64,000 bases of DNA from Micromonospora echinofusca (GTDB taxonomy: Bacteria; Actinomycetota; Actinomycetes; Mycobacteriales; Micromonosporaceae): contig NZ_LT607733.1 in assembly GCF_900091445.1 (NCBI RefSeq), forward strand, positions 6,475,001 to 6,539,000, in the 5' to 3' direction. The notes under the pieces were generated by a model. That model did not search any database. It was not told the origin of the DNA and saw only the letters and a program-made list of their open reading frames with translations. Made by a program: the position numbers and the translations under genes. This document shows, in pieces, positions 1 to 64,000 of the stretch. Position 1 is the stretch's first letter. Each line of letters opens with the position of its first letter.

Positions 1-47
1 CAGGCCACGGCCTCGGCGAGCGCGTCGCGCTCCACTCGGAACTTCAT
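1..47 (-). CDS. dnaN: DNA polymerase III beta sliding clamp, N-terminal fragment
   Basis: Only the first 15 codons lie in the window. They read MKFRVERDALAEAVA on the minus strand, which is the typical actinobacterial DnaN amino terminus. DnaN is the ring-shaped processivity clamp of the replicative polymerase. Its position after dnaA and the DnaA-box region matches the dnaA-oriC-dnaN order of the family. The gene runs off the left edge of the window, so nothing can be said about the rest of the protein. Confidence 0.9.
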   Translation of the reverse strand, partial: MKFRVERDALAEAVA

Positions 48-239
48 CAATGCCTCCGCGTCGACGTCAGCGACAACTCTCTCATGCCGACCGCTGCCTA
101 CCGACCCGCCTGTCCGTGCGGGTACCCATCGCACCTTAGGGCGCGTGGGCATCGGCTGTGCGCCCGACCCCGTGGACTTCTGGTGCCGGGAGGCCGTCGA
201 CGACGGCGTTCCGGCCAATCCACAGGAAGTCCAACGGTG

Positions 240-760
240 ATGATTGGTTTTTGTTCTCTTAGAAGAGATAACTCGTCATCTTCATCGCACCTGTGCAAAC
301 TGTGGAGAACCCGCGTTTGCGCAGCTCAGACACGTTATCCACCGGTGGTTTACCTGTGGAGAACCCGGGGTACAACTCGTGTCCCGGTCCACAGGCGGTC
401 GGCGCCCCCAGGTTGTCCACCGTCGTCCACCGGTTATCCACCGGTTATCCACCGACTTTCTCCCCAGGCCTGTGGACAGGCGGAAGCCGTGCCGACGGCG
501 TCATCCCCAGAACCTTCAACAGGTTTCCCACAGGCCCACCGTCGTCGGTGGACAACGAGCTGGTTGTCCCCAGGCATCCACAGCTCGTCCCCAGGGTTTG
601 TCCACAACCTGTGGGTAACCGGGGCGTGGACGGACCGTAGTTTCCCACAGGCTGTGGACGACGAGTTGTGGACAACGATCCGGGCTGTGTACGGACACGG
701 GCTCGATGCTGTGGCCTACACCATGTCGAGGGTCAAGCCGGACGGGCTGTGGAGAACGAG
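240..760. other. oriC: Chromosomal replication origin (oriC)
   Basis: This dnaN-dnaA intergenic region holds many DnaA boxes on both strands. Examples are TTATCCACC at 335-343, 434-442 and 445-453, TTGTCCACC at 413-421, TGTGGACAG at 471-479, GGTGGACAA at 547-555, TTGTCCACA at 598-606, TGTGGGTAA at 610-618 and TGTGGACAA at 667-675, with several one-mismatch copies between them. The AT-rich stretch around 243-275 is the best candidate for the unwinding element. The TTGTCCACA-type consensus is the form known from high-GC actinobacteria. No convincing gene lies between 48 and 890. The exact minimal origin cannot be set from sequence alone. Confidence 0.93.
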
Positions 761-890
761 GAAGCGCCCGGCGGATGGTCCGGCCGGGCGCTTCGGTGGC
801 CCCTCTCCGCCACGCGGGCGGCGGGGGTACGCGATTCGACAGCGTGCGTGCGGCGCGCCTGACACCGCGCGGCGACCTGTCGGGCGTCGC

Positions 891-2732
891 TCAGGTGTTC
901 TGCTTGATCCGGTTGGTCAGCTCCGCGATCTGGTTGTAGAGCGAGCGCCGCTCGGCCATCTGCTGACGGATCTTGCGGTCGGCGTGCATGACCGTGGTGT
1001 GGTCACGGCCGCCGAAGGCCTGCCCGATGCGGGGCAGCGACAGGTCGGTCAGCTCCCGGCACAGGTACATGGCCACCTGGCGGGCGTTCACCAGCACCCG
1101 GGAGCGGGAGTGACCACGCAGGTCCTCCAGGCTCACGCCGAAGTAGTCCGCCGTGGAGACCATGATCTGGTCGGCGGTGATCTCGGGCCCGGCGCCGTCG
1201 GGGATGAAGTCCCGCAGCACCTCCTCGGCCAGCGACAGCTCGACCGTCGAGCGGGTCAGGCTGGCGAACGCCGTGACCCGGATCAGCGCGCCCTCCAGCT
1301 CCCGGATCGAGTTCGACACCCGCGAGGCGATGAACTCCAGCACGTCCGGCGGCGCGTAGAGGCGCTCCTGCGCGGCCTTCTTCTGCAGGATCGCGATGCG
1401 GGTCTCCAGGTCGGGCGGTTGGATGTCGGCGAGCAGCCCCCACTCGAAGCGGGTACGCAGCCGGTCCTCCAGGGTCGCGAGCTGCTTCGGCGACCGGTCC
1501 GAGGTGATCACGATCTGCTTGTTGGCGTTGTGCAGGGTGTTGAAGGTGTGGAAGAACTCCTCCTGCGTGCGCTCGCGGTTCTCCAGGAACTGGATGTCGT
1601 CGATCAGCAGGATGTCGACGTCGCGGTAGCGCCGCTGGAACGCGCTGGTCTTGTCGTCCCGGAGCGAGTTGATGAAGTCGTTGGTGAACTCCTCGGTCGA
1701 GACGTACCGGACCGAGCGGGCGTTGCCCAGCGTCGTGGCGTAGTGCCCGATGGCGTGCAGCAGGTGCGTCTTGCCCAGCCCCGAGCTGCCGTAGATGAAC
1801 AGCGGGTTGTACGCCTTCGCGGGCGACTCGGCGACCGCGACGCTCGCGGCGTGGGCGAAGCGGTTGGACGAGCCGATGACGAACGTCTCGAACATGTACT
1901 TGGGGTTGAGCCGGTTGCCGCCGCTGTCGGCGCCGGGCAGCCGGCGGTCGTCCCGGCCACCGGGCCGATGGTGATCCGCGCCACCGCGTCCGGGCCCGCT
2001 GTCGGTGCCGGTGTCGCGGGGCAGGGCCCGGATGACGTGCTGGTCGCGGGGGGAGACGGCGTCCTCGCGGTAGCGGGGCTCGTAGTCCCGGGCGTCGGCG
2101 GCCGGCGGGTCCAGCCTGGCGGCCTGCTCGTCGTAGCCGCGTCGCTCGCCCGGGTGCCGCGGCGGCGCCGACCGGTCGGGCCGCGGCGGCTCGGCGAAGG
2201 CGGTGCTGAACAGGGCCTCCTGCCCGCCCCGGTCGCCGGGCCGGTGCCCCTCGTCGCCCGGCGCCGGGCCGTCGGGGCGACGCTGGGGGTGCGCCTGCTC
2301 GGGGATGAGCGGCGGCTGCCCGCGGTCGAAGGCCCCGCCGTCGCGCTGACCGAGCATCCCGTCGAAGCCGGCCGGCGCGTCGACGTGGTCGAGCGGCCCG
2401 CCGTCGTGGTCGGTCGGCCCGGACTCGGGGACGCTGCGGTAGACGGTCCCCGCCGGGCGGCCGGAGCCGTCCTCGGGTACGCGGACGGTCACCGCGACCT
2501 GGATCGGCCGACCCAGCCGGCGGGTGAGCGCCTCCGTGATCGCCGGGCGCAGCCGCGACTCGATCACGTCCCGGGTGAAGGCGTCCGGGACGGAGAGCAG
2601 CGCGGTGTCCTCGACGATGGCCCGCAGCCGGGTCAGCCGCAGGTACGCCCGCTGCTGCGCGGAGATGATCTCGTCGGCGAGTTCGTCGGTCGTCGCCGTC
2701 CACACCGCGGCAAGGTCGGTCGTACCGGTCAC
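891..2732 (-). CDS. dnaA: Chromosomal replication initiator protein DnaA
   Basis: DnaA binds DnaA boxes in oriC, opens the duplex and loads the helicase. The 613-aa product has an N-terminal domain I (about 1-90), an unusually long charged, Pro/Gly/Arg-rich domain II linker (about 91-270), and an AAA+ domain starting near NPKYMFETF (about 275). The Walker A motif GSSGLGKTH is near residue 317, Walker B is ILLIDDIQF, and the C-terminal domain IV carries the DnaA signature [15 protein letters not shown] near 575. Long linkers of this kind are typical of Streptomyces-like DnaA proteins. The GTG start at 2730-2732 is preceded by a strong GAGGGGGGTGG ribosome-binding site. Transcription runs toward oriC and dnaN and away from rpmH. 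Confidence 0.97.
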
Positions 2733-2851
2733 CGTCGTGCCACCCCCCTCGCCTCTGCTGCGCCGACGCCGCCGTCATCTCCGGTCGGCCGTTCCCGTAC
2801 CCGCCGCGTACGCGCGGGTGGAACGACACCCACCGGGCGACCGACCGGCCC

Positions 2852-2871
2852 TCGTCCACAAGTTATCCACA
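2852..2871. promoter_or_regulatory. DnaA boxes upstream of dnaA
   Basis: TCGTCCACA (2852-2860) and a perfect TTATCCACA (2863-2871) lie about 120-140 bp upstream of the dnaA start, in the dnaA-rpmH intergenic region. This arrangement is typical of DnaA autoregulation in related bacteria. The regulatory role is inferred. Confidence 0.7.
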
Positions 2872-3152
2872 GCCTGTGTACGCACCGATTGTGGCCGCCC
2901 GCCGGACGCGGGTCGGACCTGCCCCCTGCCTGGACGGGCGCTGAAGCGGGTTCACCGTGCCGAACGATCCACTACCTTGTCCGGTCTTGCCCGCCGGCGA
3001 CGACCGGACCTTTCGACGCTGACCGCAATCGGGCACGGTAACAGCGTTGTCGGCACGCCATCAACCGCCGACGCGCGGCGACCCTTGGCAACATCAGCGA
3101 AAACCGCCGCATCGGTCGCCACGGGGCCCGGTGTCCGCCCTGCTGGAGGTGT

Positions 3153-3181
3153 TTGACGGTGGTTGCCGCCCTGCGTAGGCT
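3153..3181 (+). promoter_or_regulatory. Candidate rpmH promoter
   Basis: TTGACG (3153-3158) and TAGGCT (3176-3181) are separated by 17 nt, a good match to a housekeeping actinobacterial promoter. It reads toward rpmH, whose start is about 185 bp downstream. A second TAGGGT at 3208-3213 could be another -10. No transcript data are available. Confidence 0.55.
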
Positions 3182-3365
3182 GGAACGGCTGCTCTCTCGC
3201 CCTCTGCTAGGGTGATAGGTGCTTGCTGTCCACGGTCGCTTCCCCGCATCGCCGAGGTCCCGCGCCGCCGGGCAGCACCGATCGGGGCCACCGCCGAGGT
3301 GGCCTGGACCACCACACGATCCCGGCGACCCCTCGCCCGGGGCGTACGAAAACGGAGAGCCTGAC

Positions 3366-3503
3366 GTGAGCAAGCGCACCTACCAGCCGAACAACCGCCG
3401 GCGCGCGAAGACCCACGGCTTCCGGCTGCGCATGCGCACCCGTGCCGGCCGCGCCATCCTTTCGACCCGTCGCTCCAAGGGCCGCGCCCGCCTGTCGGCC
3501 TGA
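3366..3503 (+). CDS. rpmH: 50S ribosomal protein L34
   Basis: The 45-aa, extremely basic protein reads [20 protein letters not shown] at its start and ends in [11 protein letters not shown]. This is the complete conserved L34 sequence. L34 is a small component of the large ribosomal subunit. The GTG start at 3366 is preceded by a GGAGAG ribosome-binding site. It heads the conserved rpmH-rnpA-yidD-yidC-jag-rsmG series and is divergent from dnaA. Confidence 0.98.
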
Positions 3504-3539
3504 GGCCGACCGGGTCAGGTCCGGGGGACGTGGGCAGTC

Positions 3540-3956
3540 GTGCTGGCGGCCGCACAGCGACTGCGGCGCAGCACTGACTTCGCCGCAGCGGTCCGAGGTG
3601 GCCGACGCGCCGGCCGTGGCGCCGTCGTCGTCCACCTGAGCCAGCCGACGACCCCCGAACCCGCGACAGCAACCTCGCCGGAGCCGGCGTGGAGCATCGG
3701 TACGGAGCAACCCTCCGCACCGGCCCGCGCCGGCTTCGTCGTGTCCAAGGCCGTCGGCAACGCAGTGGTCCGCAACCGGGTCCGTCGTCGCCTGCGACAC
3801 CTGGTCCGCGAGCGGCTGGCCGCTCTGCCCGCCGGCAGCACCCTGGTCGTACGGGCGCTGCCCGCCGCTGCCGACACGTCGTACCCGCGACTCGGTGCCG
3901 ATCTGGACGCGGCGATCGCCGCCGCGAAGGCGCCCCGCGGACGGCGGTCCCGGTGA
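3540..3956 (+). CDS. rnpA: Ribonuclease P protein component
   Basis: RnpA is the protein subunit of RNase P, which trims the 5' leader of precursor tRNAs. The 138-aa product has the family's RNR-type basic motif in [17 protein letters not shown] near residues 72-87. Residues about 33-60 form a Pro/Thr/Ser/Glu-rich insertion that is not part of the core fold and makes the protein longer than the usual 110-120 aa. It starts with GTG at 3540, 36 bp after rpmH. Its stop overlaps the yidD start by a GTGA, implying translational coupling. Confidence 0.95.
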
Positions 3957-4240
3957 CCACCGGAGCGACCGGCCCCCGGCCCGCGACGATCGGTGCCCGG
4001 GTGCTGAGCGGGCCGATCGTCGCGTACCGTCGGTGGATAAGTCCGGCTCTGCCGGCCCGCTGCCGGTTCTACCCGTCGTGCAGTGCCTACGCCCTGGAGG
4101 CGGTGGCGGTGCACGGCGCGATCCGGGGAGCGGGCCTGACGGCCCGGCGGTTGTTGCGCTGCCACCCCTTCCACCCAGGTGGACACGACCCGGTGCCGGA
4201 GCCGGGCGGCCGCCGCCGTGCCGATGTGACTGGAGCCTGA
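3953..4240 (+). CDS. yidD: Membrane protein insertion efficiency factor YidD
   Basis: This is a 95-aa protein of the YidD (DUF37) family. The conserved core [20 protein letters not shown], with the two Cys of CRFYPSC, is followed by [17 protein letters not shown] and by the [17 protein letters not shown] ending. YidD proteins are small membrane-associated factors that assist YidC-dependent insertion. The GTG start at 3953 overlaps the rnpA stop, and yidC follows after 3 bp, so the genes are clearly co-translated. Confidence 0.95.
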
Positions 4241-4243
4241 GAA

Positions 4244-5233
4244 TTGAGTCTCGACTGGATCTACTACGCGATTTCGTGGATCCTGCTGGCCTGGCATGGG
4301 GCCTGGGACGCCATCGGGGTGCCGGACGCGGCCGTGATCGGCACCAACTGGGCCTGGATCCTCGCCATCGTCTTCCTGGTGGTCACCGTCCGGGTGATCC
4401 TCTTCCCCGTCTTCGTCAAGCAGATCAAGTCGCAGCGGGCGATGCAGGCCCTCCAGCCGCAGGTCAAGGCGCTGCAGGAGAAGCACAAGGGTGACCGGGA
4501 GACGCTCCAGAAGGAGATGATGGAGCTCTATCGGAAGGAAAAGGCCAACCCGCTCATGGGCTGCCTTCCGATGTTCCTCCAGATCCCCGTCTTCCTGGGC
4601 CTCTTCCACGTGCTCCGCCGCCTCAACCCGGACAAGAGCGAGGCCGGCAAGACCCTCTACGGCTGGACGCTCGGCCAGTTCGAGAGCGCCTCGGCGGCGA
4701 AGCTCTTCACCGCCCCGATCGCCGGCAAGTTCGGCTCCACCGCCGAGGAACTGGCCCGGCTCGGCGCCAACGGCACCACCGTGAAGATCATCGCCGGCAT
4801 CCTCGTCCTGGTGATGATGGGCACCACCTACCTCACCAGCCGCCAGATGATCCTCAAGACCGGCTGGGCCGAGGACCCGCAGCAGCGGATGATCCAGAAG
4901 CTGATGCTCTACGGCATCCCGCTGTCGCTGCTCATCTCCGGCGCCATCTTCCCCATCGGTGTGATCATCTACTGGGTCACGAACAACCTCTTCACCCTGG
5001 CGCAGCAGCAGTGGGTGCTGCGGAAGTTCCCGCCGCCGCCCACCGCCACCAGCAAGCCGGGCACCTCGACCCGCAACCCGGTGCAGCCGGCGAAGACGGG
5101 CGGCCTGCTCGGCCGCGCCAAGGCCGCCCCCCAGGCACCGGCGAAGCCGGCCGCGCCCAAGGTCGCCGGCCCCAAGCCGGGCGCCAAGCCGGCCAACCCG
5201 AAGAAGAGCCGCCCCGCCAAGCGGCAGGGCTGA
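4244..5233 (+). CDS. yidC: Membrane protein insertase YidC (Oxa1 family)
   Basis: YidC inserts and folds membrane proteins, alone or with the Sec translocon. The 329-aa protein has the Gram-positive type architecture without a large periplasmic domain. Hydrophobic segments include one near residues 36-52 (WILAIVFLVVTVRVILF), one near 101-121 (MGCLPMFLQIPVFLGLFHVL), one near 181-197 and a double segment near 223-250. Between the first and second conserved segments is the cytoplasmic helical hairpin rich in Lys and Glu. A Lys/Pro/Ala-rich basic tail (about 260-329) probably binds ribosomes or lipids. The start codon is TTG at 4244, three bases after yidD. Confidence 0.96.
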   Translation: MSLDWIYYAISWILLAWHGAWDAIGVPDAAVIGTNWAWILAIVFLVVTVRVILFPVFVKQIKSQRAMQALQPQVKALQEKHKGDRETLQKEMMELYRKEKANPLMGCLPMFLQIPVFLGLFHVLRRLNPDKSEAGKTLYGWTLGQFESASAAKLFTAPIAGKFGSTAEELARLGANGTTVKIIAGILVLVMMGTTYLTSRQMILKTGWAEDPQQRMIQKLMLYGIPLSLLISGAIFPIGVIIYWVTNNLFTLAQQQWVLRKFPPPPTATSKPGTSTRNPVQPAKTGGLLGRAKAAPQAPAKPAAPKVAGPKPGAKPANPKKSRPAKRQG

Positions 5234-5241
5234 GGACATCC

Positions 5242-5271
5242 GGGCCGCCGTCGGGAAACCGACGGCGGCCC
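5242..5271 (+). terminator. Hairpin after yidC
   Basis: A perfect 13-bp GC-rich stem (GGGCCGCCGTCGG and its complement) closes a GAAA tetraloop, immediately after the yidC stop. There is no long U tract, so it may be a terminator, an attenuator or an mRNA-stabilising structure ahead of jag. Confidence 0.6.
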
Positions 5272-5448
5272 GTTCCGCACCGCGCAGCCGCCGTACGGCC
5301 GGCGCCGGGCGGAACCGCCGCGCGCGGCGCGGCCCACGGGCGAGACTGCCCGTACGACAGACGTGCCCGTGGGCACCGGCGACCTCCCGCCGGCCCCGGG
5401 AAACCAGCGGACCCGACGGTCCGGCCGAGCGAGTACGGAGATGAGACC

Positions 5449-6039
5449 GTGACCGACACCAGCACCCCCCGCGCCGACGAGTCCCTGGACGAGGAGGGGA
5501 CCGAGCCGACCGCGGTGAACGGCGAGACCGAGGAGACCGACGAGGAGTCGAGCCCCAAGGAGAAGAAGGCCGTCGGCGAGAGCGAACTGTTCCGGCAGAG
5601 CGAGATCGCGGCCGACTACGTCGAGGGCCTGCTCGACATCCTCGACTACGACGGCGACATCGACGAGCTGGTCTCCGGCGGTCGTCCCGTCGTCGAGGTG
5701 GTGGGCGGCCGGCTGCAGAACCTGGTCGGCCAGCGCGGTGCCACCCTGGAGGCCCTCCAGGAGCTCGCCCGGCTGGCCGTCTTCCGGCAGACCGGCACCC
5801 CGAGTCGGCTGCTGCTCGACGTCGGCGGCTACCGGGCGACCCGCCGCAAGGAACTCGCCGCCGTCGCCAAGAACGCCGTGGAGAAGGTCAAGGAGTACGG
5901 CGAGTCCGTACGCCTGGAGCCCATGTCCGCGTTCGAGCGCAAGTGCGTACACGACGTCGTCAACGCGATGAGCGGCGTGGAGAGCGAGTCCGAGGGCGTC
6001 GAGCCGAACCGCCGCATCATCGTCCGGCCGGCGGACTGA
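5449..6039 (+). CDS. jag: KH/R3H domain RNA-binding protein (Jag/KhpB family)
   Basis: The 196-aa protein has an acidic, low-complexity N-terminal 55 residues. A KH domain follows (about 60-130, VVEVVGGRLQNLVGQRGATL) and then an R3H domain (about 130-196, including YRATRRKELAAVAKNAVEKV and the MSAFERKCVHDVV stretch). Jag/KhpB proteins bind RNA, and in Gram-positives they affect cell elongation and division. The GTG start at 5449 was chosen because it opens the acidic leader seen in relatives. It lies in the conserved yidC-jag-rsmG order, and rsmG begins 4 bp after its stop. Confidence 0.94.
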   Translation: MTDTSTPRADESLDEEGTEPTAVNGETEETDEESSPKEKKAVGESELFRQSEIAADYVEGLLDILDYDGDIDELVSGGRPVVEVVGGRLQNLVGQRGATLEALQELARLAVFRQTGTPSRLLLDVGGYRATRRKELAAVAKNAVEKVKEYGESVRLEPMSAFERKCVHDVVNAMSGVESESEGVEPNRRIIVRPAD

Positions 6040-6043
6040 CCGG

Positions 6044-7114
6044 GTGACCCACGACGACACCACGGCCGGTGCCGTGGACGGCCCGGGTGGCACGCCGCCC
6101 GGGCCGTCGCCTGTCCGGCCCGAGCCGCCCGTGAACCCCGACACCGCCGCGCCCCCGGCCGACGCTCCTGCGGCTGCGACGCAGTCCCCGGCCGACGCTC
6201 CTGTGGCCCCGACGCCTTCGGCCGACGCTTCTGCGGCCATGCCGCCTTCGGCTGCCGCTCCCGAGGGCCGGCCGTCCTCGGCTACCGCTTTTGGGGCCGC
6301 GTCGTCGCCGGCGGCGGACCCGCAGTCTCCGGGCGACGCCTCCGAGGGCGCGACGCCCCCGGCCGTGGCTGCTCGGGATGCGCCCTCCCCGACCGTGGCG
6401 GTGCTGCCGCCGGAGCTGGCCGGCGCGGCCCGCACGCTCTTCGGCGACCGGCTGGACCTGGCGGCCGCGTACGCCGAACTGCTCGCCACCGACGGCGTGG
6501 TCCGCGGCCTGATCGGCCCGCGTGAGGCGCCCCGGATCTGGGACCGCCACCTGCTCAACTGCGCGGCGGTGGCCGAGCGGATCCCGCAGGGGGCGACGGT
6601 CCTCGACGTCGGCTCCGGCGCCGGGCTGCCCGGTCTGGTGCTGGCCATCGCGCGTCCCGACCTGACCGTGACCCTGATCGAGCCGCTCGCCCGCCGCACC
6701 TCCTTCCTCATCGAGGCGGTGCAGCACCTGGGCCTGGCGAAGATGGTCCGGGTGTTCCGGGGGCGGGCCGACGAGGCGGCGACCGGCGCGACGGGCGTCG
6801 GCCCGTTGCGCGGGGACGTGGTCACGGCGCGCGCTGTCGCGCCGCTGGACCGGCTCTCGACGTGGTGCCTGCCCCTGGCCCTCCCCGGCGGTCGGCTGAT
6901 CGCCCTCAAGGGCGCGTCCGCGGTCGACGAGATCGCCGAGCACGCGCAGACGGTCGCCCGGCTCGGCGGCGGTGAGCCCGAGGTGCACCGCTGCGGCGAG
7001 GGCGTGATTGATCCGCCGACGACGGTGGTGGAGATCGTGCGGGAGCGGATGGTCGGGCCGGCCCGGCCGAAGGCCCCGAAGAGGTCGCGAGGCGGCCGGT
7101 CCCGGCGGCGCTGA
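6044..7114 (+). CDS. rsmG: 16S rRNA (guanine-N7) methyltransferase RsmG, with long N-terminal extension
   Basis: RsmG methylates N7 of a guanine in the 530 loop of 16S rRNA using S-adenosylmethionine. The 356-aa product is much longer than the usual 210-240 aa because residues 1 to about 118 are a Pro/Ala/Ser/Asp-rich low-complexity leader with repeated 'ADAPA/ADAS' units. The catalytic domain follows: GPREAPRIWDRHLLNC, then the SAM-binding VLDVGSGAGLPGLVLA near 186, then ARAVAPLDRL and LPGGRLIALKG. The C-terminus is basic. A start nearer the catalytic domain is possible, but the GTG at 6044 follows jag by 4 bp and the leader stays open throughout. Confidence 0.93.
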   Translation: MTHDDTTAGAVDGPGGTPPGPSPVRPEPPVNPDTAAPPADAPAAATQSPADAPVAPTPSADASAAMPPSAAAPEGRPSSATAFGAASSPAADPQSPGDASEGATPPAVAARDAPSPTVAVLPPELAGAARTLFGDRLDLAAAYAELLATDGVVRGLIGPREAPRIWDRHLLNCAAVAERIPQGATVLDVGSGAGLPGLVLAIARPDLTVTLIEPLARRTSFLIEAVQHLGLAKMVRVFRGRADEAATGATGVGPLRGDVVTARAVAPLDRLSTWCLPLALPGGRLIALKGASAVDEIAEHAQTVARLGGGEPEVHRCGEGVIDPPTTVVEIVRERMVGPARPKAPKRSRGGRSRRR

Positions 7115-7391
7115 GTCCCTCTCGGACATCGTGCCGGATGTACGCGATACCGGCTTCCCGGCCGGCGGTTGCGTCGTTGAACCGGTACGGGTGGACGGAA
7201 GGATGAGAACCCGACGTGGACCGGCTGCGCCCGTGAGCCGTAGGCTGGCTGCGCGTCGATAGTGTGGAGCGGGCGGCAACGGACGTTCACCGGTCCCGCC
7301 GCTCCCGCCGGGCCGTACGCTCCGCGGTGCGATCGCGTGCGGCCAGTTGACGGGGTGCGGACCGACCATCCGAAGCGGGCAGGGATGACAG
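7115..7391 (+). promoter_or_regulatory. rsmG-parA intergenic region with candidate parA promoter
   Basis: No gene is seen here. TAGGCT at 7241-7246 and TAGTGT at 7260-7265 resemble actinobacterial -10 elements about 130-150 bp upstream of parA. No clear -35 box accompanies either, so the promoter call is weak. Confidence 0.35.
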
Positions 7392-8684
7392 GTGCATGAC
7401 GACGGAAGGCACGACGATCCACGCGTGACCGGGTCACCGGGCGACCCCGTTTCACGTGAAACCGACTACCCCAACTGGGCGCCCGGCGGGGCGTCGTTCC
7501 GGCCGCCCGGCTGGGACGCGGCCGCCCCGCCGTCGGACGCCGAGGCGGTTGGGCCGGAGCACCCGGCGACGCGCGCCGCTCCCGACGTGCCGCGCGCCGG
7601 CAACCCGGCCGGCGGCCGGGTGATTCCGATCCGGCGCAACGCCTCGGCCTCGGCCCGCTTCGAGCTTCCCGTGCCGCAGCAGCCCACCCCGGACTCCGTG
7701 CCGGACGCGACCCCCGAACCCGTTCCCGTCACCGACACGACCGCCGCCCCGGGAGCCAGTGCTGCCGAGGCCGCGTACGTTTCACGTGAAACCCCGACGC
7801 GCGAAGAGGATGACCCACCGTTGGCTATGGAGGCGATGCGCGCCGTGCAGATCCTTAATCCGAGTGGCGAGGTGACGATGCCTCGGCCGGAGCGGACCCG
7901 GGTCATGTGCGTCGCGAACCAGAAGGGCGGCGTGGGAAAGACCACGACCACGGTGAACCTTGCGGTGGCACTCGCCCTGCACGGCAACCGGGTGCTGGTG
8001 GTCGATCTCGATCCGCAAGGAAACGCCTCCACCGGGCTGAACGTCCCGCACCACACGGGTGTGCCGGACGTCTACGACTGCCTCATCAACAGCGTGCCGC
8101 TGGAGGAGGTGGCCCAGGGCGTCGAGGGCATCCCCAACCTCTGGTGCGTACCGGCGACGATCGACCTCGCCGGCGCGGAGATCGAGCTGGTGTCGGTGGT
8201 CGCCCGCGAGTCGCGGCTGGCCCGGGCGATCGCCGCCTACCCCGGCCACTTCGACTACGTCTTCATCGACTGCCCGCCCTCGCTCGGTCTGCTGACGGTC
8301 AACGCGCTCGTGGCCGCGCAGGAGGTGCTCATCCCGATCCAGTGCGAGTACTACGCGCTGGAGGGGCTGAACCAGCTGATCAACAACATCAACCTGGTCC
8401 GCCAGCACCTCAACCCCAAGCTCGACGTCTCCACCATCCTGCTCACCATGTACGACCGGCGTACCCGGCTGGCCGACGCCGTCGAGCAGGACGTACGGAA
8501 CCACTTCGGCGACAAGGTGCTCCAGGCGGTCATCCCCCGCAACGTCCGCGTCTCGGAGGCACCCAGCTACGGCCAGTCCGTGATGACCTACGATCCGGGG
8601 TCGCGGGGGGCGACGAGCTACTTCGAAGCCGCCCAGGAGATCGCCGAGCGTGGCGTCAAGGAGCCGGTGGGCCGGAATGCGTAG
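7392..8684 (+). CDS. parA: Chromosome partitioning ATPase ParA (Soj family)
   Basis: ParA is a Walker-type ATPase that moves ParB-parS complexes during chromosome segregation. The ATPase domain starts near residue 170 with CVANQKGGVGKTTTTVNLA (deviant Walker A). It continues with VDLDPQGNASTGL, FIDCPPSLGLLTVNAL and the C-terminal RNVRVSEAPSYGQSV. Residues 1 to about 155 form an unusually long disordered leader. Within it the peptide VSRET occurs twice because two parS palindromes (7449-7462 and 7779-7792) are read in frame. The GTG start at 7392 keeps this whole leader. Internal starts such as the ATG codons near 7827 would exclude the first and second parS from the coding sequence, so the true start deserves care. 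Confidence 0.95.
   Translation: MHDDGRHDDPRVTGSPGDPVSRETDYPNWAPGGASFRPPGWDAAAPPSDAEAVGPEHPATRAAPDVPRAGNPAGGRVIPIRRNASASARFELPVPQQPTPDSVPDATPEPVPVTDTTAAPGASAAEAAYVSRETPTREEDDPPLAMEAMRAVQILNPSGEVTMPRPERTRVMCVANQKGGVGKTTTTVNLAVALALHGNRVLVVDLDPQGNASTGLNVPHHTGVPDVYDCLINSVPLEEVAQGVEGIPNLWCVPATIDLAGAEIELVSVVARESRLARAIAAYPGHFDYVFIDCPPSLGLLTVNALVAAQEVLIPIQCEYYALEGLNQLINNINLVRQHLNPKLDVSTILLTMYDRRTRLADAVEQDVRNHFGDKVLQAVIPRNVRVSEAPSYGQSVMTYDPGSRGATSYFEAAQEIAERGVKEPVGRNA
7449..7462. other. parS: parS site 1 (inside parA)
   Basis: An exact GTTTCACGTGAAAC palindrome, the ParB-binding parS sequence known from Bacillus and Streptomyces. It is read in the parA frame as Val-Ser-Arg-Glu-Thr. Confidence 0.93.
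7779..7792. other. parS: parS site 2 (inside parA)
   Basis: A second exact GTTTCACGTGAAAC within parA, again in the same frame and again encoding VSRET. Confidence 0.93.
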
Positions 8685-8711
8685 TGCGGAACAGTCGCTG
8701 GGAGGCGTGGC

Positions 8712-9752
8712 ATGAAGAACCGTCCTCGGGGCGGTCTGGGGCGGGGCCTGGGGGCCCTCATCCCGACCGGGCCGGCGCCGACCGCAGTGGTGGAGCCGAC
8801 CCCCGCCGTCGAGCCGCCTGCGACGGCTGAGGCGTCGACCGCCGTCGGCGCCCCGGAGGAGTCGGCACCCGTCGTGGCGAGCCCGCCTGCGGCTGCCCAG
8901 CCCGAGCCGGAGCCCGTACTCAGCCCTGTGCCGGGGGCCCGGTTCGCCGAGATCCCGGTCGACGCGATCGTGCCGAACCCGAAGCAGCCCCGCCAGGTCT
9001 TCGACGAGGACGCCCTGGAGGAGCTGAAGACCTCGATCCAGGAGGTCGGCTTCCTCCAGCCGATCGTCGTACGGCAGCTCGACGACGAGAAGTACGAACT
9101 CGTCATGGGCGAGCGGCGTTGGCGGGCCGCGCAGGCCGTCGGGCGGGAGAAGATCCCGGCGATCGTCCGGGACACCCAGGACGACGCGATGCTCCGCGAC
9201 GCGTTGCTGGAGAACATCCATCGGGCGAACCTGAACCCGCTGGAGGAGGCGGCCGCGTACCAGCAACTGCTGGACGAGTTCGGCGCCACCCACGAGGAAC
9301 TCGCCCGGCGCATCGGGCGGAGCCGGCCGCAGATCTCGAACACCATCCGGCTGCTCAACCTGCCCGCGCAGGTCCAGACCCGGGTCGCCGCAGGCATCCT
9401 CTCCGCCGGACACGCCCGTGCGCTGCTGAGCCTCGACGAGGCCGAGGCGCAGGAGCAGCTCGCACGGCGAATCGTCGCCGAGGGGATCTCGGTCCGCGCG
9501 ACCGAGGAGATCGTCGCGCTGGCCCTGAGCGACGGTACGACGAAGAAGGAGGCGGCCAAGCGCCGCCCGAAGCCGCACGCCCCCGCCCTCACGGATCTGG
9601 CCGACCGGCTCTCCGACCGGTTCGACACCCGTGTGAAGGTCGACATCGGTCGGAGCAAGGGCAAGATCACCATTGAGTTCGCTACGGTCGATGACCTGGA
9701 GCGGATCGTCGGCCTTATCGGCGTCGGCCAGGAGGAGGAGCCGGAGGCCTGA
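8712..9752 (+). CDS. parB: Chromosome partitioning protein ParB (Spo0J family)
   Basis: ParB is the CTP-dependent clamp that loads at parS and spreads to form the segregation complex. The 346-aa protein starts with the conserved [18 protein letters not shown] variable Pro/Ala linker follows, then the ParB/Srx CTP-binding domain ([20 protein letters not shown] and the [12 protein letters not shown] box near 133). The helix-turn-helix parS-binding domain is [20 protein letters not shown] near 195-215, and the protein ends with a C-terminal dimerisation domain. It starts 27 bp after parA with a GGGAGG ribosome-binding site, so the two form an operon. Confidence 0.97.
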
Positions 9753-9937
9753 CCTGGCCGGCGCAAGCCGGCTCTACGGGCGGATCCGCGTCGGTTGGAA
9801 GGCAGACATCGCCAGCCGCGTGACCTTCAGGGTCACGCGGCTGTTCTGTGTCGGCCCGCAGTCGAGTTCCTCGTCCCGCGAGTCGCAGCGCTGTTGGTCC
9901 GTTGCTCGCATGGCGACGGCTCGCGGAGGCCGGGACC

Positions 9938-9951
9938 GTTTCACGTGAAAC
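9938..9951. other. parS: parS site 3
   Basis: An exact GTTTCACGTGAAAC about 185 bp after the parB stop, in non-coding DNA. With the next site it forms a pair spaced 28 bp start to start. Confidence 0.93.
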
Positions 9952-9965
9952 CGTGGGCGGCGGCC

Positions 9966-9979
9966 GTTTCACGTGAAAC
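9966..9979. other. parS: parS site 4
   Basis: An exact GTTTCACGTGAAAC, 14 bp after site 3. A shortened look-alike (CGTTTC-CGT-GAAACG) follows near 10019-10033 but lacks the central spacing. Confidence 0.93.
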
Positions 9980-10059
9980 CGCGCGGGCGGTGCCCGTTGG
10001 TTCGGCCGTCGCCGTGGCCGTTTCCGTGAAACGGCCACGGTTCTGCGGTTTGCGGCCCG

Positions 10060-11030
10060 GCGGTTGAGATGGCATCGAAGAGTACGGGCGAGACCCACCC
10101 GAGCAGATGAACGCCAAGCGGTAGCGGGGCTCTGCCGAAGGGGACCGCGAGGCAGCCGTAGAGGCTGTGAGAGGGCGTCGGAGCCCCTCGTGCCGGCTCT
10201 GGCACCCCGAGGGCCACCCCTGCGGTTTGGCGGGACCGGTAGCGCTGTGAGGACGTGGATGGGCCCGCCAGGATCGAGCCTCAACCCCACTGGACGCACG
10301 CTGCCCGGCCCATCTTGTGTCGGGTGCATCCGCTCGAGCCGTCGCCGGGTCGTGGGATGCCAGTCGCACTCGTGCTGCCGGCAAAGCGCTCCGGACGATC
10401 CGGCGGCATGCGTGCCGACATGCAGCATCCCGACGTCCCGCTACGCAGAGGGCGCCCCGTCGCAGTCGTGTCGTCGCCGTTCTCAGCTTCGCTTCCGGCG
10501 GGGTCGTGTCAACGGATGCACGACGCCGAGGCGCAACCCTGGTCGGCCCCGCCGAACGGGCACCACAGCACCTGCAACAGGTCCACCTCGCTGGCGTGGG
10601 GCCGGTCGGGGACATCCCGCGACGAGCTGGCCGTTGCGGCCATGTCTTCAGGAACCGCGACAGTCGAAGCGCGATGGGTGGCCATCGGTCGAAGGCCGGA
10701 GGCGTCGGACTCAGCGGCGTCGACTCGGAACGGCGGATTGGGAAGCGCCGGGGCTCAAGGGCAGCGGACTCGGAAGCGGCGGATTCGAGGACGGCGGATT
10801 CGAGGACGGCGGATTGGGAGGTGCCGGGTTCGAGGACGGCGGACCCGCAGGCGGCGGATTCACAGGCGGTGCCACCGGAAGGCACGGAGCGGCGATCACG
10901 GGATCGGAAGCTCGATCGGCGGTCGGGAGCGGCGCCGACGATGACGGCCCGGTGGTCGCGCGAGCGACGATTATCGGGCGGGGTGATGGCGAGGATGGAG
11001 CGACGGCGAAGTGCGGCCGACGTCGACGGC
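10060..11030. other. Long intergenic stretch without a supported gene
   Basis: Several long open frames cross this stretch, but none has family resemblance, codon-position bias or a good start. Their translations are mostly Arg/Ser/Ala-rich antisense-like sequence. The region lies between the parS pair and the parS/DnaA-box cluster at 11.04-11.25 kb and contains a short tandem repeat near 10.78 kb. It is best read as structural DNA of the partition region. A small RNA cannot be excluded. Confidence 0.5.
10778..10866 (+). repeat. 15-bp minisatellite-like repeat
   Basis: The unit GGCGGATTCGAGGAC occurs in near-perfect tandem copies (around 10784-10815), followed by diverged copies such as GGGTTCGAGGACGGC and GGCGGATTCACAG. 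The period is a multiple of three, but no supported gene contains it. Confidence 0.6.
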
Positions 11031-11038
11031 GTGTTCTG

Positions 11039-11052
11039 GTTTCACGTGGAAC
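11039..11052. other. parS: parS-like site 5 (one mismatch)
   Basis: GTTTCACGTGGAAC differs from the parS consensus at a single position. It lies 100 bp from an exact parS. Confidence 0.7.
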
Positions 11053-11109
11053 CGTCCGCAGCCCCGTCCCGCAGCCCTCAGGCCCGAAACGGAGCCTTCA
11101 GGTCCAAAG

Positions 11110-11243
11110 TTATCCACAGGGGTTATCCACAGGCTCCCCTGTTTCACGTGAAACCCCGTGTGGAACAGGGTGACAGCCTGTGGATGACGGCATGTGTCCG
11201 GCGTCTCATCAGCCTGTGGATGCCTGTGCGTGCCTGTGGATAA
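11110..11243. other. DnaA-box cluster outside oriC
   Basis: Two perfect TTATCCACA boxes (11110-11118 and 11123-11131) are followed by reverse-orientation TGTGGATGA (11179-11187), TGTGGATGC (11215-11223) and a perfect TGTGGATAA (11235-11243). An exact parS lies between the second and third boxes. The cluster sits about 10.5 kb from oriC, upstream of the HIT-like gene. Confidence 0.8.
11141..11154. other. parS: parS site 6
   Basis: An exact GTTTCACGTGAAAC embedded in the DnaA-box cluster, about 10 bp from the second box. Confidence 0.92.
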
Positions 11244-11339
11244 CTTCGCTTCGCGCTGCGACCTCAGGGCCGGAGCGGCATCGCTCCGTGGCGCATTCGG
11301 GTAGGGACAGCGGTGCCGGAACCGGTTAGTGTCAGCGTC

Positions 11340-12071
11340 GTGCACGACACCCCTCCCTCCGTTCCGGACTTCACCCAGTGGCCGTCCTTCCCCTTCGAGG
11401 GCGACCTTCGTGTCAAGCAACTCGATGATCCGGTCCCGGTCGAGCCGCCGCGCAGGGGCGAGGGACATCGGGAATGCACCGCCTGCAACGCCCCGGACGA
11501 CGCGTACATCTGGGTGGGCGAGCGATGGCGGGTACGCGCCATGGACCGTCCCACCGGGCTGCCGATGGTGCTGATCCTCGAATCCCGCTCGCACCTGGAT
11601 CTCGGCGACCTGCCGAACCTGCTCGCCGCCGAACTGGGGGTGATGACCGTACGGCTGGAGCGGGCCATCCGGTCCCTCGACGGCGTGGCCCGGGTGCACG
11701 TCAACCGCTGGGGCGACGGCTCCGCGCACCTGCACATGTGGTTCCTCGCCCGGCCCTACGGTCAGCTTCAGTTGCGGGGGACCTTCCTCTCCCTGTGGGA
11801 TTCCATCCTGCCGCCCATCTCGGAGTCGCAATGGCGAGAGAACCTCGCCATGGTCGCGGCCTGGCTGGCGGAGTTCGGCGGACGCCCGCTGGCCGAGCCG
11901 CCGCGCATCCAGTGGCAGGCGCCCTCCAGCTTCACCGGGCAGTCCCCGGTCGAGGACGAGCCGACGGAGGGCGAGGCGGTTTCCGTGATCGAGTCCGCCG
12001 AGGAGGTCCCGCCCGCGGAGGAACCGGGAGACGAGGCGTCCGCCGCGGAAGCCCGAGGGCCGCGCGTCTAG
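11340..12071 (+). CDS. HIT-like domain protein of unknown substrate
   Basis: The protein has 243 residues from the chosen start. A CTACN Cys pair lies near 46. The stretch VARVHVNRWGDGSAHLHMWF near 115-133 ends in an HxHxW pattern resembling the histidine triad of HIT nucleotide hydrolases/transferases. The acidic C-terminal 50 residues look disordered. I could not assign a substrate. An in-frame GTG exists at 11313. I prefer GTG 11340 because a -10-like TAGTGT (11327-11332) ends 7 nt before it, the spacing expected for a leaderless transcript. The gene stands alone, downstream of the DnaA-box/parS cluster. Confidence 0.75.
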   Translation: MHDTPPSVPDFTQWPSFPFEGDLRVKQLDDPVPVEPPRRGEGHRECTACNAPDDAYIWVGERWRVRAMDRPTGLPMVLILESRSHLDLGDLPNLLAAELGVMTVRLERAIRSLDGVARVHVNRWGDGSAHLHMWFLARPYGQLQLRGTFLSLWDSILPPISESQWRENLAMVAAWLAEFGGRPLAEPPRIQWQAPSSFTGQSPVEDEPTEGEAVSVIESAEEVPPAEEPGDEASAAEARGPRV

Positions 12072-12233
12072 GGCTCGTCCGTCCTGCCGATCCCTCGAAC
12101 GGGCGCTCGGTGGCTCCGAGCGGGACGTCCGGCGAGACCGGCCACCGCAACACCCTCGATCGGCAGCCGGCGCACATGCCCAACCGGTGGGCCCACGATC
12201 GACCGGACGAGACCCCGGAGAGAGACGGGCCGG

Positions 12234-13232
12234 TCAGGGGCGCCGGGTCGCGGCGCGGGCCACCAGGGTTCCGAGCGTCCTGCCGAAGTCCAGGCCAGCG
12301 GCCTGGACCGCGAGCGGCAGCAACGAGGTCTCGGTCATCCCCGGCGAGACGTTGACCTCCAGCACGTGCGGCTGCCCTGCGGAGTCCACGATCAGGTCGA
12401 CGCGGCTGAGGTCGCGCAGGCCCAGTGCGGTGTGCGCGGCCAGCGCGACGTCGGCGACCACGCCGGCCACCTCCGGCGCCAGCCGTGCGGGGGTGTGCCA
12501 GGTCGTCCGGCCGGCGGTGTAGCGGGCCGCGTAGTCGTACACCCCGTTGCGGGGCACGATCTCCACCGCTGGCAGAGCGCGCGGCCCGTCGCCCAGGTCG
12601 ACCACGGAGACCGCCACGTCCATGCCGGGCACGTACCGCTCGACCAGCGCCGTCGAGTCGTACGCGAAGCAGCCGACCATCGCGGCCGGCAGGGACGCGG
12701 CGTCCCGGACCACGGCGGCGCCCAGCCCCGAACCGCCCTGCGTGGGTTTCACCATGAGCGGCAGCCCCAGCCGCTCGACGACCCGGTCCAGCACCGCCAC
12801 GGCACCCAACTCGGAGAACCGGTCGTGCGGCAGGGCGACCCAGTCGGGGGTCGGGATGCCCGCCTCGCGGAGCACCGCCTTGGCCGACGGCTTGTCCCAC
12901 GCCAGCCGCGACGCGCGGGCGTCGCACCCCACGTACGGGATGCCGCAGAGGTCCAGCACGCCGCGCAGCGACCCGTCCTCGCCGGTGGCGCCGTGCAGGG
13001 CGATCACGACGGCGTCCGGCGGGTCGGCGTCCAGGGCCGGCAGCAGCGCCACGTCGGCGTCCCGCATCTCGGCGTCCATGCCGACGGCCCGAAGCGCGTC
13101 CAGCACCCGGCGCCCGGACCGCAGCGAGACGTCACGCTCATAGGAGAGCCCGCCGGCGAGCACCAGCACCCGCAGGTCGGCGGTGGCGGCGGGGTCGGTC
13201 ACGAGGGAACGCTCGGCAGCGGTGGGAACCAT
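12234..13232 (-). CDS. ddl: D-alanine-D-alanine ligase family protein
   Basis: Ddl enzymes are ATP-grasp ligases that make the D-Ala-D-Ala dipeptide of peptidoglycan precursors in the cytoplasm. The 332-aa protein has an N-terminal VLVLAGGLSYERDVSLRSG and IALHGATGEDGSLRGVLDL. The ATP-grasp core includes PLMVKPTQGGSGLGAAVV, and the metal- and product-binding HVLEVNVSPGMTET lies near the C-terminus. It is slightly short for the family. A second ddl may exist elsewhere, so this could be the non-housekeeping copy. It follows the aminotransferase gene by 7 bp on the same strand, so the two are likely co-transcribed. Confidence 0.85.
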   Translation of the reverse strand: MVPTAAERSLVTDPAATADLRVLVLAGGLSYERDVSLRSGRRVLDALRAVGMDAEMRDADVALLPALDADPPDAVVIALHGATGEDGSLRGVLDLCGIPYVGCDARASRLAWDKPSAKAVLREAGIPTPDWVALPHDRFSELGAVAVLDRVVERLGLPLMVKPTQGGSGLGAAVVRDAASLPAAMVGCFAYDSTALVERYVPGMDVAVSVVDLGDGPRALPAVEIVPRNGVYDYAARYTAGRTTWHTPARLAPEVAGVVADVALAAHTALGLRDLSRVDLIVDSAGQPHVLEVNVSPGMTETSLLPLAVQAAGLDFGRTLGTLVARAATRRP

Positions 13233-13239
13233 GCCGGAA

Positions 13240-14553
13240 TCATGCCAAGTCGGGTCCCGGCGTGTCCGAGCCGGCCTGCCCGCGTCGCGCCCCGGGGCGG
13301 CCGACCGCGCCGAAGACCCGCCGCATGGCGATGTCCTGCTCCATCACGCCGGCCAGTCGGCGTACGCCTTCGCGGATCCGTTCCGGCGACGGGAACGAGA
13401 AGTTGAGCCGCATGTTGCCGGTGCCGGTGCCGTCGGCGTAGAAGCCGGTGCCCGGCACGTACGCCACCCGGGCGGCGATGGCCCGGGGCATCATCGCCTT
13501 GGAGTCGAGGCCGTCGGGCAGGGTCGCCCAGACGAAGAGGCCGCCGCCCGGCGTCGTCCAGGTCGTGCCGGCGGGCATCAGGTCGTCCAGCGCGGCGAGC
13601 ATCGCGTCGCGCCGTTCCCGGTAGACCTCGCGGTAGACCTTGAGCTGCTCCCGCCACGGCATGGTGCCGAGGTAGGTGGAGACGGCGGCCTGCGCGTAGC
13701 CGCTCGGGCAGAGGATCTGCGCCTCGCTGGCGATGACCAGCTTGTCGCGGACGGCGTGCGGCGCGAGGATCCAGCCGACCCGCAGGCCGGGAGCGAAGGT
13801 CTTGGAGAAGGTGCTGAGGTAGAAGACCCCGTCACGGCGCCGCGCGCGCAGCGGCGCGGGCGCGTCCCCGGCGAAACCCAGCTGACCGTACGGGTCGTCC
13901 TCGACCACGAGCAGGCCGGCGCGCTCGCAGACGTCGAGCACCCGCTCCCGCCGCTCCTCGGTCAGCGTCACGCCGGTCGGGTTCTGGTAGGTCGGGATGG
14001 TGTAGAGGAACTTGACCCGCCGGCCGGCGCGCGCCTGCTCGGCGATGGCCGCCTCCAGCGCCTCCGGGATCAGCCCGTCGTCGTCCATGGGCACGTGCGC
14101 CACCTGGGCCTGGGCGGCCTGGAACACGCCGAGCGCGCCGACGTAGGTGGGGCCCTCGGCGAGCACCACGTCCCCCGGGTCGAGGAAGAGCCGGGCCACC
14201 AGGTCGAGGGCCTGCTGACCGCCCACGGTGACCACCACGTCGTCCGGGGAAGCGCCGCACGCGGCGTCGATGCCGGAGAGCGCCATCACCTCGCAGATCC
14301 GTTCGCGCAACTCCAGGGTGCCCTGCCCGATGCCGTACTGGAGGGTGGTGGCACCGTGCTCGGCACCGAGCCGGCCGAGCATTTCGCCGACCGCGTCGAG
14401 CGGCAGCGCTGCGATGTAGGGGGCGCCGCCAGCGAGCGAGACCACCTCCGGGCGACTGGCCACCGCGAAGAGCGCGCGGATCTCCGAGGCGGTCATGCCC
14501 CGCACGCGGCGGGCGTACCGGTCGGTGTAGTCGTCGAGCGTCGTGCCGGTCAT
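13240..14553 (-). CDS. PLP-dependent aminotransferase (class I/II, LysN/2-aminoadipate type)
   Basis: The 437-aa fold-type I aminotransferase has VSLAGGAPY near 38 and LQYGIGQGTLELRERI. The Asn/Asp PLP contacts are in YTIPTYQNPTGVTL and VVEDDPYGQLGF. The Schiff-base Lys is in YLSTFSKTFAPGLRVGW near 250, and the family Arg is in NMRLNFSFPSPERI. It resembles the stand-alone aminotransferase domain of MocR-like enzymes but has no GntR helix-turn-helix. The substrate cannot be assigned. The ATG at 14551-14553 is preceded by GAGGTGATG. A longer upstream open frame exists but lacks conservation. It is immediately upstream of the ddl gene in a probable two-gene operon. Confidence 0.9.
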   Translation of the reverse strand: MTGTTLDDYTDRYARRVRGMTASEIRALFAVASRPEVVSLAGGAPYIAALPLDAVGEMLGRLGAEHGATTLQYGIGQGTLELRERICEVMALSGIDAACGASPDDVVVTVGGQQALDLVARLFLDPGDVVLAEGPTYVGALGVFQAAQAQVAHVPMDDDGLIPEALEAAIAEQARAGRRVKFLYTIPTYQNPTGVTLTEERRERVLDVCERAGLLVVEDDPYGQLGFAGDAPAPLRARRRDGVFYLSTFSKTFAPGLRVGWILAPHAVRDKLVIASEAQILCPSGYAQAAVSTYLGTMPWREQLKVYREVYRERRDAMLAALDDLMPAGTTWTTPGGGLFVWATLPDGLDSKAMMPRAIAARVAYVPGTGFYADGTGTGNMRLNFSFPSPERIREGVRRLAGVMEQDIAMRRVFGAVGRPGARRGQAGSDTPGPDLA

Positions 14554-14847
14554 GACATCACCTCGATGGCTGCTCGGGTGGCTCCCGCCCCGGCGTACCC
14601 GGGACACCGACGACCATGGCGACGCGGGACGCCGGGTGTCGATCCTAGTCGCCGCCTGCCAGGATGCCACCGTGACGGCGGTCGGCGTCCACATCGCGGA
14701 CCTGGCGGGCGCCCCGACGGGAGGGGCATTCGCGCGTCCCCTCCCGCCGCGTCCGTTTGCGGCGTACGATCGCTCGTCGGGGGCAGGAAAAGCGGCGTTG
14801 TCGTTCCGTGCCGGTCTCACCTCCGAGCCTAATGTGGGGATGCACGA

Positions 14848-15513
14848 ATGTCGCGACGTCTGGTCAGCTTGACCCTGGACACCCTGGAGGACCTGCCCCG
14901 TCCGTGCCGGCAGTGCGTCTACTGGGAGCTTGATCCGGTCTCGGCGGACCGGGCCTGCGCGGCCGGCGATCCGGGGCTGGAGAAGGAGGCCTGGGTCTCG
15001 CAGACCCTGCTGGAGTGGGGTTCCTGCGGCAAGCTCGTCTACGTCGACGGCATGCCGGCCGGCTTCGTCCTCTACGCCCCGCCGGCCTACGTGCCGCGCT
15101 CGATGGCCTTCCCCACCTCCCCGGTCTCCGCCGACGCCGCGCTGCTGATGACGGCCAACGTGGTGCCCGCGTTCGCCGGCGGCGGGCTGGGCCGGATGCT
15201 GGTCCAGGGCGTCGCCCGGGACCTCACCAAGCGCGGCATCAAGGCGATCGAGGCGTTCGGCGACGCCAAGTTCGGCGACGCGGCCGACCCGGCCGGCACC
15301 TGCGTCGCGCCGGCCGACTTCTTCCTCTCGGTGGGCTTCAAGACGGTCCGCCCGCACCCGCGCTTCCCGCGGCTGCGGCTGGAGCTGCGTACGGCGCTGA
15401 GCTGGAAGTCCGACGTCGAGTACGCGCTGGAGAAGCTGCTCGGCTCGATGAGCCCCGAGACGCTGCTCCGCCCCGTCCGCCCGGCCCCGGCCACCCGCTC
15501 CACCGCCAGCTGA
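14848..15513 (+). CDS. GNAT family N-acetyltransferase
   Basis: The 221-aa protein has a conserved CRQCVYWELDP near 25. The acetyl-CoA binding region is near 95-125 (LLMTANVVPAFAGGGLGRMLVQGVARDLTKRG), followed by the GFKTVRPHPRFPRLRLELR C-terminus. The substrate is unknown. Relatives sit at this position near the parAB-trx region in many actinobacteria. A TAATGT -10-like element (14830-14835) precedes the start. It is convergent with the CwlM-like gene and divergent from the aminotransferase gene. Confidence 0.8.
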   Translation: MSRRLVSLTLDTLEDLPRPCRQCVYWELDPVSADRACAAGDPGLEKEAWVSQTLLEWGSCGKLVYVDGMPAGFVLYAPPAYVPRSMAFPTSPVSADAALLMTANVVPAFAGGGLGRMLVQGVARDLTKRGIKAIEAFGDAKFGDAADPAGTCVAPADFFLSVGFKTVRPHPRFPRLRLELRTALSWKSDVEYALEKLLGSMSPETLLRPVRPAPATRSTAS

Positions 15514-15556
15514 CCCTGCGACGGGCGACTCCGGGCGGCGGCAGGCGGCAACGGGC

Positions 15557-16720
15557 TCAGTCCACCACCGTGCCGGCGGCCACCACCGCCCGCAGCTCGC
15601 TCACGTCGATCGAGCCGGTGGGGACGTCCCGCTCGACGGGGAAGTACATCCGCTGCACGGCGGCGACGATGGCCTCCGCCACCCGGTCCCGGAACCGGGG
15701 GTCGACCAGTCGGCCCCGGTCGGCGGGCGAGGTGAGGTAGCCGACCTCGACGCGTACGGCTGGCATCCGGGTCAGCCGGAGCAGGTCCCACGCCTTCGCG
15801 TGTGTGCGGCAGTCGCGCAGCCCGGTGCGGGCGACGATCTCGCGCTGCACCAGCCCGGCCAGCCGCTCCCCGGTCGCCGAGGTCACCCCGTTGTCGGTGC
15901 CGTAGTGGTAGGTCGCCACCCCCTCGGCCTCCGGGTTGGCATGCCCGTCGACGTGCAGCGAGATGAACACGTCGGCGCCGAGGGAGTTGGCCAGCTCCGC
16001 GCGGTCGACGTCCGGCAGGCACTCCTCCTGGGCCGGCCCGCGGGTGAGCTGTACGCGGACGCCGGAGGCGGCGAGCCTGCCCTCCAACCGGCTGGCCAGG
16101 TCGTGCACGAGATCCGCCTCGGTCCACCGCAGCGACCCGTCCGGCACCAGCACGCCGGGGTCGGTGCCCCCGTGCCCGGGGTCGATGACGACGGTCCGCC
16201 CCACCAGCGTCGGGCCGGACTGCCGGATGGCGTCGGACTCGCGCAGCCACTGCGGGCGCCCGCCGACGACCTTGCGGCCGAGCCGGCGCAACGCGTTCAT
16301 GGTGTGCGGGCCGCACGAGCCGTCGGGCGTCAGCCCGACCTCCCGCTGGAACTGGGCGACCGCCCGGGAGGTCCGTACGCCGTAGATGGCGTCCGCGCGC
16401 CCCACGTCGTACCCCATCTCCAGCAGCCGTTCCTGGAGCGAGCGGACGTCCTCGCCGGTGAGCGGATCCGGTACGGCATGGTAGAGCGTGCGGGCGCCCA
16501 GCCGCCAGCGGGCGGCGTCCAGGGCCCGCCAGGTCTCGGCGCCGACGCGGCCGTCCACGCTGAGCCCCCGGGACTGCTGGAAGGCCCGTACCGCGCGTTC
16601 GGTGTGCGTGTCGAACTCGTCGGCGTCCGGCGCCGTCGGGGTGAGAAGGTCGAGGCCGGTGAGCACCGTACGGATCTCCGTCACCGCGGGTCCACGGTCA
16701 CCGGGTCGGATCGGACGCAC
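15557..16720 (-). CDS. cwlM: N-acetylmuramoyl-L-alanine amidase family protein, CwlM-like
   Basis: The 387-aa protein has two N-terminal peptidoglycan-binding domain 1 repeats (about 8-70 with GDRGPAVTEIRTVLTGL, and about 88-150 with EDVRSLQERLLEMGYDVGRA). An Amidase_3 domain follows (about 170-370) with VVIDPGHGGTDPGV, WTEADLVHDL, DVFISLHVDGHAN and VRVEVGYLTSP. No signal peptide is visible, so it should be cytoplasmic. In mycobacteria the homologue CwlM is not a hydrolase but, when phosphorylated by PknB, activates MurA. The adjacency to trxA/trxB matches that gene. Zinc-ligand candidates (the two His and Glu in the motifs above) appear present here, so whether it is catalytic is open. Confidence 0.9.
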   Translation of the reverse strand: MRPIRPGDRGPAVTEIRTVLTGLDLLTPTAPDADEFDTHTERAVRAFQQSRGLSVDGRVGAETWRALDAARWRLGARTLYHAVPDPLTGEDVRSLQERLLEMGYDVGRADAIYGVRTSRAVAQFQREVGLTPDGSCGPHTMNALRRLGRKVVGGRPQWLRESDAIRQSGPTLVGRTVVIDPGHGGTDPGVLVPDGSLRWTEADLVHDLASRLEGRLAASGVRVQLTRGPAQEECLPDVDRAELANSLGADVFISLHVDGHANPEAEGVATYHYGTDNGVTSATGERLAGLVQREIVARTGLRDCRTHAKAWDLLRLTRMPAVRVEVGYLTSPADRGRLVDPRFRDRVAEAIVAAVQRMYFPVERDVPTGSIDVSELRAVVAAGTVVD

Positions 16721-16811
16721 GCACGACCCCCTCTGCAGGACGGTTGCTGGCCGGGCGGCCCCGGGTTGAGGTTATGCGCTCCGAAGGCTCCGGGGCCCCA
16801 CGTCGGGAAAA

Positions 16812-16857
16812 ACGCGTCGACCCCGTGCCCGGCGGACCGGGTACGGGGTCGACGCGT
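16812..16857 (-). terminator. Intrinsic terminator of trxBA
   Basis: A 15-bp perfect stem (ACGCGTCGACCCCGT, 16812-16826, pairing with 16843-16857), extended inward by GC pairs, is followed on the minus strand by five Ts. It lies 11 bp after the trxA stop and is one of the clearest rho-independent terminators in the window. Confidence 0.88.
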
Positions 16858-16868
16858 GTCGGTGCTGC

Positions 16869-17192
16869 TCAGAGCGCCGATTCGATGAGCTTGACGAGCT
16901 CGCCCTTCGGCTTGGCGCCGGCGATCGACTGCACCGGCTCGCCGTTCTTGAAGACCGTCAGGGTCGGGACCGACATCACCCGGTAGGCGCGGGCGGTCTC
17001 CGGGTTCTCGTCGATGTTGAGCTTGACGATGGTGACCTGGTCGCCCATCTCGCCGGCGATCTCCTCCAGCAGCGGCGACACCTTGCGGCACGGGCCGCAC
17101 CACTCGGCCCAGAAGTCCACCAGAACCGGCTTGTCGGACTTCAGCACGTCGACGGCGAAACTCGCGTCGGTGACCGACTTCGTTGCTCCCAC
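16869..17192 (-). CDS. trxA: Thioredoxin
   Basis: Thioredoxin is the 107-aa dithiol reductant kept reduced by thioredoxin reductase. The active site WAEWCGPCRK has Cys32 and Cys35. The cis-Pro loop MSVPTLTVFKNGEP and the GAKPKGELVKLIE C-terminus are complete. GTG at 17190-17192 was chosen because GGAGGAGGG lies just upstream; the longer open frame overlaps trxB and is not coding. The gap to trxB is 32 bp, so they form a trxB-trxA operon with the terminator at 16812-16857. Confidence 0.97.
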   Translation of the reverse strand: MGATKSVTDASFAVDVLKSDKPVLVDFWAEWCGPCRKVSPLLEEIAGEMGDQVTIVKLNIDENPETARAYRVMSVPTLTVFKNGEPVQSIAGAKPKGELVKLIESAL

Positions 17193-17224
17193 TATGACCC
17201 TCCTCCGGAATGTGTTTCGGTTGT

Positions 17225-18208
17225 TCAGCCCTGCAGCGTGGCGATGAAGCGCTCGGCGTCCAGCGCGGCGGCACAGCCCGTGCCGGCGGCGGTGATCGCC
17301 TGCCGGTAGGTGTGGTCCACCAGGTCGCCGGCGGCGAAGACGCCGGGCACGCTGGTGCGGGTGCTGGGCGCCTCGACCTTCACGTAGCCCTCGTCGTCCA
17401 TCTCCACCTGGCCCTGGAACAGCTCGCTGCGCGGGTCGTGGCCGATGGCCACGAAGACGCCGGTGACGTCGAGGACCTTGGACTCGCCGGTGTGCGTGTT
17501 GCGTACCCGCACCCCGCAGACCTTGCCGTCGTCGCCGAGGATTTCCTCGACCACGGTGTTCCACTCGACCTTGATCTTGTCGTTGCTCAGTGCCCGCTCG
17601 GCCATGATCTTGCTGGCCCGGAAGGAGTCCCGGCGGTGGAGGATGGTGACCGAGTCGGCGAACCGGGTGAGGAAGCTCGCCTCCTCCATCGCCGAGTCAC
17701 CGCCACCGACGACCACGATGTGCTGGTTGCGGAAGAAGAAGCCGTCGCAGGTCGCGCAGGACGAGACGCCGTGGCCCAGGTACTCCTGCTCGCCGGGAAC
17801 GCCGAGCGGACGCCACGCGGAGCCGGTGGCGAGGATGACCGCCCTGGCCCGGTACGCGGTCTGGCCCACCCAGACGGTGCTGACGGCGTCGGAGCCCACG
17901 CTGCCGGTGTCCTTCAGCTCGACCCGCGTCACGTCGTCGGTGAGGAACTCCGCGCCGAACCGCTCGGCCTGCTTGCGCATGTTGTCCATCAGCTCAGGGC
18001 CGAGGATGCCGTCGGCGAAGCCGGGGAAGTTCTCCACCTCGGTGGTCGTCATCAGCGCACCGCCGGACTGCACGCCCTCGATGATGAGCGGTTTGAGGTT
18101 GGCGCGCGCCGCGTAGACCGCCGCCGTGTAACCGGCCGGCCCGGAGCCGATGATGATCAGGTTGCGGACCTCGTCCACTGCCGTCTCCCGATTCGTGTTG
18201 TTCGTCAT
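17225..18208 (-). CDS. trxB: Thioredoxin-disulfide reductase
   Basis: TrxB is the FAD-dependent enzyme that transfers electrons from NADPH to thioredoxin. The 327-aa protein has the FAD dinucleotide-binding motif [18 protein letters not shown] near 20, the redox-active CATC in [11 protein letters not shown] near 152, the NADPH-binding [16 protein letters not shown] near 175 and the C-terminal FAD contact [15 protein letters not shown]. The ATG at 18206-18208 ([16 protein letters not shown]) is the likely start; 23 upstream codons in the same frame are not family-like. It is the first gene of the trxB-trxA operon. Confidence 0.96.
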
Positions 18209-18356
18209 CGGCGCGCACCGATGCCGATCCGATGCCGACGCCCCTCGGTGCCGGCACTTCGATGTGCAGAACGTCATCGTACGAACCGGGGATTCCCGAG
18301 CCGGTCATCCGGTGGGTCAGGTCACGTGGACGGTCAAACGTCCGGTGGCCGCGAAT

Positions 18357-19451
18357 TCACCCTACCCGCGTGCGGTAGCGGCTGTCCGAGCCGGACCCGG
18401 GGACCCCGCATTCCGGGCCGCTGGCCCAGGCCCAGCCCGCCCCCGTGGCGTCGGTGAAGCGCACGATCAGCGCCGGGCGCCCCTGGAAGCGGGCGTAGTC
18501 GACCACGTCGACCACCAACGGACCGTTGCCGTGCTCGGCCTTGATCGCGCCGATGCAGGCGCCCAGCGCGGCGGGGTCGGTGAGCCGATCGAGGCCGAGG
18601 GCGGAGCTGGGCAGCCGCCCGCCCTCCGCCTGGACGCCGGGCTGTTCCCCGGGCGGTCCGCCGGTGAACGGCCGTGCCTTCGGCGACGACGGGAGGGCGG
18701 CCAGTGACTCCGGCGTGTAGTCCGTGCCGCTGCGTACCGACGGCTCGCCGGAGATTCGGAACGGCGTGGCGGTGGCCGGGCCGGCTGCCTCCTCGCGGTG
18801 GGCGGAGCCGGGCAACGCCGTGTCCGCGGCACCGCCGGTCTGCTGATCCCTGGTGAACTGGTCGACGCCGAGGCCGACCGCCGCGATGGACACCGCGGCC
18901 AGCGCGACGGGCCCCGCCAGGCGGCCCCAGCGGCGTCGCCGTCGGCCGGGCCCGGTGGCCCCGCCGCGACCCGGTTCAGAGCGGGGTACGCCCGCCGGAC
19001 GCCTGCCGGAACCGCCGAGCGGCTGCGTGGGCACCGCGCCGGCGCCGATCCTGACCCCCGGCTGCGCCCCGGCGTGTTCTGCTCCCGCGCCGCCAGCCGA
19101 AGGACCTGGTTCGACGTCGTCAGACCCCGAAGGGCCCGGCCCGGCGAGGACCGGCTCGGAGTCGCTGCCCGGCCCGAGGGCCGCGGCGCCGGTGGCGGTG
19201 GCGTGGGCCAGCGCGGCGGCGATCCGGTCGGCGACGTCGGCCGGCATCTCGGGTGCGGTGGTGCCCCAGGCGGCCAGGCCCGCCCGGACGTCCGCCACGG
19301 CGGGGGCCAGCAGCGCGTACGCCTGCGCCCAGTCGGCGTCCTCGTCGACCAGGCGTGCGACGAGTTCCTCCTCCGGGGTACCGTCCAGCGCCCCGCCGAG
19401 GTAGTCGGCGAGCAGGTCGTGGTCGACCTCCCTGAACCCCCCGGCCGTCAC
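18357..19451 (-). CDS. Putative membrane anti-sigma factor partner of the ECF sigma factor
   Basis: The 364-aa protein starts with a short helical domain (HDLLADYLGGALDGTPEEELVARL and a following Trp/Ala-rich helix) typical of cytoplasmic anti-sigma domains. A Gly/Pro/Ser-rich linker follows, then one membrane segment (about 172-192, GPVALAAVSIAAVGLGV), an extracellular linker and a C-terminal folded domain with CIGAIKAEHGNGPLVVDVVD and a WASGPEC end. No zinc HxxxCxxC motif is visible. The GTG start overlaps the sigma-factor stop by GTGA after a GGAGGA ribosome-binding site, so the genes are translationally coupled. In mycobacteria, sigM has its anti-sigma gene rsmA next to it. The role here is inferred from layout. 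Confidence 0.7.
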   Translation of the reverse strand: MTAGGFREVDHDLLADYLGGALDGTPEEELVARLVDEDADWAQAYALLAPAVADVRAGLAAWGTTAPEMPADVADRIAAALAHATATGAAALGPGSDSEPVLAGPGPSGSDDVEPGPSAGGAGAEHAGAQPGVRIGAGAVPTQPLGGSGRRPAGVPRSEPGRGGATGPGRRRRRWGRLAGPVALAAVSIAAVGLGVDQFTRDQQTGGAADTALPGSAHREEAAGPATATPFRISGEPSVRSGTDYTPESLAALPSSPKARPFTGGPPGEQPGVQAEGGRLPSSALGLDRLTDPAALGACIGAIKAEHGNGPLVVDVVDYARFQGRPALIVRFTDATGAGWAWASGPECGVPGSGSDSRYRTRVG

Positions 19452-20233
19452 GCGTCCTCCTGGTGGGCATCCCGCCGGGACCGTCCCGACCCCGATCGGA
19501 CGCCCTCGGGCGACCGCGGGTTCCCTCGGGTGACGGCCGGCACGTTCGGACCCGCCGTCGGGGCCGGCTCGGCCCGCTGCGGGGTGGACCGCTCCTCGGC
19601 CCGCTGGGGGCGCAGGTGGCCGAGCTGCGTCGCCAGGCGGGCCCGTCCCCGGGCGCACCGGCTCTTGACCGTGCCCTCGGCCACGCCGAGGATCCGGGCC
19701 ACCTCGGCGACGGGGTAGCCCTGCACGTCGACCAGGATCAGCGCCGCCCGCTGCTCGGCCGGCAGCTCGGCGAGCGCCTGCCGGACCACGAGCGCCGTGT
19801 CGTGGTCCTGTACGGGTGCCGCCGGCTCGACGCCCCCGGTGCCGGAGTCGGTGTCGCGAACCCCGTCCGGCAGCGGCACCGTGGGGTGCGCCTGGCGGCG
19901 GCGGATCCGGTCCAGACAGGCGTTCACCACGATCCGGTGCAGCCAGGTGGTGACCGCCGAGTCGCCCCGGAACCGGCCGGCGGCCCGGTGGGCGGACAGC
20001 AGGGCGTCCTGGAGTGCGTCGGCGGCCTCCTCACGGTCGCCGAGCGTACGCAGGGCCACCGCCCAGAGCCGGTCGCGGTGCCGGTGGAAGAGCTCGGCGA
20101 AGGCGTGCGGGTCGCCGGCCACGTGGGCGTGCAGGAGGTCGAGGTCCGCAGCCCCGGCCGGCGGCGCCGACGACGAGACCGGTGGACCCACCGGTCCACC
20201 GGTCGCTCGTTCCCCGGGCACGCCCATCACCAC
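19448..20233 (-). CDS. sigM: ECF RNA polymerase sigma factor, SigM type
   Basis: The 261-aa protein has sigma region 2 (AFAELFHRHRDRLWAVALRTLGDREEAADALQDA, about residues 43-77, then WLHRIVVNACLDRIRRRQ). Region 4 includes LPAEQRAALILVDVQGYPVAEVARILGVAEGTVKSRCARGRARL (about 155-200). It continues with a Pro/Arg-rich tail of about 55 residues. It sits between the pseudokinase/MurJ genes and trxBA, the position of sigM in mycobacteria, and it is coupled to the downstream anti-sigma gene. Its regulon cannot be read from the window. Confidence 0.93.
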   Translation of the reverse strand: MVMGVPGERATGGPVGPPVSSSAPPAGAADLDLLHAHVAGDPHAFAELFHRHRDRLWAVALRTLGDREEAADALQDALLSAHRAAGRFRGDSAVTTWLHRIVVNACLDRIRRRQAHPTVPLPDGVRDTDSGTGGVEPAAPVQDHDTALVVRQALAELPAEQRAALILVDVQGYPVAEVARILGVAEGTVKSRCARGRARLATQLGHLRPQRAEERSTPQRAEPAPTAGPNVPAVTRGNPRSPEGVRSGSGRSRRDAHQEDA

Positions 20234-20270
20234 GTCCGGCGGATGCGGTGCCCGGAGCGCGGGGACCGGC

Positions 20271-21824
20271 TCACGATCCCTGGACCGTGATCTCCTGGAC
20301 GCCGAGCTTGTAGCCGCCGTCGCTCGACGGCAGCTCGGTGATCCAGAACAGCAGGTAGCGGTACTTCTGGTCGGCGTTGAAGCCGTTGAAGGTCATCTTG
20401 GTGCCTTCGTGCTCCTCGAACGGCTGGCCGATCGCGGTCTTCTTGTATTCGGTGACGAGCGCGTCGTCCCCCGCCGAGGTCGAGGGCTGGTCGTTCGTAC
20501 CCGCGAGGAGCTGGGCGGAGGCGCCCCGGGCGGAGAGCACGACCTGCACCGACTTGACGGTGCGCTGGTCGCCGAGGTCGATCCAGACCCCCATGCCCTT
20601 CTTCAGGTTGCCGAAGTTGGACCGGTTGTAGGTGTCGGTCTCCCAGCCCTTGTCCTCGTCGTTGTCGAAGACCTTGTCGGCTCCCTCGAGCTCGTCCCGG
20701 GACTTGCTGTCCGGGTCGATGATCCGGGCGGCGCTGATCTTCAGCGGCCCCGCCGTGACGGCGGCCGGGGTCGCGTCGCCACCGGGCGCGCTCGACGAGG
20801 GCGCGGCGACCGGGTTCGTCTGGGGGTCGTCGTCACCACCGCGCAGGGTGGTGATGCCGATCAGCAGGCCGACGAGGGCGACCGCCAGCAGGCCGGCGAT
20901 GCCGATCGCGACCTTGCGCCCGCCGGCGGCGGCCAGCGGCGACGGCTCCTCGCCGGTGTCGGCGGTGAAGCGCAGCGGGCCGGCGTTGTCGAGGAACTGC
21001 TCGTCGGCCGGCACGTCCAGCCGGGCCAGCTCGGCCGCGAGCACGTCCGACGAGGACGGCTCGATCTCGGCGTCGAGCAGGTCCATGGTGAGGTCATCGA
21101 GGTACGCCGGTACGCCCGCCCGGACCTGCCGGGGCGCGGCGAGCGCACCCCCCGCGTCGCGTACGGCGTCGGGGATGGCGGCCCGGCCGTGGCCGGCGGT
21201 GGCGCCCCGCAGCGGGGCCTCCACGTGCGGCCAGTGCCCGGTCAGGGCGAAGTAGAGGACCCCGCCGATCGCCCGGACGTCGCTCTGCTGGCTGTCGGCG
21301 CCGTCGGTGCGCGCGTCGGCCAGCACCACCCGGCCGTCGTCGCTGATCATCACCGTGCCGGGGTGGACGTTGCCGTGCACCATGCCGGTGGCGTGCACGG
21401 CGGCGAGGGCGCTGGCGACCGCGTTGCCGATGGTGGTGGCGCGCGCCGGGTCCAGCGGGCCGTCGACGACCAGCTCGCGCAGCGACTGCCCGTCGACCCA
21501 CTCCCGCACCACGTACGCCCGCTCGGCCTCGTCGATCGCGTCGTAGACGCCGACCAGGTTGGGGTGGATGACGCGGCTGGCCGCGACGGCGCCCTGGAGC
21601 ATCTCGGTGGCCGAGTCGCCACCCGGGTAGCGCAGCACGACCGCGACGGGACGGCGCAGGATGACGTCGACCCCGCGCCAGACCAGCCGACCCGCGCTGT
21701 CGTTGTTGATGTGCTCGACCAACTCGTAACGCTCGGCGAGGATCTCACCGGCCGTGGGAGCACCGAAGGTCATGACCTGAGGAGCGCTCTCCTCCGCCTC
21801 CTGACCTTCGCCGACCTGGGTCAC
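20271..21824 (-). CDS. Membrane pseudokinase (MviN-associated protein kinase-like)
   Basis: The product has a kinase-like domain (about residues 15-260), one membrane helix (KVAIGIAGLLAVALVGLLIGI) and an extracellular discoidin-like beta domain with KVFDNDEDKGWETDTYN. Catalytic motifs are degenerate: the beta-3 Lys is replaced in PVAVVLRY, the HRD loop reads MVHGNVHPGTVM and the DFG site reads VVLADARTD. It should therefore not phosphorylate. In M. tuberculosis the equivalent domain is fused to MviN/MurJ (Rv3910) and recruits FhaA. Here it is a separate gene next to murJ. I chose the GTG at 21822-21824 with GGGAGGA upstream; an in-frame ATG at 21873-21875 is an alternative. Confidence 0.85.
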   Translation of the reverse strand: MTQVGEGQEAEESAPQVMTFGAPTAGEILAERYELVEHINNDSAGRLVWRGVDVILRRPVAVVLRYPGGDSATEMLQGAVAASRVIHPNLVGVYDAIDEAERAYVVREWVDGQSLRELVVDGPLDPARATTIGNAVASALAAVHATGMVHGNVHPGTVMISDDGRVVLADARTDGADSQQSDVRAIGGVLYFALTGHWPHVEAPLRGATAGHGRAAIPDAVRDAGGALAAPRQVRAGVPAYLDDLTMDLLDAEIEPSSSDVLAAELARLDVPADEQFLDNAGPLRFTADTGEEPSPLAAAGGRKVAIGIAGLLAVALVGLLIGITTLRGGDDDPQTNPVAAPSSSAPGGDATPAAVTAGPLKISAARIIDPDSKSRDELEGADKVFDNDEDKGWETDTYNRSNFGNLKKGMGVWIDLGDQRTVKSVQVVLSARGASAQLLAGTNDQPSTSAGDDALVTEYKKTAIGQPFEEHEGTKMTFNGFNADQKYRYLLFWITELPSSDGGYKLGVQEITVQGS

Positions 21825-22199
21825 CCGTCCTCCCTCGGTGATCGTGTCGATCGATGGACCCGCGCTGCTGGGCATGTGGCTTCCCGCTCTGCCTTCGAAG
21901 GAACCGGTCGACCGGTGTCGACGCGGAGCGTCGGCGCCTGCCGTACCCGTCGAGAGCGACCTTACCCGGGTTGGCCGTCTCCCCGACATGTCATCTTCGC
22001 GCCGCTCCCGGGCTGAGCTGCCGGCAGGCGACCGGCTTGTCCGGTTGCGCCCGTTGTCGGCCACGTTGCTGGCACATGTACTGGCCAATCTAGAGGTTGA
22101 CCGCAAGCACCCGCAGAGAGGGGGCCGGCCGGTGCGGCGATCGCGCCGACGCCGCCGGGTTCCCCCCGACCGGCCCGTCATGCTCATCCGTACGGTTGG

Positions 22200-22251
22200 T
22201 TATCCACAGGCCGATCCGGTGGCTGAGCGGTGAATCGCGGAGTTATCCACA
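22200..22251. other. Pair of perfect DnaA boxes between murJ and the pseudokinase gene
   Basis: TTATCCACA occurs at 22200-22208 and again at 22243-22251, both in the same orientation and 43 bp apart. They lie in the 510-bp gap between the murJ stop and the pseudokinase start. No gene is supported in this gap. Confidence 0.7.
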
Positions 22252-22336
22252 GGCGCATCCCCAGGCTGGTGATCCTCGTTCACACAGAGTGGAGTCCGCC
22301 CGCAGGACGGCCGCCGGCCGGGGAGTCGGGGATCGG

Positions 22337-24088
22337 TCAGCGGCCCAACCGGCGCCGGACCATGCCCACGACCTCGGTGATCTCGCCGATCCGCAGGACC
22401 GTCGCCAGCCCGAGGTACGTCCCGCCGATCACCGCGCCGCCGACCACCAGCTGCACGATGGCCTCCAGGCGGCTCGGCGTGTCGTCGCCGGGCAGCAACT
22501 TGACCACGATCAGGCCGACCACCGCCGAGCCGAGCGCCGCGACCAGGACCCGGCCGCCGGTCCGCATGATCTCGCCGAGGCCGATCCGGCCCACCCGGGG
22601 GCGCAGCAGCCAGGCCGAGGCGACGGCGGCAGCCAGGTAGGAGACGGCGTTGCCGATCATCATGCCGGCACCCACGAAGCTCGCCGAGAAGGCCACGTAG
22701 AGCACGACCTGCACCCCGATGCGCAGCGCCACCACCGGAATGTTGATCAGCGCCGGGGTGCGGGTGTCCGGCAGCGCGTAGAAGGCGAAGGTGAACAGCT
22801 GACTCACCGCGAACGGCACCAGGGCGAGCGCGGCGGCGAGCAGCACCACTGAGGTGGCGGCGGCGTTGTTCGCGGTGAAGGCGCCGTGCCGGAACAGGGT
22901 GAACGCGATCGGGGTGGCGAGGACCGCGTAGCAGACGGCGATCGGCGCGAGCACCGCGGTGACCGTCCGGGTGCCCCGGGACAGGTCGGCGGCCACGTCG
23001 GCGTACCGGCCGTCGGCGGCGGCGGCGCTCATCCGGGGCATCAGCGCGGTGATGATCGAGACGGCGATGATGCCGTGCGCCGTCATCAGCAGCAGGAAGA
23101 CATTGTTGTAGATCAGCGGGCCGGCGGCGCTCTCCCGGCCGGCCCGGTTCAGCAGGTTGAACAGCACGATCAGGCCGATCTGGCTGACCGCGACGTAGCA
23201 GAACATCCAGGCTCCGAGCCGGCCCAGCTCGCGCAGGCCCAGCTCGCGGAAGTCGAAGCGCAGCTTCCAGCGGAAGCCCACCTTGCGCAGCGCCGGCAGC
23301 AGGCCGGCGGCCTGGACGGCCACGCCGAGCAGGGTGCCGCCGCCGATCAGCAGGATCCGCCCGGTCGTCATCTCGTCCGGCTTGATGATCTTCGCGCCGA
23401 AGATCGCGATGTAGAGGCCGGCGGTGGCGATTACGACCAGGTTGTTCAGGATCGGCGCCCACATCGGGGCGGCGAAGTGGCCCCGGGTGTTGAGCACCGC
23501 GCTGATCAGCGCGCTGAGGCCCGAGAAGAAGATCATCGGCAGCATCAGGCGGGCCAGCGCCGTGACCAGATCCGAGTAACCGTCGGGCGACTCGCCGCTG
23601 CCGTAGAGCCAGGTCAGCCACGATGCCGCCAGCACCGCCAACACCGCGGCCACGCCGAGCGCCAGCACCGCGAGGGTGAGCAGCCGCTGGGCGTACGCCT
23701 GGCCGCCGTCCGCGTCGGACTTGCGCCGCCGCACCAGCACCGGGATCAGCACGCTGGTGAGCACTCCGCCGAGCAGGAACTCGTAGACCATCCCGGGCAG
23801 GATCTGCGCGGTCGTGTACGCGTCACCGACCAGCGCGCCGCCGAGCGCCGCCGCGATCACCAGGTTGCGCAGGAAGCCCGTACCCCGGCTGACGAGGCTG
23901 CCGATCGCCATCACCGCGCTGTTGGTCGCGGCGCTGGCCTCGGCCACCTGCTCCTGCGGCGGCGCGGTCGACTCCAGGGCCGGCTGGTTGAGCGGCTCGG
24001 CGGAGATGAACGTGGCGCCGTCCGACGGCCGGCCGGGCGCGGCGCCGCCCTGGGCGGCATTCGCGCTGCGGTAGAGACCGCCGCTCAT
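22337..24088 (-). CDS. murJ: Lipid II flippase MurJ (MviN)
   Basis: MurJ moves lipid II across the membrane for peptidoglycan synthesis. The 583-aa protein has a cytoplasmic Pro/Ala-rich N-terminus of about 70 residues and then about 14 hydrophobic segments. Family motifs include MAIGSLVSRGTGFLRNLVIAAALG, YEFLLGGVLTSVLIPVLVRR, LRLMLPMIFFSGLSALISAVLN-like text and GRESAAGPLIYNN. ATG at 24086-24088 is preceded by GGAGGCGACAAG. The longer frame to 24145 lacks a ribosome-binding site. It is followed on the same strand by the pseudokinase and sigM, paralleling the mycobacterial mviN-sigM order. Confidence 0.95.
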   Translation of the reverse strand: MSGGLYRSANAAQGGAAPGRPSDGATFISAEPLNQPALESTAPPQEQVAEASAATNSAVMAIGSLVSRGTGFLRNLVIAAALGGALVGDAYTTAQILPGMVYEFLLGGVLTSVLIPVLVRRRKSDADGGQAYAQRLLTLAVLALGVAAVLAVLAASWLTWLYGSGESPDGYSDLVTALARLMLPMIFFSGLSALISAVLNTRGHFAAPMWAPILNNLVVIATAGLYIAIFGAKIIKPDEMTTGRILLIGGGTLLGVAVQAAGLLPALRKVGFRWKLRFDFRELGLRELGRLGAWMFCYVAVSQIGLIVLFNLLNRAGRESAAGPLIYNNVFLLLMTAHGIIAVSIITALMPRMSAAAADGRYADVAADLSRGTRTVTAVLAPIAVCYAVLATPIAFTLFRHGAFTANNAAATSVVLLAAALALVPFAVSQLFTFAFYALPDTRTPALINIPVVALRIGVQVVLYVAFSASFVGAGMMIGNAVSYLAAAVASAWLLRPRVGRIGLGEIMRTGGRVLVAALGSAVVGLIVVKLLPGDDTPSRLEAIVQLVVGGAVIGGTYLGLATVLRIGEITEVVGMVRRRLGR

Positions 24089-24222
24089 CTTGTCGCCTCC
24101 AAGGCAGAGAGGTACGTCGCAGCCGGGGCCCGGCCCGCACGTCACAGACGATAGTCAACGGCCACCCGTTACCCGCGCCCGGCGGACCACATCCCCGCCG
24201 GGACCGATAGGCTGGCGCTCCC

Positions 24223-25683
24223 ATGTCCGACGCCTCCGCTCCCCACGCCGCCGACCGCCGCGAACTCACCGCCGCGCAGCGCAACGCCGTCGCCGAACTC
24301 CTCCGGGTCTCCCCGGTCGCCGACGAGTTGGGCCGCCGGTTCGCGCGGGCCGGCCACGAGCTGCACCTGGTGGGCGGTTCGGTACGCGACGCCCTGCTCG
24401 GCCGCCTCGGCGACGACCTCGACTTCTGCACCGACGCGCACCCCGACGAGACCCTGCGCGTCGTACGCGGCTGGGCCGAGTCGATCTGGGAGACCGGCCG
24501 GGAGTTCGGCACCATCGGGTGCCAGCGCGACGGGCTGCGGCTGGAGATCACCACCTTCCGCGCCGAGTCGTACGACCAGGTCAGCCGCAACCCGGTCGTC
24601 GAGTACGGCACCGACCTCGCCGAGGACCTGCGGCGGCGCGACTTCACCATCAACGCGATGGCGGTCAGCCTGCCCGAGCACCGGTTCACCGACCCGCACG
24701 GCGGGCTGGACGACCTGGCCGCCAAGGTGATCCGCACCCCGGGCACCCCGGCGGAGTCCTTCGGCGACGACCCGCTGCGGATGCTGCGCGCGGCCCGCTT
24801 CGCCGCCCAGCTGCGCTTCGCGGTGCACCCCGACGCATACGCGGCGATGGCCCGGATGGCCGGCGACCTGGACCGGATCACGGCCGAGCGGATCCGCGAC
24901 GAGTTCACCAAGCTGCTCTGCGGCGCGGACCCGCTCACCGGGCTGCGGCTGCTGGTCGACACCGGGCTTGCCGAGCGTTTCCTGCCGGAGCTGACCGGGC
25001 TGAAGCTGGAGATCGACGAGCACGCCCAGCACAAGGACGTCTACGAGCACACCCTCACCGTGGTGAGCAACGCCGTCTCGTACGAGACCGAGGGGCCGGA
25101 CTTCGTCCTGCGGATGGCCGCGCTGATGCACGACGTCGGGAAGCCGGCGACGAAGGCGGTGGGCCAGGACGGCCGGGTCAGCTTCCACCACCACGAGGTG
25201 GTGGGCGCCCGGCTCACCAAGGCCCGGATGAAGGCGCTGCGCTACCCGAAGGAGATCACTGCCAAGGTCACCGCGCTGGTGGCGCTGCACCTGCGCTTCT
25301 ACGGCTACGGGCGGGGCGAGTGGACCGACTCGGCGGTGCGCCGCTACGTCGCCGACGCCGGTGACCTGCTGCCGCGCCTGCACAAGCTGACCCGGTCGGA
25401 CTGCACGACCCGCAACCGGCGCAAGGCGGCCCAGCTCGCCGCCGACTACGACGCGCTGGAGGAGCGGATCGCCCGGATCGCCGCCGAGGAGGACCTGGCG
25501 CGGGTCCGGCCAGACCTGGACGGCAACGCCATCATGGAGCTGCTGGGCGTACCGCCGGGGCCGGTTGTCGGGCAGGCCTGGAAGCACCTCAAGGAGCTGC
25601 GCCTGGAGCGCGGCCCGTTGGACCGCGACGAGGCCGAGGCGGAGCTGCTGCGCTGGGCCCGCGACGAGGGCATCGTCGGCTAG
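24223..25683 (+). CDS. pcnA: CCA tRNA nucleotidyltransferase / poly(A) polymerase family
   Basis: This enzyme adds or repairs the 3' CCA end of tRNAs. The 486-aa protein has the class II nucleotidyltransferase core LVGGSVRDALLGRLGDDLDF, with the metal-binding Asp pair in DDLDF near 65-69. Also present are LRRRDFTINAMAV, the FGDDPLRMLRAARFAAQL head-to-neck motif and an HD domain with MHDVGKPATK and FHHHEVVGA. It corresponds to Rv3907c by position. A -10-like TAGGCT (24208-24213) ends 9 nt before the ATG, so the mRNA is probably leaderless or nearly so. It is divergent from murJ. Confidence 0.95.
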   Translation: MSDASAPHAADRRELTAAQRNAVAELLRVSPVADELGRRFARAGHELHLVGGSVRDALLGRLGDDLDFCTDAHPDETLRVVRGWAESIWETGREFGTIGCQRDGLRLEITTFRAESYDQVSRNPVVEYGTDLAEDLRRRDFTINAMAVSLPEHRFTDPHGGLDDLAAKVIRTPGTPAESFGDDPLRMLRAARFAAQLRFAVHPDAYAAMARMAGDLDRITAERIRDEFTKLLCGADPLTGLRLLVDTGLAERFLPELTGLKLEIDEHAQHKDVYEHTLTVVSNAVSYETEGPDFVLRMAALMHDVGKPATKAVGQDGRVSFHHHEVVGARLTKARMKALRYPKEITAKVTALVALHLRFYGYGRGEWTDSAVRRYVADAGDLLPRLHKLTRSDCTTRNRRKAAQLAADYDALEERIARIAAEEDLARVRPDLDGNAIMELLGVPPGPVVGQAWKHLKELRLERGPLDRDEAEAELLRWARDEGIVG

Positions 25684-25768
25684 TCCGCCGCGTTCCGCGG
25701 GACAGGGCCGACGGCCAGGGCGACCACCGGCACCGACAGCAGCGGCGCGGCCCGGCTCCGGCACGAGA

Positions 25769-25800
25769 AGGGCGCCGCCCCCTGCCGGGGACGGCGCCCT
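25769..25800. terminator. Bidirectional terminator between pcnA and the flotillin gene
   Basis: AGGGCGCCG (25769-25777) pairs with CGGCGCCCT (25792-25800), with additional C-G pairs inside. It lies between convergent genes. Confidence 0.7.
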
Positions 25801-25836
25801 GTCGCGCTCAGCGGCCCGACCGCTGTGCGGCTGGCG

Positions 25837-27354
25837 TCAGCGGGTCTCGACGGCCGAGCCGTCGACCGGCGGCTTGCCGTTGCCGGTGGTCGCCGCCGCC
25901 GAGCCGAGCTTCCCCAGCAGGCCGGCCAGGTCGATGCCGGTCAGGTCGCTGCCGAGCTGGAGCCCCTGGGCGACGTTGCCCGCCACCGACTTCGTCAGGG
26001 ACGAGGCGCCGTCGGTGGAGATGACGGTCATCTTGTCGATCGCGCCGATCGGGGCGCTGGCCGCCTCGACCACCTGCGGCAGCACCTTGACCAGCAGGTC
26101 CAGCACGGCGGCCTCGCCGTACGCCGCGAAGGCCTCGGCCTTGCGGGCCATCGCGTCGGCCTCGGCCTGGCCCTTGGCCAGGATGGCGGCGGCCTCGGCC
26201 GCACCCTCCCGCTCGACCGCCTCGGCGATGGCGGAGCGGCGGCGCTGCTCGGCCTCACCCTCCTTGGCGCCCTCGATCGCGTTTGCCTCGGCCAGCGCGG
26301 CCCGGCGGGCCCGCTCGCCCTCACCGGTGAGCCGGGCCTGCTCGGCGGCGGCCTGGGCGGCGGCGATGACGGCCTGGCGCTGCGCGTCGGCGTTCAGCAC
26401 GGCCGCGTTGCGGGACGCCTCGGCCTCCTGCTCCACCTTGTATCGGGCGGCGTCGGCCGGCTTGCGCACCTCGGTGTCGAGCTGGCGCTGCTTGAGCTCG
26501 GCGTTGCGCTCGGCGACCTTCTGCTGCTCGGAGAGGATCGCCTGGTCCCGCTCGGCCTGGGCCAGCGGCCCGGCGGCGGCGGACTTCGCCTTGGCCGCGT
26601 CGATCTCCGCCTGGATGGCGGCCTGCTTCAGCGACAGGTTCCGGTTGGCCTCGGCGATGGCCTCCTCGGCGAGCAGCCGCTCCTGCTCGGCCTGCTGGCG
26701 GGCCCGCGCCTCGGCGATGGCGGCGTCCTTGAGCACCCGGGCGGCCTCCGGCCGGCCCAGGTCCTGGAGGTAGGAGCCCTCGGCCAGGATGTCCTGGAGC
26801 TGGAAGGTGTCCAGCACCAGGCCCTGGTTGGTCATCGAGTGCTCGGCCTCCTCGGCGACCGCGCTGGCGAACGCCGCCCGGTCCCGGATGACCTCCTCGA
26901 CGGTGAGCCGGCCGACGATCGAACGCAGCGCGCCGGCCAGCACCTCCCGGGTGAAGTCCTCGATCTCGTCCTGCTGGTGCAGGAAGCGCTGCGCGGCGGC
27001 GCGGATGGCGTCCTCGGTGCCGCCGACCTTGACGATCGCGACGCCGTGCAGGTCGGCGCGGATGCCCTGCTTGCTGACGGCGCCCTTGATGCCGACGTCG
27101 ATCCGCCGGCTGGACAGGTCGAGCGACTGGAGCTTCTGCACCACGGGCAGGACGAAGACGGACGCGCCGAGCACGACCTTCTGCCCGGAGTTGTCGGTCG
27201 ACCGGCCGCCGTCGGCGGTCTGGGTGGTGCGGCCCTTGCGGCCGGTGACGATGAACGCCTCGTTCGGCCCGGCCACCTTGATGCGGGAGAGCACGAAGAG
27301 CACGAGCACGAGGACGAGGAGGACCGCGCCGCCGATGGCGATGAGAAGGGGCAT
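25837..27354 (-). CDS. Flotillin-like SPFH domain protein
   Basis: The 505-aa protein has an N-terminal membrane anchor (about 3-22), then an SPFH/Band 7 domain (about 25-200). A long Ala/Glu/Arg-rich coiled coil (about 215-400) carries many AEA/EAEA repeats typical of flotillins. The Gly-rich C-terminus includes ASAPIGAIDKMTVIS. Flotillins scaffold ordered membrane microdomains. The adjacent upstream NfeD-like gene is the usual partner in bacteria. ATG at 27352-27354 has AGGACGG upstream. The gap to the NfeD-like gene is 28 bp. Confidence 0.93.
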   Translation of the reverse strand: MPLLIAIGGAVLLVLVLVLFVLSRIKVAGPNEAFIVTGRKGRTTQTADGGRSTDNSGQKVVLGASVFVLPVVQKLQSLDLSSRRIDVGIKGAVSKQGIRADLHGVAIVKVGGTEDAIRAAAQRFLHQQDEIEDFTREVLAGALRSIVGRLTVEEVIRDRAAFASAVAEEAEHSMTNQGLVLDTFQLQDILAEGSYLQDLGRPEAARVLKDAAIAEARARQQAEQERLLAEEAIAEANRNLSLKQAAIQAEIDAAKAKSAAAGPLAQAERDQAILSEQQKVAERNAELKQRQLDTEVRKPADAARYKVEQEAEASRNAAVLNADAQRQAVIAAAQAAAEQARLTGEGERARRAALAEANAIEGAKEGEAEQRRRSAIAEAVEREGAAEAAAILAKGQAEADAMARKAEAFAAYGEAAVLDLLVKVLPQVVEAASAPIGAIDKMTVISTDGASSLTKSVAGNVAQGLQLGSDLTGIDLAGLLGKLGSAAATTGNGKPPVDGSAVETR

Positions 27355-27382
27355 GTGACCGTCCTGTTTTCTATGAGGGGGT

Positions 27383-27904
27383 TCAGTAGGTCTCGACGTG
27401 CACGCTGGTCTCGCTCAGCGCCTCGACCACGAAGATCTGGGCGCCGACCGGGATCGGTCGGTCGGCGCGGGCGTTGAGCTTGACCGGCTGGCCGGCCACC
27501 CGGACCCGGACCTCGCCGTAGCCGTCGACGGGCACGGGGGTGACCACCAGGCCGAGCGCGCCGACCAGGTGGTGGCGGGTGGGGGTGGGATCGGTGCGCA
27601 TGTCGCGGGCCGCCCGGCTCAGCCGGGCCGCGGCCCAGGCGGTGGGCACGGCCGCGACGACTCCGCCGGCCAGGGCCACGGCGATCATCCCGGGCGTACG
27701 CCCACCGACCAGCTCGTTGACGATCGCGGCGCCGAAGCCGAGCGCTCCGGTGAACCCGGCGACCGCCTCCACCGACACCGGACCGTCGAAGTCCGGGTTG
27801 CCGAAGTGGAGCAGCTCGCCGCCGAGCAGGGCGAGCGCCAGGACCGCGACGCCCGCGCCGCCGATGATGAGGAAGATCAGCGTCCCCGTGGCCACGACCT
27901 GCAC
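27383..27904 (-). CDS. NfeD-like membrane protein
   Basis: The protein has three or four membrane segments (IFLIIGGAGVAVLALALL, a segment around VAGFTGALGFGAAIVNELV, and MIAVALAGGVVAAVPTAW). A C-terminal OB-fold-like domain follows (GALGLVVTPVPVDGYGEVRV to ALSETSVHVETY), as in NfeD proteins that accompany flotillins. The open frame extends to a TTG at 27922. I use the GTG at 27904, and a further in-frame GTG at 27895 is also possible. No ribosome-binding site decides between them. It is the first gene of a two-gene operon with the flotillin gene. Confidence 0.75.
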   Translation of the reverse strand: MQVVATGTLIFLIIGGAGVAVLALALLGGELLHFGNPDFDGPVSVEAVAGFTGALGFGAAIVNELVGGRTPGMIAVALAGGVVAAVPTAWAAARLSRAARDMRTDPTPTRHHLVGALGLVVTPVPVDGYGEVRVRVAGQPVKLNARADRPIPVGAQIFVVEALSETSVHVETY

Positions 27905-27987
27905 GGTATCGGTGGCCCGCAAACGTCGGGCGGGGCGTCGGCGGCTCGGGCGGGAGACCAGGTCGGGGCGCGGGGGACAATGGCGGG

Positions 27988-28467
27988 ATGCGCTGGACCG
28001 TGCTCGACTCCCCGATCGGCGAGTTCTCCGTCGCCACCGACGGGTTCCACGTGTGCCGGGCCCACTTCGGCCGGGCCCCCGCAGCGGCCGAGGAGCCGTA
28101 CGACGAGGCGGCCCGGCAGGCGCTGGCGGAGCTGCGGGCGTACTTCGCCGGCGAGCTGACCGCCTTCACCGTGCCGCTGGCGGCGCCGGGCGGCTCCGAC
28201 TTCGAGCGGGGCGTCTGGCGCGAGATGACCCTCATCCCGTACGGGGAGACGCTCACCTACGGCGAGGTGGCCCGGCGGCTGGGCGACCAGGGCGCGGCCC
28301 GCGCGGTCGGGGTGGCCTGCAACCGCAACCCGATCCCCGTGCTCGTGCCGTGTCACCGGATCGTCGGCGCGGGCGGCAAGCTGGTCGGCTTCGGCGGCGG
28401 CCTGGACCGCAAGGTGACGCTGCTGGAACTGGAGGCGGGGGTGGCCCTGCGGCGCGCCTGGTCCTGA
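27988..28467 (+). CDS. ogt: Methylated-DNA-protein-cysteine S-methyltransferase
   Basis: The enzyme removes O6-alkyl groups from guanine by transferring them to its own Cys, acting once. The 159-aa protein has the helix-turn-helix region RRLGDQGAARAVGVACNRNP and the active-site VPCHRIVG, with the acceptor Cys near residue 120. The N-terminal domain is short and lacks an Ada regulatory part. A GACAAT -10-like element (27976-27981) ends 6 nt before the ATG, so the transcript is probably leaderless. The gene is divergent from the NfeD-like gene. Confidence 0.94.
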   Translation: MRWTVLDSPIGEFSVATDGFHVCRAHFGRAPAAAEEPYDEAARQALAELRAYFAGELTAFTVPLAAPGGSDFERGVWREMTLIPYGETLTYGEVARRLGDQGAARAVGVACNRNPIPVLVPCHRIVGAGGKLVGFGGGLDRKVTLLELEAGVALRRAWS

Positions 28468-28517
28468 CGCGGCGTGAGACGGGCCCCTGCGCGTACGGCC
28501 GGGCAGGGTGGACGCGG

Positions 28518-28547
28518 CGAGGGCCGGGTCCACGGACCCGGCCCTCG
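28518..28547. terminator. Bidirectional terminator between ogt and ino1
   Basis: A perfect 14-bp GC-rich stem (CGAGGGCCGGGTCC and its complement) with a 2-nt loop lies between the convergent ogt and ino1 genes. Confidence 0.75.
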
Positions 28548-28567
28548 GCGGTGCTGCTGTCGGCGCG

Positions 28568-29647
28568 TCAGCGCTCGGCGTCACCGGCGATGAACGCCTC
28601 CACGGCGGCGTGCGCGTCGTGGTCGGCGTACTGCACCGGCGGGGACTTCATGAAGTACGACGAGGCCGACAGGATCGGGCCGCCGATCTTCCGGTCCAGC
28701 GCGATCTTCGCGGCGCGGACGGCGTCGATGATGACGCCGGCCGAGTTCGGCGAGTCCCACACCTCGAGCTTGAGCTCGGCGTTGAGCGGGGTGTCGCCGA
28801 ACGAGCGACCCTCCAGGCGGATGTACGCCCACTTGCGGTCGTCCAGCCACGGAACGTGGTCCGACGGGCCGATGTGCACGTCGCTCTTGCTCATCTCGTG
28901 CGGGATCTGGGAGGTGACCGACTGGGTCTTCGAGATCTTCTTCGAGACCAGGCGGTTGCGCTCCAGCATGTTCATGAAGTCCATGTTGCCGCCGAAGTTG
29001 AGCTGGTACGTGCGCAGCAGCTCGACGCCCCGGTCCTCGAACAGCTTCGCCAGCGCGCGGTGCACGATGGTGGCGCCGACCTGGCTCTTGATGTCGTCAC
29101 CGACGATCGGCAGGCCCGCGTCCTCGAACTTCTTGGCCCACTCCGGGTCGGAGGCGATGAAGACCGGAAGCGCGTTGACGAACGCGCAGCCGGCGTCGAT
29201 CGCGGCCTGGGCGTAGAACTTGTCGGCCTGCTCGGAGCCGACCGGCAGGTACGAGACCACGACGTCGACCTGCGCGTCGCGCAGCGCCTGGGCGACGTCG
29301 ACCGGCTTGGCGTCGGACTCCTCGACGATCTCGCGGTAGTACTGGCCCAGACCGTCGAAGGTCGGACCGCGCTGGACGGTGACGCCGGTCGGCGGCACGT
29401 CGCAGAGCTTGATGGTGTTGTTCTCGCTGGCGACGATCGCCTCGGCGAGGTCCATGCCCACCTTCTTGGCGTCCACGTCGAACGCCGCGACGAACTGCAC
29501 GTCCGAGACGTGGTAGTCGCCGAAGGTGACGTGCATGAGACCCGGGACGCGGTCGTTCGGGTCGGCGTTGCGGTAGTACTCCACGCCCTGCACGAGGGAC
29601 GAGGCGCAGTTACCCACACCGACGATGGCGACGCGGACGGAGCCCAT
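28568..29647 (-). CDS. ino1: myo-Inositol-3-phosphate synthase
   Basis: Ino1 converts glucose 6-phosphate to inositol 3-phosphate with NAD, the entry to phosphatidylinositol and mycothiol synthesis in actinobacteria. The 359-aa protein has [20 protein letters not shown] (NAD-binding), [32 protein letters not shown] and [18 protein letters not shown] with the catalytic Lys in [13 protein letters not shown] at 29645-29647 has GGAGGCAG upstream. It follows the PadR regulator by 23 bp on the same strand, as in the mycobacterial Rv0047c-Rv0046c pair. Confidence 0.96.
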
Positions 29648-29670
29648 AGCGTCTGCCTCCTTCTTCTTCA

Positions 29671-30309
29671 TCACGGCCGCTCATTCCTGGACTCTCCAGG
29701 CGGAGGCGGGCTGTTGTCTTCTCGTCGACCGCCGGCCGTCCCGGTTGACGGGATGGTCGGGGCACGGCCGGAGCGCTCGTTGGCGATGAGCTCCTCCAGC
29801 CAGCGGACCTCGCGCTCACAGGCGTCCAAGCCGTGGCGCTGCAGTTCCAGGGTGTAGGCGTCGAGGCGTTCGGCTGCCCGGCCGAGCACGTCGCGAAGTC
29901 CCTCGCGGCGTTCCTCGATCTTCCTCCGGCGACCCTCGAGGATGCGGAGTCGGGTCGCCTGGTCGGTCCGGGCGAAGAACGCGAAGTGCACGCCGAAGCC
30001 CGTGTCGTCGTACGTCTCCGGCCCGGTCTGTGCGATCAACTGGGCGAAGCGTTCCTTGCCCTCCGCGGTGATTTCGTAGACCACCCGGCCTCGCCGGCTG
30101 GTCAGCGCGGGAACCTCCTCGGTGGTGGCGGGTGCGTCGGCGGCCTCGGCGATCCACCCCGCCGCCTGGAGGCGGCGCAGGGTCGGGTAGAGCGAGCCGT
30201 AGCTGATCGCCGCCCTGATCGCACCGAGCTTGGCGGTCAGCTCCTTGCGCAGCTCATAGCCGTGCATCGGAGACTCCTGCAGGAGGCCGAGGATGGCGAG
30301 CTCGAGCAC
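29671..30309 (-). CDS. PadR family transcriptional regulator
   Basis: The 212-aa protein has an N-terminal PadR winged helix ([20 protein letters not shown], then [19 protein letters not shown], and [16 protein letters not shown]). A C-terminal Vir-type helical dimerisation part follows (about 105-190, [19 protein letters not shown]). It ends in a Pro/Ser/Arg tail. It is co-directional with ino1 (23 bp gap), and a perfect 25-bp palindrome sits 42 bp upstream of its start, the expected place for autoregulation. Control of ino1 by this regulator is an inference from the layout. Confidence 0.92.
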
Positions 30310-30351
30310 GGGCCATCCTCTCTGTACCCTCTACGCGGAGCGGTAACCGCC

Positions 30352-30376
30352 GCGATGTATCGGACCGATACATCGC
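30352..30376. promoter_or_regulatory. Palindromic operator upstream of padR
   Basis: A perfect 12+1+12 palindrome has half-sites GCGATGTATCGG and CCGATACATCGC around a central A. The ATGTAT...ATACAT core resembles PadR-family operators. It lies between padR and the divergent DUF5318 gene. Confidence 0.75.
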
Positions 30377-30484
30377 ACGCTAGCGGATCGCCGTGATCAG
30401 GGCAAACCCTCGTTTCCGCGGTTCCGTGGTCACGCATCGTCACCGTGGTCGCCCCGTCCGGCGAGACCGCGTACCCTTCTCCGC

Positions 30485-30952
30485 ATGCGTACGCAGCGCC
30501 AGGTGGTCGACTACTCGCTCCGGAAGCGAGCGGTGCTGCGTGAACTCCTCGCGGGCAGGGTGGGCACGTACGACGTCTGCGACGCCTCGCCCTACCTGAA
30601 GAACGCCGCCCGCTTCCACGGTGAGCCGACCGACGAGCGGTGTCCGATCTGCCGGAGCGAGAACCTGACCCACGTCCACTACATTTACGGCGACGAACTC
30701 AAGCAGTCCGCCGGGCAGGCCCGGACACTGGCCGAGTTGCCGATGCTGGCGATGACGGTGCGTGAGTTCCAGGTCTTCGTGGTGGAGGTGTGTCTCGGCT
30801 GTGACTGGAACCATCTCGTCGAGCAGTACCTGCTCGGCCGGGACGGGCTGACCGGCAGCCCGGAGGGCGGGCCGGATCAGGACGCGGTGGGCGGCGTGGC
30901 CGCCACAGGCAACGGTGCGGGTGGTCGACGGAGGCGAGAGGCGCAACGGTGA
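30485..30952 (+). CDS. DUF5318 family protein
   Basis: The 155-aa protein of unknown function has two Cys pairs, RCPICRSE near 55 and CLGCDWNHL near 103, that could form a zinc ribbon. It starts with RTQRQVVDYSLRKRAVLREL. Homologues (Rv0049 in M. tuberculosis) sit next to the ponA gene, as here. The TACCCT hexamer (30472-30477) ends 7 nt before the ATG, which suggests a leaderless transcript. The C-terminal 35 residues are Gly/Arg-rich and not conserved-looking. Confidence 0.88.
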   Translation: MRTQRQVVDYSLRKRAVLRELLAGRVGTYDVCDASPYLKNAARFHGEPTDERCPICRSENLTHVHYIYGDELKQSAGQARTLAELPMLAMTVREFQVFVVEVCLGCDWNHLVEQYLLGRDGLTGSPEGGPDQDAVGGVAATGNGAGGRRRREAQR

Positions 30953-31146
30953 TCTTCGCTCGATCGGCCGACCCCGGCCGTACGCACGCCCGGGGAGACC
31001 GACGGATCGTTGGTCTGATTGGCCCGATTGATTCGCAAGTGGCACCGGTCGACCGGCACGTACGTGCCGCCCTCGACGGGTGTCCCATCTCACGGCAAAC
31101 CGGTGGCGGCGCAGCCGCGTCCCACCGCGACGGCAGGGTGTGAGGA

Positions 31147-34029
31147 ATGAACTCGTACGGCGATTCCAGTTCCCCGCGCGGGCGGGCCCAGATTCCGGGC
31201 CAGCACGGCGACCCCGGCGGTGACGCCCGCGGGGGCGGCTGGTCGGCTGCACAGGAGGGTACGGCACCCGCGGGCCGCGCTTCGGTAGCGCCCCGGGCCG
31301 CCGGTGCCGGGCGGGCCTCGGTCGGCGGCTCGGCGTCCGTGCCGCAGCGTGGCGCTCCGGCCTCCGGTTCGGCCTCGGCGGCCGTCCCGCCGCGAGGCGG
31401 CTCCGCCGCCGGTTCGGCCTCGGTGGGTTCCGCCTCCGTGGGGCGGGCGGGGCCGGGCCGGGCCTCCGTGCCCGTCTCGCCGGCACCGGCCGCCGGCCGG
31501 GCAGCCGGCGCGGGTCGCGCGTCGGTGCCGGTCTCCCCGGCCGCCAGCGGGTCGGCCGGTCGCGCCACGGTCGGTACGGCTGCCGTGGGCGCCGCCTCGG
31601 CCGGACGGGCCAGTGTCGGGTCGGCGGCCGTCGGTGGCGTGAGCGGCCGGGCCACGGCGCGGGCGAGCGTCTCGCCGGCCTCGGGTGGACCGGGTGGGCC
31701 CGGCGGGCCGACCGGCCCCGGCCGACGCGCGCGGGGAGCGGGCGACCCGGCCGGCGCGGCGCGGGCGAAGAAGCGCAAGCGGGTGAACCTGGTGATCGCC
31801 AGCTTCGCCGTCTTCATCATGCTCGCCGGGCTCGGCGTGGTCGGCTTCACCTACTACTCGACCAACGTCGTCCTCCCGGAGGAGGTCCCGCTGCCACTCT
31901 CCACCTCGGTCTACGCCAGCGATGGCAAGACCCTGGTGGCCCGGCTGGGCAACGAGAACCGCACCTTCGTCACGATCGATCAGATCCCTGAGCACGTCCA
32001 GCACGCCGTGGCGGCGGCCGAGGACCGCAACTTCTACAAGCACTCGGGCGTGGACTACAAGGGCATCGCGCGGGCGGCCTGGAACAACGTCAGTGGCGGC
32101 GACAAGCAGGGCGCCTCGACGATCACCCAGCAGTACGCCCGCAACGCGATCGAGAACCTGAAGGACGACACCTACGCCCGGAAGGTCAAGGAGGCGATCT
32201 TCGCCTCCAAGCTGAACGAGAAGTACACCAAGCCGCAGATCATGCAGCATTACCTCAACGTGATCTACTTCGGGCGCGGCGCGTACGGCATCGAGGCTGC
32301 CGCGCAGACCTACTTCCGCAAGCCGGCGATCAAGCTCACGGTCGCCGAGGGCGCGGTGCTCGCCTCGCTGATCAAGCAGCCCGTGCCCAGCACGACCCAC
32401 AAGGGCTACGACCCCGCCGTCAACCCCGTTCAGGCCAAGGAGCGGTGGGAGTACGTGATCGGCGGCATGGTCGAGGAGGGCTGGCTGAACGCTGCGGAGC
32501 GGCCCACCGCGTACCCGGAGGTGCCGGCGCCGGCGAAGAACGGCAACGGGTTCGGTGTGGCGAGCCCTCGGGGCAACGTCGTCAACTACGTCCGCCAGGA
32601 GATGGAGAAGTGGGGCCTCTGCTCCGACTCGGGCGCGCCGGGCAAGCCGACCTGCGTCGACGAGCTGCGGACCGGCGGTTACAAGATCACGACCACGATC
32701 AACGCCAAGATGCAGACGGCGCTGGAGAAGGCGGCCCAGCCCGACCGGAAGGGGTCGGTGCTCTATGGGCAGCCGAAGAACCTGATGGCGGCGGTGGTCT
32801 CCATCGAGCCGAGGTCCGGCAAGGTGCTCGCCTACTACGGCGGTGACAGCGGCGCCGACTTCGACTACGCGGGCAAGAACGTCGACTCGAACGGTGACAT
32901 CGTCGGTGGCCACCCGCCGGGCTCCTCCTTCAAGGTCTACACCCTGGCGGCGGCGATCGACGCCGGGATCTCAGTCAAGTCGCTCTGGGACGCCACCCCG
33001 TTCAAGCCGAAGGGCTCCGACACGGAGATCGGTAATGCCAACCGTGGCGCGGGCGTCTGCGGAAAGTCCTGCACGCTCCACGAGTCGACCGTCCGCTCGT
33101 ACAACGTGCCCTTCTACTGGGTGACCGACAAGATCGGCGCCGCCAAGGTTGTCGACATGGCGAAGCGGGCCGGCGTGACCACCATGTGGACCGTCGATCC
33201 TCGCCAGGAGTACGACCTGGTCAAGACGCCGGCCGAGAAGATCGCTCCCTCGAAGTTCGACAACTGGACGGGTTTCGGCAAGTACCCGGTCACCGTTCTC
33301 GACCATGCGAACGGGCTCGCCACGTTGGCCAATGACGGCAAGTACAACAAGGCGTACTTCGTCAGCAAGGTGGAAAAGCAGAACAAGGCCACCGGTAAGT
33401 GGATGAAGGTGCCGGGCACCGGCGCGAAGCTCAACCCGCAGCAGCGCATCAAGAAGGAGGTCGCCGAGGAGGTGACCGCGGTGCTGAAGGAGATCCCGGA
33501 GAAGAACAACGCCGGACTGGACGGCAGGGACGCCGCCGGCAAGACCGGCACTTGGGAGCATGCCGGCACGCCTCGTAACGCGCACGCCTGGATGGTCGGC
33601 TACGACGACAATCTCGCCACTGCGGTCTGGGTCGGCAGTCGCGACAGTAGGAAGCCGACCATCGTTGACAAGAACAAGAAGGACATCGGCGGTAGCGGCT
33701 TCCCGGCCGAACTCTGGAAGCGATACATGGATGACGCCCTGAAGGGCGAAAAGAAGTCGGAGCTGCCGAGTGTCACCGGCATCGGTGACGACAAGGCTGG
33801 CAACGGCGAAGAGCCGCCGCCCCCGCCGCCCCCGTCGGGCCCGCCGAACTGCGGTCCACTCGAGCTGTTCTGCCCGCCGGGCGGTGGCAACAACGGCGGT
33901 GGCAACAACGGCGGTGGCAATCCTCCGGGCGGCCCGACCGCCCCCACCGCTCCCACCAACCCGACCGAACCGCGGCCGGGCGGCGGAGGCGGACTCCTAC
34001 CGACCAGCACACCTCGTATACGGGACTGA
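31147..34029 (+). CDS. ponA: Bifunctional penicillin-binding protein (transglycosylase/transpeptidase), PonA type
   Basis: This class A PBP polymerises glycan strands and cross-links peptides outside the cytoplasmic membrane. The 960-aa protein has a 215-residue cytoplasmic Ala/Ser/Gly/Arg leader with repeated GRASV and VPVSPA units. One membrane helix follows (about 217-238). The GT51 domain has AAAEDRNFYKHSGVDYKGI and GASTITQQYARNAIENL. The transpeptidase domain has the SxxK motif in PGSSFKVYTL, SYN in STVRSYNVPFYW and KTG in AAGKTGTWEH. The Pro/Gly/Asn-rich tail ends in IRD. A GAGG lies very close to the ATG. It matches M. tuberculosis ponA1 (Rv0050) in position. Confidence 0.96.
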   Translation: MNSYGDSSSPRGRAQIPGQHGDPGGDARGGGWSAAQEGTAPAGRASVAPRAAGAGRASVGGSASVPQRGAPASGSASAAVPPRGGSAAGSASVGSASVGRAGPGRASVPVSPAPAAGRAAGAGRASVPVSPAASGSAGRATVGTAAVGAASAGRASVGSAAVGGVSGRATARASVSPASGGPGGPGGPTGPGRRARGAGDPAGAARAKKRKRVNLVIASFAVFIMLAGLGVVGFTYYSTNVVLPEEVPLPLSTSVYASDGKTLVARLGNENRTFVTIDQIPEHVQHAVAAAEDRNFYKHSGVDYKGIARAAWNNVSGGDKQGASTITQQYARNAIENLKDDTYARKVKEAIFASKLNEKYTKPQIMQHYLNVIYFGRGAYGIEAAAQTYFRKPAIKLTVAEGAVLASLIKQPVPSTTHKGYDPAVNPVQAKERWEYVIGGMVEEGWLNAAERPTAYPEVPAPAKNGNGFGVASPRGNVVNYVRQEMEKWGLCSDSGAPGKPTCVDELRTGGYKITTTINAKMQTALEKAAQPDRKGSVLYGQPKNLMAAVVSIEPRSGKVLAYYGGDSGADFDYAGKNVDSNGDIVGGHPPGSSFKVYTLAAAIDAGISVKSLWDATPFKPKGSDTEIGNANRGAGVCGKSCTLHESTVRSYNVPFYWVTDKIGAAKVVDMAKRAGVTTMWTVDPRQEYDLVKTPAEKIAPSKFDNWTGFGKYPVTVLDHANGLATLANDGKYNKAYFVSKVEKQNKATGKWMKVPGTGAKLNPQQRIKKEVAEEVTAVLKEIPEKNNAGLDGRDAAGKTGTWEHAGTPRNAHAWMVGYDDNLATAVWVGSRDSRKPTIVDKNKKDIGGSGFPAELWKRYMDDALKGEKKSELPSVTGIGDDKAGNGEEPPPPPPPSGPPNCGPLELFCPPGGGNNGGGNNGGGNPPGGPTAPTAPTNPTEPRPGGGGGLLPTSTPRIRD

Positions 34030-34036
34030 GTTCCTC

Positions 34037-34080
34037 ATCGCCGAAGGCCGCCGGACAATTGTCCGGCGGCCTTCGGCGAT
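34037..34080. terminator. Perfect 44-bp palindromic terminator after ponA
   Basis: A 22-bp arm (starting ATCGCCGAAGGCC) is followed directly by its exact complement with no spacer, seven bases after the ponA stop. It can end transcription in both directions and shields ponA from the convergent accessory genes. Confidence 0.88.
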
Positions 34081-34198
34081 TTAGATCCCTACGGATTCGG
34101 TCATGCCGGATGACCTGTCCAGTCACCGACTCCCGAAGAGCGACCGATAGTCACGGGCTGGTCGCTGTGGTCACCGTGGATGCTCGTGCAACCGCTGC

Positions 34199-34768
34199 TC
34201 AGTACCAGGAGGTGCAGAGGGTTCCAGTGACTGGCCCATGGTTGGGCATGCAGGCGCGAGCTTGAAGATCGGCGTCGTTGAGCATTGCGGTGTAGTTGGT
34301 CCCGTAGTCTTCCTTGGTGAAACCGGCGGTCGCTCGATGGCTGCCGCTCAGATAACGGCTTTCGACGTAGAAGTAGGAAGCGCCCCACGTGGTGCGGGCC
34401 CATGCGGTACGGCACCGCGGACTGTATCGCAACTCGATTGACGCCGAAGAGGTTCTTTTGTCGTAGTTGGCGAGCGGGCTTGGCGTTATCGCATCGTCGG
34501 CGCAATAGTAGTAGCAGGTCGTGCAGCTGTTGTAATAGATGCGGTAAGAAGCCGGATTCTTGTAGTCGCACACCTGCCCACACCCGATGGCAGCCAGAGT
34601 GGCCGCATCGATGAAGGTGCTGTCTTCGGTGATCATTTCGGCCATCGTCAGCTGACCCGCTGTATCGCTCGGCATCGCTGGAGCGGCGGCGTTGGCAGGT
34701 GTGGGGGTCAGGCCCAGGGCCAGCCCCAGAGCTAGGGCAGCACCAAGGGCGTTGAGCAGTTTTCGCAC
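34199..34768 (-). CDS. Secreted Cys-rich DUF2690-like protein, copy 1
   Basis: The 189-aa protein has a clear signal peptide (LGAALALGLALGLTPTPANA, with AxA cleavage near 27). The mature part holds GCGQVCDYKNPASY, then CTTCYYYCADDA, the family core IELRYSPRCRTAWAR, RYLSGSH, and DADLQARAC with a final Cys in TLCTSWY. The YSPxCRTAWA core resembles the DUF2690 (YjfA) family of unknown function. Eight or more Cys suggest disulfides outside the cell. GTG start with AAAGGAA upstream. It follows copy 2 by 40 bp, so the pair form an operon. Confidence 0.8.
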   Translation of the reverse strand: MRKLLNALGAALALGLALGLTPTPANAAAPAMPSDTAGQLTMAEMITEDSTFIDAATLAAIGCGQVCDYKNPASYRIYYNSCTTCYYYCADDAITPSPLANYDKRTSSASIELRYSPRCRTAWARTTWGASYFYVESRYLSGSHRATAGFTKEDYGTNYTAMLNDADLQARACMPNHGPVTGTLCTSWY

Positions 34769-34808
34769 GGACGGTTCCTTTCTTGCCTGACCGGGGCAGA
34801 TCGACAGA

Positions 34809-35420
34809 TCAGTACCAGCCGGTGCAGTAGAGGTCGTACGGCCCGCTCGGTTGGACGCAGGCGCGCGCCTGAAGGTCGGCGTCGTCCAGCATCACGGTGT
34901 AGTTGCCCACGTATTCGGTGACGGTCGTACGGTGGCTGCCGCTCAGGTATCGACTGTCCGCCTTGATGTACGAGTTCGCAGAGTAGTTGCTCTTGGCCCA
35001 CGCAGTCCTGCAGCGAGGGCTGTACCGGATCATGATGGAGATGACCGGATCCTGATGCTTCAACTTGTCTACTGCGTCGTCCGCGCACTTGTAGTAGCAG
35101 TTCGAGCAGTCGTCGTAGAAGACTCGAAAACTGGCTGGATCCTTGTAGTCACACAGGGAACGACAGCCGTAGGTCGCCAGGGTGCCGGCGCTGATGAAGA
35201 TTGCTTGATCGGGATCGGCGAGGGCGCTGACCACCTCTGGATTCCTGAGCGTGCGCTTGGTGAAGCCATCGTCGACCGCAGCGGTCGCAGTGGGCTTCTG
35301 CGCGCTGTCCGGGGCAGCGACCGCGGGCCCGGCTCCGACGCCCACGAGGGCGGTGGTCAGCATGGCCGCCGCGGCGGCCAGCCGAGCCAGTTTCAGTCCA
35401 ACCGTCGATCTGTCCTTCAT
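34809..35420 (-). CDS. Secreted Cys-rich DUF2690-like protein, copy 2
   Basis: The 203-aa protein has a signal peptide (ARLAAAAAMLTTALVGVGAG, cleavage after AVA near 36). A propeptide-like segment follows, then GCRSLCDYKDPASF, CSNCYYKCADDA, IRYSPRCRTAWAK, SRYLSGSH and DDADLQARAC. It is closely related to copy 1 through the mature domain and shares all its Cys positions. ATG at 35418-35420 is used with AAAGG eight bases upstream; a GTG two codons earlier is in frame. The function is unknown. It is the first gene of the pair and lies downstream of the SARP gene on the same strand. Confidence 0.8.
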   Translation of the reverse strand: MKDRSTVGLKLARLAAAAAMLTTALVGVGAGPAVAAPDSAQKPTATAAVDDGFTKRTLRNPEVVSALADPDQAIFISAGTLATYGCRSLCDYKDPASFRVFYDDCSNCYYKCADDAVDKLKHQDPVISIMIRYSPRCRTAWAKSNYSANSYIKADSRYLSGSHRTTVTEYVGNYTVMLDDADLQARACVQPSGPYDLYCTGWY

Positions 35421-35791
35421 GTGCACGACCTTTCGGAACGGCGCCGCTCAGCGGAACGAGTGGCGCGGTGACTGAGCCGACTATCTGGGGCCGCGCCACC
35501 ACCTCATCATCGCCGTGTCCCGCGTGCGTGGGATCCGGTAGGCCGAACGATGATCAGGAGGTGCCCGTGCCTTTAGGTTGAGCCGCGACCTGAATGGACC
35601 GGAGAGGACTGGACCATGGCCTGGTCAGGGGTGCGGAACGTGGTAGCGGTCGCCGCGCCTGCCCTTGGCGAGATGCTGGCCACCTTGCGGCTGCACGAAG
35701 GTGGGCCGTACGCCCAGCGGGACCGCGCACGAGGGCTGTCCCGGTCCTGACCGTTGCAGGGCAGCCGGATCACCTGATGGAGCACGCCGAC
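35421..35791. other. Intergenic region between SARP gene and DUF2690-like pair
   Basis: No supported gene. A 44-codon frame on the plus strand from 35616 has no family resemblance. The region probably holds the promoter of the secreted-protein pair (minus strand), but no clear -35/-10 pair is seen. Confidence 0.4.
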
Positions 35792-36640
35792 TCAGTAGCT
35801 CGCGATGGCGTTGCTGAGTACTTTGAGAGCCTGCGTCGTCTCGGTCAGCGCACGGTGAATGGCCTCCGCGGCTTGGCGTTTCAGTTGAGCAGACTCATCC
35901 GCCTCGGCCACGTCGGCGCCGAGGAGCCGGCGGTGGAGATCGTGCACGCCGGTTCCGGCATTGATGCCGAGTTCGCGCGCCAACCGGAGCTTGAGTTGGT
36001 GCAGCACGTGCACCGCCTCGGCTGTCCGTGATCCCGCGTGCAGCGCCTCGGCGAGAGAGCAGTGCAGGCCTTCGTGGTAGGGATAGTGCTGTACCCAGGA
36101 GTAGAGGTCGGTCGTCATCGCACTGTGCCGCTGGCGGCTGAACTCCACAGCCACCACTGCCTCGATCGCCCTGAGTCGGGCCTCTTCCCACCTTACGATG
36201 TCGCCCCGCAAGGCCGGTGAGTCGATGCCCTGAATGGTCGAACCGCGCCACAGCGTCAGGCCGGCGTGCAGGAGGCTGGCTGCCCGGTCAAGCTGACCGG
36301 CGCATCGCGCCTGCTCCGCCTGAGTGCAGAGCTGCCGGAACCGGAGCCCGTCGATCTGTTTCTCGCTGACCTCGAGGGCGTAGCTGTTGCCGGTGCGGGT
36401 GATCCGTTGCCCGCCTGAGAGGAGCAGGGCCCGAAGCCTGCCCAATCGGTTCTGGATCTGTTGACGGGCGGTGCCAGGCGGATGATGGTCCCAGACCACA
36501 TCGATGAGCCGCTCGACGGAGACAGGCTGATTGGAGTTGAGCAGGAGAGCCGCGAAGAGCTTCTGACTGCGCTCGCCCGATAGGTAGACTGATGCGGCCC
36601 CTGATCTAATGGTCAGTGGGCCTAGAAAATAGAATTCCAA
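35792..36640 (-). CDS. SARP/AfsR-type transcriptional regulator (winged helix plus BTAD)
   Basis: The 282-aa protein has an OmpR-like winged helix (about 1-95: FYFLGPLTIRSGAASVYLSG, KLFAALLLNSNQPVSVERLI and WDHHPPGTARQQIQNRLGRL). A bacterial transcriptional activation domain follows (about 100-245, ending in LGINAGTGVHDLHRRLL). It lacks the NB-ARC and TPR parts of full AfsR. Such SARPs activate biosynthetic or secreted-protein genes by binding direct repeats near promoters. The start is TTG with GGGGGA six bases upstream. Its likely targets are the DUF2690-like genes on the same strand, which is inference. Confidence 0.85.
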   Translation of the reverse strand: MEFYFLGPLTIRSGAASVYLSGERSQKLFAALLLNSNQPVSVERLIDVVWDHHPPGTARQQIQNRLGRLRALLLSGGQRITRTGNSYALEVSEKQIDGLRFRQLCTQAEQARCAGQLDRAASLLHAGLTLWRGSTIQGIDSPALRGDIVRWEEARLRAIEAVVAVEFSRQRHSAMTTDLYSWVQHYPYHEGLHCSLAEALHAGSRTAEAVHVLHQLKLRLARELGINAGTGVHDLHRRLLGADVAEADESAQLKRQAAEAIHRALTETTQALKVLSNAIASY

Positions 36641-36705
36641 GATGTATCCCCCGTGTTACGCCTGCTGCCCGACCCTCGTCGGGCCGTGCTCAGCATAGCC
36701 GGTAC

Positions 36706-36725
36706 TCAATGTTCGTCAACATTGA
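36706..36725. promoter_or_regulatory. Palindrome upstream of the SARP gene
   Basis: TCAATGTT and AACATTGA flank the 4-nt spacer CGTC, giving a perfect 8+4+8 inverted repeat 65 bp upstream of the SARP start. It lies in the least GC-rich stretch of the window. A regulatory site is a reasonable inference. Confidence 0.55.
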
Positions 36726-37102
36726 TCACTCGTTGACATAAGTGGCGAAAGTGGATACTTCGCATCTTTCGCAGGCGCTTCGAGGCTTGGATGTCACTAT
36801 TCACCACGCAGGGACTACATTGTGTAGTTGTGGCACGGATCACGACGGCGCAAGGCTCAAGCTACCTATTTATTTGAGTACGACGCTCCGAATTGCTCGG
36901 GAAGGTGCGTCGTCCGACTGACTGCAAATTGGTGCAGGAATGGGAGTTCGGCGGCCGAAGGTACGCCTCTCTTGCGCCTGGGATCGAGGCTGGGACGCCT
37001 CCTCGCCCGACCGGCCGCAGGCAGTACCGGCGGCCCCGGGTGCGACGGCACCCGTAGCAAGGTTCTCGTGGGAGAGCGCGACATAGGGCAGGATGCCAAT
37101 CC
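36726..37102 (+). promoter_or_regulatory. Intergenic region with candidate promoter toward the GT87-like gene
   Basis: TTGACA (36733-36738) is followed by GATACT (36754-36759, 15-nt spacer) or TACTTC (36757-36762, 18-nt spacer), reading toward the GT87-like gene about 340 bp away. No gene is supported here; open frames in the interval are short and family-less. Confidence 0.4.
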
Positions 37103-38635
37103 ATGAGCACCCAGTCGACGCCCCGCAGCGACGGCACAGCCGCCAACGACCATCCGTCACGCTCGGATGGGTTCGTCCGCGGGGTGTCCGGCCTGATCGG
37201 GGGCCCGCTCGGTGATCACGCCGTCGCACTGGACCAACCCCCGGGGCGTGAGAGTCGATTCTGGACGGCGACCCGCATCGTCCTGGCCATGGTCTGCCTG
37301 ACCCTGGCGTTGCACTGGGTGCAGAAGTCGCCCTGTCAGGACGGCGCCTGGCAGAACAACGTGCAGTACACCCGGTTCTGCTACACGGACGTGCTGGCGC
37401 TCTACTACGCCGAGCGGCTCAACGAGGGCGCGGTCCCCTACCAGGACCACCCCGTCGAGTACCCGGTGCTGACCGGGTACTTCATGGGTGCCCTCGGCCT
37501 GCCGGTGCACGCCATCGGCCAGGACGACCCGGGGCTCAACCAGGGCATGTGGTTCTACAACCTGAATGCCCTGGTGCTCGGCGCGCTGGCGGTGGCCACG
37601 GTGGCGGTGCTCCTCGCCCTGCGCCGCCGCCGACCCTGGGACGCGGCGCTCTTCGCACTCGCCCCCGCGCTGATGCTCACCGCCACGGTCAACTGGGACC
37701 TGCTCGCCATCGGTCTGGCCGCGTTCGGCCTGTTCGCCTGGGCGCGCAGGCGACCACTGGTGGCCGGTGTCCTGCTCGGTCTCGCCGGGGCGGCCAAGAT
37801 GTGGCCGCTGTTCATCCTCGGCCCGATCCTGGTGTTGGCGCTGCGCGCCGGGCGGCTCCGCGCCGCCCTCACCGCCTTCGGCGCCGCACTGGTCTCCCTG
37901 GTGCTGGTGAACCTGCCGGTTGCCATTCCCTACCGGGAGAACTGGGACCGCTTCTTCGAGCTGAACTCGACCCGGCCCATCGACTGGGGCACCCTCTGGT
38001 ACATCGGGCGCTACCTGGACGGCAAGTTCGGCAACGCCAACCCCGCCGACCTCGGGCCGTTCGAGTGGCTGAACATCAACATCCCGACCCTGAACACCTT
38101 GTCGTACGCCCTCTTCGGGCTGGCCTGCCTCGGGGTGGCCGCGCTGGGACTGCTGGCCCCGCGCCGGCCCCGGCTCGCCCAGCTAGCGTTCCTGGTGGTC
38201 GCCGCCTTCCTGATCTTCAGCAAGGTGTGGTCGCAGCAGTTCGTGCTCTGGCTGCTGCCGCTGGTGGTGCTCGCCCGCCCGAAGTGGGGCGCCTTCCTGG
38301 CCTGGCAGGTGGCCGAGGTCTGCTACTTCGTGGCCTTCTACGGCGAACTGCTCGGCGCGGCTACCAGCCGGCCGGTCTTCCCGGAGGGCGTCTTCGTGCT
38401 GGCCTCGACGCTGCGGCTGGCCACCGTGGTGGTGCTCTGCGTGTTGGTCGTCCGGGAGATCCTGCGACCGGAACTCGACCCGGTGCGGCGAACCTACGCC
38501 GACGACCCGGACGGCGGGCTGCTCGACGGCGCCCCCGACGCACCCTGGCTCGACCGCTGGCGACGCCGGTCCGTGGCGCCCGACGAGGGAGCCGCGACGA
38601 GCGCAGGGGCTCCGGCGCGAGGGCTGTCCACGTGA
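37103..38635 (+). CDS. GT87-like integral membrane glycosyltransferase (Rv0051-type)
   Basis: The 510-aa multi-pass protein of the GT-C/DUF2029 type has a hydrophobic helix near 60, then a conserved extracytoplasmic loop (SPCQDGAWQNNVQYTRFCYT, and VPYQDHPVEYPVLTGYFMG). Nine or more further helices follow, and a charged tail. GT-C enzymes use polyprenyl-phosphate sugars on the outer membrane face; donor and acceptor are unknown here. The homologue Rv0051 follows ponA1 directly in mycobacteria. Here the secreted-protein/SARP segment lies between them. The ATG at 37103 gives the whole cytoplasmic leader. Confidence 0.85.
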   Translation: MSTQSTPRSDGTAANDHPSRSDGFVRGVSGLIGGPLGDHAVALDQPPGRESRFWTATRIVLAMVCLTLALHWVQKSPCQDGAWQNNVQYTRFCYTDVLALYYAERLNEGAVPYQDHPVEYPVLTGYFMGALGLPVHAIGQDDPGLNQGMWFYNLNALVLGALAVATVAVLLALRRRRPWDAALFALAPALMLTATVNWDLLAIGLAAFGLFAWARRRPLVAGVLLGLAGAAKMWPLFILGPILVLALRAGRLRAALTAFGAALVSLVLVNLPVAIPYRENWDRFFELNSTRPIDWGTLWYIGRYLDGKFGNANPADLGPFEWLNINIPTLNTLSYALFGLACLGVAALGLLAPRRPRLAQLAFLVVAAFLIFSKVWSQQFVLWLLPLVVLARPKWGAFLAWQVAEVCYFVAFYGELLGAATSRPVFPEGVFVLASTLRLATVVVLCVLVVREILRPELDPVRRTYADDPDGGLLDGAPDAPWLDRWRRRSVAPDEGAATSAGAPARGLST

Positions 38636-38672
38636 ACGGCCCCCGCGCCGGAGGCCTACCGACAGGTGGCGC

Positions 38673-39188
38673 TCAGTAGCGTGCCGTGCAATACATGATC
38701 CGGCGGTTGCCGGCCTCGTAGTCCCACTCGGTGTCGTACTGGTAGAAGCACGCCCGTGCGGTCATGCCCTTGTCGTTGACCATCAGCGACCAGGAGCCCG
38801 ACGATCCGGTGTCGTCGACCGTCATGCGCAGCGTCCCGTTGGAGTTGTAGCTCTGGACCAGTACTCCGGAGAGCCAGCCGAAGCTGCCGGTCTGCCGTGC
38901 CCACGCAGTTCGGCAGAACGGGCTGTACCGCAACTCGACGTAGGTCGCGCTGTACGGGGTCTCCACGTCGATGAAGTTGCACCGCATGGTCTTCCCGTCC
39001 ACCGTCGCGAAGTAGGTGTCCGGGTCCTTGCGATCGCACACTGAGCCGCAGCCCGAGGTCGCCGCCATCGCCGGTGCCTGGAAGCCCATGACGATAGCGA
39101 CTCCCATGGCCATCACCACCATGAGCCTGGAGCGCCACGAGTGCCTGTCGGGGCGTGCGCCGAGACGGGACATCTGAGTACGAGCCAT
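38673..39188 (-). CDS. Secreted Cys-rich DUF2690-like protein, copy 3
   Basis: The 171-aa protein has an N-terminal twin-basic leader and a hydrophobic signal (LMVVMAMGVAIVMGFQ, cleavage after AMA near 49). The mature part has GCGSVCDRKDPDTY, VELRYSPFCRTAWARQ, MTARACFYQYD and a final Cys in IMYCTARY. It shares the core motif and outer Cys with copies 1 and 2 but lacks the CxxCYYxC block. Its start at ATG 39186-39188 has GAGGAGAG upstream. It is convergent with the GT87-like gene (37 bp gap). Confidence 0.78.
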   Translation of the reverse strand: MARTQMSRLGARPDRHSWRSRLMVVMAMGVAIVMGFQAPAMAATSGCGSVCDRKDPDTYFATVDGKTMRCNFIDVETPYSATYVELRYSPFCRTAWARQTGSFGWLSGVLVQSYNSNGTLRMTVDDTGSSGSWSLMVNDKGMTARACFYQYDTEWDYEAGNRRIMYCTARY

Positions 39189-39579
39189 TCTCTCTCCTCG
39201 CGAGGTAGGGCAACCATTCGAACGGGTCACGGCATAGGACCCGGGCTACGGGAGGAAAGTTTGAGGCGCCTTCTCATCGAGGTATCACCGCCACGTCATG
39301 GTGACAGTGCGGGTGGCGAGCTGGTCACCAGCGCCAGGGCGGTACCGTGAGCGGGGTGCGCCCGTCGGACTCCTGCGTCGTCTGCGGACTCGGCACCATC
39401 CATCTCCTGCCTTGTGCACGCTGCATGACCTGATCCCTTCGTAGAGATCGGTTGCGCCGCGACGTGCGGTATGTCGGCGGCGCCACCGGTGGCCCGCAGC
39501 ATCGCCGGAGGCGCCATTACGCGATCACCGTCGCCACACCGCTGCACGCAGGGATGCCAGGCGATGGTGCGGAGGTGGG
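39189..39579. other. Intergenic region without supported gene
   Basis: Open frames here are antisense-like and unsupported. Its minus-strand right end contains the 5' region of copy 3; its left boundary with the membrane protein gene shows no clear hairpin. Confidence 0.4.
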
Positions 39580-41892
39580 TCAGAGGCGGTAGACCACCAC
39601 GTCGCCGATCTCCTCGCGGGTGATGCCGAGCCCGTCGACCGGCGCGTCGACGGTGATCTCCCACGGCGTGCCGGCGATGTGATCGCGCATCAGCAGCACG
39701 TTGCGGACACCGAGGACGCGCAGGTAGTCGACGCTGACCTGGTCGGGGAAGGAGAGCGTCACCCGGCGTACGTCATCGAGCTGCCGCGGCGTGAAGCCGC
39801 TCCCTCCGTTCACCACGTCCTGGAATCTGGTCGTGGACCAGAGCATCACCGGCTGATCGAGGCTCTGGTTGCTGGGCAGCACCAGCAGCGGCCCGTCCAC
39901 GGTCCGCATCGCGGCCGGCTGGGGCGGCACGACCGGGTGCGGCGTGGAGTTCAACCCCTCGCCGATCACCAGCACCAGCGGCAGCAGCGTGGCCAGCCGC
40001 AGCCACGGGCTGGGCCAGGAGGGGATCCGCTCGGCGGAGATCTCCCGGACCCGGGTGGCGAACGCGCTGACCGCGCCCGCCGCGAGAAGCCCGAGCAGCA
40101 GCGTCGTCCAGAGCATCAGCCGCCCCGGCGTACGCAGGCCGTTCCAACCGGGCAGGTACTCGAACAGCGGCACGTAGGTGAAGGTGCCGTCGAAGAACCG
40201 GGTGCCCATGGCGAGCACCATCGTCACCACCACCCCGGCGAGCAGCAGCAGCCGGTGGCGCAGCTTCCACACCGAGAAGAAGAGGCCGCCGGCCGCGAGC
40301 GCGTAGAGCACGAAGCCGGGCAGCAGGGTCATCTCCGGGTGCCAGGGCAGCAACGCCCTCGCCCCCTCGTGCAGCCCGCCCCACACCCGCGACTCGGCGG
40401 GCGCGGTGAAGAAACCGCTCGCCGGCGGGGAGAAGATGGCGATGTCGCCGATGGAGCGCTTGGCGTTCGGGTGCGCCTCCGCCACCGTGAAGAACGGAAT
40501 GGCCAGCAGCGCGCCGACGCCGGCGAAGAGCAGGCCGCCGACCAGGTCCGCGATCAGCAGCCGGCGGCCGAACGGGCGCTTGACCGGCCGGACGACCCAC
40601 CGCCGCAGGAACCAGGTCACGGCCGCGACCAGCACGGTCCCGGCGAGGAAGTACGCGAACGGCAACCCGATGCCGAAGCCGAGACTGAGTTGCCAGGCCG
40701 CCACCAACCAGCCGGTGTAGACCCAGCCGTCGTGCCGGCGTTCCGGACGGTACCCGTGCCGCAGCGACCAGCCGTGTCCCCGGGCGAGCATGGCCAGCGC
40801 CAGTGGGATGCCGCCGTTCGAGATCACGTGCAGGTGCCCGGCCTGGGCCAGCAGCCACGGCGCGTACGCGAAGCTCACCCCGGCCACCGCGGAGCCGATC
40901 CGGCCCGCGCCGAGCTGCCGGGCCAGCGCGTACGCCCCGAGCGTGGCGAGCGCGTGGGCCAGCACGAACATGATGTTGTAGCGGAGCACGGCGGCCTCGG
41001 GGCCGGTGCCGAGCATGCCCGCGGGGGCGTACCCGAGCAGGGTGTCGGAGAAGGCGAAGCTCCACGGCTCGGGGAAGAAGGTGTTCGACTGCCACAGCTG
41101 CGCGGGGTTGGTCAGCAGGATGTGCCCCGACCAGGCCATCTGCCATGCCTGGAGGCTGGGGTCCCAGTAGTCCTGCGGCAGGGTGTGCCGCGGGTAGCGC
41201 AGGGTCGGCCAGGTCAGCAGCACCGCCAACGCCAGCGAGGCCAGCGCCGCGAGCGTCCACTCGTGCACCAGCAGGCGGCCGACCGCCCGGGTGGCGCGCC
41301 CGAGCCGGGACGGTACCGGTTCGGGCGCGGACGCGAAGGCCTCCCAACGGTCGGGCTTCCCGTCCTCGGCCTTACCGCTCCCGTCCTCGGCCTTACCGGT
41401 GGCAGCCTTGCCGCCGTCCCCACCCGCGCCCTCGGCACCGGTCGTACCGGCTGCGCCTGCCTTGCCGGTCGCATCCGTCCTGCCAGACACATCCGTCTTG
41501 CCGGTCACGTCCGTCTTGTCCGAGGCGCGGGTCTCGGCCTCTCTCTTGCCGGTCGTGCCTGCCATGGCGGCGTCCGCCTTGCCGGCGGCGTCCGCCTTGG
41601 CGTCCGTCCCGCCGGTCGCGCCAGCCTCGGCGCCGTCCTTGCCGGTCTTGCCGGCGGCGTCCGCTTTCCCGGCGATGCCGGCAGTGTCGGCGTTCCCGGC
41701 GATGCCGGCGGCGTCCGCTTTCCCGGCGATGCCGGCAGTGTCGGCGTTCCCGGCGATGCCGGCGGCGTCCGCCTTCCCGGCAGTGTCGGCGTTCCCGGCG
41801 ATGCCGGCGGCGTCCGCCTTCCCGGCAGTGTCGGCGTTCCCGGCGGTGGCGTCGGGACGAGGGCTGCCGGCGGCGGACTGCTCGGTCGTCAT
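39580..41892 (-). CDS. Large integral membrane glycosyltransferase-like protein with repetitive N-terminus
   Basis: The 770-aa protein has a repetitive cytoplasmic head (about residues 16-190) rich in Ala, Gly, Lys, Asp and Thr. Eleven or more membrane helices follow, then a C-terminal soluble domain of about 130 residues. The membrane part begins with [15 protein letters not shown] and includes the extracytoplasmic loop [20 protein letters not shown], with an acidic pair typical of GT-C enzymes. The head has copies of [18 protein letters not shown]. The start ATG overlaps the nfo stop by ATGA, so it is co-translated with endonuclease IV. The substrate is unknown. Confidence 0.82.
41640..41843 (-). 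repeat. Tandem 45/54-bp repeats in the membrane protein gene
   Basis: About four in-frame units alternate between 45 and 54 bp and encode [15 protein letters not shown] or [18 protein letters not shown]. Copies are nearly identical at the DNA level, indicating recent expansion. Degenerate copies continue to about 41.35 kb. Confidence 0.85.
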
Positions 41893-42680
41893 GCCGCAGG
41901 GCTCCCCGCGCCCAGCCGGTCACGCAGGAAGGCGATGTCGGCACCCTGACCGTCGACCCCGCCGGGGGTTTCGACGATGACGGGTGCGCCGGCCGCGCGG
42001 ATCACCGCCACCACCAGCTCCGGGTCGATCGTGCCGCCGTCGAGGTTGTCGTGCCGGTCCTGCCCGGAGTTGAACGCGCCCTTGGAGTTGTTGGCGTGCA
42101 CCAGGTCGATCCGCCCGGTGATCGCCTTGATCCGGTCGACGAGGCCGAGCAGTTCCTCGCCGCCGGCGTGCGCGTGGCAGGTGTCCAGGCAGAAGCCCAC
42201 CTCGTGGTCGCCCACGGCGTCCCAGAGACGGGCGAGTGCGTCGAGCCGCCGGGCGCAGGCGTTGTCGCCGCCGGCGGTGTTCTCGATCAGGACCGGCACG
42301 TCGAAGCCGCCGGAGTCCGCCGCGTACGCGAAGGTCTTGCGCCAGTTGTCGAAGCCGACGGCCAGGTCGTCGCCGGCGTTGACGTGCCCGCCGTGCACGA
42401 TCAGTCCCTTCGCGCCGATGGCGGCGGCCGCCTTGGCGTGCCCGAGCAGCAGCTTGCGGCTGGGGATCCGGATCCGGTTGTTGAGGGTGGCGACGTTGAT
42501 GACGTACGGCGCGTGCACGTAGAGGTCGACGTCCGCGGCCCGCAGCCGGTCCGCGTCCTCCCGCGGCTTCGGTGCCTTCCACCCCTGCGGGTCGGAGAGG
42601 AAGAACTGCACGGCCTCCGCCCCTCGGGCGGTCGCCTCCGCCATCGGGTCGGTCGAATCGACGTGGGCTCCGATACGCAT
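41889..42680 (-). CDS. nfo: Deoxyribonuclease IV (apurinic/apyrimidinic endonuclease)
   Basis: Nfo cleaves DNA at abasic sites in base-excision repair. The 263-aa TIM-barrel protein has the expected metal ligands in motifs such as [34 protein letters not shown] and [23 protein letters not shown]. The ATG at 42678-42680 opens with MRIGAHVDS; an upstream in-frame extension is not conserved-like. Translationally coupled to the downstream membrane protein gene. Confidence 0.93.
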
Positions 42681-43322
42681 GCAGGGGAGCCTACGTCGCG
42701 TCTCCGACAGCCGGGATGACGGCGGTGGCGGACTCGCCGGCCCCACGCGTCACCTCCCGGCACGGGCGGTCGTTGATGCGAGTGGGATCCACGGTTGCCG
42801 CAGCCGGCCCGGAACGGCCGCCGGTCGGCCGACCGGAGGTACGCGTGAAACCGCCCGTAAGGCAGGGGCACCCCCGTCCGCGCGGCCCGGCGCGGCGGGG
42901 GCCCGCCCTGACGGAAGCGGGCTCATCGGGAAATTTGTCGGAGAATTCCGCCATTTCCCCCGACAAGGGGCAAGAGCCGTTGTAACGTCAGGTAACAACA
43001 CGATAAAGCTCCGCGGGGCGTCCCCGGTCCAACCTCATCGGTGTGGTCGTTCCTCCCCAGGTCCCACCCAAGGAATGCGGACGGGACGCCCCGCGGCCTC
43101 GTGTACGGGGGCTCGCATCGACAGCGACGTCGAGGCGGGCCCCCGTCGCTTCGCCCGGCGGACGGCCCCCGCCGACCACCCCGGGCATGATCGTCGGGAC
43201 CGGGTATCCTGGTCCGGTTGTCCGCGTCCGGCCGGGTCCCCCCGGAACCGGCGTGGGCCACGACGCAGACCTCCTGCCACGGAAGGACCGTGGCCGCTTA
43301 GCCCACAGGAGGTGAGCACGTC
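42681..43322. other. Intergenic region between nfo and rpsF
   Basis: A 640-bp gap between divergent genes with no supported CDS; translated frames are compositionally biased and lack family features. It should contain promoters for both directions. GATAAAG near 43000 and TATCCT near 43205 resemble -10 boxes for the ribosomal operon, but no convincing -35 accompanies them. Confidence 0.4.
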
Positions 43323-43613
43323 TTGCGTCATTACGAAGTAATGGTGATCCTCGACCCCAGTCTCGAGGAGCGCACCGTCGCCCCGTCGCTCGACACGTAC
43401 CTGAACGTGATCCGGACCGCGGGTGGCTCGGTGGAGAAGACCGACGTGTGGGGCCGCCGGCGCCTCGCGTACGAGATCAACAAGAAGGCCGAAGGCATCT
43501 ACGCCGTCGTCGACCTGCAGGCGACGCCCGCGGCGGTGGCCGAGCTGGACCGTCAGCTGCGGCTCAACGAGTCCGTGCTGCGCACCAAGGTCATCCGGCC
43601 GGAGATGCGCTAA
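43323..43613 (+). CDS. rpsF: 30S ribosomal protein S6
   Basis: The 96-aa protein has the S6 fold sequence [38 protein letters not shown] and [16 protein letters not shown]. It starts with TTG at 43323, with AGGAGGTGAG about ten bases upstream. First gene of the conserved rpsF-ssb-rpsR-rplI operon. Confidence 0.97.
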
Positions 43614-43712
43614 AAGCATTCAACCCGGTTCACCCGGATCAGCCTCATCGGCACTGTCGGAGGGCTCTGAGAGCCTGTACGGCAGAACAGATGAGTGCGC
43701 GAGGAGATGGTC

Positions 43713-44231
43713 ATGGCAGGAGACACCACCATCACGGTCATCGGCAACCTGACCGATGACCCCGAGTTGCGGTTCACCCCCTCCGGTGCGGCGGTCGCCA
43801 AGTTCCGGGTCGCTTCGACGCCCCGGTTCATGGACAAGGCCTCCGGCGAGTGGAAGGACGGCGAGCCGCTCTTCCTGGCGTGCACCGTGTGGCGGCAGGC
43901 GGCGGAGCACGTCGCCGAGTCGCTCCAGCGGGGCGCCCGCGTGATCGTCTCGGGCCGGCTGCGTCAGCGGTCGTACGAGACGCGCGAGGGCGAGAAGCGC
44001 ACCGTCATCGAGCTCGAGGTCGACGAGATCGGCCCGTCGCTGCGCTACGCCACGGCGAAGGTGCAGAAGATGTCCCGCTCCGGCGGCGGTGGCGGCGGCT
44101 TCGGCGGCGGTGGTGGAGGTGGCCAGGGCGGCGGCGGAGGCAACTTCGACGACCCCTGGGCCTCGGCTGCACCGGCACCCTCGCGCGGTGGTTCGGGTGG
44201 CGGCAACTTCGACGAGGAGCCCCCGTTCTAA
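43713..44231 (+). CDS. ssb: Single-stranded DNA-binding protein
   Basis: SSB coats single-stranded DNA in replication and repair. The 172-aa protein has the OB fold ([51 protein letters not shown]). A Gly-rich linker follows, and the acidic tip NFDEEPPF, which recruits partners. The ATG at 43713 has GAGGAG at the right distance; two earlier in-frame starts are weaker. Located between rpsF and rpsR as in most bacteria. Confidence 0.96.
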
Positions 44232-44272
44232 TGGCGCCGAGCGCCCGCGATCGCAAACCAGGAGCACGAGCA

Positions 44273-44512
44273 ATGGCCAAGGCCGCTGCACTTCGCAAAC
44301 CGAAGAAGAAGGTGAACCCGCTCGACAAGGACGGGATCACCTACATCGATTACAAGGACACCGCGCTGCTGCGCAAGTTCATCTCCGACCGCGGCAAGAT
44401 CCGCGCTAGGCGGGTGACCGGCGTGACCTCGCAGCAGCAGCGGCAGATCGCCCGTGCGGTCAAGAACGCCCGTGAGATGGCGCTCCTGCCGTACACGGCC
44501 ACGGCCCGCTGA
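44273..44512 (+). CDS. rpsR: 30S ribosomal protein S18
   Basis: The 79-aa basic protein includes [40 protein letters not shown] and [20 protein letters not shown], the full S18 signature. ATG at 44273 with AGGAGCACG upstream. The single Cys zinc motif of some S18 copies is absent (Cys-minus form). Confidence 0.96.
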
Positions 44513-44526
44513 GAGGAGGCACCGAT

Positions 44527-44973
44527 ATGAAGATCATCCTGACTCAGGAGGTGTCCGGCCTCGGTGCCCCGGGCGACATCGTCGAGGTCAAGAACGGCTA
44601 CGGCCGTAACTACCTGCTGCCGCAGGGCTTCGCGATCGCCTGGACCAAGGGTGCGGAGAAGCAGGTCACGGTCATCAAGCGGGCCCGTTCGGCCCGGGAG
44701 ATCCGCGACCTCGGCCACGCCAACGAGGTCAAGGGCCAGCTCGAGGGCCTCAAGGTCAACCTGAAGGCCCGCGCCGGCGACGGCGGTCGGCTCTTCGGCT
44801 CGGTCACCCCGACCGAGATCGTCGACGCCGTCAAGGCCGCCGGTGGCCCGGTCCTCGACCGTCGTCGGCTGGAGCTGTCCGGTCCGATCAAGTCGACCGG
44901 CTCCTACCCGGTGCAGATCAAGCTGCACCCCGAGGTGACCGCCAAGTTCGACCTCAACGTCGTCCAGGGCTGA
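44527..44973 (+). CDS. rplI: 50S ribosomal protein L9
   Basis: The 148-aa protein has the N-terminal rRNA-binding domain ([37 protein letters not shown]), the long connecting helix and the C-terminal domain with [19 protein letters not shown]. It begins 14 bp after rpsR with GAGGAGG upstream and is followed by a strong terminator. Confidence 0.97.
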
Positions 44974-44993
44974 CACCTCACCCCGCACCACGA

Positions 44994-45027
44994 CACAGGG
45001 CCCGCACCGACCGGTGCGGGCCCTGTG
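44994..45027 (+). terminator. Terminator of the rpsF operon
   Basis: A perfect 16-bp stem (CACAGGGCCCGCACCG and its complement) with a 2-nt loop, 20 bp after the rplI stop. It also faces the end of the convergent membrane protein gene. Confidence 0.8.
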
Positions 45028-45100
45028 CGTCGTACGGCCGCTCGTGCCGCTTCCCGGCGGGCCCTGACCGTCACCGGCCCGGGGTGCCAACCTCGACCGC

Positions 45101-46657
45101 TCAGCCGATCGGCTGCCCGGTCACCGCGCTGATCATCACCGTGGACAGGCCGCCGCCGACCACCGCCGCCGCCAGTGCGACGCTGGCCGAACGCCACGTC
45201 GTACCGACCCGGCGCAGCAGCAGCGCCACGACCAGGCTGCTGGCCAGCGCCAACCCGAAGCGCGGCAGGCCCGACGCCACCGAGCCGAGCGCCCGCGACC
45301 TCGGTGAGTCGCAACCTCCTCCGCTGATGTCCGTGACGCACCCCGCCGGCACCTGCCCGTCCAGCGTCAGCAACCAGACGAAGATCAGCACCGCCGGCAC
45401 CAGATAGCAGGCGACCGTGTAGAGCAGCGACCGCCACGGTCCACCCGGATCGGGATCGAGCAGGTCGTCCTCGATGCGGCGGCTCCGGACCCCCGAACGG
45501 GCGGTCCCGGACGATCGTCGTACGGCTGCCCCAGCGGCACCGGCCGGCTGCGCCGCCCTCGCCGTCGGTGCCGCCACCCGCCTTCGCGGCGCGGTGTAGG
45601 GCGCGACCGGTGACCGGGGTGCCGCCGCCGACGGACCCGCCCACCGGGGATCGTCGCCCGCCAGGCGCGTGCCGGACCAGAAGCCCTCCTCGCGGTCCTC
45701 GCGCCCCGGCCAGGGCCAGCCCTCCGCCGGGGTGCCGGAACCGGGCGCGGTCCGGTCCCATCCCCCGCCGTCGGCATACCGCTCCCACTGGCCGGTGTCG
45801 TCGGTGCGGTCCCACCGACCGGTGTCGTCGGACCGGTCCCAGCGGTCGGGGTCCGCGTGCTCCCAGCGGTCGACCTCCCCGGCCGAACGCCACGCATGCA
45901 CACCCGAGGCGTCCCACGTGTGCACACCAGAGGCATCCCACGCGTGCGCACCCGACGCGTCCCACGCGTCCACGGTCGGAGTGCGGGAGGGCGGGATCTC
46001 GGGCGCGTCGGAAAGCGCTCCCCGGTCCCAGGGATCGGTGGTGGGTCGGTCCTCCGCCGCCCACCGATCCCGGCGGGCCTCCCGGTCCGGTACGGGCCCG
46101 GCCGCCTCCGCCTCTTCCAGCCCGGACCAGACGACCTGCGGGGGGTGCGACGGCGAGCGCCTCGGCCGGCTCGGCGGTGCCGCTCCCGAGACGGGATCGT
46201 CCTCGGCCCGCCGGCGCCCGGAGTAGCCCCGCTCCCGCAGGTGGTCGAACGTCCACTCCCCGGTGTGCTCCGACTCCGCCGCCGCGCCGTACGCCGGAGC
46301 CGTACGCCAGCTCGTCTCGCTGACCCGGCGCCAACTGCTCGTGGTCTCGGTGGTCCGCCAAGCGGCACCGGAAGACGGTCGGTCGGCCTCGACCCCCACC
46401 TCGTCGTCGGGCGCGGCGTGTCGTCCGCCACCGTCCGCGCTGCGGATTCCCGACTCCAGCGCCCAGCGGGGCAGGTAGCTGTCGACCGGCTCCCCCTGGC
46501 CGCGTTCGGCGGCCCGCCGCCGGCTCGGCGTGCGGTGCCGAGCGGGTGCGCGCTCGTAGGGACCGGCCGGTGCGGGGTCGGCGGGATCGTGCCAGGGGGC
46601 TACCGGCCGTCGCTCGCGCGGCACATCCTCCCCGCGTCCCCAGTCCCGGTTACTCAC
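45101..46657 (-). CDS. Membrane protein of unknown function with long repeat-rich disordered region
   Basis: The 518-aa protein is about 70 percent low-complexity (Arg, Asp, Ser, Pro, Trp), followed by four hydrophobic segments at the C-terminus (about 395-518: YTVACYLVPAVLIFVWLL, a Cys pair in an outer loop around GCVTDISGGGCDS, and two more helices). Within the disordered part, WDASGxHx octapeptides (about residues 230-255) and WDRxDDTGxW decapeptides (about 265-295) occur as tandem units. I do not recognise a family. The first codon is GTG. The gene lies between the ribosomal operon and dnaB on the opposite strand. Confidence 0.65.
   Translation of the reverse strand: MSNRDWGRGEDVPRERRPVAPWHDPADPAPAGPYERAPARHRTPSRRRAAERGQGEPVDSYLPRWALESGIRSADGGGRHAAPDDEVGVEADRPSSGAAWRTTETTSSWRRVSETSWRTAPAYGAAAESEHTGEWTFDHLRERGYSGRRRAEDDPVSGAAPPSRPRRSPSHPPQVVWSGLEEAEAAGPVPDREARRDRWAAEDRPTTDPWDRGALSDAPEIPPSRTPTVDAWDASGAHAWDASGVHTWDASGVHAWRSAGEVDRWEHADPDRWDRSDDTGRWDRTDDTGQWERYADGGGWDRTAPGSGTPAEGWPWPGREDREEGFWSGTRLAGDDPRWAGPSAAAPRSPVAPYTAPRRRVAAPTARAAQPAGAAGAAVRRSSGTARSGVRSRRIEDDLLDPDPGGPWRSLLYTVACYLVPAVLIFVWLLTLDGQVPAGCVTDISGGGCDSPRSRALGSVASGLPRFGLALASSLVVALLLRRVGTTWRSASVALAAAVVGGGLSTVMISAVTGQPIG
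45755..45975 (-). repeat. Tandem 24-bp and 30-bp coding repeats
   Basis: Within the membrane protein gene, three 24-bp units encode WDASGAHA, WDASGVHT and WDASGVHA, and two or three 30-bp units encode WDRSDDTGR, WDRTDDTGQ and related text. They keep Trp and Asp spacing regular. Confidence 0.75.
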
Positions 46658-46765
46658 GGCGGGAGCGTGACCCTTCTCAACCGATGGCGCAATCCGCTGT
46701 CCAGGTGTAGCCGTTCGCTGGAGATAGTACGGGACGTTCGACCGGGCAGTTCGACCGAAAACTTG

Positions 46766-46906
46766 TCGTCCACAGGCTGGGGATTGCGTTTCCGCAGTTC
46801 ACGGCCCTGCGACGGAGAATTCCCCAGTCGTTGTCCACAGGTTGTGCACATCCTGCGCACATGCTCGTCCCCCGGCGTCCACAGGTTGTCCCGAGGCTCG
46901 TCCACC
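46766..46906. other. DnaA-box cluster upstream of dnaB
   Basis: TTGTCCACA (46831-46839) is perfect. TCGTCCACA (46766-46774), TTGTGCACA (46842-46850), GCGTCCACA (46875-46883) and TCGTCCACC (46898-46906) have one or two mismatches, all in one orientation. They fill the 390-bp gap before dnaB. Confidence 0.75.
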
Positions 46907-47050
46907 GACGTGGTTGAGGGGCTGACCTCGGGTTCCGTATGGTTGGCCCCCGACCGGCCGTGCGATGACCCCCGATCGACCGGCAGGTCGAGGTTGTCGT
47001 ACCCCGGCGATACGGCTGGATCCGGATCCGACGCAGTGGAGGGGGAACCC

Positions 47051-49963
47051 GTGTCGGTCACCGACGACATGCGGGCGGACTCGCGAGCGGGTGGGGGGCA
47101 GGCGTCCCCGCCGCCGCAGCGCGACGGCCAGTTCGACAAGACCCCGCCCCAGGACGTCGCCGCCGAGCAGTGCGTGCTCGGCGGCATGCTGCTGTCCAAG
47201 GACGCCATCGCCGACGTCGTCGAGATCCTGAAGACCAACGACTTCTACCGGCCGGTGCACGCCACCATCTTCGACACCATCCTGGAGATCTACGGCCGCG
47301 GCGAGCCGGCCGACTCCATCACCGTGGCGGCGGCCCTGGCCGACTCCGGCGATCTCGTACGCATCGGCGGCGCCCCCTACCTGCACACGCTGATCGCCAG
47401 CGTGCCCACCGCCGCGAACGCGGCGTACTACGCCCGGATCGTCAGCGAGCGGGCGGTCCTGCGGCGCCTCGTCGAGGCCGGGACCAAGATCGTGCAACTG
47501 GGCTACGGCACGAGCCAGGGCGGCAGCCGCGACGTCGACGACATCGTGGACCTCGCCCAGCAGGCGGTCTACGACGTCACGGAGCGCCGCGTCAGCGAGG
47601 ACTTCGCCGTACTCGCCGACATGCTCCAGCCGACGCTGGACGAGATCGAGGCGGTGGGCGCCCAGGGCGGCGTCATGACCGGCGTCCCCACCGGCTTCAC
47701 CGACCTGGACCGGCTGCTCAACGGCCTGCACGCGGGGCAGCTCGTGATCGTTGCCGGACGCCCCGGTTTGGGAAAGGCGCTCGCGCTGGACACCCCGCTT
47801 CCCACGCCGACAGGCTGGACAACGATGGGGGACGTCAAGATTGGCGACGAGTTGCTCAGCGCTGACGGCCTGCCGACGAAGGTCACCGCCGCGTTCGAGG
47901 TACGGCACGACCGACCGTGCTACGAGGTCGAGTTCTCCGACGGCTCGGTGATCGTTGCCGACGGCGAACACCTGTGGAAGACCACTACGCGGGCGAGTCG
48001 CCGCGCGGCCCCCGCCCGCCGGAGCAACCACTGGTCTCCCGAAGCCATCGAACGACTACACCGGGCCGCCGCACGCGCCACGCCCAGCGACGATGTCACG
48101 ATCGCGGAGTTGGCCGCCGTACTCGGCCCGGAGTTCACGCACACCGCTCAACGGGTGGCGCATGACATCGCTGACGAGTCGCCCGTCGTCATGCGCAGGC
48201 GCCCGCGTGTGCGCCCGGCCAGGGCGTATCCGGCCCGCCGCCTCTACCGCCAGTTGCTGGATCGCGTCGAGCAGTGGTCGGAGAGCCTGGCGGCGGCGGA
48301 GTTGCACGACGTGGTGACGACGGAGCAGATACGAGCGACCCTGCGTACGAACACGGCCGACCGACGACTCAATCATGCGGTCGAGAACGCCGCCGCACTC
48401 CGCCTTCCGGAACGCGAACTCCCGCTTGCGCCGTACACGCTCGGCGTCTGGCTCGGCGACGGCCACTCGGCGGAAGGAAGGGTCACCACCGTCGACCCGG
48501 AGATTCTGGCCGGAATCGAGTCCGACGGCTTCGAGGTCAGGCCTTCGGGGCCGATGGTCTACACCATTCGTCCGCCGCGGCTGCCCGCGATCCCCGACCG
48601 TGAATGCGTCGTCTGCCACGCGGTCTTCACGCCTCGTGGCCCGGCGGTCCACACCTGCGGCCAGTCGTGCGGGGGCCGGTCGAAGGGACTCGTCCCTGCG
48701 GCACGGCGCGAAGGTTGCGCCCACTGCGGGAGAGTGGACGCCAGCGCCTGGAACGCAAGTCGCAGGTGCCGTGACTGCCACAAGCGTTACGGCTCCTTCC
48801 GTGGTTACCTGCGGGCGGCCGGGGTGTTGGGCGACAAGCACATCCCCGCCGCGTACCTGCGGGCCTCGGAGGCGCAGCGGCGAGCGCTGCTGGCCGGGCT
48901 GCTCGACACCGACGGCACCGTGACCGTCAGCGGGAACGTGCAGTTCACCACGACGTCCCCCCGCCTCGCCGAGGACGTGCACGAGTTGGTCGTCAGTCTC
49001 GGATACCGCTGCTCGATCAGTCGGAAGGCCGTCGAGGGGCGCACCGCGGAAAGCTCGATCGCCTTCAACTTGAACTTCACGACGAGGGACGAAGTGTTCC
49101 ACCTGCCCCGCAAGCGGGAGGCGCACCGGCTGCGGCGCCGCAGCGAGAGCAACTCCCGGACGGACAGCCGTTTCATCGTCGACGTCCGACCTGTGCCGAG
49201 CGTGCCGGTCCGGTGCGTCACGGTGGACAATCCGGAGCACCTCTACCTAGCGGGTCGGGCGATGATCCCGACACACAACAGCACCGCGAGCATGGACTTC
49301 GCGCGCAACGCCGCGATTCGGGCAAATCAGGCGTCGGCCATCTTCTCGCTGGAGATGAGCAAGGTCGAGATCGTCATGCGGCTGCTGTCGGCCGAGGCGC
49401 GCGTGCCCCTGCACGTCCTGCGCAGCGGCCAGCTCTCCGACGACGACTGGACCAAGCTCGCCCGCTGCATGGGCGAGATCAGCGAGGCGCCGCTCTTCGT
49501 CGACGACACGCCGAGCATGAACCTGATGGAGATCCGGGCCAAGGCGCGCCGGCTCAAGCAGCGGCACGACCTCAAGCTGATCGTGGTCGACTATCTCCAG
49601 CTGATGACCTCTCCGAAGCGCACCGAGAGTCGGCAGCAGGAGGTCGCGGACCTCTCCCGTGGCCTCAAGCTGCTCGCCAAGGAGGTCGAGTGCCCGGTGA
49701 TCGCGGTGAGTCAGCTGAACCGTGGCCCGGAGCAGCGCACCGACAAGCGACCGCAGCTGTCCGACTTGCGTGAAAGTGGATCAATTGAGCAGGATGCCGA
49801 CGTTGTCATCCTGCTGCACCGTGACGACTACTACGACAAGGAGTCACCGCGGGCCGGGGAGGCGGATTTCATTGTTGCCAAGCACAGAAATGGTCCGACC
49901 GATACGGTGACGGTGGCCGCGCAACTCCACCTGTCGCGCTTCGTGGACATGGCAATCGTCTGA
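47051..49963 (+). CDS. dnaB: Replicative DNA helicase DnaB, interrupted by an intein
   Basis: DnaB is the hexameric replicative helicase. The 970-aa precursor comprises an N-extein of 242 aa, an intein of 501 aa and a C-extein of 227 aa; splicing would give a 469-aa DnaB of normal size. The N-domain includes PPQDVAAEQCVLGGMLLSKDAI, the RecA-like domain starts with GVPTGFTDLDRLLNGLHAGQ, and the Walker A motif GRPGLGK is split from its Ser by the intein. Later motifs SAIFSLEMSK, LIVVDYLQLM, LSDLRESGSIEQDADVV and the C-terminus are intact. The GTG at 47051 has GGAGGGGG upstream. A DnaA-box cluster precedes the gene. Confidence 0.95.
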   Translation: MSVTDDMRADSRAGGGQASPPPQRDGQFDKTPPQDVAAEQCVLGGMLLSKDAIADVVEILKTNDFYRPVHATIFDTILEIYGRGEPADSITVAAALADSGDLVRIGGAPYLHTLIASVPTAANAAYYARIVSERAVLRRLVEAGTKIVQLGYGTSQGGSRDVDDIVDLAQQAVYDVTERRVSEDFAVLADMLQPTLDEIEAVGAQGGVMTGVPTGFTDLDRLLNGLHAGQLVIVAGRPGLGKALALDTPLPTPTGWTTMGDVKIGDELLSADGLPTKVTAAFEVRHDRPCYEVEFSDGSVIVADGEHLWKTTTRASRRAAPARRSNHWSPEAIERLHRAAARATPSDDVTIAELAAVLGPEFTHTAQRVAHDIADESPVVMRRRPRVRPARAYPARRLYRQLLDRVEQWSESLAAAELHDVVTTEQIRATLRTNTADRRLNHAVENAAALRLPERELPLAPYTLGVWLGDGHSAEGRVTTVDPEILAGIESDGFEVRPSGPMVYTIRPPRLPAIPDRECVVCHAVFTPRGPAVHTCGQSCGGRSKGLVPAARREGCAHCGRVDASAWNASRRCRDCHKRYGSFRGYLRAAGVLGDKHIPAAYLRASEAQRRALLAGLLDTDGTVTVSGNVQFTTTSPRLAEDVHELVVSLGYRCSISRKAVEGRTAESSIAFNLNFTTRDEVFHLPRKREAHRLRRRSESNSRTDSRFIVDVRPVPSVPVRCVTVDNPEHLYLAGRAMIPTHNSTASMDFARNAAIRANQASAIFSLEMSKVEIVMRLLSAEARVPLHVLRSGQLSDDDWTKLARCMGEISEAPLFVDDTPSMNLMEIRAKARRLKQRHDLKLIVVDYLQLMTSPKRTESRQQEVADLSRGLKLLAKEVECPVIAVSQLNRGPEQRTDKRPQLSDLRESGSIEQDADVVILLHRDDYYDKESPRAGEADFIVAKHRNGPTDTVTVAAQLHLSRFVDMAIV
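47777..49279 (+). other. Class 3-type intein with LAGLIDADG endonuclease domain, inserted in DnaB Walker A
   Basis: The 501-aa intein begins ALALDTPLPTPTGWTTMGD and ends in AMIPTHN before extein Ser. Residue 1 is Ala rather than Cys or Ser. The block-B Trp (in GEHLW), block-F Cys (in VRCVTVDNPEH) and block-G Thr (in PTHN) form the WCT triplet that defines class 3 inteins. A LAGLIDADG homing endonuclease follows, with LGVWLGDGHSAEG and LLAGLLDTDGTV blocks. Two Cys-rich modules between them (CVVCHAVF...CGQSC and CAHCGRV...CRDCHK) look like zinc ribbons. Insertion at GRPGLGK/S is a known DnaB intein site. Confidence 0.93.
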
Positions 49964-49990
49964 GGACGGTCGCGCCTCCGCCCCGGGAGA

Positions 49991-50045
49991 GGGAACCGGT
50001 CAGCCCAGAGCAGCGGGAACCTGTCAGCCCAGCAGTGGGAACCAG
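49991..50045 (+). repeat. 24-bp direct repeat after dnaB
   Basis: GGGAACCGGTCAGCCCAG (49991-50008) and GGGAACCTGTCAGCCCAG (50015-50032) repeat with a 24-bp period, and a third partial copy follows. The right part overlaps the end of the isomerase-family gene. Confidence 0.7.
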
Positions 50046-50710
50046 CCGGCGACCTCGCCGAGTTCGAGCTGGTCGCGGTCGGTGAGTGGCAGTCGGCCGG
50101 CGGCCTTGAGCAGGTACTCCGCGTCGCTCCAGGCGGCCGGTCGGACGGCGTCGTCGCTGAGCAGGCCGTCCATGGTGGTGACGGCGACGCCCGTGGCGAG
50201 CACGCCGGGCAGGGGTGCGTCGGGCAGGTCGAGGACCAGGTCCAGGTGGTGCACGACGGCCTCGGTGGTCAGGGTGGCGAGCAGGTCCGGCACCCGCAGC
50301 ACGTGCCCCTGGGTGGTGACGTGGCCGTCGGGGTCGGCCGCGCCGGCGGCGCGTACGGCGGCGGGGGCGGTGTCGGTCCAGAGCCGGACGATGGCGCCGG
50401 GCCGGTCGAAGGCGGCGGCGGAGCGGCGGGCCCACCAGGCGTGCCGTGCGTCGTCGCCGTCCTCGTCCTCGCCGGGCGGGATCGCGCGCCAGTAGCTCAC
50501 GTCGTCCACGTCGGGCGGGCCGTCGGCGGGGCTGGCCAGGGCGACGAGGGCCCGTTGGGCGTCGCAGAGCACGTGGAACAGCAGGTCTGCGACGAGCCAG
50601 CCCCGGCACCGGGTGGGCCGTTGCAGGTCGGCGTCGTCGAGGTCGGCGACGACCCGGGTGATCCCGTCGTACGCCTGCGCCAGCGGATAGTGCAGCGTGT
50701 GCGGCGTCAT
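50024..50710 (-). CDS. Maleylpyruvate isomerase family mycothiol-dependent enzyme (DinB-like fold)
   Basis: The 228-aa protein begins YPLAQAYDGITRVVADLDD and has RPTRCRGWLVADLLFHVL near 31-48, a four-helix DinB/MDMPI_N pattern with a metal-ligand His. Further His occur in TTEAVVHHLDLVLDLP. Enzymes of this family act as mycothiol-dependent S-transferases or isomerases; the substrate is unknown. ATG at 50708-50710. The strand is opposite to dnaB. Confidence 0.82.
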   Translation of the reverse strand: MTPHTLHYPLAQAYDGITRVVADLDDADLQRPTRCRGWLVADLLFHVLCDAQRALVALASPADGPPDVDDVSYWRAIPPGEDEDGDDARHAWWARRSAAAFDRPGAIVRLWTDTAPAAVRAAGAADPDGHVTTQGHVLRVPDLLATLTTEAVVHHLDLVLDLPDAPLPGVLATGVAVTTMDGLLSDDAVRPAAWSDAEYLLKAAGRLPLTDRDQLELGEVAGWFPLLG

Positions 50711-50770
50711 GGGGGCAGCGTCGCACGACGGCCGTCGTGCGGCACGGCGAGCGGCGCGGAACCACGGGTG

Positions 50771-50798
50771 ACCGGGCCGGTCGAGGCACCGGCCCGGT
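50771..50798 (-). terminator. Terminator after the zinc-ribbon gene
   Basis: ACCGGGCCGGT (50771-50781) and its complement (50788-50798) form an 11-bp stem with a 6-nt loop, just after the zinc-ribbon gene stop on the minus strand. Confidence 0.65.
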
Positions 50799-50810
50799 CG
50801 ACGAGGTGGC

Positions 50811-51239
50811 TCAGCCGAACATCTCGTCCAGGAAGCTCTTGTGCTTCTTGCGCTTGTAGTGCCCGTGGTAGCCGTGGTGCTGCTGACCGTGGCCGTAGGC
50901 GGGGGCCGGCGGGTAGCCGTGCACCGGCGGGGGCGGCGGCGGGACGGCGCCGTAGCCCGGCTGGTGCGGGGCGGGGGCGGGCGGCGGCGGGGGCGGCGGG
51001 GGCGCGTAACCGCCCTGCTGGTGGCTCGGCTGGCCGGGGTAGCCGCCCTGCTGCTGGGTGGGCTGCGCCGGGGCCGCACCGCCCTGCTGGCGGTTCCAGT
51101 TGGCCTCCGCCTCGAACAGCTTCTCCAGCTCGCCGCGGTCGAGGAAGATCCCCCGGCACTCGCCGCACTGGTCGATGACGACGCCGCTGCGTTCGTACTG
51201 GCGCATTTCTCCGTGACACTTGGGACAGGTCAGGCTCAT
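50811..51239 (-). CDS. TFIIB-type zinc ribbon protein
   Basis: The 142-aa protein has a zf-TFIIB domain (MSLTCPKCHGEMRQYERSGV then IDQCGECRGIFLDRGELEKL, residues 1-45) with two CxxC pairs. A Pro/Gln/Gly/Tyr-rich linker follows, with repeats such as QQGGYPGQPSHQQGGYAPP, and a His/Lys-rich tail ends in KSFLDEMFG. Such proteins are common in actinobacteria but have no firm role. A TACGGT -10-like hexamer (minus strand, 51246-51251) ends six bases before the ATG, where a GGAGG also lies, so leaderless and leadered translation are both possible. Confidence 0.88.
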   Translation of the reverse strand: MSLTCPKCHGEMRQYERSGVVIDQCGECRGIFLDRGELEKLFEAEANWNRQQGGAAPAQPTQQQGGYPGQPSHQQGGYAPPPPPPPPAPAPHQPGYGAVPPPPPPVHGYPPAPAYGHGQQHHGYHGHYKRKKHKSFLDEMFG

Positions 51240-51261
51240 CCTCCGACCGTACCCGGTCCGG

Positions 51262-51894
51262 TCATGCGGTCGCGGTCAGCGCTTGCGTGACTTCGGAGTC
51301 GGAAACCTCGTGGAAGTCCTCGTAGTAGGCGCTCACCGCCATGAACTCCGGCGGGTGCTGGGCGCAGACGACCTGGTCGGCCTCGGCGGCCAGCATCTCG
51401 TACGCCTCCTGCGAGCCGACGGGGACGGCCACCACGACCCGGCGGGCGCCGAGGTGGCGGGCGACCTGGACGGCGGCGCGGGCGGTGGCACCGGTGGCGA
51501 GGCCGTCGTCGACGATCACGGCCGTGCGGCCGGTCAGGTCGAGCGGCGGCCGGCCGGCGCGGTAGAGCCGCTCGCGGCGTTCCAACTCGGCCTGCTCGCG
51601 GCGGACGACCTCGGCGACGTCGCCCTCGGTGAGCCGGCTGGCCACGACGTCGTTGAGGACCCGCACGCCGCCGGGGCCGAGCGCGCCGAAGGCCACCTCG
51701 GGTGCCCACGGCATGCCGAGTTTGCGGACGACGAGCACGTCCATGGGCGCGCCGAGACGCTCGGCGACCACCCGGGCGACGGGCACGCCGCCGCGTACCA
51801 GCCCGAGCACGATGACGTCGGGTTCACCGATGAGGGCGGTGAGCCGGTCGGCGAGCGTCCGGCCCGCCTCTTCGCGGTCGCGGTAGGTGGTCAT
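51262..51894 (-). CDS. Phosphoribosyltransferase family protein
   Basis: The 210-aa protein has the PRPP loop AVIVDDGLATGATARAAVQ near 115-133, preceded by IVLGLVRGGVPVARVVAERL and VLVVRKLGMPWAPEVAFGA. The type I PRT fold is complete, but no known base substrate signature stands out. The usual naming is 'phosphoribosyltransferase' or, in some species, erythromycin-esterase-associated regulator. A TAGACC hexamer (minus strand, 51901-51906) ends six bases before the ATG, consistent with a leaderless mRNA. It is followed by the zinc-ribbon gene after 22 bp. Confidence 0.87.
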   Translation of the reverse strand: MTTYRDREEAGRTLADRLTALIGEPDVIVLGLVRGGVPVARVVAERLGAPMDVLVVRKLGMPWAPEVAFGALGPGGVRVLNDVVASRLTEGDVAEVVRREQAELERRERLYRAGRPPLDLTGRTAVIVDDGLATGATARAAVQVARHLGARRVVVAVPVGSQEAYEMLAAEADQVVCAQHPPEFMAVSAYYEDFHEVSDSEVTQALTATA

Positions 51895-51903
51895 GCCTCA
51901 GGT

Positions 51904-53208
51904 CTACGCCGTGTCGCCGGTCTCCGCCCGCCAGTTCGCGGAAACCGGGGGGCGCAGGGCGGGGGCCCACGCCAGGAGGGCGAGCGGGTAGAGCAGGTAG
52001 CCGAAGCGGGTCGTGGGCATCAGCAGGATCGCGGCGAGCAGACCGTACCCGCAGGTCAGGGCGGTGGCGACGGCGGTGCGGGGCGGGCGGCGGGCGAGCC
52101 GGACGGCGATGGCCAGCCCGGCGGCGAGCAGCAGGGCGGCGGCGACGGCGCGGCCGGCGGGCAGCGCGGTGGCGATCAGGTGGCCGGGGAACGGGGATTG
52201 CGCGGGGCTGGTGACCAGGCCGTGCCCGAGCGGGAAGCGGAGCACGTTCTCGACCAGTGCGTCGCGGTCGACGAGGAGGGCCGGCAGCAGGGCGGCGGCG
52301 GGCAGGCCGATCGCGCCCGCGGCGACCCGCAGTCCGGCGCGTCGGGTCAGGCCCCAGATGATCAGTACGAGGGCGACCGGCCAGGCGAAGAGCTTGAGTG
52401 CCCCGGCCAGGCCGACGGCGAGGCCGGCCCGGCCCGGTCGGCCGGCGGCGGCGAGGGCGAGGGCGAGCAGGCAGAGCGCGAGTACGGGCAGGTCGTCGCC
52501 GCCGGTGGTCAGGGTGAGTGCGCAGATCGGGAGGACCGTGGCGGCTTGTACGCCGCGCAGGAGGGCGGCCCGGGTGTGGTCGTCGGCGGCTCGGCGCGCG
52601 CCGCGGGTGAGGGCGCGGACCGCCAGGGCGAGGGCCAGCGCGGTGCCGACGGCGAACCAGACGCGGGCGTCGGTCCACCAGGCGTCGACGGCGGCCCGGG
52701 GCAGCCCGAACAGGGCCATTCCCGGCTGGTAGGGGGTGTAGCCGAGCAGTTGTCCGTCGGGTGGCAGTGCGGCGATCGCGTCGTGCCCGAGATACGGGGT
52801 GCCGGTGTCGACCAGCCGCTGGCCGGACTCCTCGACGACCAGCACCTCCTCCTGCGCCCGGTCGGTGCGTCCGCCGGCCCGTTGGATGCTCTGCCAGGCC
52901 AGCGGCAGCAGGGCGGTGGCGAACCAGGCGAAGCCGGTGACGGCCCAGCGGGCCCGCAGCCCGGCTGGCGGCGAGGCGGGGTCGCGGCGGCGGGCCAGGA
53001 GCTGGCCGGTCGCGGCGAGGGCGGCGAGGAGGTAGCCGACGGCGGCGACGGCGCCCCAGGCGCGGTGCGGGACCAGGGTGGAGGTGGCGGCGGTGATCGC
53101 GGCGAACGCGGCCGACGCGGCGTACAGGCCGAGGTCGAGGGCGAGTCCGCCGGCGGCGGAGTCGAGGCGCTGCCAGCCGGGGCGGCGGGTGGTCGGGGCG
53201 GCGGTCAC
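51904..53208 (-). CDS. Integral membrane protein, GT87/DUF2029-like
   Basis: The 434-aa protein has about ten hydrophobic segments. Examples are LDLGLYAASAAFAAITAATS near 25 and AVGLAGALKLFAWPVALVLI near 275, the latter being a motif similar to the AGALK-type region of GT-C proteins. Loop regions carry acidic and Tyr residues. The GTG at 53206-53208 is the first in-frame start downstream of repeats; no strong ribosome-binding site is visible. The sugar specificity is unknown. It is followed by the phosphoribosyltransferase gene after 9 bp. Confidence 0.72.
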   Translation of the reverse strand: MTAAPTTRRPGWQRLDSAAGGLALDLGLYAASAAFAAITAATSTLVPHRAWGAVAAVGYLLAALAATGQLLARRRDPASPPAGLRARWAVTGFAWFATALLPLAWQSIQRAGGRTDRAQEEVLVVEESGQRLVDTGTPYLGHDAIAALPPDGQLLGYTPYQPGMALFGLPRAAVDAWWTDARVWFAVGTALALALAVRALTRGARRAADDHTRAALLRGVQAATVLPICALTLTTGGDDLPVLALCLLALALAAAGRPGRAGLAVGLAGALKLFAWPVALVLIIWGLTRRAGLRVAAGAIGLPAAALLPALLVDRDALVENVLRFPLGHGLVTSPAQSPFPGHLIATALPAGRAVAAALLLAAGLAIAVRLARRPPRTAVATALTCGYGLLAAILLMPTTRFGYLLYPLALLAWAPALRPPVSANWRAETGDTA

Positions 53209-53217
53209 GCGGGCCAG

Positions 53218-53272
53218 TCTGGCAGCAGGCGCGTGCCGCCGGGTCAGGTGGGCAGCTGGCGCGTGCCGCCGC
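53218..53272 (+). repeat. Short direct repeat between two membrane protein genes
   Basis: The unit 'GGCAG-C-GGCGCGTGCCGCC-G-GTCAG' (about 28 bp) occurs twice (near 53221-53246 and 53250-53276), overlapping the end of the GGDEF-EAL gene. It may form stable hairpins. Confidence 0.5.
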
Positions 53273-53273
53273 G

Positions 53274-55829
53274 TCAGGCGGGCAGGTGGCGGTCGGTTCG
53301 GCCGCGCCCGCCCTGCCGGCGGCCGGGGGCGAACCGGATGACGGCTCCCGCATCGTGCAGTGGGGGCGCGAGCGTGCCGGGGCTGCCCCCGGAGCCGCGC
53401 CGGAACGCCGCGAGGAGGGTGCCGGCGGGCATCGGCCGGGCGAAGAGGTGTCCCTGGCCGGCCGTGCAGCCCAGCTCCCAGAGGGCCCGGCGCTGCGGCT
53501 CGCTCTCCACGCCCTCGGCCACCACCTCGAGCCCGAGGCTGCGTCCGAGGTCGAGGGTGGAGCGGATGACGGCGGCGGCCTCGGCGGAGCTTTCCATGGC
53601 GGTCACGAAGCTGCGGTCGATCTTCAGCTCGTGCACGGGGATGCGGGAGAGCAGCGACAGGGAGGAGTAGCCGGTGCCGAAGTCGTCGAGCGCCAGGCGG
53701 ACGCCCTCGTCGCGCAGCCGGCTGAGCACCCGGTCGACCACGTCGAGCTGGCTGAGGGTGAGCGTCTCGGTCAGCTCGAGGACCAGCCGGTCGGGGGGCA
53801 GGTCGTGGGCCCGTAGGCGGGCCAGCACGGAGCCGGGGAAGCGGGCGTCGAGGAGGCTGCGCGGCGACACGTTGACCGCCACCGGCACGTCGAAGCCGGC
53901 GTCGCGCCAGCTGCCCGCCGCGATGAGGGCCTGGTCGAGGATCGCCTCGGCGAAGGCGGGGAGCAGGCCCGAGCGTTCCACGGCCTCCAGGAAGCGCAGC
54001 GGGTCGATCATGCCGTGGGTGGGGTGGTGCCAGCGGGCGAGGGCCTCCGCGCCGGTGACCCGGCCGGTGCCCAGGTCGACGATGGGCTGGAAGTTGACGG
54101 TGAACTCGTGGTCGGCGACGGCGCGCGGCAGTTCGCCGCCGAGGGTGAGCCGGCCGAGGTCGGCGGTGTCGCGGGTCGGGGCGTACGTCGAGGTGCGCTG
54201 ACCGGCCCGCTTGGCCTGGTACATCGCGACGTCGGCGCGGCGCAGCAGCTCCGGCATGCCGCCGGTGGCGGGTGCGGCGGCGATCCCGCCGCTGGCCTCG
54301 ACGCTGATCCGCATGCCGTCGAGGTCGAACGGTTCGTGCAGCGCGGCGAGCAGGGTCTCCGCGCGGTGTGCGGCCACCGCCGGGGCCGGCAGACCCCGCA
54401 GGAGTACGGCGAACTCGTCGCCGCCGAGGCGGGCCACCAGGTCGCCGTCCTGGGCGGCGCCGCTCAGCCGCTCGGCGACCTGCACCAGCACCTGGTCGCC
54501 GGCGGCGTGCCCGAGGGTGTCGTTGACCTCCTTGAAGTGGTTGAGGTCGATCAGCACCAGGGCGGTCACGCCGTCGGCGTGGCGGGTGCCGAGGTGTTCG
54601 CTGCCCTGGTCGAGCAGGTGCCGGCGGTTGGCGAGCCCGGTCAGTGCGTCGTGGGTGGCGGCGTACGCGTGTTCGTCGGCGACGCGGGCCAGCTCGGCGT
54701 ACGCCTGCGCGTTGCGGACGGCGGTGCAGAGCGCCGAGGCGAAGGTGCGCAGCGTGTACTGCTCCCGCTCGGAGAGGGCCACGGGACCACGGAACCGCAG
54801 TCGCAGGATGCCCACGTCGACCGTCCGGTCGTGCCCTTCCAGCGGGGCGGGGACCACGGTGCCGTCCGCCGGGGTCGGCTCGCCGGCGGGCCCGTCGTAC
54901 GTGATGGCGACCGCGCCGCCGCGCACGGTCCGGCCGCCGTCGCGCAGCTCGATCTCCACCTCGTCGGCGGAGAACAGCTCGGCGGCCTGGGTGACGGCGG
55001 TGGTGAGGACCTTGTCCAGGTCGACCACGTTCAGCGCGTCGGTGGTGCGGGCGAGGCGCTGCCACGCCTGCTGCTCGGTGCGGGCCTTGACCCGGTTGGA
55101 GTAGAGCAGGTGGAGGCTGAGCACCAGGGGCGGCACCGCGAGCAGGAGCCGGGGGTCCGCGTGGAGGATGAACAGCGTGGTGACGATGAGGACGAAGCGC
55201 GCCAGCGCGCTGGTCAGGCGCAGCCCGAGGTCCTCGCGGAAGAGCTGCCGGAGCCGGGTGCCGGTGGCGAGTGCGATGACCGGGAGGGTCAGCAGCTCGT
55301 CGAGGATCACCGCGACGGCGTAGGCGAGGCCGATCGGGCCGAGGACCTGCCAGAGGTCGGTGATCGGCGGTGACCCGCCGGCGGCGTGCAGGGCTGTCCC
55401 GCCGCCCACCGCCAGGAGCATGGTCTTGGCCACTCCGAACGCGGCCTTCAGCGGCGGGAGCTTGGCGAAGTACTGGGCCATCGCCGCTCCGATCCCGGTG
55501 GTCAGGATGACCAGGGGGGTCGGAGCGACCGCCAGGCTCAGGATGATGGCGGTCTCGCTCCAGGAGATCGCGTGCACCGTCGCGCGGATCCGGATCCGCC
55601 ACTTGATCGTCATGCCCAGGAAGGCCAGGCAGATCAGGGCGAGGGAGAGGGGCAGGTGATTACGGGACCAGTCCAGCCGGGTCAGCTCGCGCAGGCACAG
55701 GGCGGCCGCGATGGCGGCCACAACGCAGACGAGGCCGACGTGCAGCGTGAGCCGCCGCTCGGCCTCTGTCTTGCCCACGTCCGGTCGTGTCACCGCGTCC
55801 CGACTGCTCTCGCCTGCGAAGCACGCCAA
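53274..55829 (-). CDS. Membrane GAF-GGDEF-EAL protein (cyclic di-GMP turnover)
   Basis: The 851-aa protein has an N-terminal region of seven or eight hydrophobic segments (about 28-240). A GAF-like domain follows (about 260-390), then a GGDEF domain with the intact RLGGDEFAVLL near 465. The EAL domain follows, with the intact GAEALARWHH near 600 and the metal-ligand motifs LALDDFGTGYSSLS and HELKIDRSFV. Both enzymatic motifs look competent, so it could make and degrade c-di-GMP, with the membrane and GAF parts as sensors. The start could be ATG 55829 or the GTG at 55793. It is isolated from other genes upstream. Confidence 0.92.
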   Translation of the reverse strand: MACFAGESSRDAVTRPDVGKTEAERRLTLHVGLVCVVAAIAAALCLRELTRLDWSRNHLPLSLALICLAFLGMTIKWRIRIRATVHAISWSETAIILSLAVAPTPLVILTTGIGAAMAQYFAKLPPLKAAFGVAKTMLLAVGGGTALHAAGGSPPITDLWQVLGPIGLAYAVAVILDELLTLPVIALATGTRLRQLFREDLGLRLTSALARFVLIVTTLFILHADPRLLLAVPPLVLSLHLLYSNRVKARTEQQAWQRLARTTDALNVVDLDKVLTTAVTQAAELFSADEVEIELRDGGRTVRGGAVAITYDGPAGEPTPADGTVVPAPLEGHDRTVDVGILRLRFRGPVALSEREQYTLRTFASALCTAVRNAQAYAELARVADEHAYAATHDALTGLANRRHLLDQGSEHLGTRHADGVTALVLIDLNHFKEVNDTLGHAAGDQVLVQVAERLSGAAQDGDLVARLGGDEFAVLLRGLPAPAVAAHRAETLLAALHEPFDLDGMRISVEASGGIAAAPATGGMPELLRRADVAMYQAKRAGQRTSTYAPTRDTADLGRLTLGGELPRAVADHEFTVNFQPIVDLGTGRVTGAEALARWHHPTHGMIDPLRFLEAVERSGLLPAFAEAILDQALIAAGSWRDAGFDVPVAVNVSPRSLLDARFPGSVLARLRAHDLPPDRLVLELTETLTLSQLDVVDRVLSRLRDEGVRLALDDFGTGYSSLSLLSRIPVHELKIDRSFVTAMESSAEAAAVIRSTLDLGRSLGLEVVAEGVESEPQRRALWELGCTAGQGHLFARPMPAGTLLAAFRRGSGGSPGTLAPPLHDAGAVIRFAPGRRQGGRGRTDRHLPA

Positions 55830-56569
55830 GATTACCCGCGGTCACGCGCCAGCCACAATGCTCAGTTCCACTCGTGTGCCGACATCGCTATCCCTCCCCG
55901 GTCTCGCGTTGGCCCTTGCGCCGCTGTGTTCCGCGACGCCGACAGCCTAAGTGCGGTTCGGCCAATTATGGAGGGATATATGTAACTATGGGCAATGGAT
56001 GAGAAGCGCGCCCGCTGGCGTGACTTTCTGCTTCTGGGCGGGAACTCAGTGCTGTGTTTCTATCGACTTCCGGTTAACGCTAGATAATGGACCGGTGGAG
56101 GCCTTCACGGCATCGGACACGACGGTGCAGTTTGCAGCGGGAGGCGGCTGCGGCACCGGCCCGTGGGCCGGCCCCCGGGCGCGTCGGGTGGCCGAGGCAC
56201 CGCTTCCGCGCCGGTACGCCCCGTCCGCCGGGCAGATCCGTCGGCGTGGCCACCCGCCCACGGGCCCGGGCGTCGTCACGGAATGACAGGGAGCAAGATG
56301 CACTCCGTACGTTGCCCGTCGCCGCCGGATCGCCCGGCAGTGGGTAATTCCCCGCCGGCGATGATCGCTTCTCGGGTCGGTGAAGGGCCAATGACGTCAC
56401 GCGGTTACCGGACGACATCCCGGTCCAGCGTCGCGCTGGGGAGGACGACTATCGGACCGGCCCGTGGAAGCGGGGTGGAAACGGTCGTGGCGCAACGAGC
56501 CGGAAACGCGTTCCCTCTCCCGGTCAATTCGCGACAGGACGGTGTCACCCGCCGGATAGGCTCGCGACC
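55830..56569. other. Long intergenic region upstream of moaC
   Basis: About 740 bp between divergent genes. The stretch 55955-56090 is clearly AT-richer than the surroundings and holds a tiny 30-codon frame (55995-56087) with no support. The rest is GC-rich with antisense-like frames. It should contain the promoter of the GGDEF-EAL gene (minus) and leads to a TAGGCT -10-like box before moaC. Confidence 0.45.
56557..56562 (+). promoter_or_regulatory. -10-like hexamer of a leaderless moaC promoter
   Basis: TAGGCT ends 7 nt before the moaC GTG, so transcription would start at or next to the start codon. The same hexamer precedes moeA and pcnA at similar spacing. Confidence 0.55.
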
Positions 56570-57061
56570 GTGACCGATCCCGCGCAGCTCACCCATGTCG
56601 ATCCGGCGGGCGCGGCCCGCATGGTCGACGTCTCCCCGAAGGCGGTCACCGGCCGCCTGGCCGTCGCCGCCGGCCGGCTCCGCACCACCAGAGAGGTCGT
56701 CGAGCTACTGCGCCGCGACGGGCTGCCGAAGGGCGACGCGCTGGCGGTCGGCCGCCTCGCCGGCATCATGGGCGCGAAGCGCACCCCCGAGCTGATCCCG
56801 CTCTGCCACCCCATCGCCCTGCACGGCGTCACGGTCGACCTGACCCTCACCGACGACACCGTCGAGATCACCGCCACCGCGCGGACGGCCGACCGCACGG
56901 GCGTGGAGATGGAGGCGCTGACGGCGGTGGCCGTCGCCGGGCTGGCGCTGATCGACATGGTCAAGGCGGTCGACCCGGCGGCCAGCGTCGACGCGGTCCG
57001 GGTGCTGCGCAAGGAGGGCGGCAAGACCGGCCTGTGGGTGCGCCCGCAGGAGCGGTCGTGA
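56570..57061 (+). CDS. moaC: Cyclic pyranopterin monophosphate synthase MoaC
   Basis: MoaC completes formation of cyclic pyranopterin monophosphate from the MoaA product in molybdenum cofactor synthesis. The 163-aa protein has the active-site regions LTHVDPAGAARMVDVSPKAV, KRTPELIPLCHPIAL and RTGVEMEALTAVAVAGLALID with MVKAVDP (catalytic Lys/Asp region). It starts with GTG at 56570, and its stop overlaps the mog gene start by GTGA. Confidence 0.95.
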   Translation: MTDPAQLTHVDPAGAARMVDVSPKAVTGRLAVAAGRLRTTREVVELLRRDGLPKGDALAVGRLAGIMGAKRTPELIPLCHPIALHGVTVDLTLTDDTVEITATARTADRTGVEMEALTAVAVAGLALIDMVKAVDPAASVDAVRVLRKEGGKTGLWVRPQERS

Positions 57062-57528
57062 TCCGCGCGCGGGTGGTCGTGGCGTCGAACCGGGCCGCCG
57101 CCGGTGTGTACGCGGACACCAGCGGCCCCCTGCTCGTGGCCGGTCTGCGCGACCTCGGCTGCGAGGTGGACGGGCCGGTGGTGGTGCCCGACGGCGAGCC
57201 CGTGGGCGAGGCGCTGCGGGCCGCCCTGGCCGACGGGATCGACGTCGTGCTGACCAGCGGCGGCACGGGGATCAACCCCTCCGACCGCACGCCCGAGGTG
57301 ACCCGGGCGCTGCTCGACCACGAGGTCCCCGGCATCGCCGAGGCGATCCGGGCGCACAGCCGCCACAAGGTCCCCGCCGCCGCGCTCTCCCGGGGGCTCG
57401 CCGGCGTCGTCGGCCGGATGCTGGTGGTCAACCTGCCCGGCTCGACCGGCGGGGCCAGGGACGGTCTCGCCGTACTCGGGCCGATCCTCAGCCACGCCGT
57501 CGACCAGCTCCGCGGCGGCGACCACTGA
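57058..57528 (+). CDS. mogA: MogA/MoaB family molybdopterin adenylyltransferase
   Basis: The 156-aa protein has the MoCF-biosynthesis fold: VVVASNRAAAGVYADTSGPL, DVVLTSGGTGINPSDRTPEV and the C-terminal MLVVNLPGSTGGARDG. The GGTG motif binds the molybdopterin substrate. Start GTG overlaps the moaC stop. It could be MogA or MoaB; the sequence does not separate them. Confidence 0.9.
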   Translation: MIRARVVVASNRAAAGVYADTSGPLLVAGLRDLGCEVDGPVVVPDGEPVGEALRAALADGIDVVLTSGGTGINPSDRTPEVTRALLDHEVPGIAEAIRAHSRHKVPAAALSRGLAGVVGRMLVVNLPGSTGGARDGLAVLGPILSHAVDQLRGGDH

Positions 57529-57598
57529 CGACCGGCCCGGCCCACGGCCAACCGGTGGGCGCGGTGCCGCTGACGGCGCGAGCGGGGCGCCCCACCGT

Positions 57599-57604
57599 TA
57601 GGCT
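57599..57604 (+). promoter_or_regulatory. -10-like hexamer of a leaderless moeA promoter
   Basis: TAGGCT ends 6 nt before the moeA GTG start; no ribosome-binding site intervenes. Confidence 0.5.
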
Positions 57605-57610
57605 CGGCCG

Positions 57611-58870
57611 GTGAGCACGGAAACCGTACCGGCCGCCGAGCCGGTCAGCGCGCCCCCGCCCGCCGGCTGGGAGGAGGCCCGGTCCCGGGTGTACGCCGTC
57701 GGCCTGGCCGCCGCGCTGCCCGCCGTCAGCCGGCCGCTCGCCGAGACCGACGGGCACACCCTCGCCGAGCCGCTGGCCACCCGTACGGACCTGCCCGCCT
57801 TTCCCACCTCCAGCGTCGACGGCTGGGCGGTGCGGGGTGCCGGTCCGTGGCGGCCGGTCGGGCGGGTGCTGGCGGGCGGCACCCCCGCCCCGCTGGCCGA
57901 CGACGGGACGACCGTCGAGATCGCCACGGGCGCGATGGTGCCGGAGGGCGCCACGGCCGTGCTGCGGGTGGAGGAGTCCCGCCGTACGCCGGAGGGGCTC
58001 GTCGACGGCACGCCCCGGCCGGCGCCGGAGTGGCGGGAGCCGGGCGAGGAGGCGTACGCCGGGGAGGAACTCGTGCCCGCCGGCACGCCGGTGGACCCGG
58101 CGGTGATCGGCCTGGCTGCCTCCTGCGGGCACGACCGGCTGTTGGTACGGCGCCAACCCCGCGCCGCGCTGCTGGTCTTCGGCGACGAACTGCTGACCGC
58201 CGGCCCGCCCGGCGCCGGGCGGGTGCGCGACGCGCTCGGGCCGGCGGTGCCGGCGTGGCTGCGCCGCTACGGCTGCCTCGTCCGCCCCTCGGACGTGGTG
58301 GGCCCGGTTGCGGACACGCTCCCCGCGCACGTGGCGGCGCTGCGCGCCGCGCTGGGCACCGCCGACCTGGTGTGCACGACCGGCGGCACGATGCACGGGC
58401 CGGTCGACCACCTGCATCCGGCGCTGGAGGCGCTCGGCGCCGACTACGTGGTCAACACGGTGGCGGTGCGGCCCGGTTTCCCGATGCTGCTGGCGCGGCT
58501 GGCCGACGCCGACGGCCGGGTCCGGTTCGTCGCCGGGCTGCCCGGCAACCCGCAGTCGGCCATCGTCGCCCTGGTCTCGCTGGTCGCTCCGCTGCTGGCC
58601 GGCCTGGCGGGCCGCCCGATGCCGGTGCTGCCGCACGTCACGCTCGCCGAGCCGGTGCGCGGCCGGGGCGCGTACACGCACCTGGCGCTGGTGCGGGTGG
58701 ACCGGACCGCCGGCACCGCCCAGCCGGTCCGGCACGTCGGCTCGGCGATGCTGCGCGGGCTGGCCGGCGCCGACGGGTTCGCCGTCATCCGCCCCGGCAC
58801 CTCCGGCGAGCCGGGCGACCGGGTGCCGGTCGTACCGCTGCCGCTGCTGCCCGGGGAGCGTGCGTGGTGA
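57611..58870 (+). CDS. moeA: Molybdopterin molybdenumtransferase MoeA
   Basis: MoeA inserts molybdenum into adenylylated molybdopterin. The 419-aa protein has an N-terminal domain with the Asp-rich LPAFPTSSVDGWAVRG and GAMVPEGATAVLRVEE (ATG-type active site near 110). A central MoCF domain includes LVCTTGGTMHGPVDHL, and FVAGLPGNPQSAIVAL precedes the C-terminal beta domain with VLPHVTLAEPVRGRGAYTHL. It starts with GTG after an 82-bp gap. Its stop overlaps the next start, indicating co-translation with moaE. Confidence 0.93.
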   Translation: MSTETVPAAEPVSAPPPAGWEEARSRVYAVGLAAALPAVSRPLAETDGHTLAEPLATRTDLPAFPTSSVDGWAVRGAGPWRPVGRVLAGGTPAPLADDGTTVEIATGAMVPEGATAVLRVEESRRTPEGLVDGTPRPAPEWREPGEEAYAGEELVPAGTPVDPAVIGLAASCGHDRLLVRRQPRAALLVFGDELLTAGPPGAGRVRDALGPAVPAWLRRYGCLVRPSDVVGPVADTLPAHVAALRAALGTADLVCTTGGTMHGPVDHLHPALEALGADYVVNTVAVRPGFPMLLARLADADGRVRFVAGLPGNPQSAIVALVSLVAPLLAGLAGRPMPVLPHVTLAEPVRGRGAYTHLALVRVDRTAGTAQPVRHVGSAMLRGLAGADGFAVIRPGTSGEPGDRVPVVPLPLLPGERAW

Positions 58871-59331
58871 CCGCGCCGACGGCCGACGCGTCGGGCCGGC
58901 CCGTGGCCCGACAGCCCGCGACGTTCGGTGAGGTCACCGAGCGGCCGCTCGACCTCGCCGCGCACGAGGCGGCGGTCGCGGACCGCCGGGCCGGCGCGGT
59001 GGTCTCGTTCCAGGGGGTGGTCCGCGACCACGACCACGGCCGTGCGGTGACCAGCCTGGAGTACGAGGGCCACCCGAGCGCCGAGCGGATCCTGCGCGAG
59101 GTGGCGGCCGAGGTGGCCGCCGACCCGGACGTGTACGCGGTCGCGGTGTCGCACCGGGTCGGCCCGCTCGCCATCGGCGACGTGGCCCTGGTGGCGGCCG
59201 TCAGCACCGCCCACCGGGCCGCCGCGTTCGCGGCCTGCGCCCGGCTGGTCGACGAGGTCAAGGCGCGGCTGCCGATCTGGAAGCGGCAGGTCTTCGCCGA
59301 CGGCACCGAGGAGTGGGTGAACTGCCCCTGA
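58867..59331 (+). CDS. moaE: Molybdopterin synthase catalytic subunit MoaE
   Basis: MoaE carries the active site of molybdopterin synthase, converting cyclic pyranopterin monophosphate using sulfur from MoaD. The 154-aa protein has GAVVSFQGVVRDHDHGRAVT, LEYEGHPSAERILREVAAEV, VAVSHRVGPLAIGDVALVAA and the Lys-rich LPIWKRQVFADGTEEWVN. GTG 58867 overlaps the moeA stop by GTGA (a GTG one codon earlier is an alternative). MoaD, MoaA and ModABC are not in the window. Confidence 0.94.
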   Translation: MTAPTADASGRPVARQPATFGEVTERPLDLAAHEAAVADRRAGAVVSFQGVVRDHDHGRAVTSLEYEGHPSAERILREVAAEVAADPDVYAVAVSHRVGPLAIGDVALVAAVSTAHRAAAFAACARLVDEVKARLPIWKRQVFADGTEEWVNCP

Positions 59332-59350
59332 GTGGGGCGGCTCCATCCCG

Positions 59351-60793
59351 TCAGCGGCGGACGCCCGGCACGGCCTGGCGGCCGAACCGGTCGCCGTAGA
59401 AGGCCGGCTCGGCGCCGGGGCGCCACGGCAGCGCGGCGACCAGCAGGATCAGGGCCAGCGCCAGCGAGTTCTCCATCAGGGCGCCGAAGAGGCCGTCCTG
59501 GTAGTGCGACACCTCGGGGAGCTGGTGCTCGTACGGCCAGATCGGGGAGATCAGGAAGAGCAGGTAGAGCCCGATCGCGGCGGCGCCGTGCCGTAGCCCG
59601 GTCAGCGTCGGGTACCAGATCGGTGGGCGCAGCCCGGTCACCCCCGGCGGGCCGCCGTAACCGCTCTGACCGGACCGCTGGGCCAGCCCACGACTGGCGT
59701 CGCGGCGGCGTACGGCGGCGTCGGCGAGCACGATGATCGCCGGGATCACCCAGACCAGGTGGTGCGTCCAGGAGATCGGGCTGATCACGTTGGCGGTGAG
59801 GCCGACCAGGGTGAACGCGGTCAGCTCGTCGCCGTCGGCGCGGGCGTTGACGGCCCGGGAGAGGCCGACCGCCAGCATCAGCACCGAGAACGCCAGCCAG
59901 AGCAGGCCGGGCGTCTCGATCGAGTCGTACAGGCGGGCCAGCAGCCCCGCCAGCGACTGGTTGGGCGTCATGTCGGCGGCCCCGACCCGCTCGGTCTGCC
60001 AGAGCACGCCGCCGAAGTAGGCGCGCGACTCCGTGCCGACGACCGCGAAGGAGCCGAGGGTCACGGCGATCACCGTGCCGATGGCGGTGGTGGCGGCGCG
60101 CCACTGCCGCGTGATCATCAGGTAGGCGATGAACAGCGCCGGGGTCAGCTTGACCGCCGTGGCCAGGCCGATGCCCACGCCGGCCCAGGCGCCGCTGTAG
60201 ACGAAGCGCAGCAGCGGTCCGTCGCTCGGGGCGATGTGGGTGCCCCGGCGCGACCGCCAGCGCAGGCCGATCAGGTCGGCCATGATCAGGGCGAAGAGGA
60301 GCAGGTTCACCTGGCCGTAGCCGAGGGTCTCCCGGGCCGGCTCGATGGCGACCGCCAGCGGCGTCGCGAGGCCCACGGTGAACCAGAGGGGCCAGCCCAG
60401 CCGGTCGACGATCGGGCGGAGCAGCCCGGCCAGCACGACGGCCAGGGCCGCGACGCTGGCGAGCGCGTTGACGATGCCGGCCAGCTCGACCGGCAGGTGC
60501 GCCATCGGGAGCATCACCAGGCCGCCGAACGGCGGGTAGGTGAAGCCCAGGGTGGTGCCGGGTGCGATGAACTCGTAGAGCTCGTGACCGCTCGCCCACC
60601 ACACCACCGCGCCGTGGTAGATCTTCATGTCGAAGAAGTTGTACGGCCGCCCGAAAGCACCGATGGCGAGCCATGCGGCATAGGCGACGGCGGCCACGAT
60701 GCCGGTCCGTACGACTGTCCTACGATCGATCCCACGCGTTACGCGGCGGACTGGGGCGAGGCGGTCCACCCGTCTTCCGACGGTCGCCGGCAT
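59351..60793 (-). CDS. GT87 family membrane mannosyltransferase-like protein
   Basis: The 480-aa multi-pass protein has an N-terminal helix near 28-45, then the conserved loop NFFDMKIYHGAVVWWASG and FTYPPFGGLVMLPMAHLPV. Ten or so further helices follow, and ISPISWTHHLVWVIP near 360. This matches actinobacterial polyprenol-phosphate-mannose-dependent alpha-mannosyltransferases that build phosphatidylinositol mannosides or lipoglycans. The ATG at 60791-60793 has GGGGGTGG upstream. A TAGGCT -10-like box (minus strand, 60846-60851) lies about 53 bp before it. Convergent with the Moco operon. Confidence 0.85.
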   Translation of the reverse strand: MPATVGRRVDRLAPVRRVTRGIDRRTVVRTGIVAAVAYAAWLAIGAFGRPYNFFDMKIYHGAVVWWASGHELYEFIAPGTTLGFTYPPFGGLVMLPMAHLPVELAGIVNALASVAALAVVLAGLLRPIVDRLGWPLWFTVGLATPLAVAIEPARETLGYGQVNLLLFALIMADLIGLRWRSRRGTHIAPSDGPLLRFVYSGAWAGVGIGLATAVKLTPALFIAYLMITRQWRAATTAIGTVIAVTLGSFAVVGTESRAYFGGVLWQTERVGAADMTPNQSLAGLLARLYDSIETPGLLWLAFSVLMLAVGLSRAVNARADGDELTAFTLVGLTANVISPISWTHHLVWVIPAIIVLADAAVRRRDASRGLAQRSGQSGYGGPPGVTGLRPPIWYPTLTGLRHGAAAIGLYLLFLISPIWPYEHQLPEVSHYQDGLFGALMENSLALALILLVAALPWRPGAEPAFYGDRFGRQAVPGVRR

Positions 60794-61007
60794 GGCGTGG
60801 CCACCCCCGTACCAAGGTCGTCCTACCCGTCCAGGTCCTGCACGGAGCCTAGAACGGCGCCTCACGTTAATGCCTCCCGCGTTATGCGACCGTGTCCGAT
60901 CCCACACATGTTTTTGACATTTCCACCGCGTTAACGCCTGTCGGGTGGTTCAGGTGATTCGCGGCGTTGACACGTGAGGGGTCGGCCGGGGGAGGTATCG
61001 ACGCAGG
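60794..61007. other. Intergenic region upstream of the mannosyltransferase gene
   Basis: The TAGGCT box at 60846-60851 (minus strand) and AT-richer sequence around 60900-60935 likely provide the promoter of the membrane glycosyltransferase gene. No CDS is supported. Confidence 0.45.
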
Positions 61008-61553
61008 TCAGCCGGGCAGTCGTCGGGCCGTCGCTGCCGATCGTACGGCGATCCGGGCCTCCCTGCGGGCGGTACGGACGGCTCGCTGCACGGAACGTCG
61101 GGAGTGGCCGATCCGGTGACCCGTCCGCCAGCGCAGCCCCGGCTTGCCGCCGGTGTCCGCCGAGGCGAGCAGCAGTCCGCCGAGGAGGCCGAGGTTCTTC
61201 AGGAAGTGGATCTGGTTGTTGTGCCGCGTCGTCGGGTCGTCGTTGTTCCAGAAGGGATGCCCGGCGAGGGTCACCGGGACCAGCGTGCCGGCGAGGACGA
61301 GCGCCGCAGGCCGGGCGAACCGGCCGGTGGCGAGCATCAGCCCGGCGCCCACCTGCACCGCCGCGTTGGCGCGGATCAGCGTCTCAGTGTCGGTGGGGAT
61401 GCGGGGATCGGCCTTCTCCAGCAGCGGGGTCACCCGGTCCGTCACGGGCTTCGCGGCCGGGACCAGCCGTCCGGGGTTGCGGAGGTTGGTGAACCCGCTG
61501 ACCACGAAGATGCCGCTCAGCATGGCGCGGGCGAGGGAACGCACGGGTTTCAT
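61008..61553 (-). CDS. DoxX family membrane protein
   Basis: The 181-aa protein has the DoxX sequence SLARAMLSGIFVVSGFTNLR and NPGRLVPAAKPVTD, then three hydrophobic helices (AVQVGAGLMLATGR, ALVLAGTLVPVTLAG, FLKNLGLLGGLLLASADT) and a basic Arg-rich C-terminus. The family is linked to membrane redox or thiol stress in actinobacteria, but the function is not settled. A TATGAC hexamer (minus strand, 61560-61565) ends 6 nt before the ATG, consistent with leaderless mRNA. Confidence 0.88.
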   Translation of the reverse strand: MKPVRSLARAMLSGIFVVSGFTNLRNPGRLVPAAKPVTDRVTPLLEKADPRIPTDTETLIRANAAVQVGAGLMLATGRFARPAALVLAGTLVPVTLAGHPFWNNDDPTTRHNNQIHFLKNLGLLGGLLLASADTGGKPGLRWRTGHRIGHSRRSVQRAVRTARREARIAVRSAATARRLPG

Positions 61554-61687
61554 GGGTCAGTCATACCCCGTCGCCGGCCCCGCTACCCCCGCAACCGCCG
61601 ATCCGGATCGGCGGACGTGCACGTCGCGCCACGCCGATTCGAGCGACCGTCGCTGATGGACCGCCTGTGAGGGGTAACGTGCCCGGC

Positions 61688-62233
61688 GTGACGACGCTCC
61701 GGTTGCGACCTGAGGACCCGGCCGACACCGGCGCGGTCCGCCGGGTGCTCGCCGCCGCGTTCGCCCGCCCCGACGTGACCACGCCGCCGGAGGTCGGGCT
61801 GGTCGACGAGCTGCGCGGCAGCGACGCTTGGGTGCCGGAGCTGGCGATGGTCGCCGAGTACGGCGGCGAGGTCGTCGGCTACGCCCTGCTCACCCGGGTG
61901 CGGGTGAAGTCCGACGACCACGTCGCGCCGGCGCTGGCGCTCGGCCCGGTGGCGGTCGCGCCGCACCGGCGACGGATCGGGCTCGGCACGGCGGTGGTGC
62001 AGGCCGCCATCGAGGCGGCCACCGAGCTGGGCGAGCGGCTGGTGGTGGTGCTCGGCGACCCGGCCTACTACCACCGGTTCGGCTTCGGTCGGGCCGACCG
62101 GATGGGCCTGACCAGCCCCTGGTCGGGTCTCGGCGACCCCTGGCAGGCGCTGGTGCTGCCGCCGGCCACGAGCGGCGAGGGCCCGCCGCCGCGCGGCGAG
62201 GTGCTCTTCCCGCCCCCCTGGTCCAAGGTCTGA
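61688..62233 (+). CDS. GNAT family N-acetyltransferase
   Basis: The 181-aa protein includes the acetyl-CoA binding motif ALGPVAVAPHRRRIGLGTAVVQ near 80-101 and VVVLGDPAYYHRFGFGRADR. The substrate is unknown. Two earlier in-frame GTG codons exist (61667, 61679). I chose 61688 because TAACGT (61675-61680) ends 7 nt before it, the spacing of a leaderless transcript. The gene stands between the DoxX and AAA ATPase genes. Confidence 0.86.
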   Translation: MTTLRLRPEDPADTGAVRRVLAAAFARPDVTTPPEVGLVDELRGSDAWVPELAMVAEYGGEVVGYALLTRVRVKSDDHVAPALALGPVAVAPHRRRIGLGTAVVQAAIEAATELGERLVVVLGDPAYYHRFGFGRADRMGLTSPWSGLGDPWQALVLPPATSGEGPPPRGEVLFPPPWSKV

Positions 62234-62324
62234 CGCCCCGCTGGCCCGACGCTCGACGCCCGCGCCGCGCCGGGCCCGCGCCGCCCTGATCGGCGTGGCG
62301 CCCGTCCCGGTCCGTGGTGGCTGG

Positions 62325-63566
62325 TCAGGCCGGTTGGGTACGCAGGTAGCGGCCGAAGTGGGGGACGGTGAAGGCGACCGTGCCGCGTTCCCCGGAGTAG
62401 ATCAGCCCCTTCTTGATCAGCGCGTCGCGGGCCGGGGAGAGGCTGGCCGGCTTGCGCCCCAGGGCGCGGGCGATCTCCGCCGTCGGCACCGCGGCGTCCA
62501 TGTCGTCCCGGCCCCCGCCGTCGATCTCGCCCTCCACCAGGGACAGCGTGGCCATGGCCCGCATGTACTCGCGTTCGGCCGGGGTGGCCCGCTCGAAGCG
62601 GGAACCGAAGAAGCCGACCGCCAGCTCGGCCTCGGCCTCCGGCGCGGCGACCCGTACGTCGGCGGCGGTGATCGGCGAGCGGGGCGCGTGGTCCCAGGTC
62701 GCCTTCCCGTACGCCTGGACGAAGTACGGGTAGCCGCCCGACTTCTCGTAGAGCAGGTCGAGCGCCTTCTGCTCGTACTCCACCTCCTCGCGCTCGGCCG
62801 GCGCGCAGAGCGCCTGGTCGGCGGCGATCCGGTCGAGCCGGTCGATGCGCTGGTAGCGGAACAGCCGCTCGGAGTACGACTTGGCCGCGCTGAGAACGGC
62901 CGGCAGGTGCGGCAGCCCGGCGCCGACCACGATCAGCGGCGCGCCGAGCTGGGACAGCTCGTGGCAGGCAGCGCAGAGCGCGGAGACGTCCTCCGGGCCG
63001 AGGTCCTGCATCTCGTCGATGAAGATCGCGATGCCCGTGCCGACGTCGGCGGCCACCGCCGCGGCGTCGGTGAGCAGCTCGACCAGGTCGATCTCGATGT
63101 CGCCGGAGTCGGCGCGGCCGCTGGCGGCGGGTACGTCGATGCCGGGCTGCCAGCGGTCGCGCAGCTTCGGGGCGGCGTTGCCGCGACCGGTCGGCGCGGT
63201 GCGCTGGGCGAACGCCTTGAGCACGCCGAGGAAGGCGTCGATCCGGTCGGGGGCGCGGTGGCGGGGCGCCAGCTCCCGGACGGCCATGTGCAGCGCGGCG
63301 GCGATCGGGCGGCGCAGCGACTGGTCCGGCCGGGCCTCGATCTTGCCGCTGCCCCAGAGGTGGTTGATGGCCTGGGAGCGGAGGGTGTTGAGCAGCACGG
63401 TCTTGCCGACCCCGCGCAGCCCGGTGAGCATCAGGCTGCGTTCGGGCCGGCCCCGGGCGATGCGCTCCAGCACGACGTCGAAGACGTCCAGCTCGCGCCC
63501 CCGCCCGGCGAGCTCGGGCGGGCGCTGGCCGGCGCCCGGGGCGTACGGGTTGCGGACCGGATCCAC
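62325..63566 (-). CDS. AAA ATPase with winged helix (Orc1/Cdc6-like)
   Basis: The 413-aa protein has an N-terminal AGRGRELDVFDVVLERIARG, the Walker A motif LTGLRGVGKTVLLN near 50 and the Walker B motif AIFIDEMQDLG near 186, with the sensor-type PLIVVGAGLPHLPAVL. A C-terminal winged helix includes AEIARALGRKPASLSPARDALIKKGLI-like text. The layout resembles archaeal Orc1/Cdc6 or plasmid ATPases, but related single-copy proteins occur widely in actinobacteria with unknown role. The GTG at 63564-63566 has no ribosome-binding site; a GATACT hexamer (minus strand, 63576-63581) ends 9 nt before it, suggesting leaderless mRNA. Confidence 0.82.
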   Translation of the reverse strand: MDPVRNPYAPGAGQRPPELAGRGRELDVFDVVLERIARGRPERSLMLTGLRGVGKTVLLNTLRSQAINHLWGSGKIEARPDQSLRRPIAAALHMAVRELAPRHRAPDRIDAFLGVLKAFAQRTAPTGRGNAAPKLRDRWQPGIDVPAASGRADSGDIEIDLVELLTDAAAVAADVGTGIAIFIDEMQDLGPEDVSALCAACHELSQLGAPLIVVGAGLPHLPAVLSAAKSYSERLFRYQRIDRLDRIAADQALCAPAEREEVEYEQKALDLLYEKSGGYPYFVQAYGKATWDHAPRSPITAADVRVAAPEAEAELAVGFFGSRFERATPAEREYMRAMATLSLVEGEIDGGGRDDMDAAVPTAEIARALGRKPASLSPARDALIKKGLIYSGERGTVAFTVPHFGRYLRTQPA

Positions 63567-63586
63567 GCATCGCACAGTATCGGGCC

Positions 63587-63606
63587 GTCTAGCTGCGGGA
63601 CTAGAC
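63587..63606. promoter_or_regulatory. GTCTAG inverted repeat upstream of the AAA ATPase gene
   Basis: GTCTAG (63587-63592) and CTAGAC (63601-63606) flank 8 bp, just upstream of the -10-like box of the AAA gene. The same hexamer recurs in the terminator at 63657-63702. Confidence 0.55.
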
Positions 63607-63656
63607 ATGCGTAGATGGGGCAACCGGCGTGTCGGGGCGTCGGAAGCCTCTCGACA

Positions 63657-63702
63657 CAAAACTAGGGCTGTCTAGCGTCCACGCTAGACAGCCCTAGTTT
63701 TG
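63657..63702. terminator. Large perfect hairpin terminator after the lipoprotein gene
   Basis: Two 22-bp arms (beginning CAAAACTAGGGCTGT) are exactly complementary around a CC loop, and AAAA/TTTT runs end both arms. It therefore works in both directions. It lies four bases after the stop of the partial lipoprotein gene (minus strand). Confidence 0.9.
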
Positions 63703-63706
63703 GTAA

Positions 63707-64000
63707 TCAGCGCTTCTTCAGGCAGAGCACGTAGTCGAGGAAGTCCAGCGAGTTGTCGTGCACGTAGTTCGCGGTCGCCTCCGGGGCCCGGGTCTTGCAC
63801 CGGTCGCCGTCCGCCGTGCCCGGGATCCGCAGCAGCACCTCGTACGTGTTGGGGCCGCAGGGCACCTTCCGCAGCTCGGCGTCGGTGGCCGTACCGTCGT
63901 TGACGACGCAGTCGCCCTTGGCGAAGTCCCTCCTGCTGGGGCTCGGTTTGGCGGAGGTCGGCGCGGCGCTGGGCTCGTCCGTGGGCTCGCTCGTCGGCCG
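63707..64000 (-). CDS. LppU/SCO3897-like secreted protein, C-terminal fragment
   Basis: The 97 C-terminal residues are visible. A Pro/Ser/Thr/Glu linker is followed by a compact domain with four Cys: FAKGDCVVNDGT, RKVPCGPNTYEVLLRI, GDRCKTRAPE and the end LDYVLCLKKR. The GDCV and VLCL pattern matches the LppU/SCO3897 family of actinobacterial lipoproteins. The N-terminal signal or membrane part lies beyond the right edge. Transcription ends at the hairpin immediately downstream. Confidence 0.72.
   Translation of the reverse strand, partial: RPTSEPTDEPSAAPTSAKPSPSRRDFAKGDCVVNDGTATDAELRKVPCGPNTYEVLLRIPGTADGDRCKTRAPEATANYVHDNSLDFLDYVLCLKKR

Follow-up and report, generated by a model that had tools for sequence, protein, structure and literature searches.

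The dnaB gene of the window, which is the whole 64-kb stretch of DNA that was analysed, carries a class 3 intein at DnaB site b that is probably mobile by means of its LAGLIDADG endonuclease, and the two Cys4 modules of the endonuclease would form an exchangeable accessory DNA-binding cassette and not a splicing switch. In the mechanism proposed from the sequence, splicing would follow the class 3 route, in which Cys480 attacks the N-terminal junction, with the +1 Ser and then Asn cyclisation following, as judged from the conserved residues and the studied relatives. The LAGLIDADG domain would cut dnaB alleles without the intein at the Walker A codons, and when the break is repaired on the intein-bearing copy, the intein would be inserted together with a few flanking codons. 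The two Cys4 modules, located at a constant position within the first LAGLIDADG lobe, most likely bind zinc and would extend the DNA contacts of that lobe.

Architecture of the intein and its host gene

The dnaB frame was uninterrupted from a GTG start at 47051 through GLGK/ALAL...THN/STASMDF to a stop codon at 49961-49963 (Table 1), and the product matched TIGR00665 with 518.7 bits (cut-off 385.25). GRPGLGK was separated from STASMDF by a 501-aa open frame starting with ALALDTP and ending with MIPTHN, the insertion point between Lys and Ser of the Walker A motif (GLGK/A...N/S) being that of DnaB site b. The earlier note had described this continuous frame, split in Walker A by an insert that starts with Ala and ends with Asn, and had predicted a spliced DnaB of 469 aa; the former was seen in the translation of the window and the latter was obtained by removing the insert in silico. 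Its description of dnaB as origin-proximal agreed with a cluster of 14 DnaA-box-like sites at positions 301-756 of the same window. Scans of the 64 kb for Rfam families and tRNA genes gave no matches. Since the insertion site lies in the P-loop, the unspliced intein would be expected to block the DnaB helicase, an argument comparable to that made for DnaBi1 of M. smegmatis in PMC6195587.

Table 1. Features of dnaB and its intein, in window coordinates.
Feature	Position	Strand	Remarks
dnaB replicative helicase gene with intein	47051..49963	+	970-aa precursor; 469 aa once the insert is removed
Last N-extein codon, AAG	47774..47776	+	flanking haplotype moving with the intein
Class 3 intein, 501 aa, DnaB site b	47777..49279	+	between GK and ST of Walker A; translation, PDB matches, alignment
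N-terminal splicing domain	47777..47980	+	residues 1-68 (Ala1, C48, His65, Trp67)
Optional insert, mainly helical	48008..48310	+	residues 78-178, between splicing block B and endonuclease
First LAGLIDADG motif, block C	48431..48463	+	residues 219-229, Asp228
Cys4 module 1	48605..48670	+	C277-x2-C280-x13-C294-x3-C298
Cys4 module 2	48716..48778	+	C314-x2-C317-x13-C331-x2-C334
Endonuclease block D, KHIP	48836..48847	+	residues 354-357
Second LAGLIDADG motif, block E	48887..48916	+	residues 371-380, Asp379
C-terminal splicing domain, blocks F and G	49175..49279	+	Cys480, Thr499, His500, Asn501
+1 Ser codon, AGC	49280..49282	+	flanking haplotype moving with the intein
Second DnaB intein site, site a	49766..49816	+	ESG/SIEQDAD, junction 49780/49781, empty in the window

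Class 3 inteins are defined in PMC3196547 by a position 1 other than Ser, Thr or Cys and by Trp B:12, Cys F:4 and Thr G:5. The window intein combines the Hint fold of this class with Ala1 and the triplet W67, C480 and T499, which the earlier note had also recognised. Ala1, C48, W67 and C480 were invariant in 174/174 unique inteins, the window's included, in an alignment from which 11 of 79 loci were excluded as unparsed and P0004 was excluded as well. The Cys residues of the window intein are found at positions 48, 277, 280, 294, 298, 314, 317, 331, 334, 412 and 480. DnaB inteins of the PDB were matched by phmmer (6rix, 5e-41; 6bs8, 1.3e-37), and 7256 relatives at E<=1e-3 were recorded among 7991 scored candidates; both results lie far outside chance expectation. 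The insert at residues 78-178 was reduced or absent in many relatives; by analogy, it appears to be placed broadly as the DNA recognition region of PI-SceI.

Cys4 modules of the endonuclease

Both LAGLIDADG motifs, each with the acidic residue expected of a homing endonuclease (D228 and D379), were intact in the window copy together with K354 and all eight module Cys residues, and LAGLIDADG_3 (PF14528) matched over the second motif with 38.1 bits (cut-off 22.5). The Cys-rich modules had been noticed earlier between the two LAGLIDADG blocks, and this position was confirmed and refined: both are predicted to lie within the first LAGLIDADG lobe, preceded by its final strand (residues 261-265) and followed by its final helices (residues 332-348), ahead of K354 of block D. 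Curated zinc families gave weak matches to the modules, none of them above the Pfam cut-off for the window copy. A zinc-ribbon chain was absent among the best 50 matches listed by Foldseek and by VIA, which is not evidence of absence.

In relatives, the same slot was empty or held one or both modules or a compact form, and in FtsK-hosted cousins it held a helix-turn-helix, a variation between relatives that is typical of an allele-variable endonuclease add-on. A total of 212 unique inteins was compared, many of them fetched by similarity to the window intein, and the proportions are therefore not population frequencies. As expected of a Cys4 zinc ribbon, 0, 2 or 4 Cys pairs were present in 200 of these inteins; the pairs formed complete sets in 148 of the 160 inteins with any pair. 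At least two Cys pairs were recorded in 142/176 inteins with both LAGLIDADG motifs versus 7/36 without, an association inflated by large deletions that take out both together. The remaining 34/176 two-motif inteins had fewer than two Cys pairs, and the modules are therefore dispensable in some lineages. Mini-inteins that share the splicing core were without modules. The LAGLIDADG and Cys-pair motifs were called by regular expression, by which some rows may be miscalled. The rows of a 33-row module alignment and of a 10-row alignment were picked by patterns, and the invariance of Cys in the former is therefore by construction; the module counts were drawn from other sets.

The modules had been regarded as an uncommon addition, which did not hold for this family: 42 of the 296 genomes sampled from the class, the source genome included, matched the double-module profile at E<=1e-5 (36 near full length, five with the second module only and one with a stop). 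A CxxxH..CxxC unit occupied the slot in 18 of 80 viral loci fetched, of which 58 had a readable slot and 22 did not.

By these sequence patterns, the Cys modules belong to the endonuclease and not to splicing. Our reading is that they form an accessory cassette for DNA binding, with putative zinc binding; a role in DNA recognition was one of two options offered by the earlier note, and the same role is suggested here.

Homing and synonymous codons at the target sites

The site-b intein was present in 60/121 genomes of the genus. The flanking codons AAG/AGC were found in 58/60 intein bearers versus 2/44 empty alleles of the genus, and homing of the site-b intein is well supported by these patterns.

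In the intein-free dnaB of the genus, narrow patches of A/T-ending synonymous codons were observed at both intein sites, a and b. A third patch was located at ADFIVAKHRN, where no intein was found among 386 occurrences of the motif, duplicates included. The codon analysis across families used 128 dnaB stretches hand-picked from a 148-genome sample, four of which were dropped in parsing; the 128 include three members of the low-GC family f27 but no others, and exclude fragments and a few single families. The site-a counts exclude L181 and L182, which had stops in the frame read.

We put forward the hypothesis that the targets may have been synonymously recoded under homing pressure, for which the cross-family support was robust for site a and weak for site b. 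The deficit at site a followed intein frequency across families with a correlation of 0.76 when the genus was included, and of 0.76, 0.49 and 0.77 (p=0.0016, 0.020 and 0.0005) without the genus under the three filters tried. The correlation for site b was 0.69 (p=0.0096, 13 families) under the original filter, 0.61 (p=0.036, 12 families) without the genus, and 0.37 under both looser filters (p=0.11, 20 families; p=0.19, 14 families). Site b failed two of three alternative filters, which lowers the odds of the recoding reading.

The prospect that the patch has an origin other than homing falls only slightly short of even; it might be an element of the DNA or mRNA, an effect of mutation, or an effect of conserved helicase motifs on codon use that is relaxed once an intein splits the motif. 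Such an origin would agree with the lack of a known intein at the third patch and with the weakening and loss of the site-b correlation, and also with the patch being shared by intein-bearing alleles of family f18 and partly retained in recently invaded alleles. Deficits of 0.22 in f22 and 0.17 in f9 (one genome each, none with an intein) and of 0.15 in f36 (4 genomes, low background) point the same way, as does the FtsK trend, which was the reverse of that in dnaB: bearers 0.81 (13 loci, two duplicates) versus empties 0.89 (28 loci), with a background of 0.98 and an intein in 2/30 genus loci looked at. However, several intein-poor families had no patch (f20, deficit 0.00, 11 empties; f19, 0.01, 9; f28, 0.01, 10), and the deficit followed intein frequency at site a under every filter and at site b under the original one. 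A general P-loop codon effect was rejected, as the RuvB P-loop of the same genus showed no patch (0.91 versus a background of 0.85, 30 loci). A conserved DNA element is less likely because codon diversity within the patch of empty alleles was raised and not reduced (1.18 versus 0.62 bits).

A wider and rather doubtful reading builds on synonymous recoding. Bacterial and phage class 3 inteins might share a plug-in slot in a LAGLIDADG lobe that exchanges zinc ribbons and helix-turn-helix units, and homing might have driven synonymous recoding of the dnaB target in intein-free lineages; A/T scars would then mark present and past sites, with ADFIVAKHRN as a candidate vanished or unseen site. If this were true of the codon patch, sequence alone would reveal where homing endonucleases pressed on essential genes, and selection at synonymous sites would have a clear agent. 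No report of synonymous recoding of intein targets was found in the accessible text of the open-licence PMC literature.

Alternative readings: decay and control of splicing

In one alternative, the Cys modules would act as sensors of metal or redox state that modulate splicing, tying DnaB activation to stress; modulation of this kind was the other option of the earlier note. Two agents are described as inhibiting the splicing of M. smegmatis DnaBi1, namely peroxide, which acts through a disulfide involving the catalytic Cys, and zinc, which binds to this same residue (PMC6195587, PMC7360933); C48 and C480 are conserved in the family of the window intein. However, this chemistry requires the splicing domain alone, the modules were mostly lost together with the endonuclease, mini-inteins of the same core were devoid of them, and FtsK-hosted relatives carried a helix-turn-helix instead. 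Control of splicing by zinc or redox state through the modules is thus quite unlikely and was rejected. Given the invariance of C48 and C480, a redox switch confined to the splicing domain is therefore possible, for which the modules would not be needed.

It is similarly improbable that the endonuclease and modules are a decaying remnant without current function: 14/60 genus inteins lacked one or both LAGLIDADG motifs by pattern and intein lengths in the genus spread from 269 to 509 aa, which indicates decay in part of the genus, but the window copy retained its motifs, K354 and eight Cys, dN/dS was below 1 in every region in six of six comparisons of four close relatives (highest 0.75), and the flanking codons travel with the intein.

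Comparison with known systems

The window intein shares its class 3 family, site, Ala1, WCT triplet and C48 with M. smegmatis DnaBi1 (6BS8, 6OWN) and MchDnaB-1 (6RIX, 6RIY), with 62-63% identity over 125-127 aligned splicing-domain residues. DnaBi1 is described in PMC6195587 as located in the DnaB P-loop with a +1 Ser and as having no endonuclease. The solved chains comprise 139-146 residues, whereas the window intein adds the endonuclease, both Cys4 modules and the insert at residues 78-178. The class 3 inteins of phage terminase and FtsK have the same core and P-loop placement in different host genes (confirmed by Pfam as FtsK for L071 and terminase for L199, L190 and L036), and their slot either lacks an insert or holds a helix-turn-helix or a different metal-type motif.

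PI-SceI, the yeast VMA1 intein, is a class 1 intein of a different host gene. To our knowledge, its accessory region, also treated in PMC8966425, has no Cys4 module, unlike the window intein, and its position differs from that of the accessory domain in archaeal VMA inteins. The latter (TliVMA, helix-turn-helix) resemble the window intein in having an exchangeable endonuclease unit, and their accessory domains are reported in PMC8966425 to alter target choice. That unit is located between the endonuclease and the C-terminal splicing part, whereas the window unit is of the Cys4 type and its predicted place inside the first LAGLIDADG lobe is not the VMA-type position.

The yeast HO and WHO proteins are likewise intein-derived endonucleases with a CxxC zinc-finger domain, residues within the zinc finger of HO being described as essential for cleavage (PMC7282813). 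However, their zinc finger is C-terminal and they are eukaryotic and do not splice, whereas the window intein has an internal module and intact exteins, and is thus not a fusion of the HO/WHO type. No report of a bacterial intein endonuclease with a zinc module was found in the accessible text of the open-licence PMC literature. HO and WHO are termed in PMC7282813 the sole known intein-zinc finger fusions in any organism, to which the family of the window intein, if zinc is bound, would be a widespread bacterial counter-example. The relatives also make up a natural series in which the accessory cassette at one fixed position is swapped, and this series is relevant to the idea, put forward in PMC8966425, that inteins persist through gaining new accessory domains.

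The dnaB gene and its intein

An earlier note had placed a class 3 intein within the Walker A motif of DnaB, and its coordinates, termini and key residues agreed with the reading frame and the translation of the window. Once the insert was taken out of DnaB, a helicase of 469 aa was left. The nearest named relatives in a similarity search came from Micromonospora, and a search of the M. echinofusca genome revealed one copy, the one in dnaB. Class 3 inteins at this position (DnaB site b), their preference for P-loops and their links to phages are known (PMC5050341, accessible text).

Features of the window discussed in the text
Feature	Position	Strand	Remarks
dnaB	47051 (GTG) to stop 49961-49963	+	reading frame without break
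Intein	47777-49279		501 residues dividing Walker A (GRPGLGK / STASMDF)
Second optional insert (intein residues 78-178)	48008-48310		long or short in relatives, whichever the slot content
DnaA-box-like cluster	301-756		14 sites
DnaA-box-like sites upstream of dnaB	46766-46850		three sites (46766, 46831, 46842)

Cysteine modules and the endonuclease

Eight of the 11 Cys of the intein were arranged in two modules, C277-x2-C-x13-C-x3-C298 and C314-x2-C-x13-C-x2-C334. A structure model positioned them in the interior of the first LAGLIDADG lobe, between its last strand (261-265) and last helices (332-348), upstream of block D. The Pfam matches of the modules were weak and zinc-ribbon-like, and we infer zinc at these Cys.

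The contents of this slot were compared across 174 inteins, and the alternatives all occupied the same position: the two modules together (mostly 89-97 residues), module 2 without module 1 (mostly 60-61 residues), a compact variant of 42-43 residues with Cys pairs 5-6 residues apart, a short insert, a partial one or none, and, in FtsK-hosted inteins, a helical unit of 81 residues. HTH_23 matched 9 of 10 scanned helical units (best 9.9e-7). One FtsK-hosted intein was modelled (pLDDT 89.4); three of its helices, at 279-318, were flanked by the same strand and helix as the Cys modules, and its host halves matched FtsK_SpoIIIE as far as profile position 52 and from position 53 onwards. L071 and similar loci (L069-L079) were FtsK P-loop class 3 inteins of the same family, carrying a helix-turn-helix where DnaB inteins have Cys modules; L028, FtsK-hosted by motif, had no such unit in the slot. 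Among the matches listed, the slot was readable in 58 of 80 viral loci and held CxxxH..CxxC (18), a related motif (2), three Cys pairs (1), another insert (2) or none (35). A phage-type terminase was the host in two viral loci and one planctomycete locus checked. Accessory domains altering target choice are known (PMC8966425, accessible text), and a search of the accessible open-licence literature returned no report of Cys4 cassettes in bacterial intein endonucleases or of a common slot for zinc and helix-turn-helix units.

The Cys4 sites are retained as complete sets: the numbers of inteins with 0, 1, 2, 3 and 4 Cys pairs were 52, 11, 74, 1 and 74 among 212 unique inteins, falling mainly on 0, 2 and 4. 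At least two pairs were present in 142/176 inteins with both LAGLIDADG motifs versus 7/36 without (p=3.5e-12), and in 36/46 versus 2/14 (p=2.7e-5) in the genus subset, which was collected through DnaB and not through the modules; these tests take no account of shared ancestry, and large deletions take both away together. In six comparisons of four close relatives, dN/dS was at most 0.51 in each module. On the question of a splicing switch or a part of the endonuclease, these counts and ratios place the Cys modules with the endonuclease.

Two side observations concern related inteins. Between L001 and L138, synonymous distance was 0.25-0.27 over residues 1-178, 0.10-0.19 in the modules and 0.03-0.04 in each of the LAGLIDADG lobes, and such sharp shifts suggest recombination between inteins. 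Three related class 3 inteins (L036, L045, L046) occupied AMPRGSGK|T P-loops on one Planctomycetes chromosome, and the L036 host matched a gpA-type terminase nuclease domain.

Probable homing and the flanking haplotype

The site-b intein (269-509 aa) was present in 60 of 121 Micromonospora genomes. Of the 61 others, 14 carried an insert at another point of dnaB (site a, the second DnaB intein site, confirmed in 12; 2 unreadable) and 47 had a dnaB of intein-free length (30 read, 17 judged by length only).

The flanks were compared in 104 genomes, 60 with the intein (bearers) and 44 without (empties). The junction hexamer AAGAGC was found in 58/60 bearers versus 2/44 empties. Codon distributions diverged mainly from codon about -6 to +11, where six-codon bins averaged 0.19-0.31 above shuffles; outside, bins were at most 0.07 above them and single codons up to 0.22, and this flat background controlled for relatedness. 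In a tree that excluded the site, the intein state changed at least 28 times; of 11 independent pairs, a mean of 10.7 had AAG|AGY together with the intein (median p 0.001). Codons -1, 0 and +3 were identical in all 15 pairs of close intein-bearing alleles. The nearest extein to that of the window, L168, had an extein dS of 0.13 but an intein dS of 0.23-0.42, and for L171, with a more distant extein (dS 0.35), intein dS was 0.20-0.31.

Gene conversion with short co-converted flanks would explain these patterns. A related effect is described for haloarchaeal MCM inteins, which carry along at least the last N-extein codon (PMC10643990, accessible text). Descent also contributes, since extein and intein identities were correlated (Spearman 0.41, 1770 pairs).

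Codon patch at intein sites

In 30 intein-free dnaB genes of the genus, five-codon means of third-position G/C (G/C3) were mostly 0.85-1.0, with the lowest ordinary values at 0.75-0.77. They fell to 0.42-0.61 at the P-loop, to 0.41-0.73 at the second DnaB intein site, ESGSIEQDADVVIL, and to 0.59-0.66 at ADFIVAKHRN, a third narrow A/T-ending stretch where no intein is known and which is a candidate for a lost or unseen site. Codon diversity in the dnaB patch was raised (1.18 vs 0.62 bits); the RuvB P-loop of the genus had no patch.

Bearers had higher G/C3 than empties at site b (17-codon window, 0.77 vs 0.50) and site a (0.78 vs 0.59). In one-to-one pairs matched at ≥95% identity outside the site, the bearer was higher in 17, lower in 0 and tied in 1 at site b, and higher in 16 and lower in 1 of 18 at site a. 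In independent tree pairs, G/C3 >0.6 over the 17 codons accompanied the intein in a mean of 8.0 of 11 and went against its presence in 0.1 (median p 0.008).

Of 128 dnaB stretches fetched from the class, 124 could be read. The deficit, the drop of G/C3 below background, was 0.00, 0.01 and 0.01 in several intein-poor families (f20, f19 and f28; 11, 9 and 10 empties), and 0.21, 0.21 and 0.45 in some intein-rich groups (f18, f2 and Micromonospora; 6, 4 and 42 empties). In families whose background was 0.8 or higher and that had two or more empties, it correlated with intein frequency at site b (Spearman 0.69, p=0.0096, 13 families) and site a (0.76, p=0.001, 15 families). When the genus was removed, the site-a correlation was kept under three filters (0.76, 0.49, 0.77; p=0.0016, 0.020, 0.0005), and that at site b was kept under one (0.61, p=0.036) and failed under two (0.37, p=0.11; 0.37, p=0.19).

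We read the patch as possibly made up of synonymous variants of the target that the endonuclease cuts poorly and that were selected for or survived; once a gene was invaded, its codons would drift towards G/C again. Alternatively, it may stem from mutation caused by repeated breakage or from an unrelated constraint. Several observations run against a simple account: f15 and f30 had inteins at frequencies of 0.43 and 0.50, yet deficits of 0.03 and 0.02 (4 and 2 empties). Families f22 and f9, with one genome apiece, and f36, with four and a low background, had deficits of 0.22, 0.17 and 0.15 without inteins. The patch was also seen in f18 bearers (0.19), part of it persisted in recently invaded alleles, FtsK bearers lay below FtsK empties in G/C3, and no intein is known at the third patch. 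Resistant alleles through amino-acid change are known (PMC10643990, accessible text); no report of codon recoding at empty intein sites was found in the accessible open-licence literature searched.

Origin region

Sites resembling the DnaA box (TTRTCCACA, ≤1 mismatch) numbered 29 in the whole window, with 5.9 expected. Their cluster is most likely oriC, which would place dnaB ~46 kb from the origin. The sites upstream of dnaB perhaps point to control of dnaB by DnaA.
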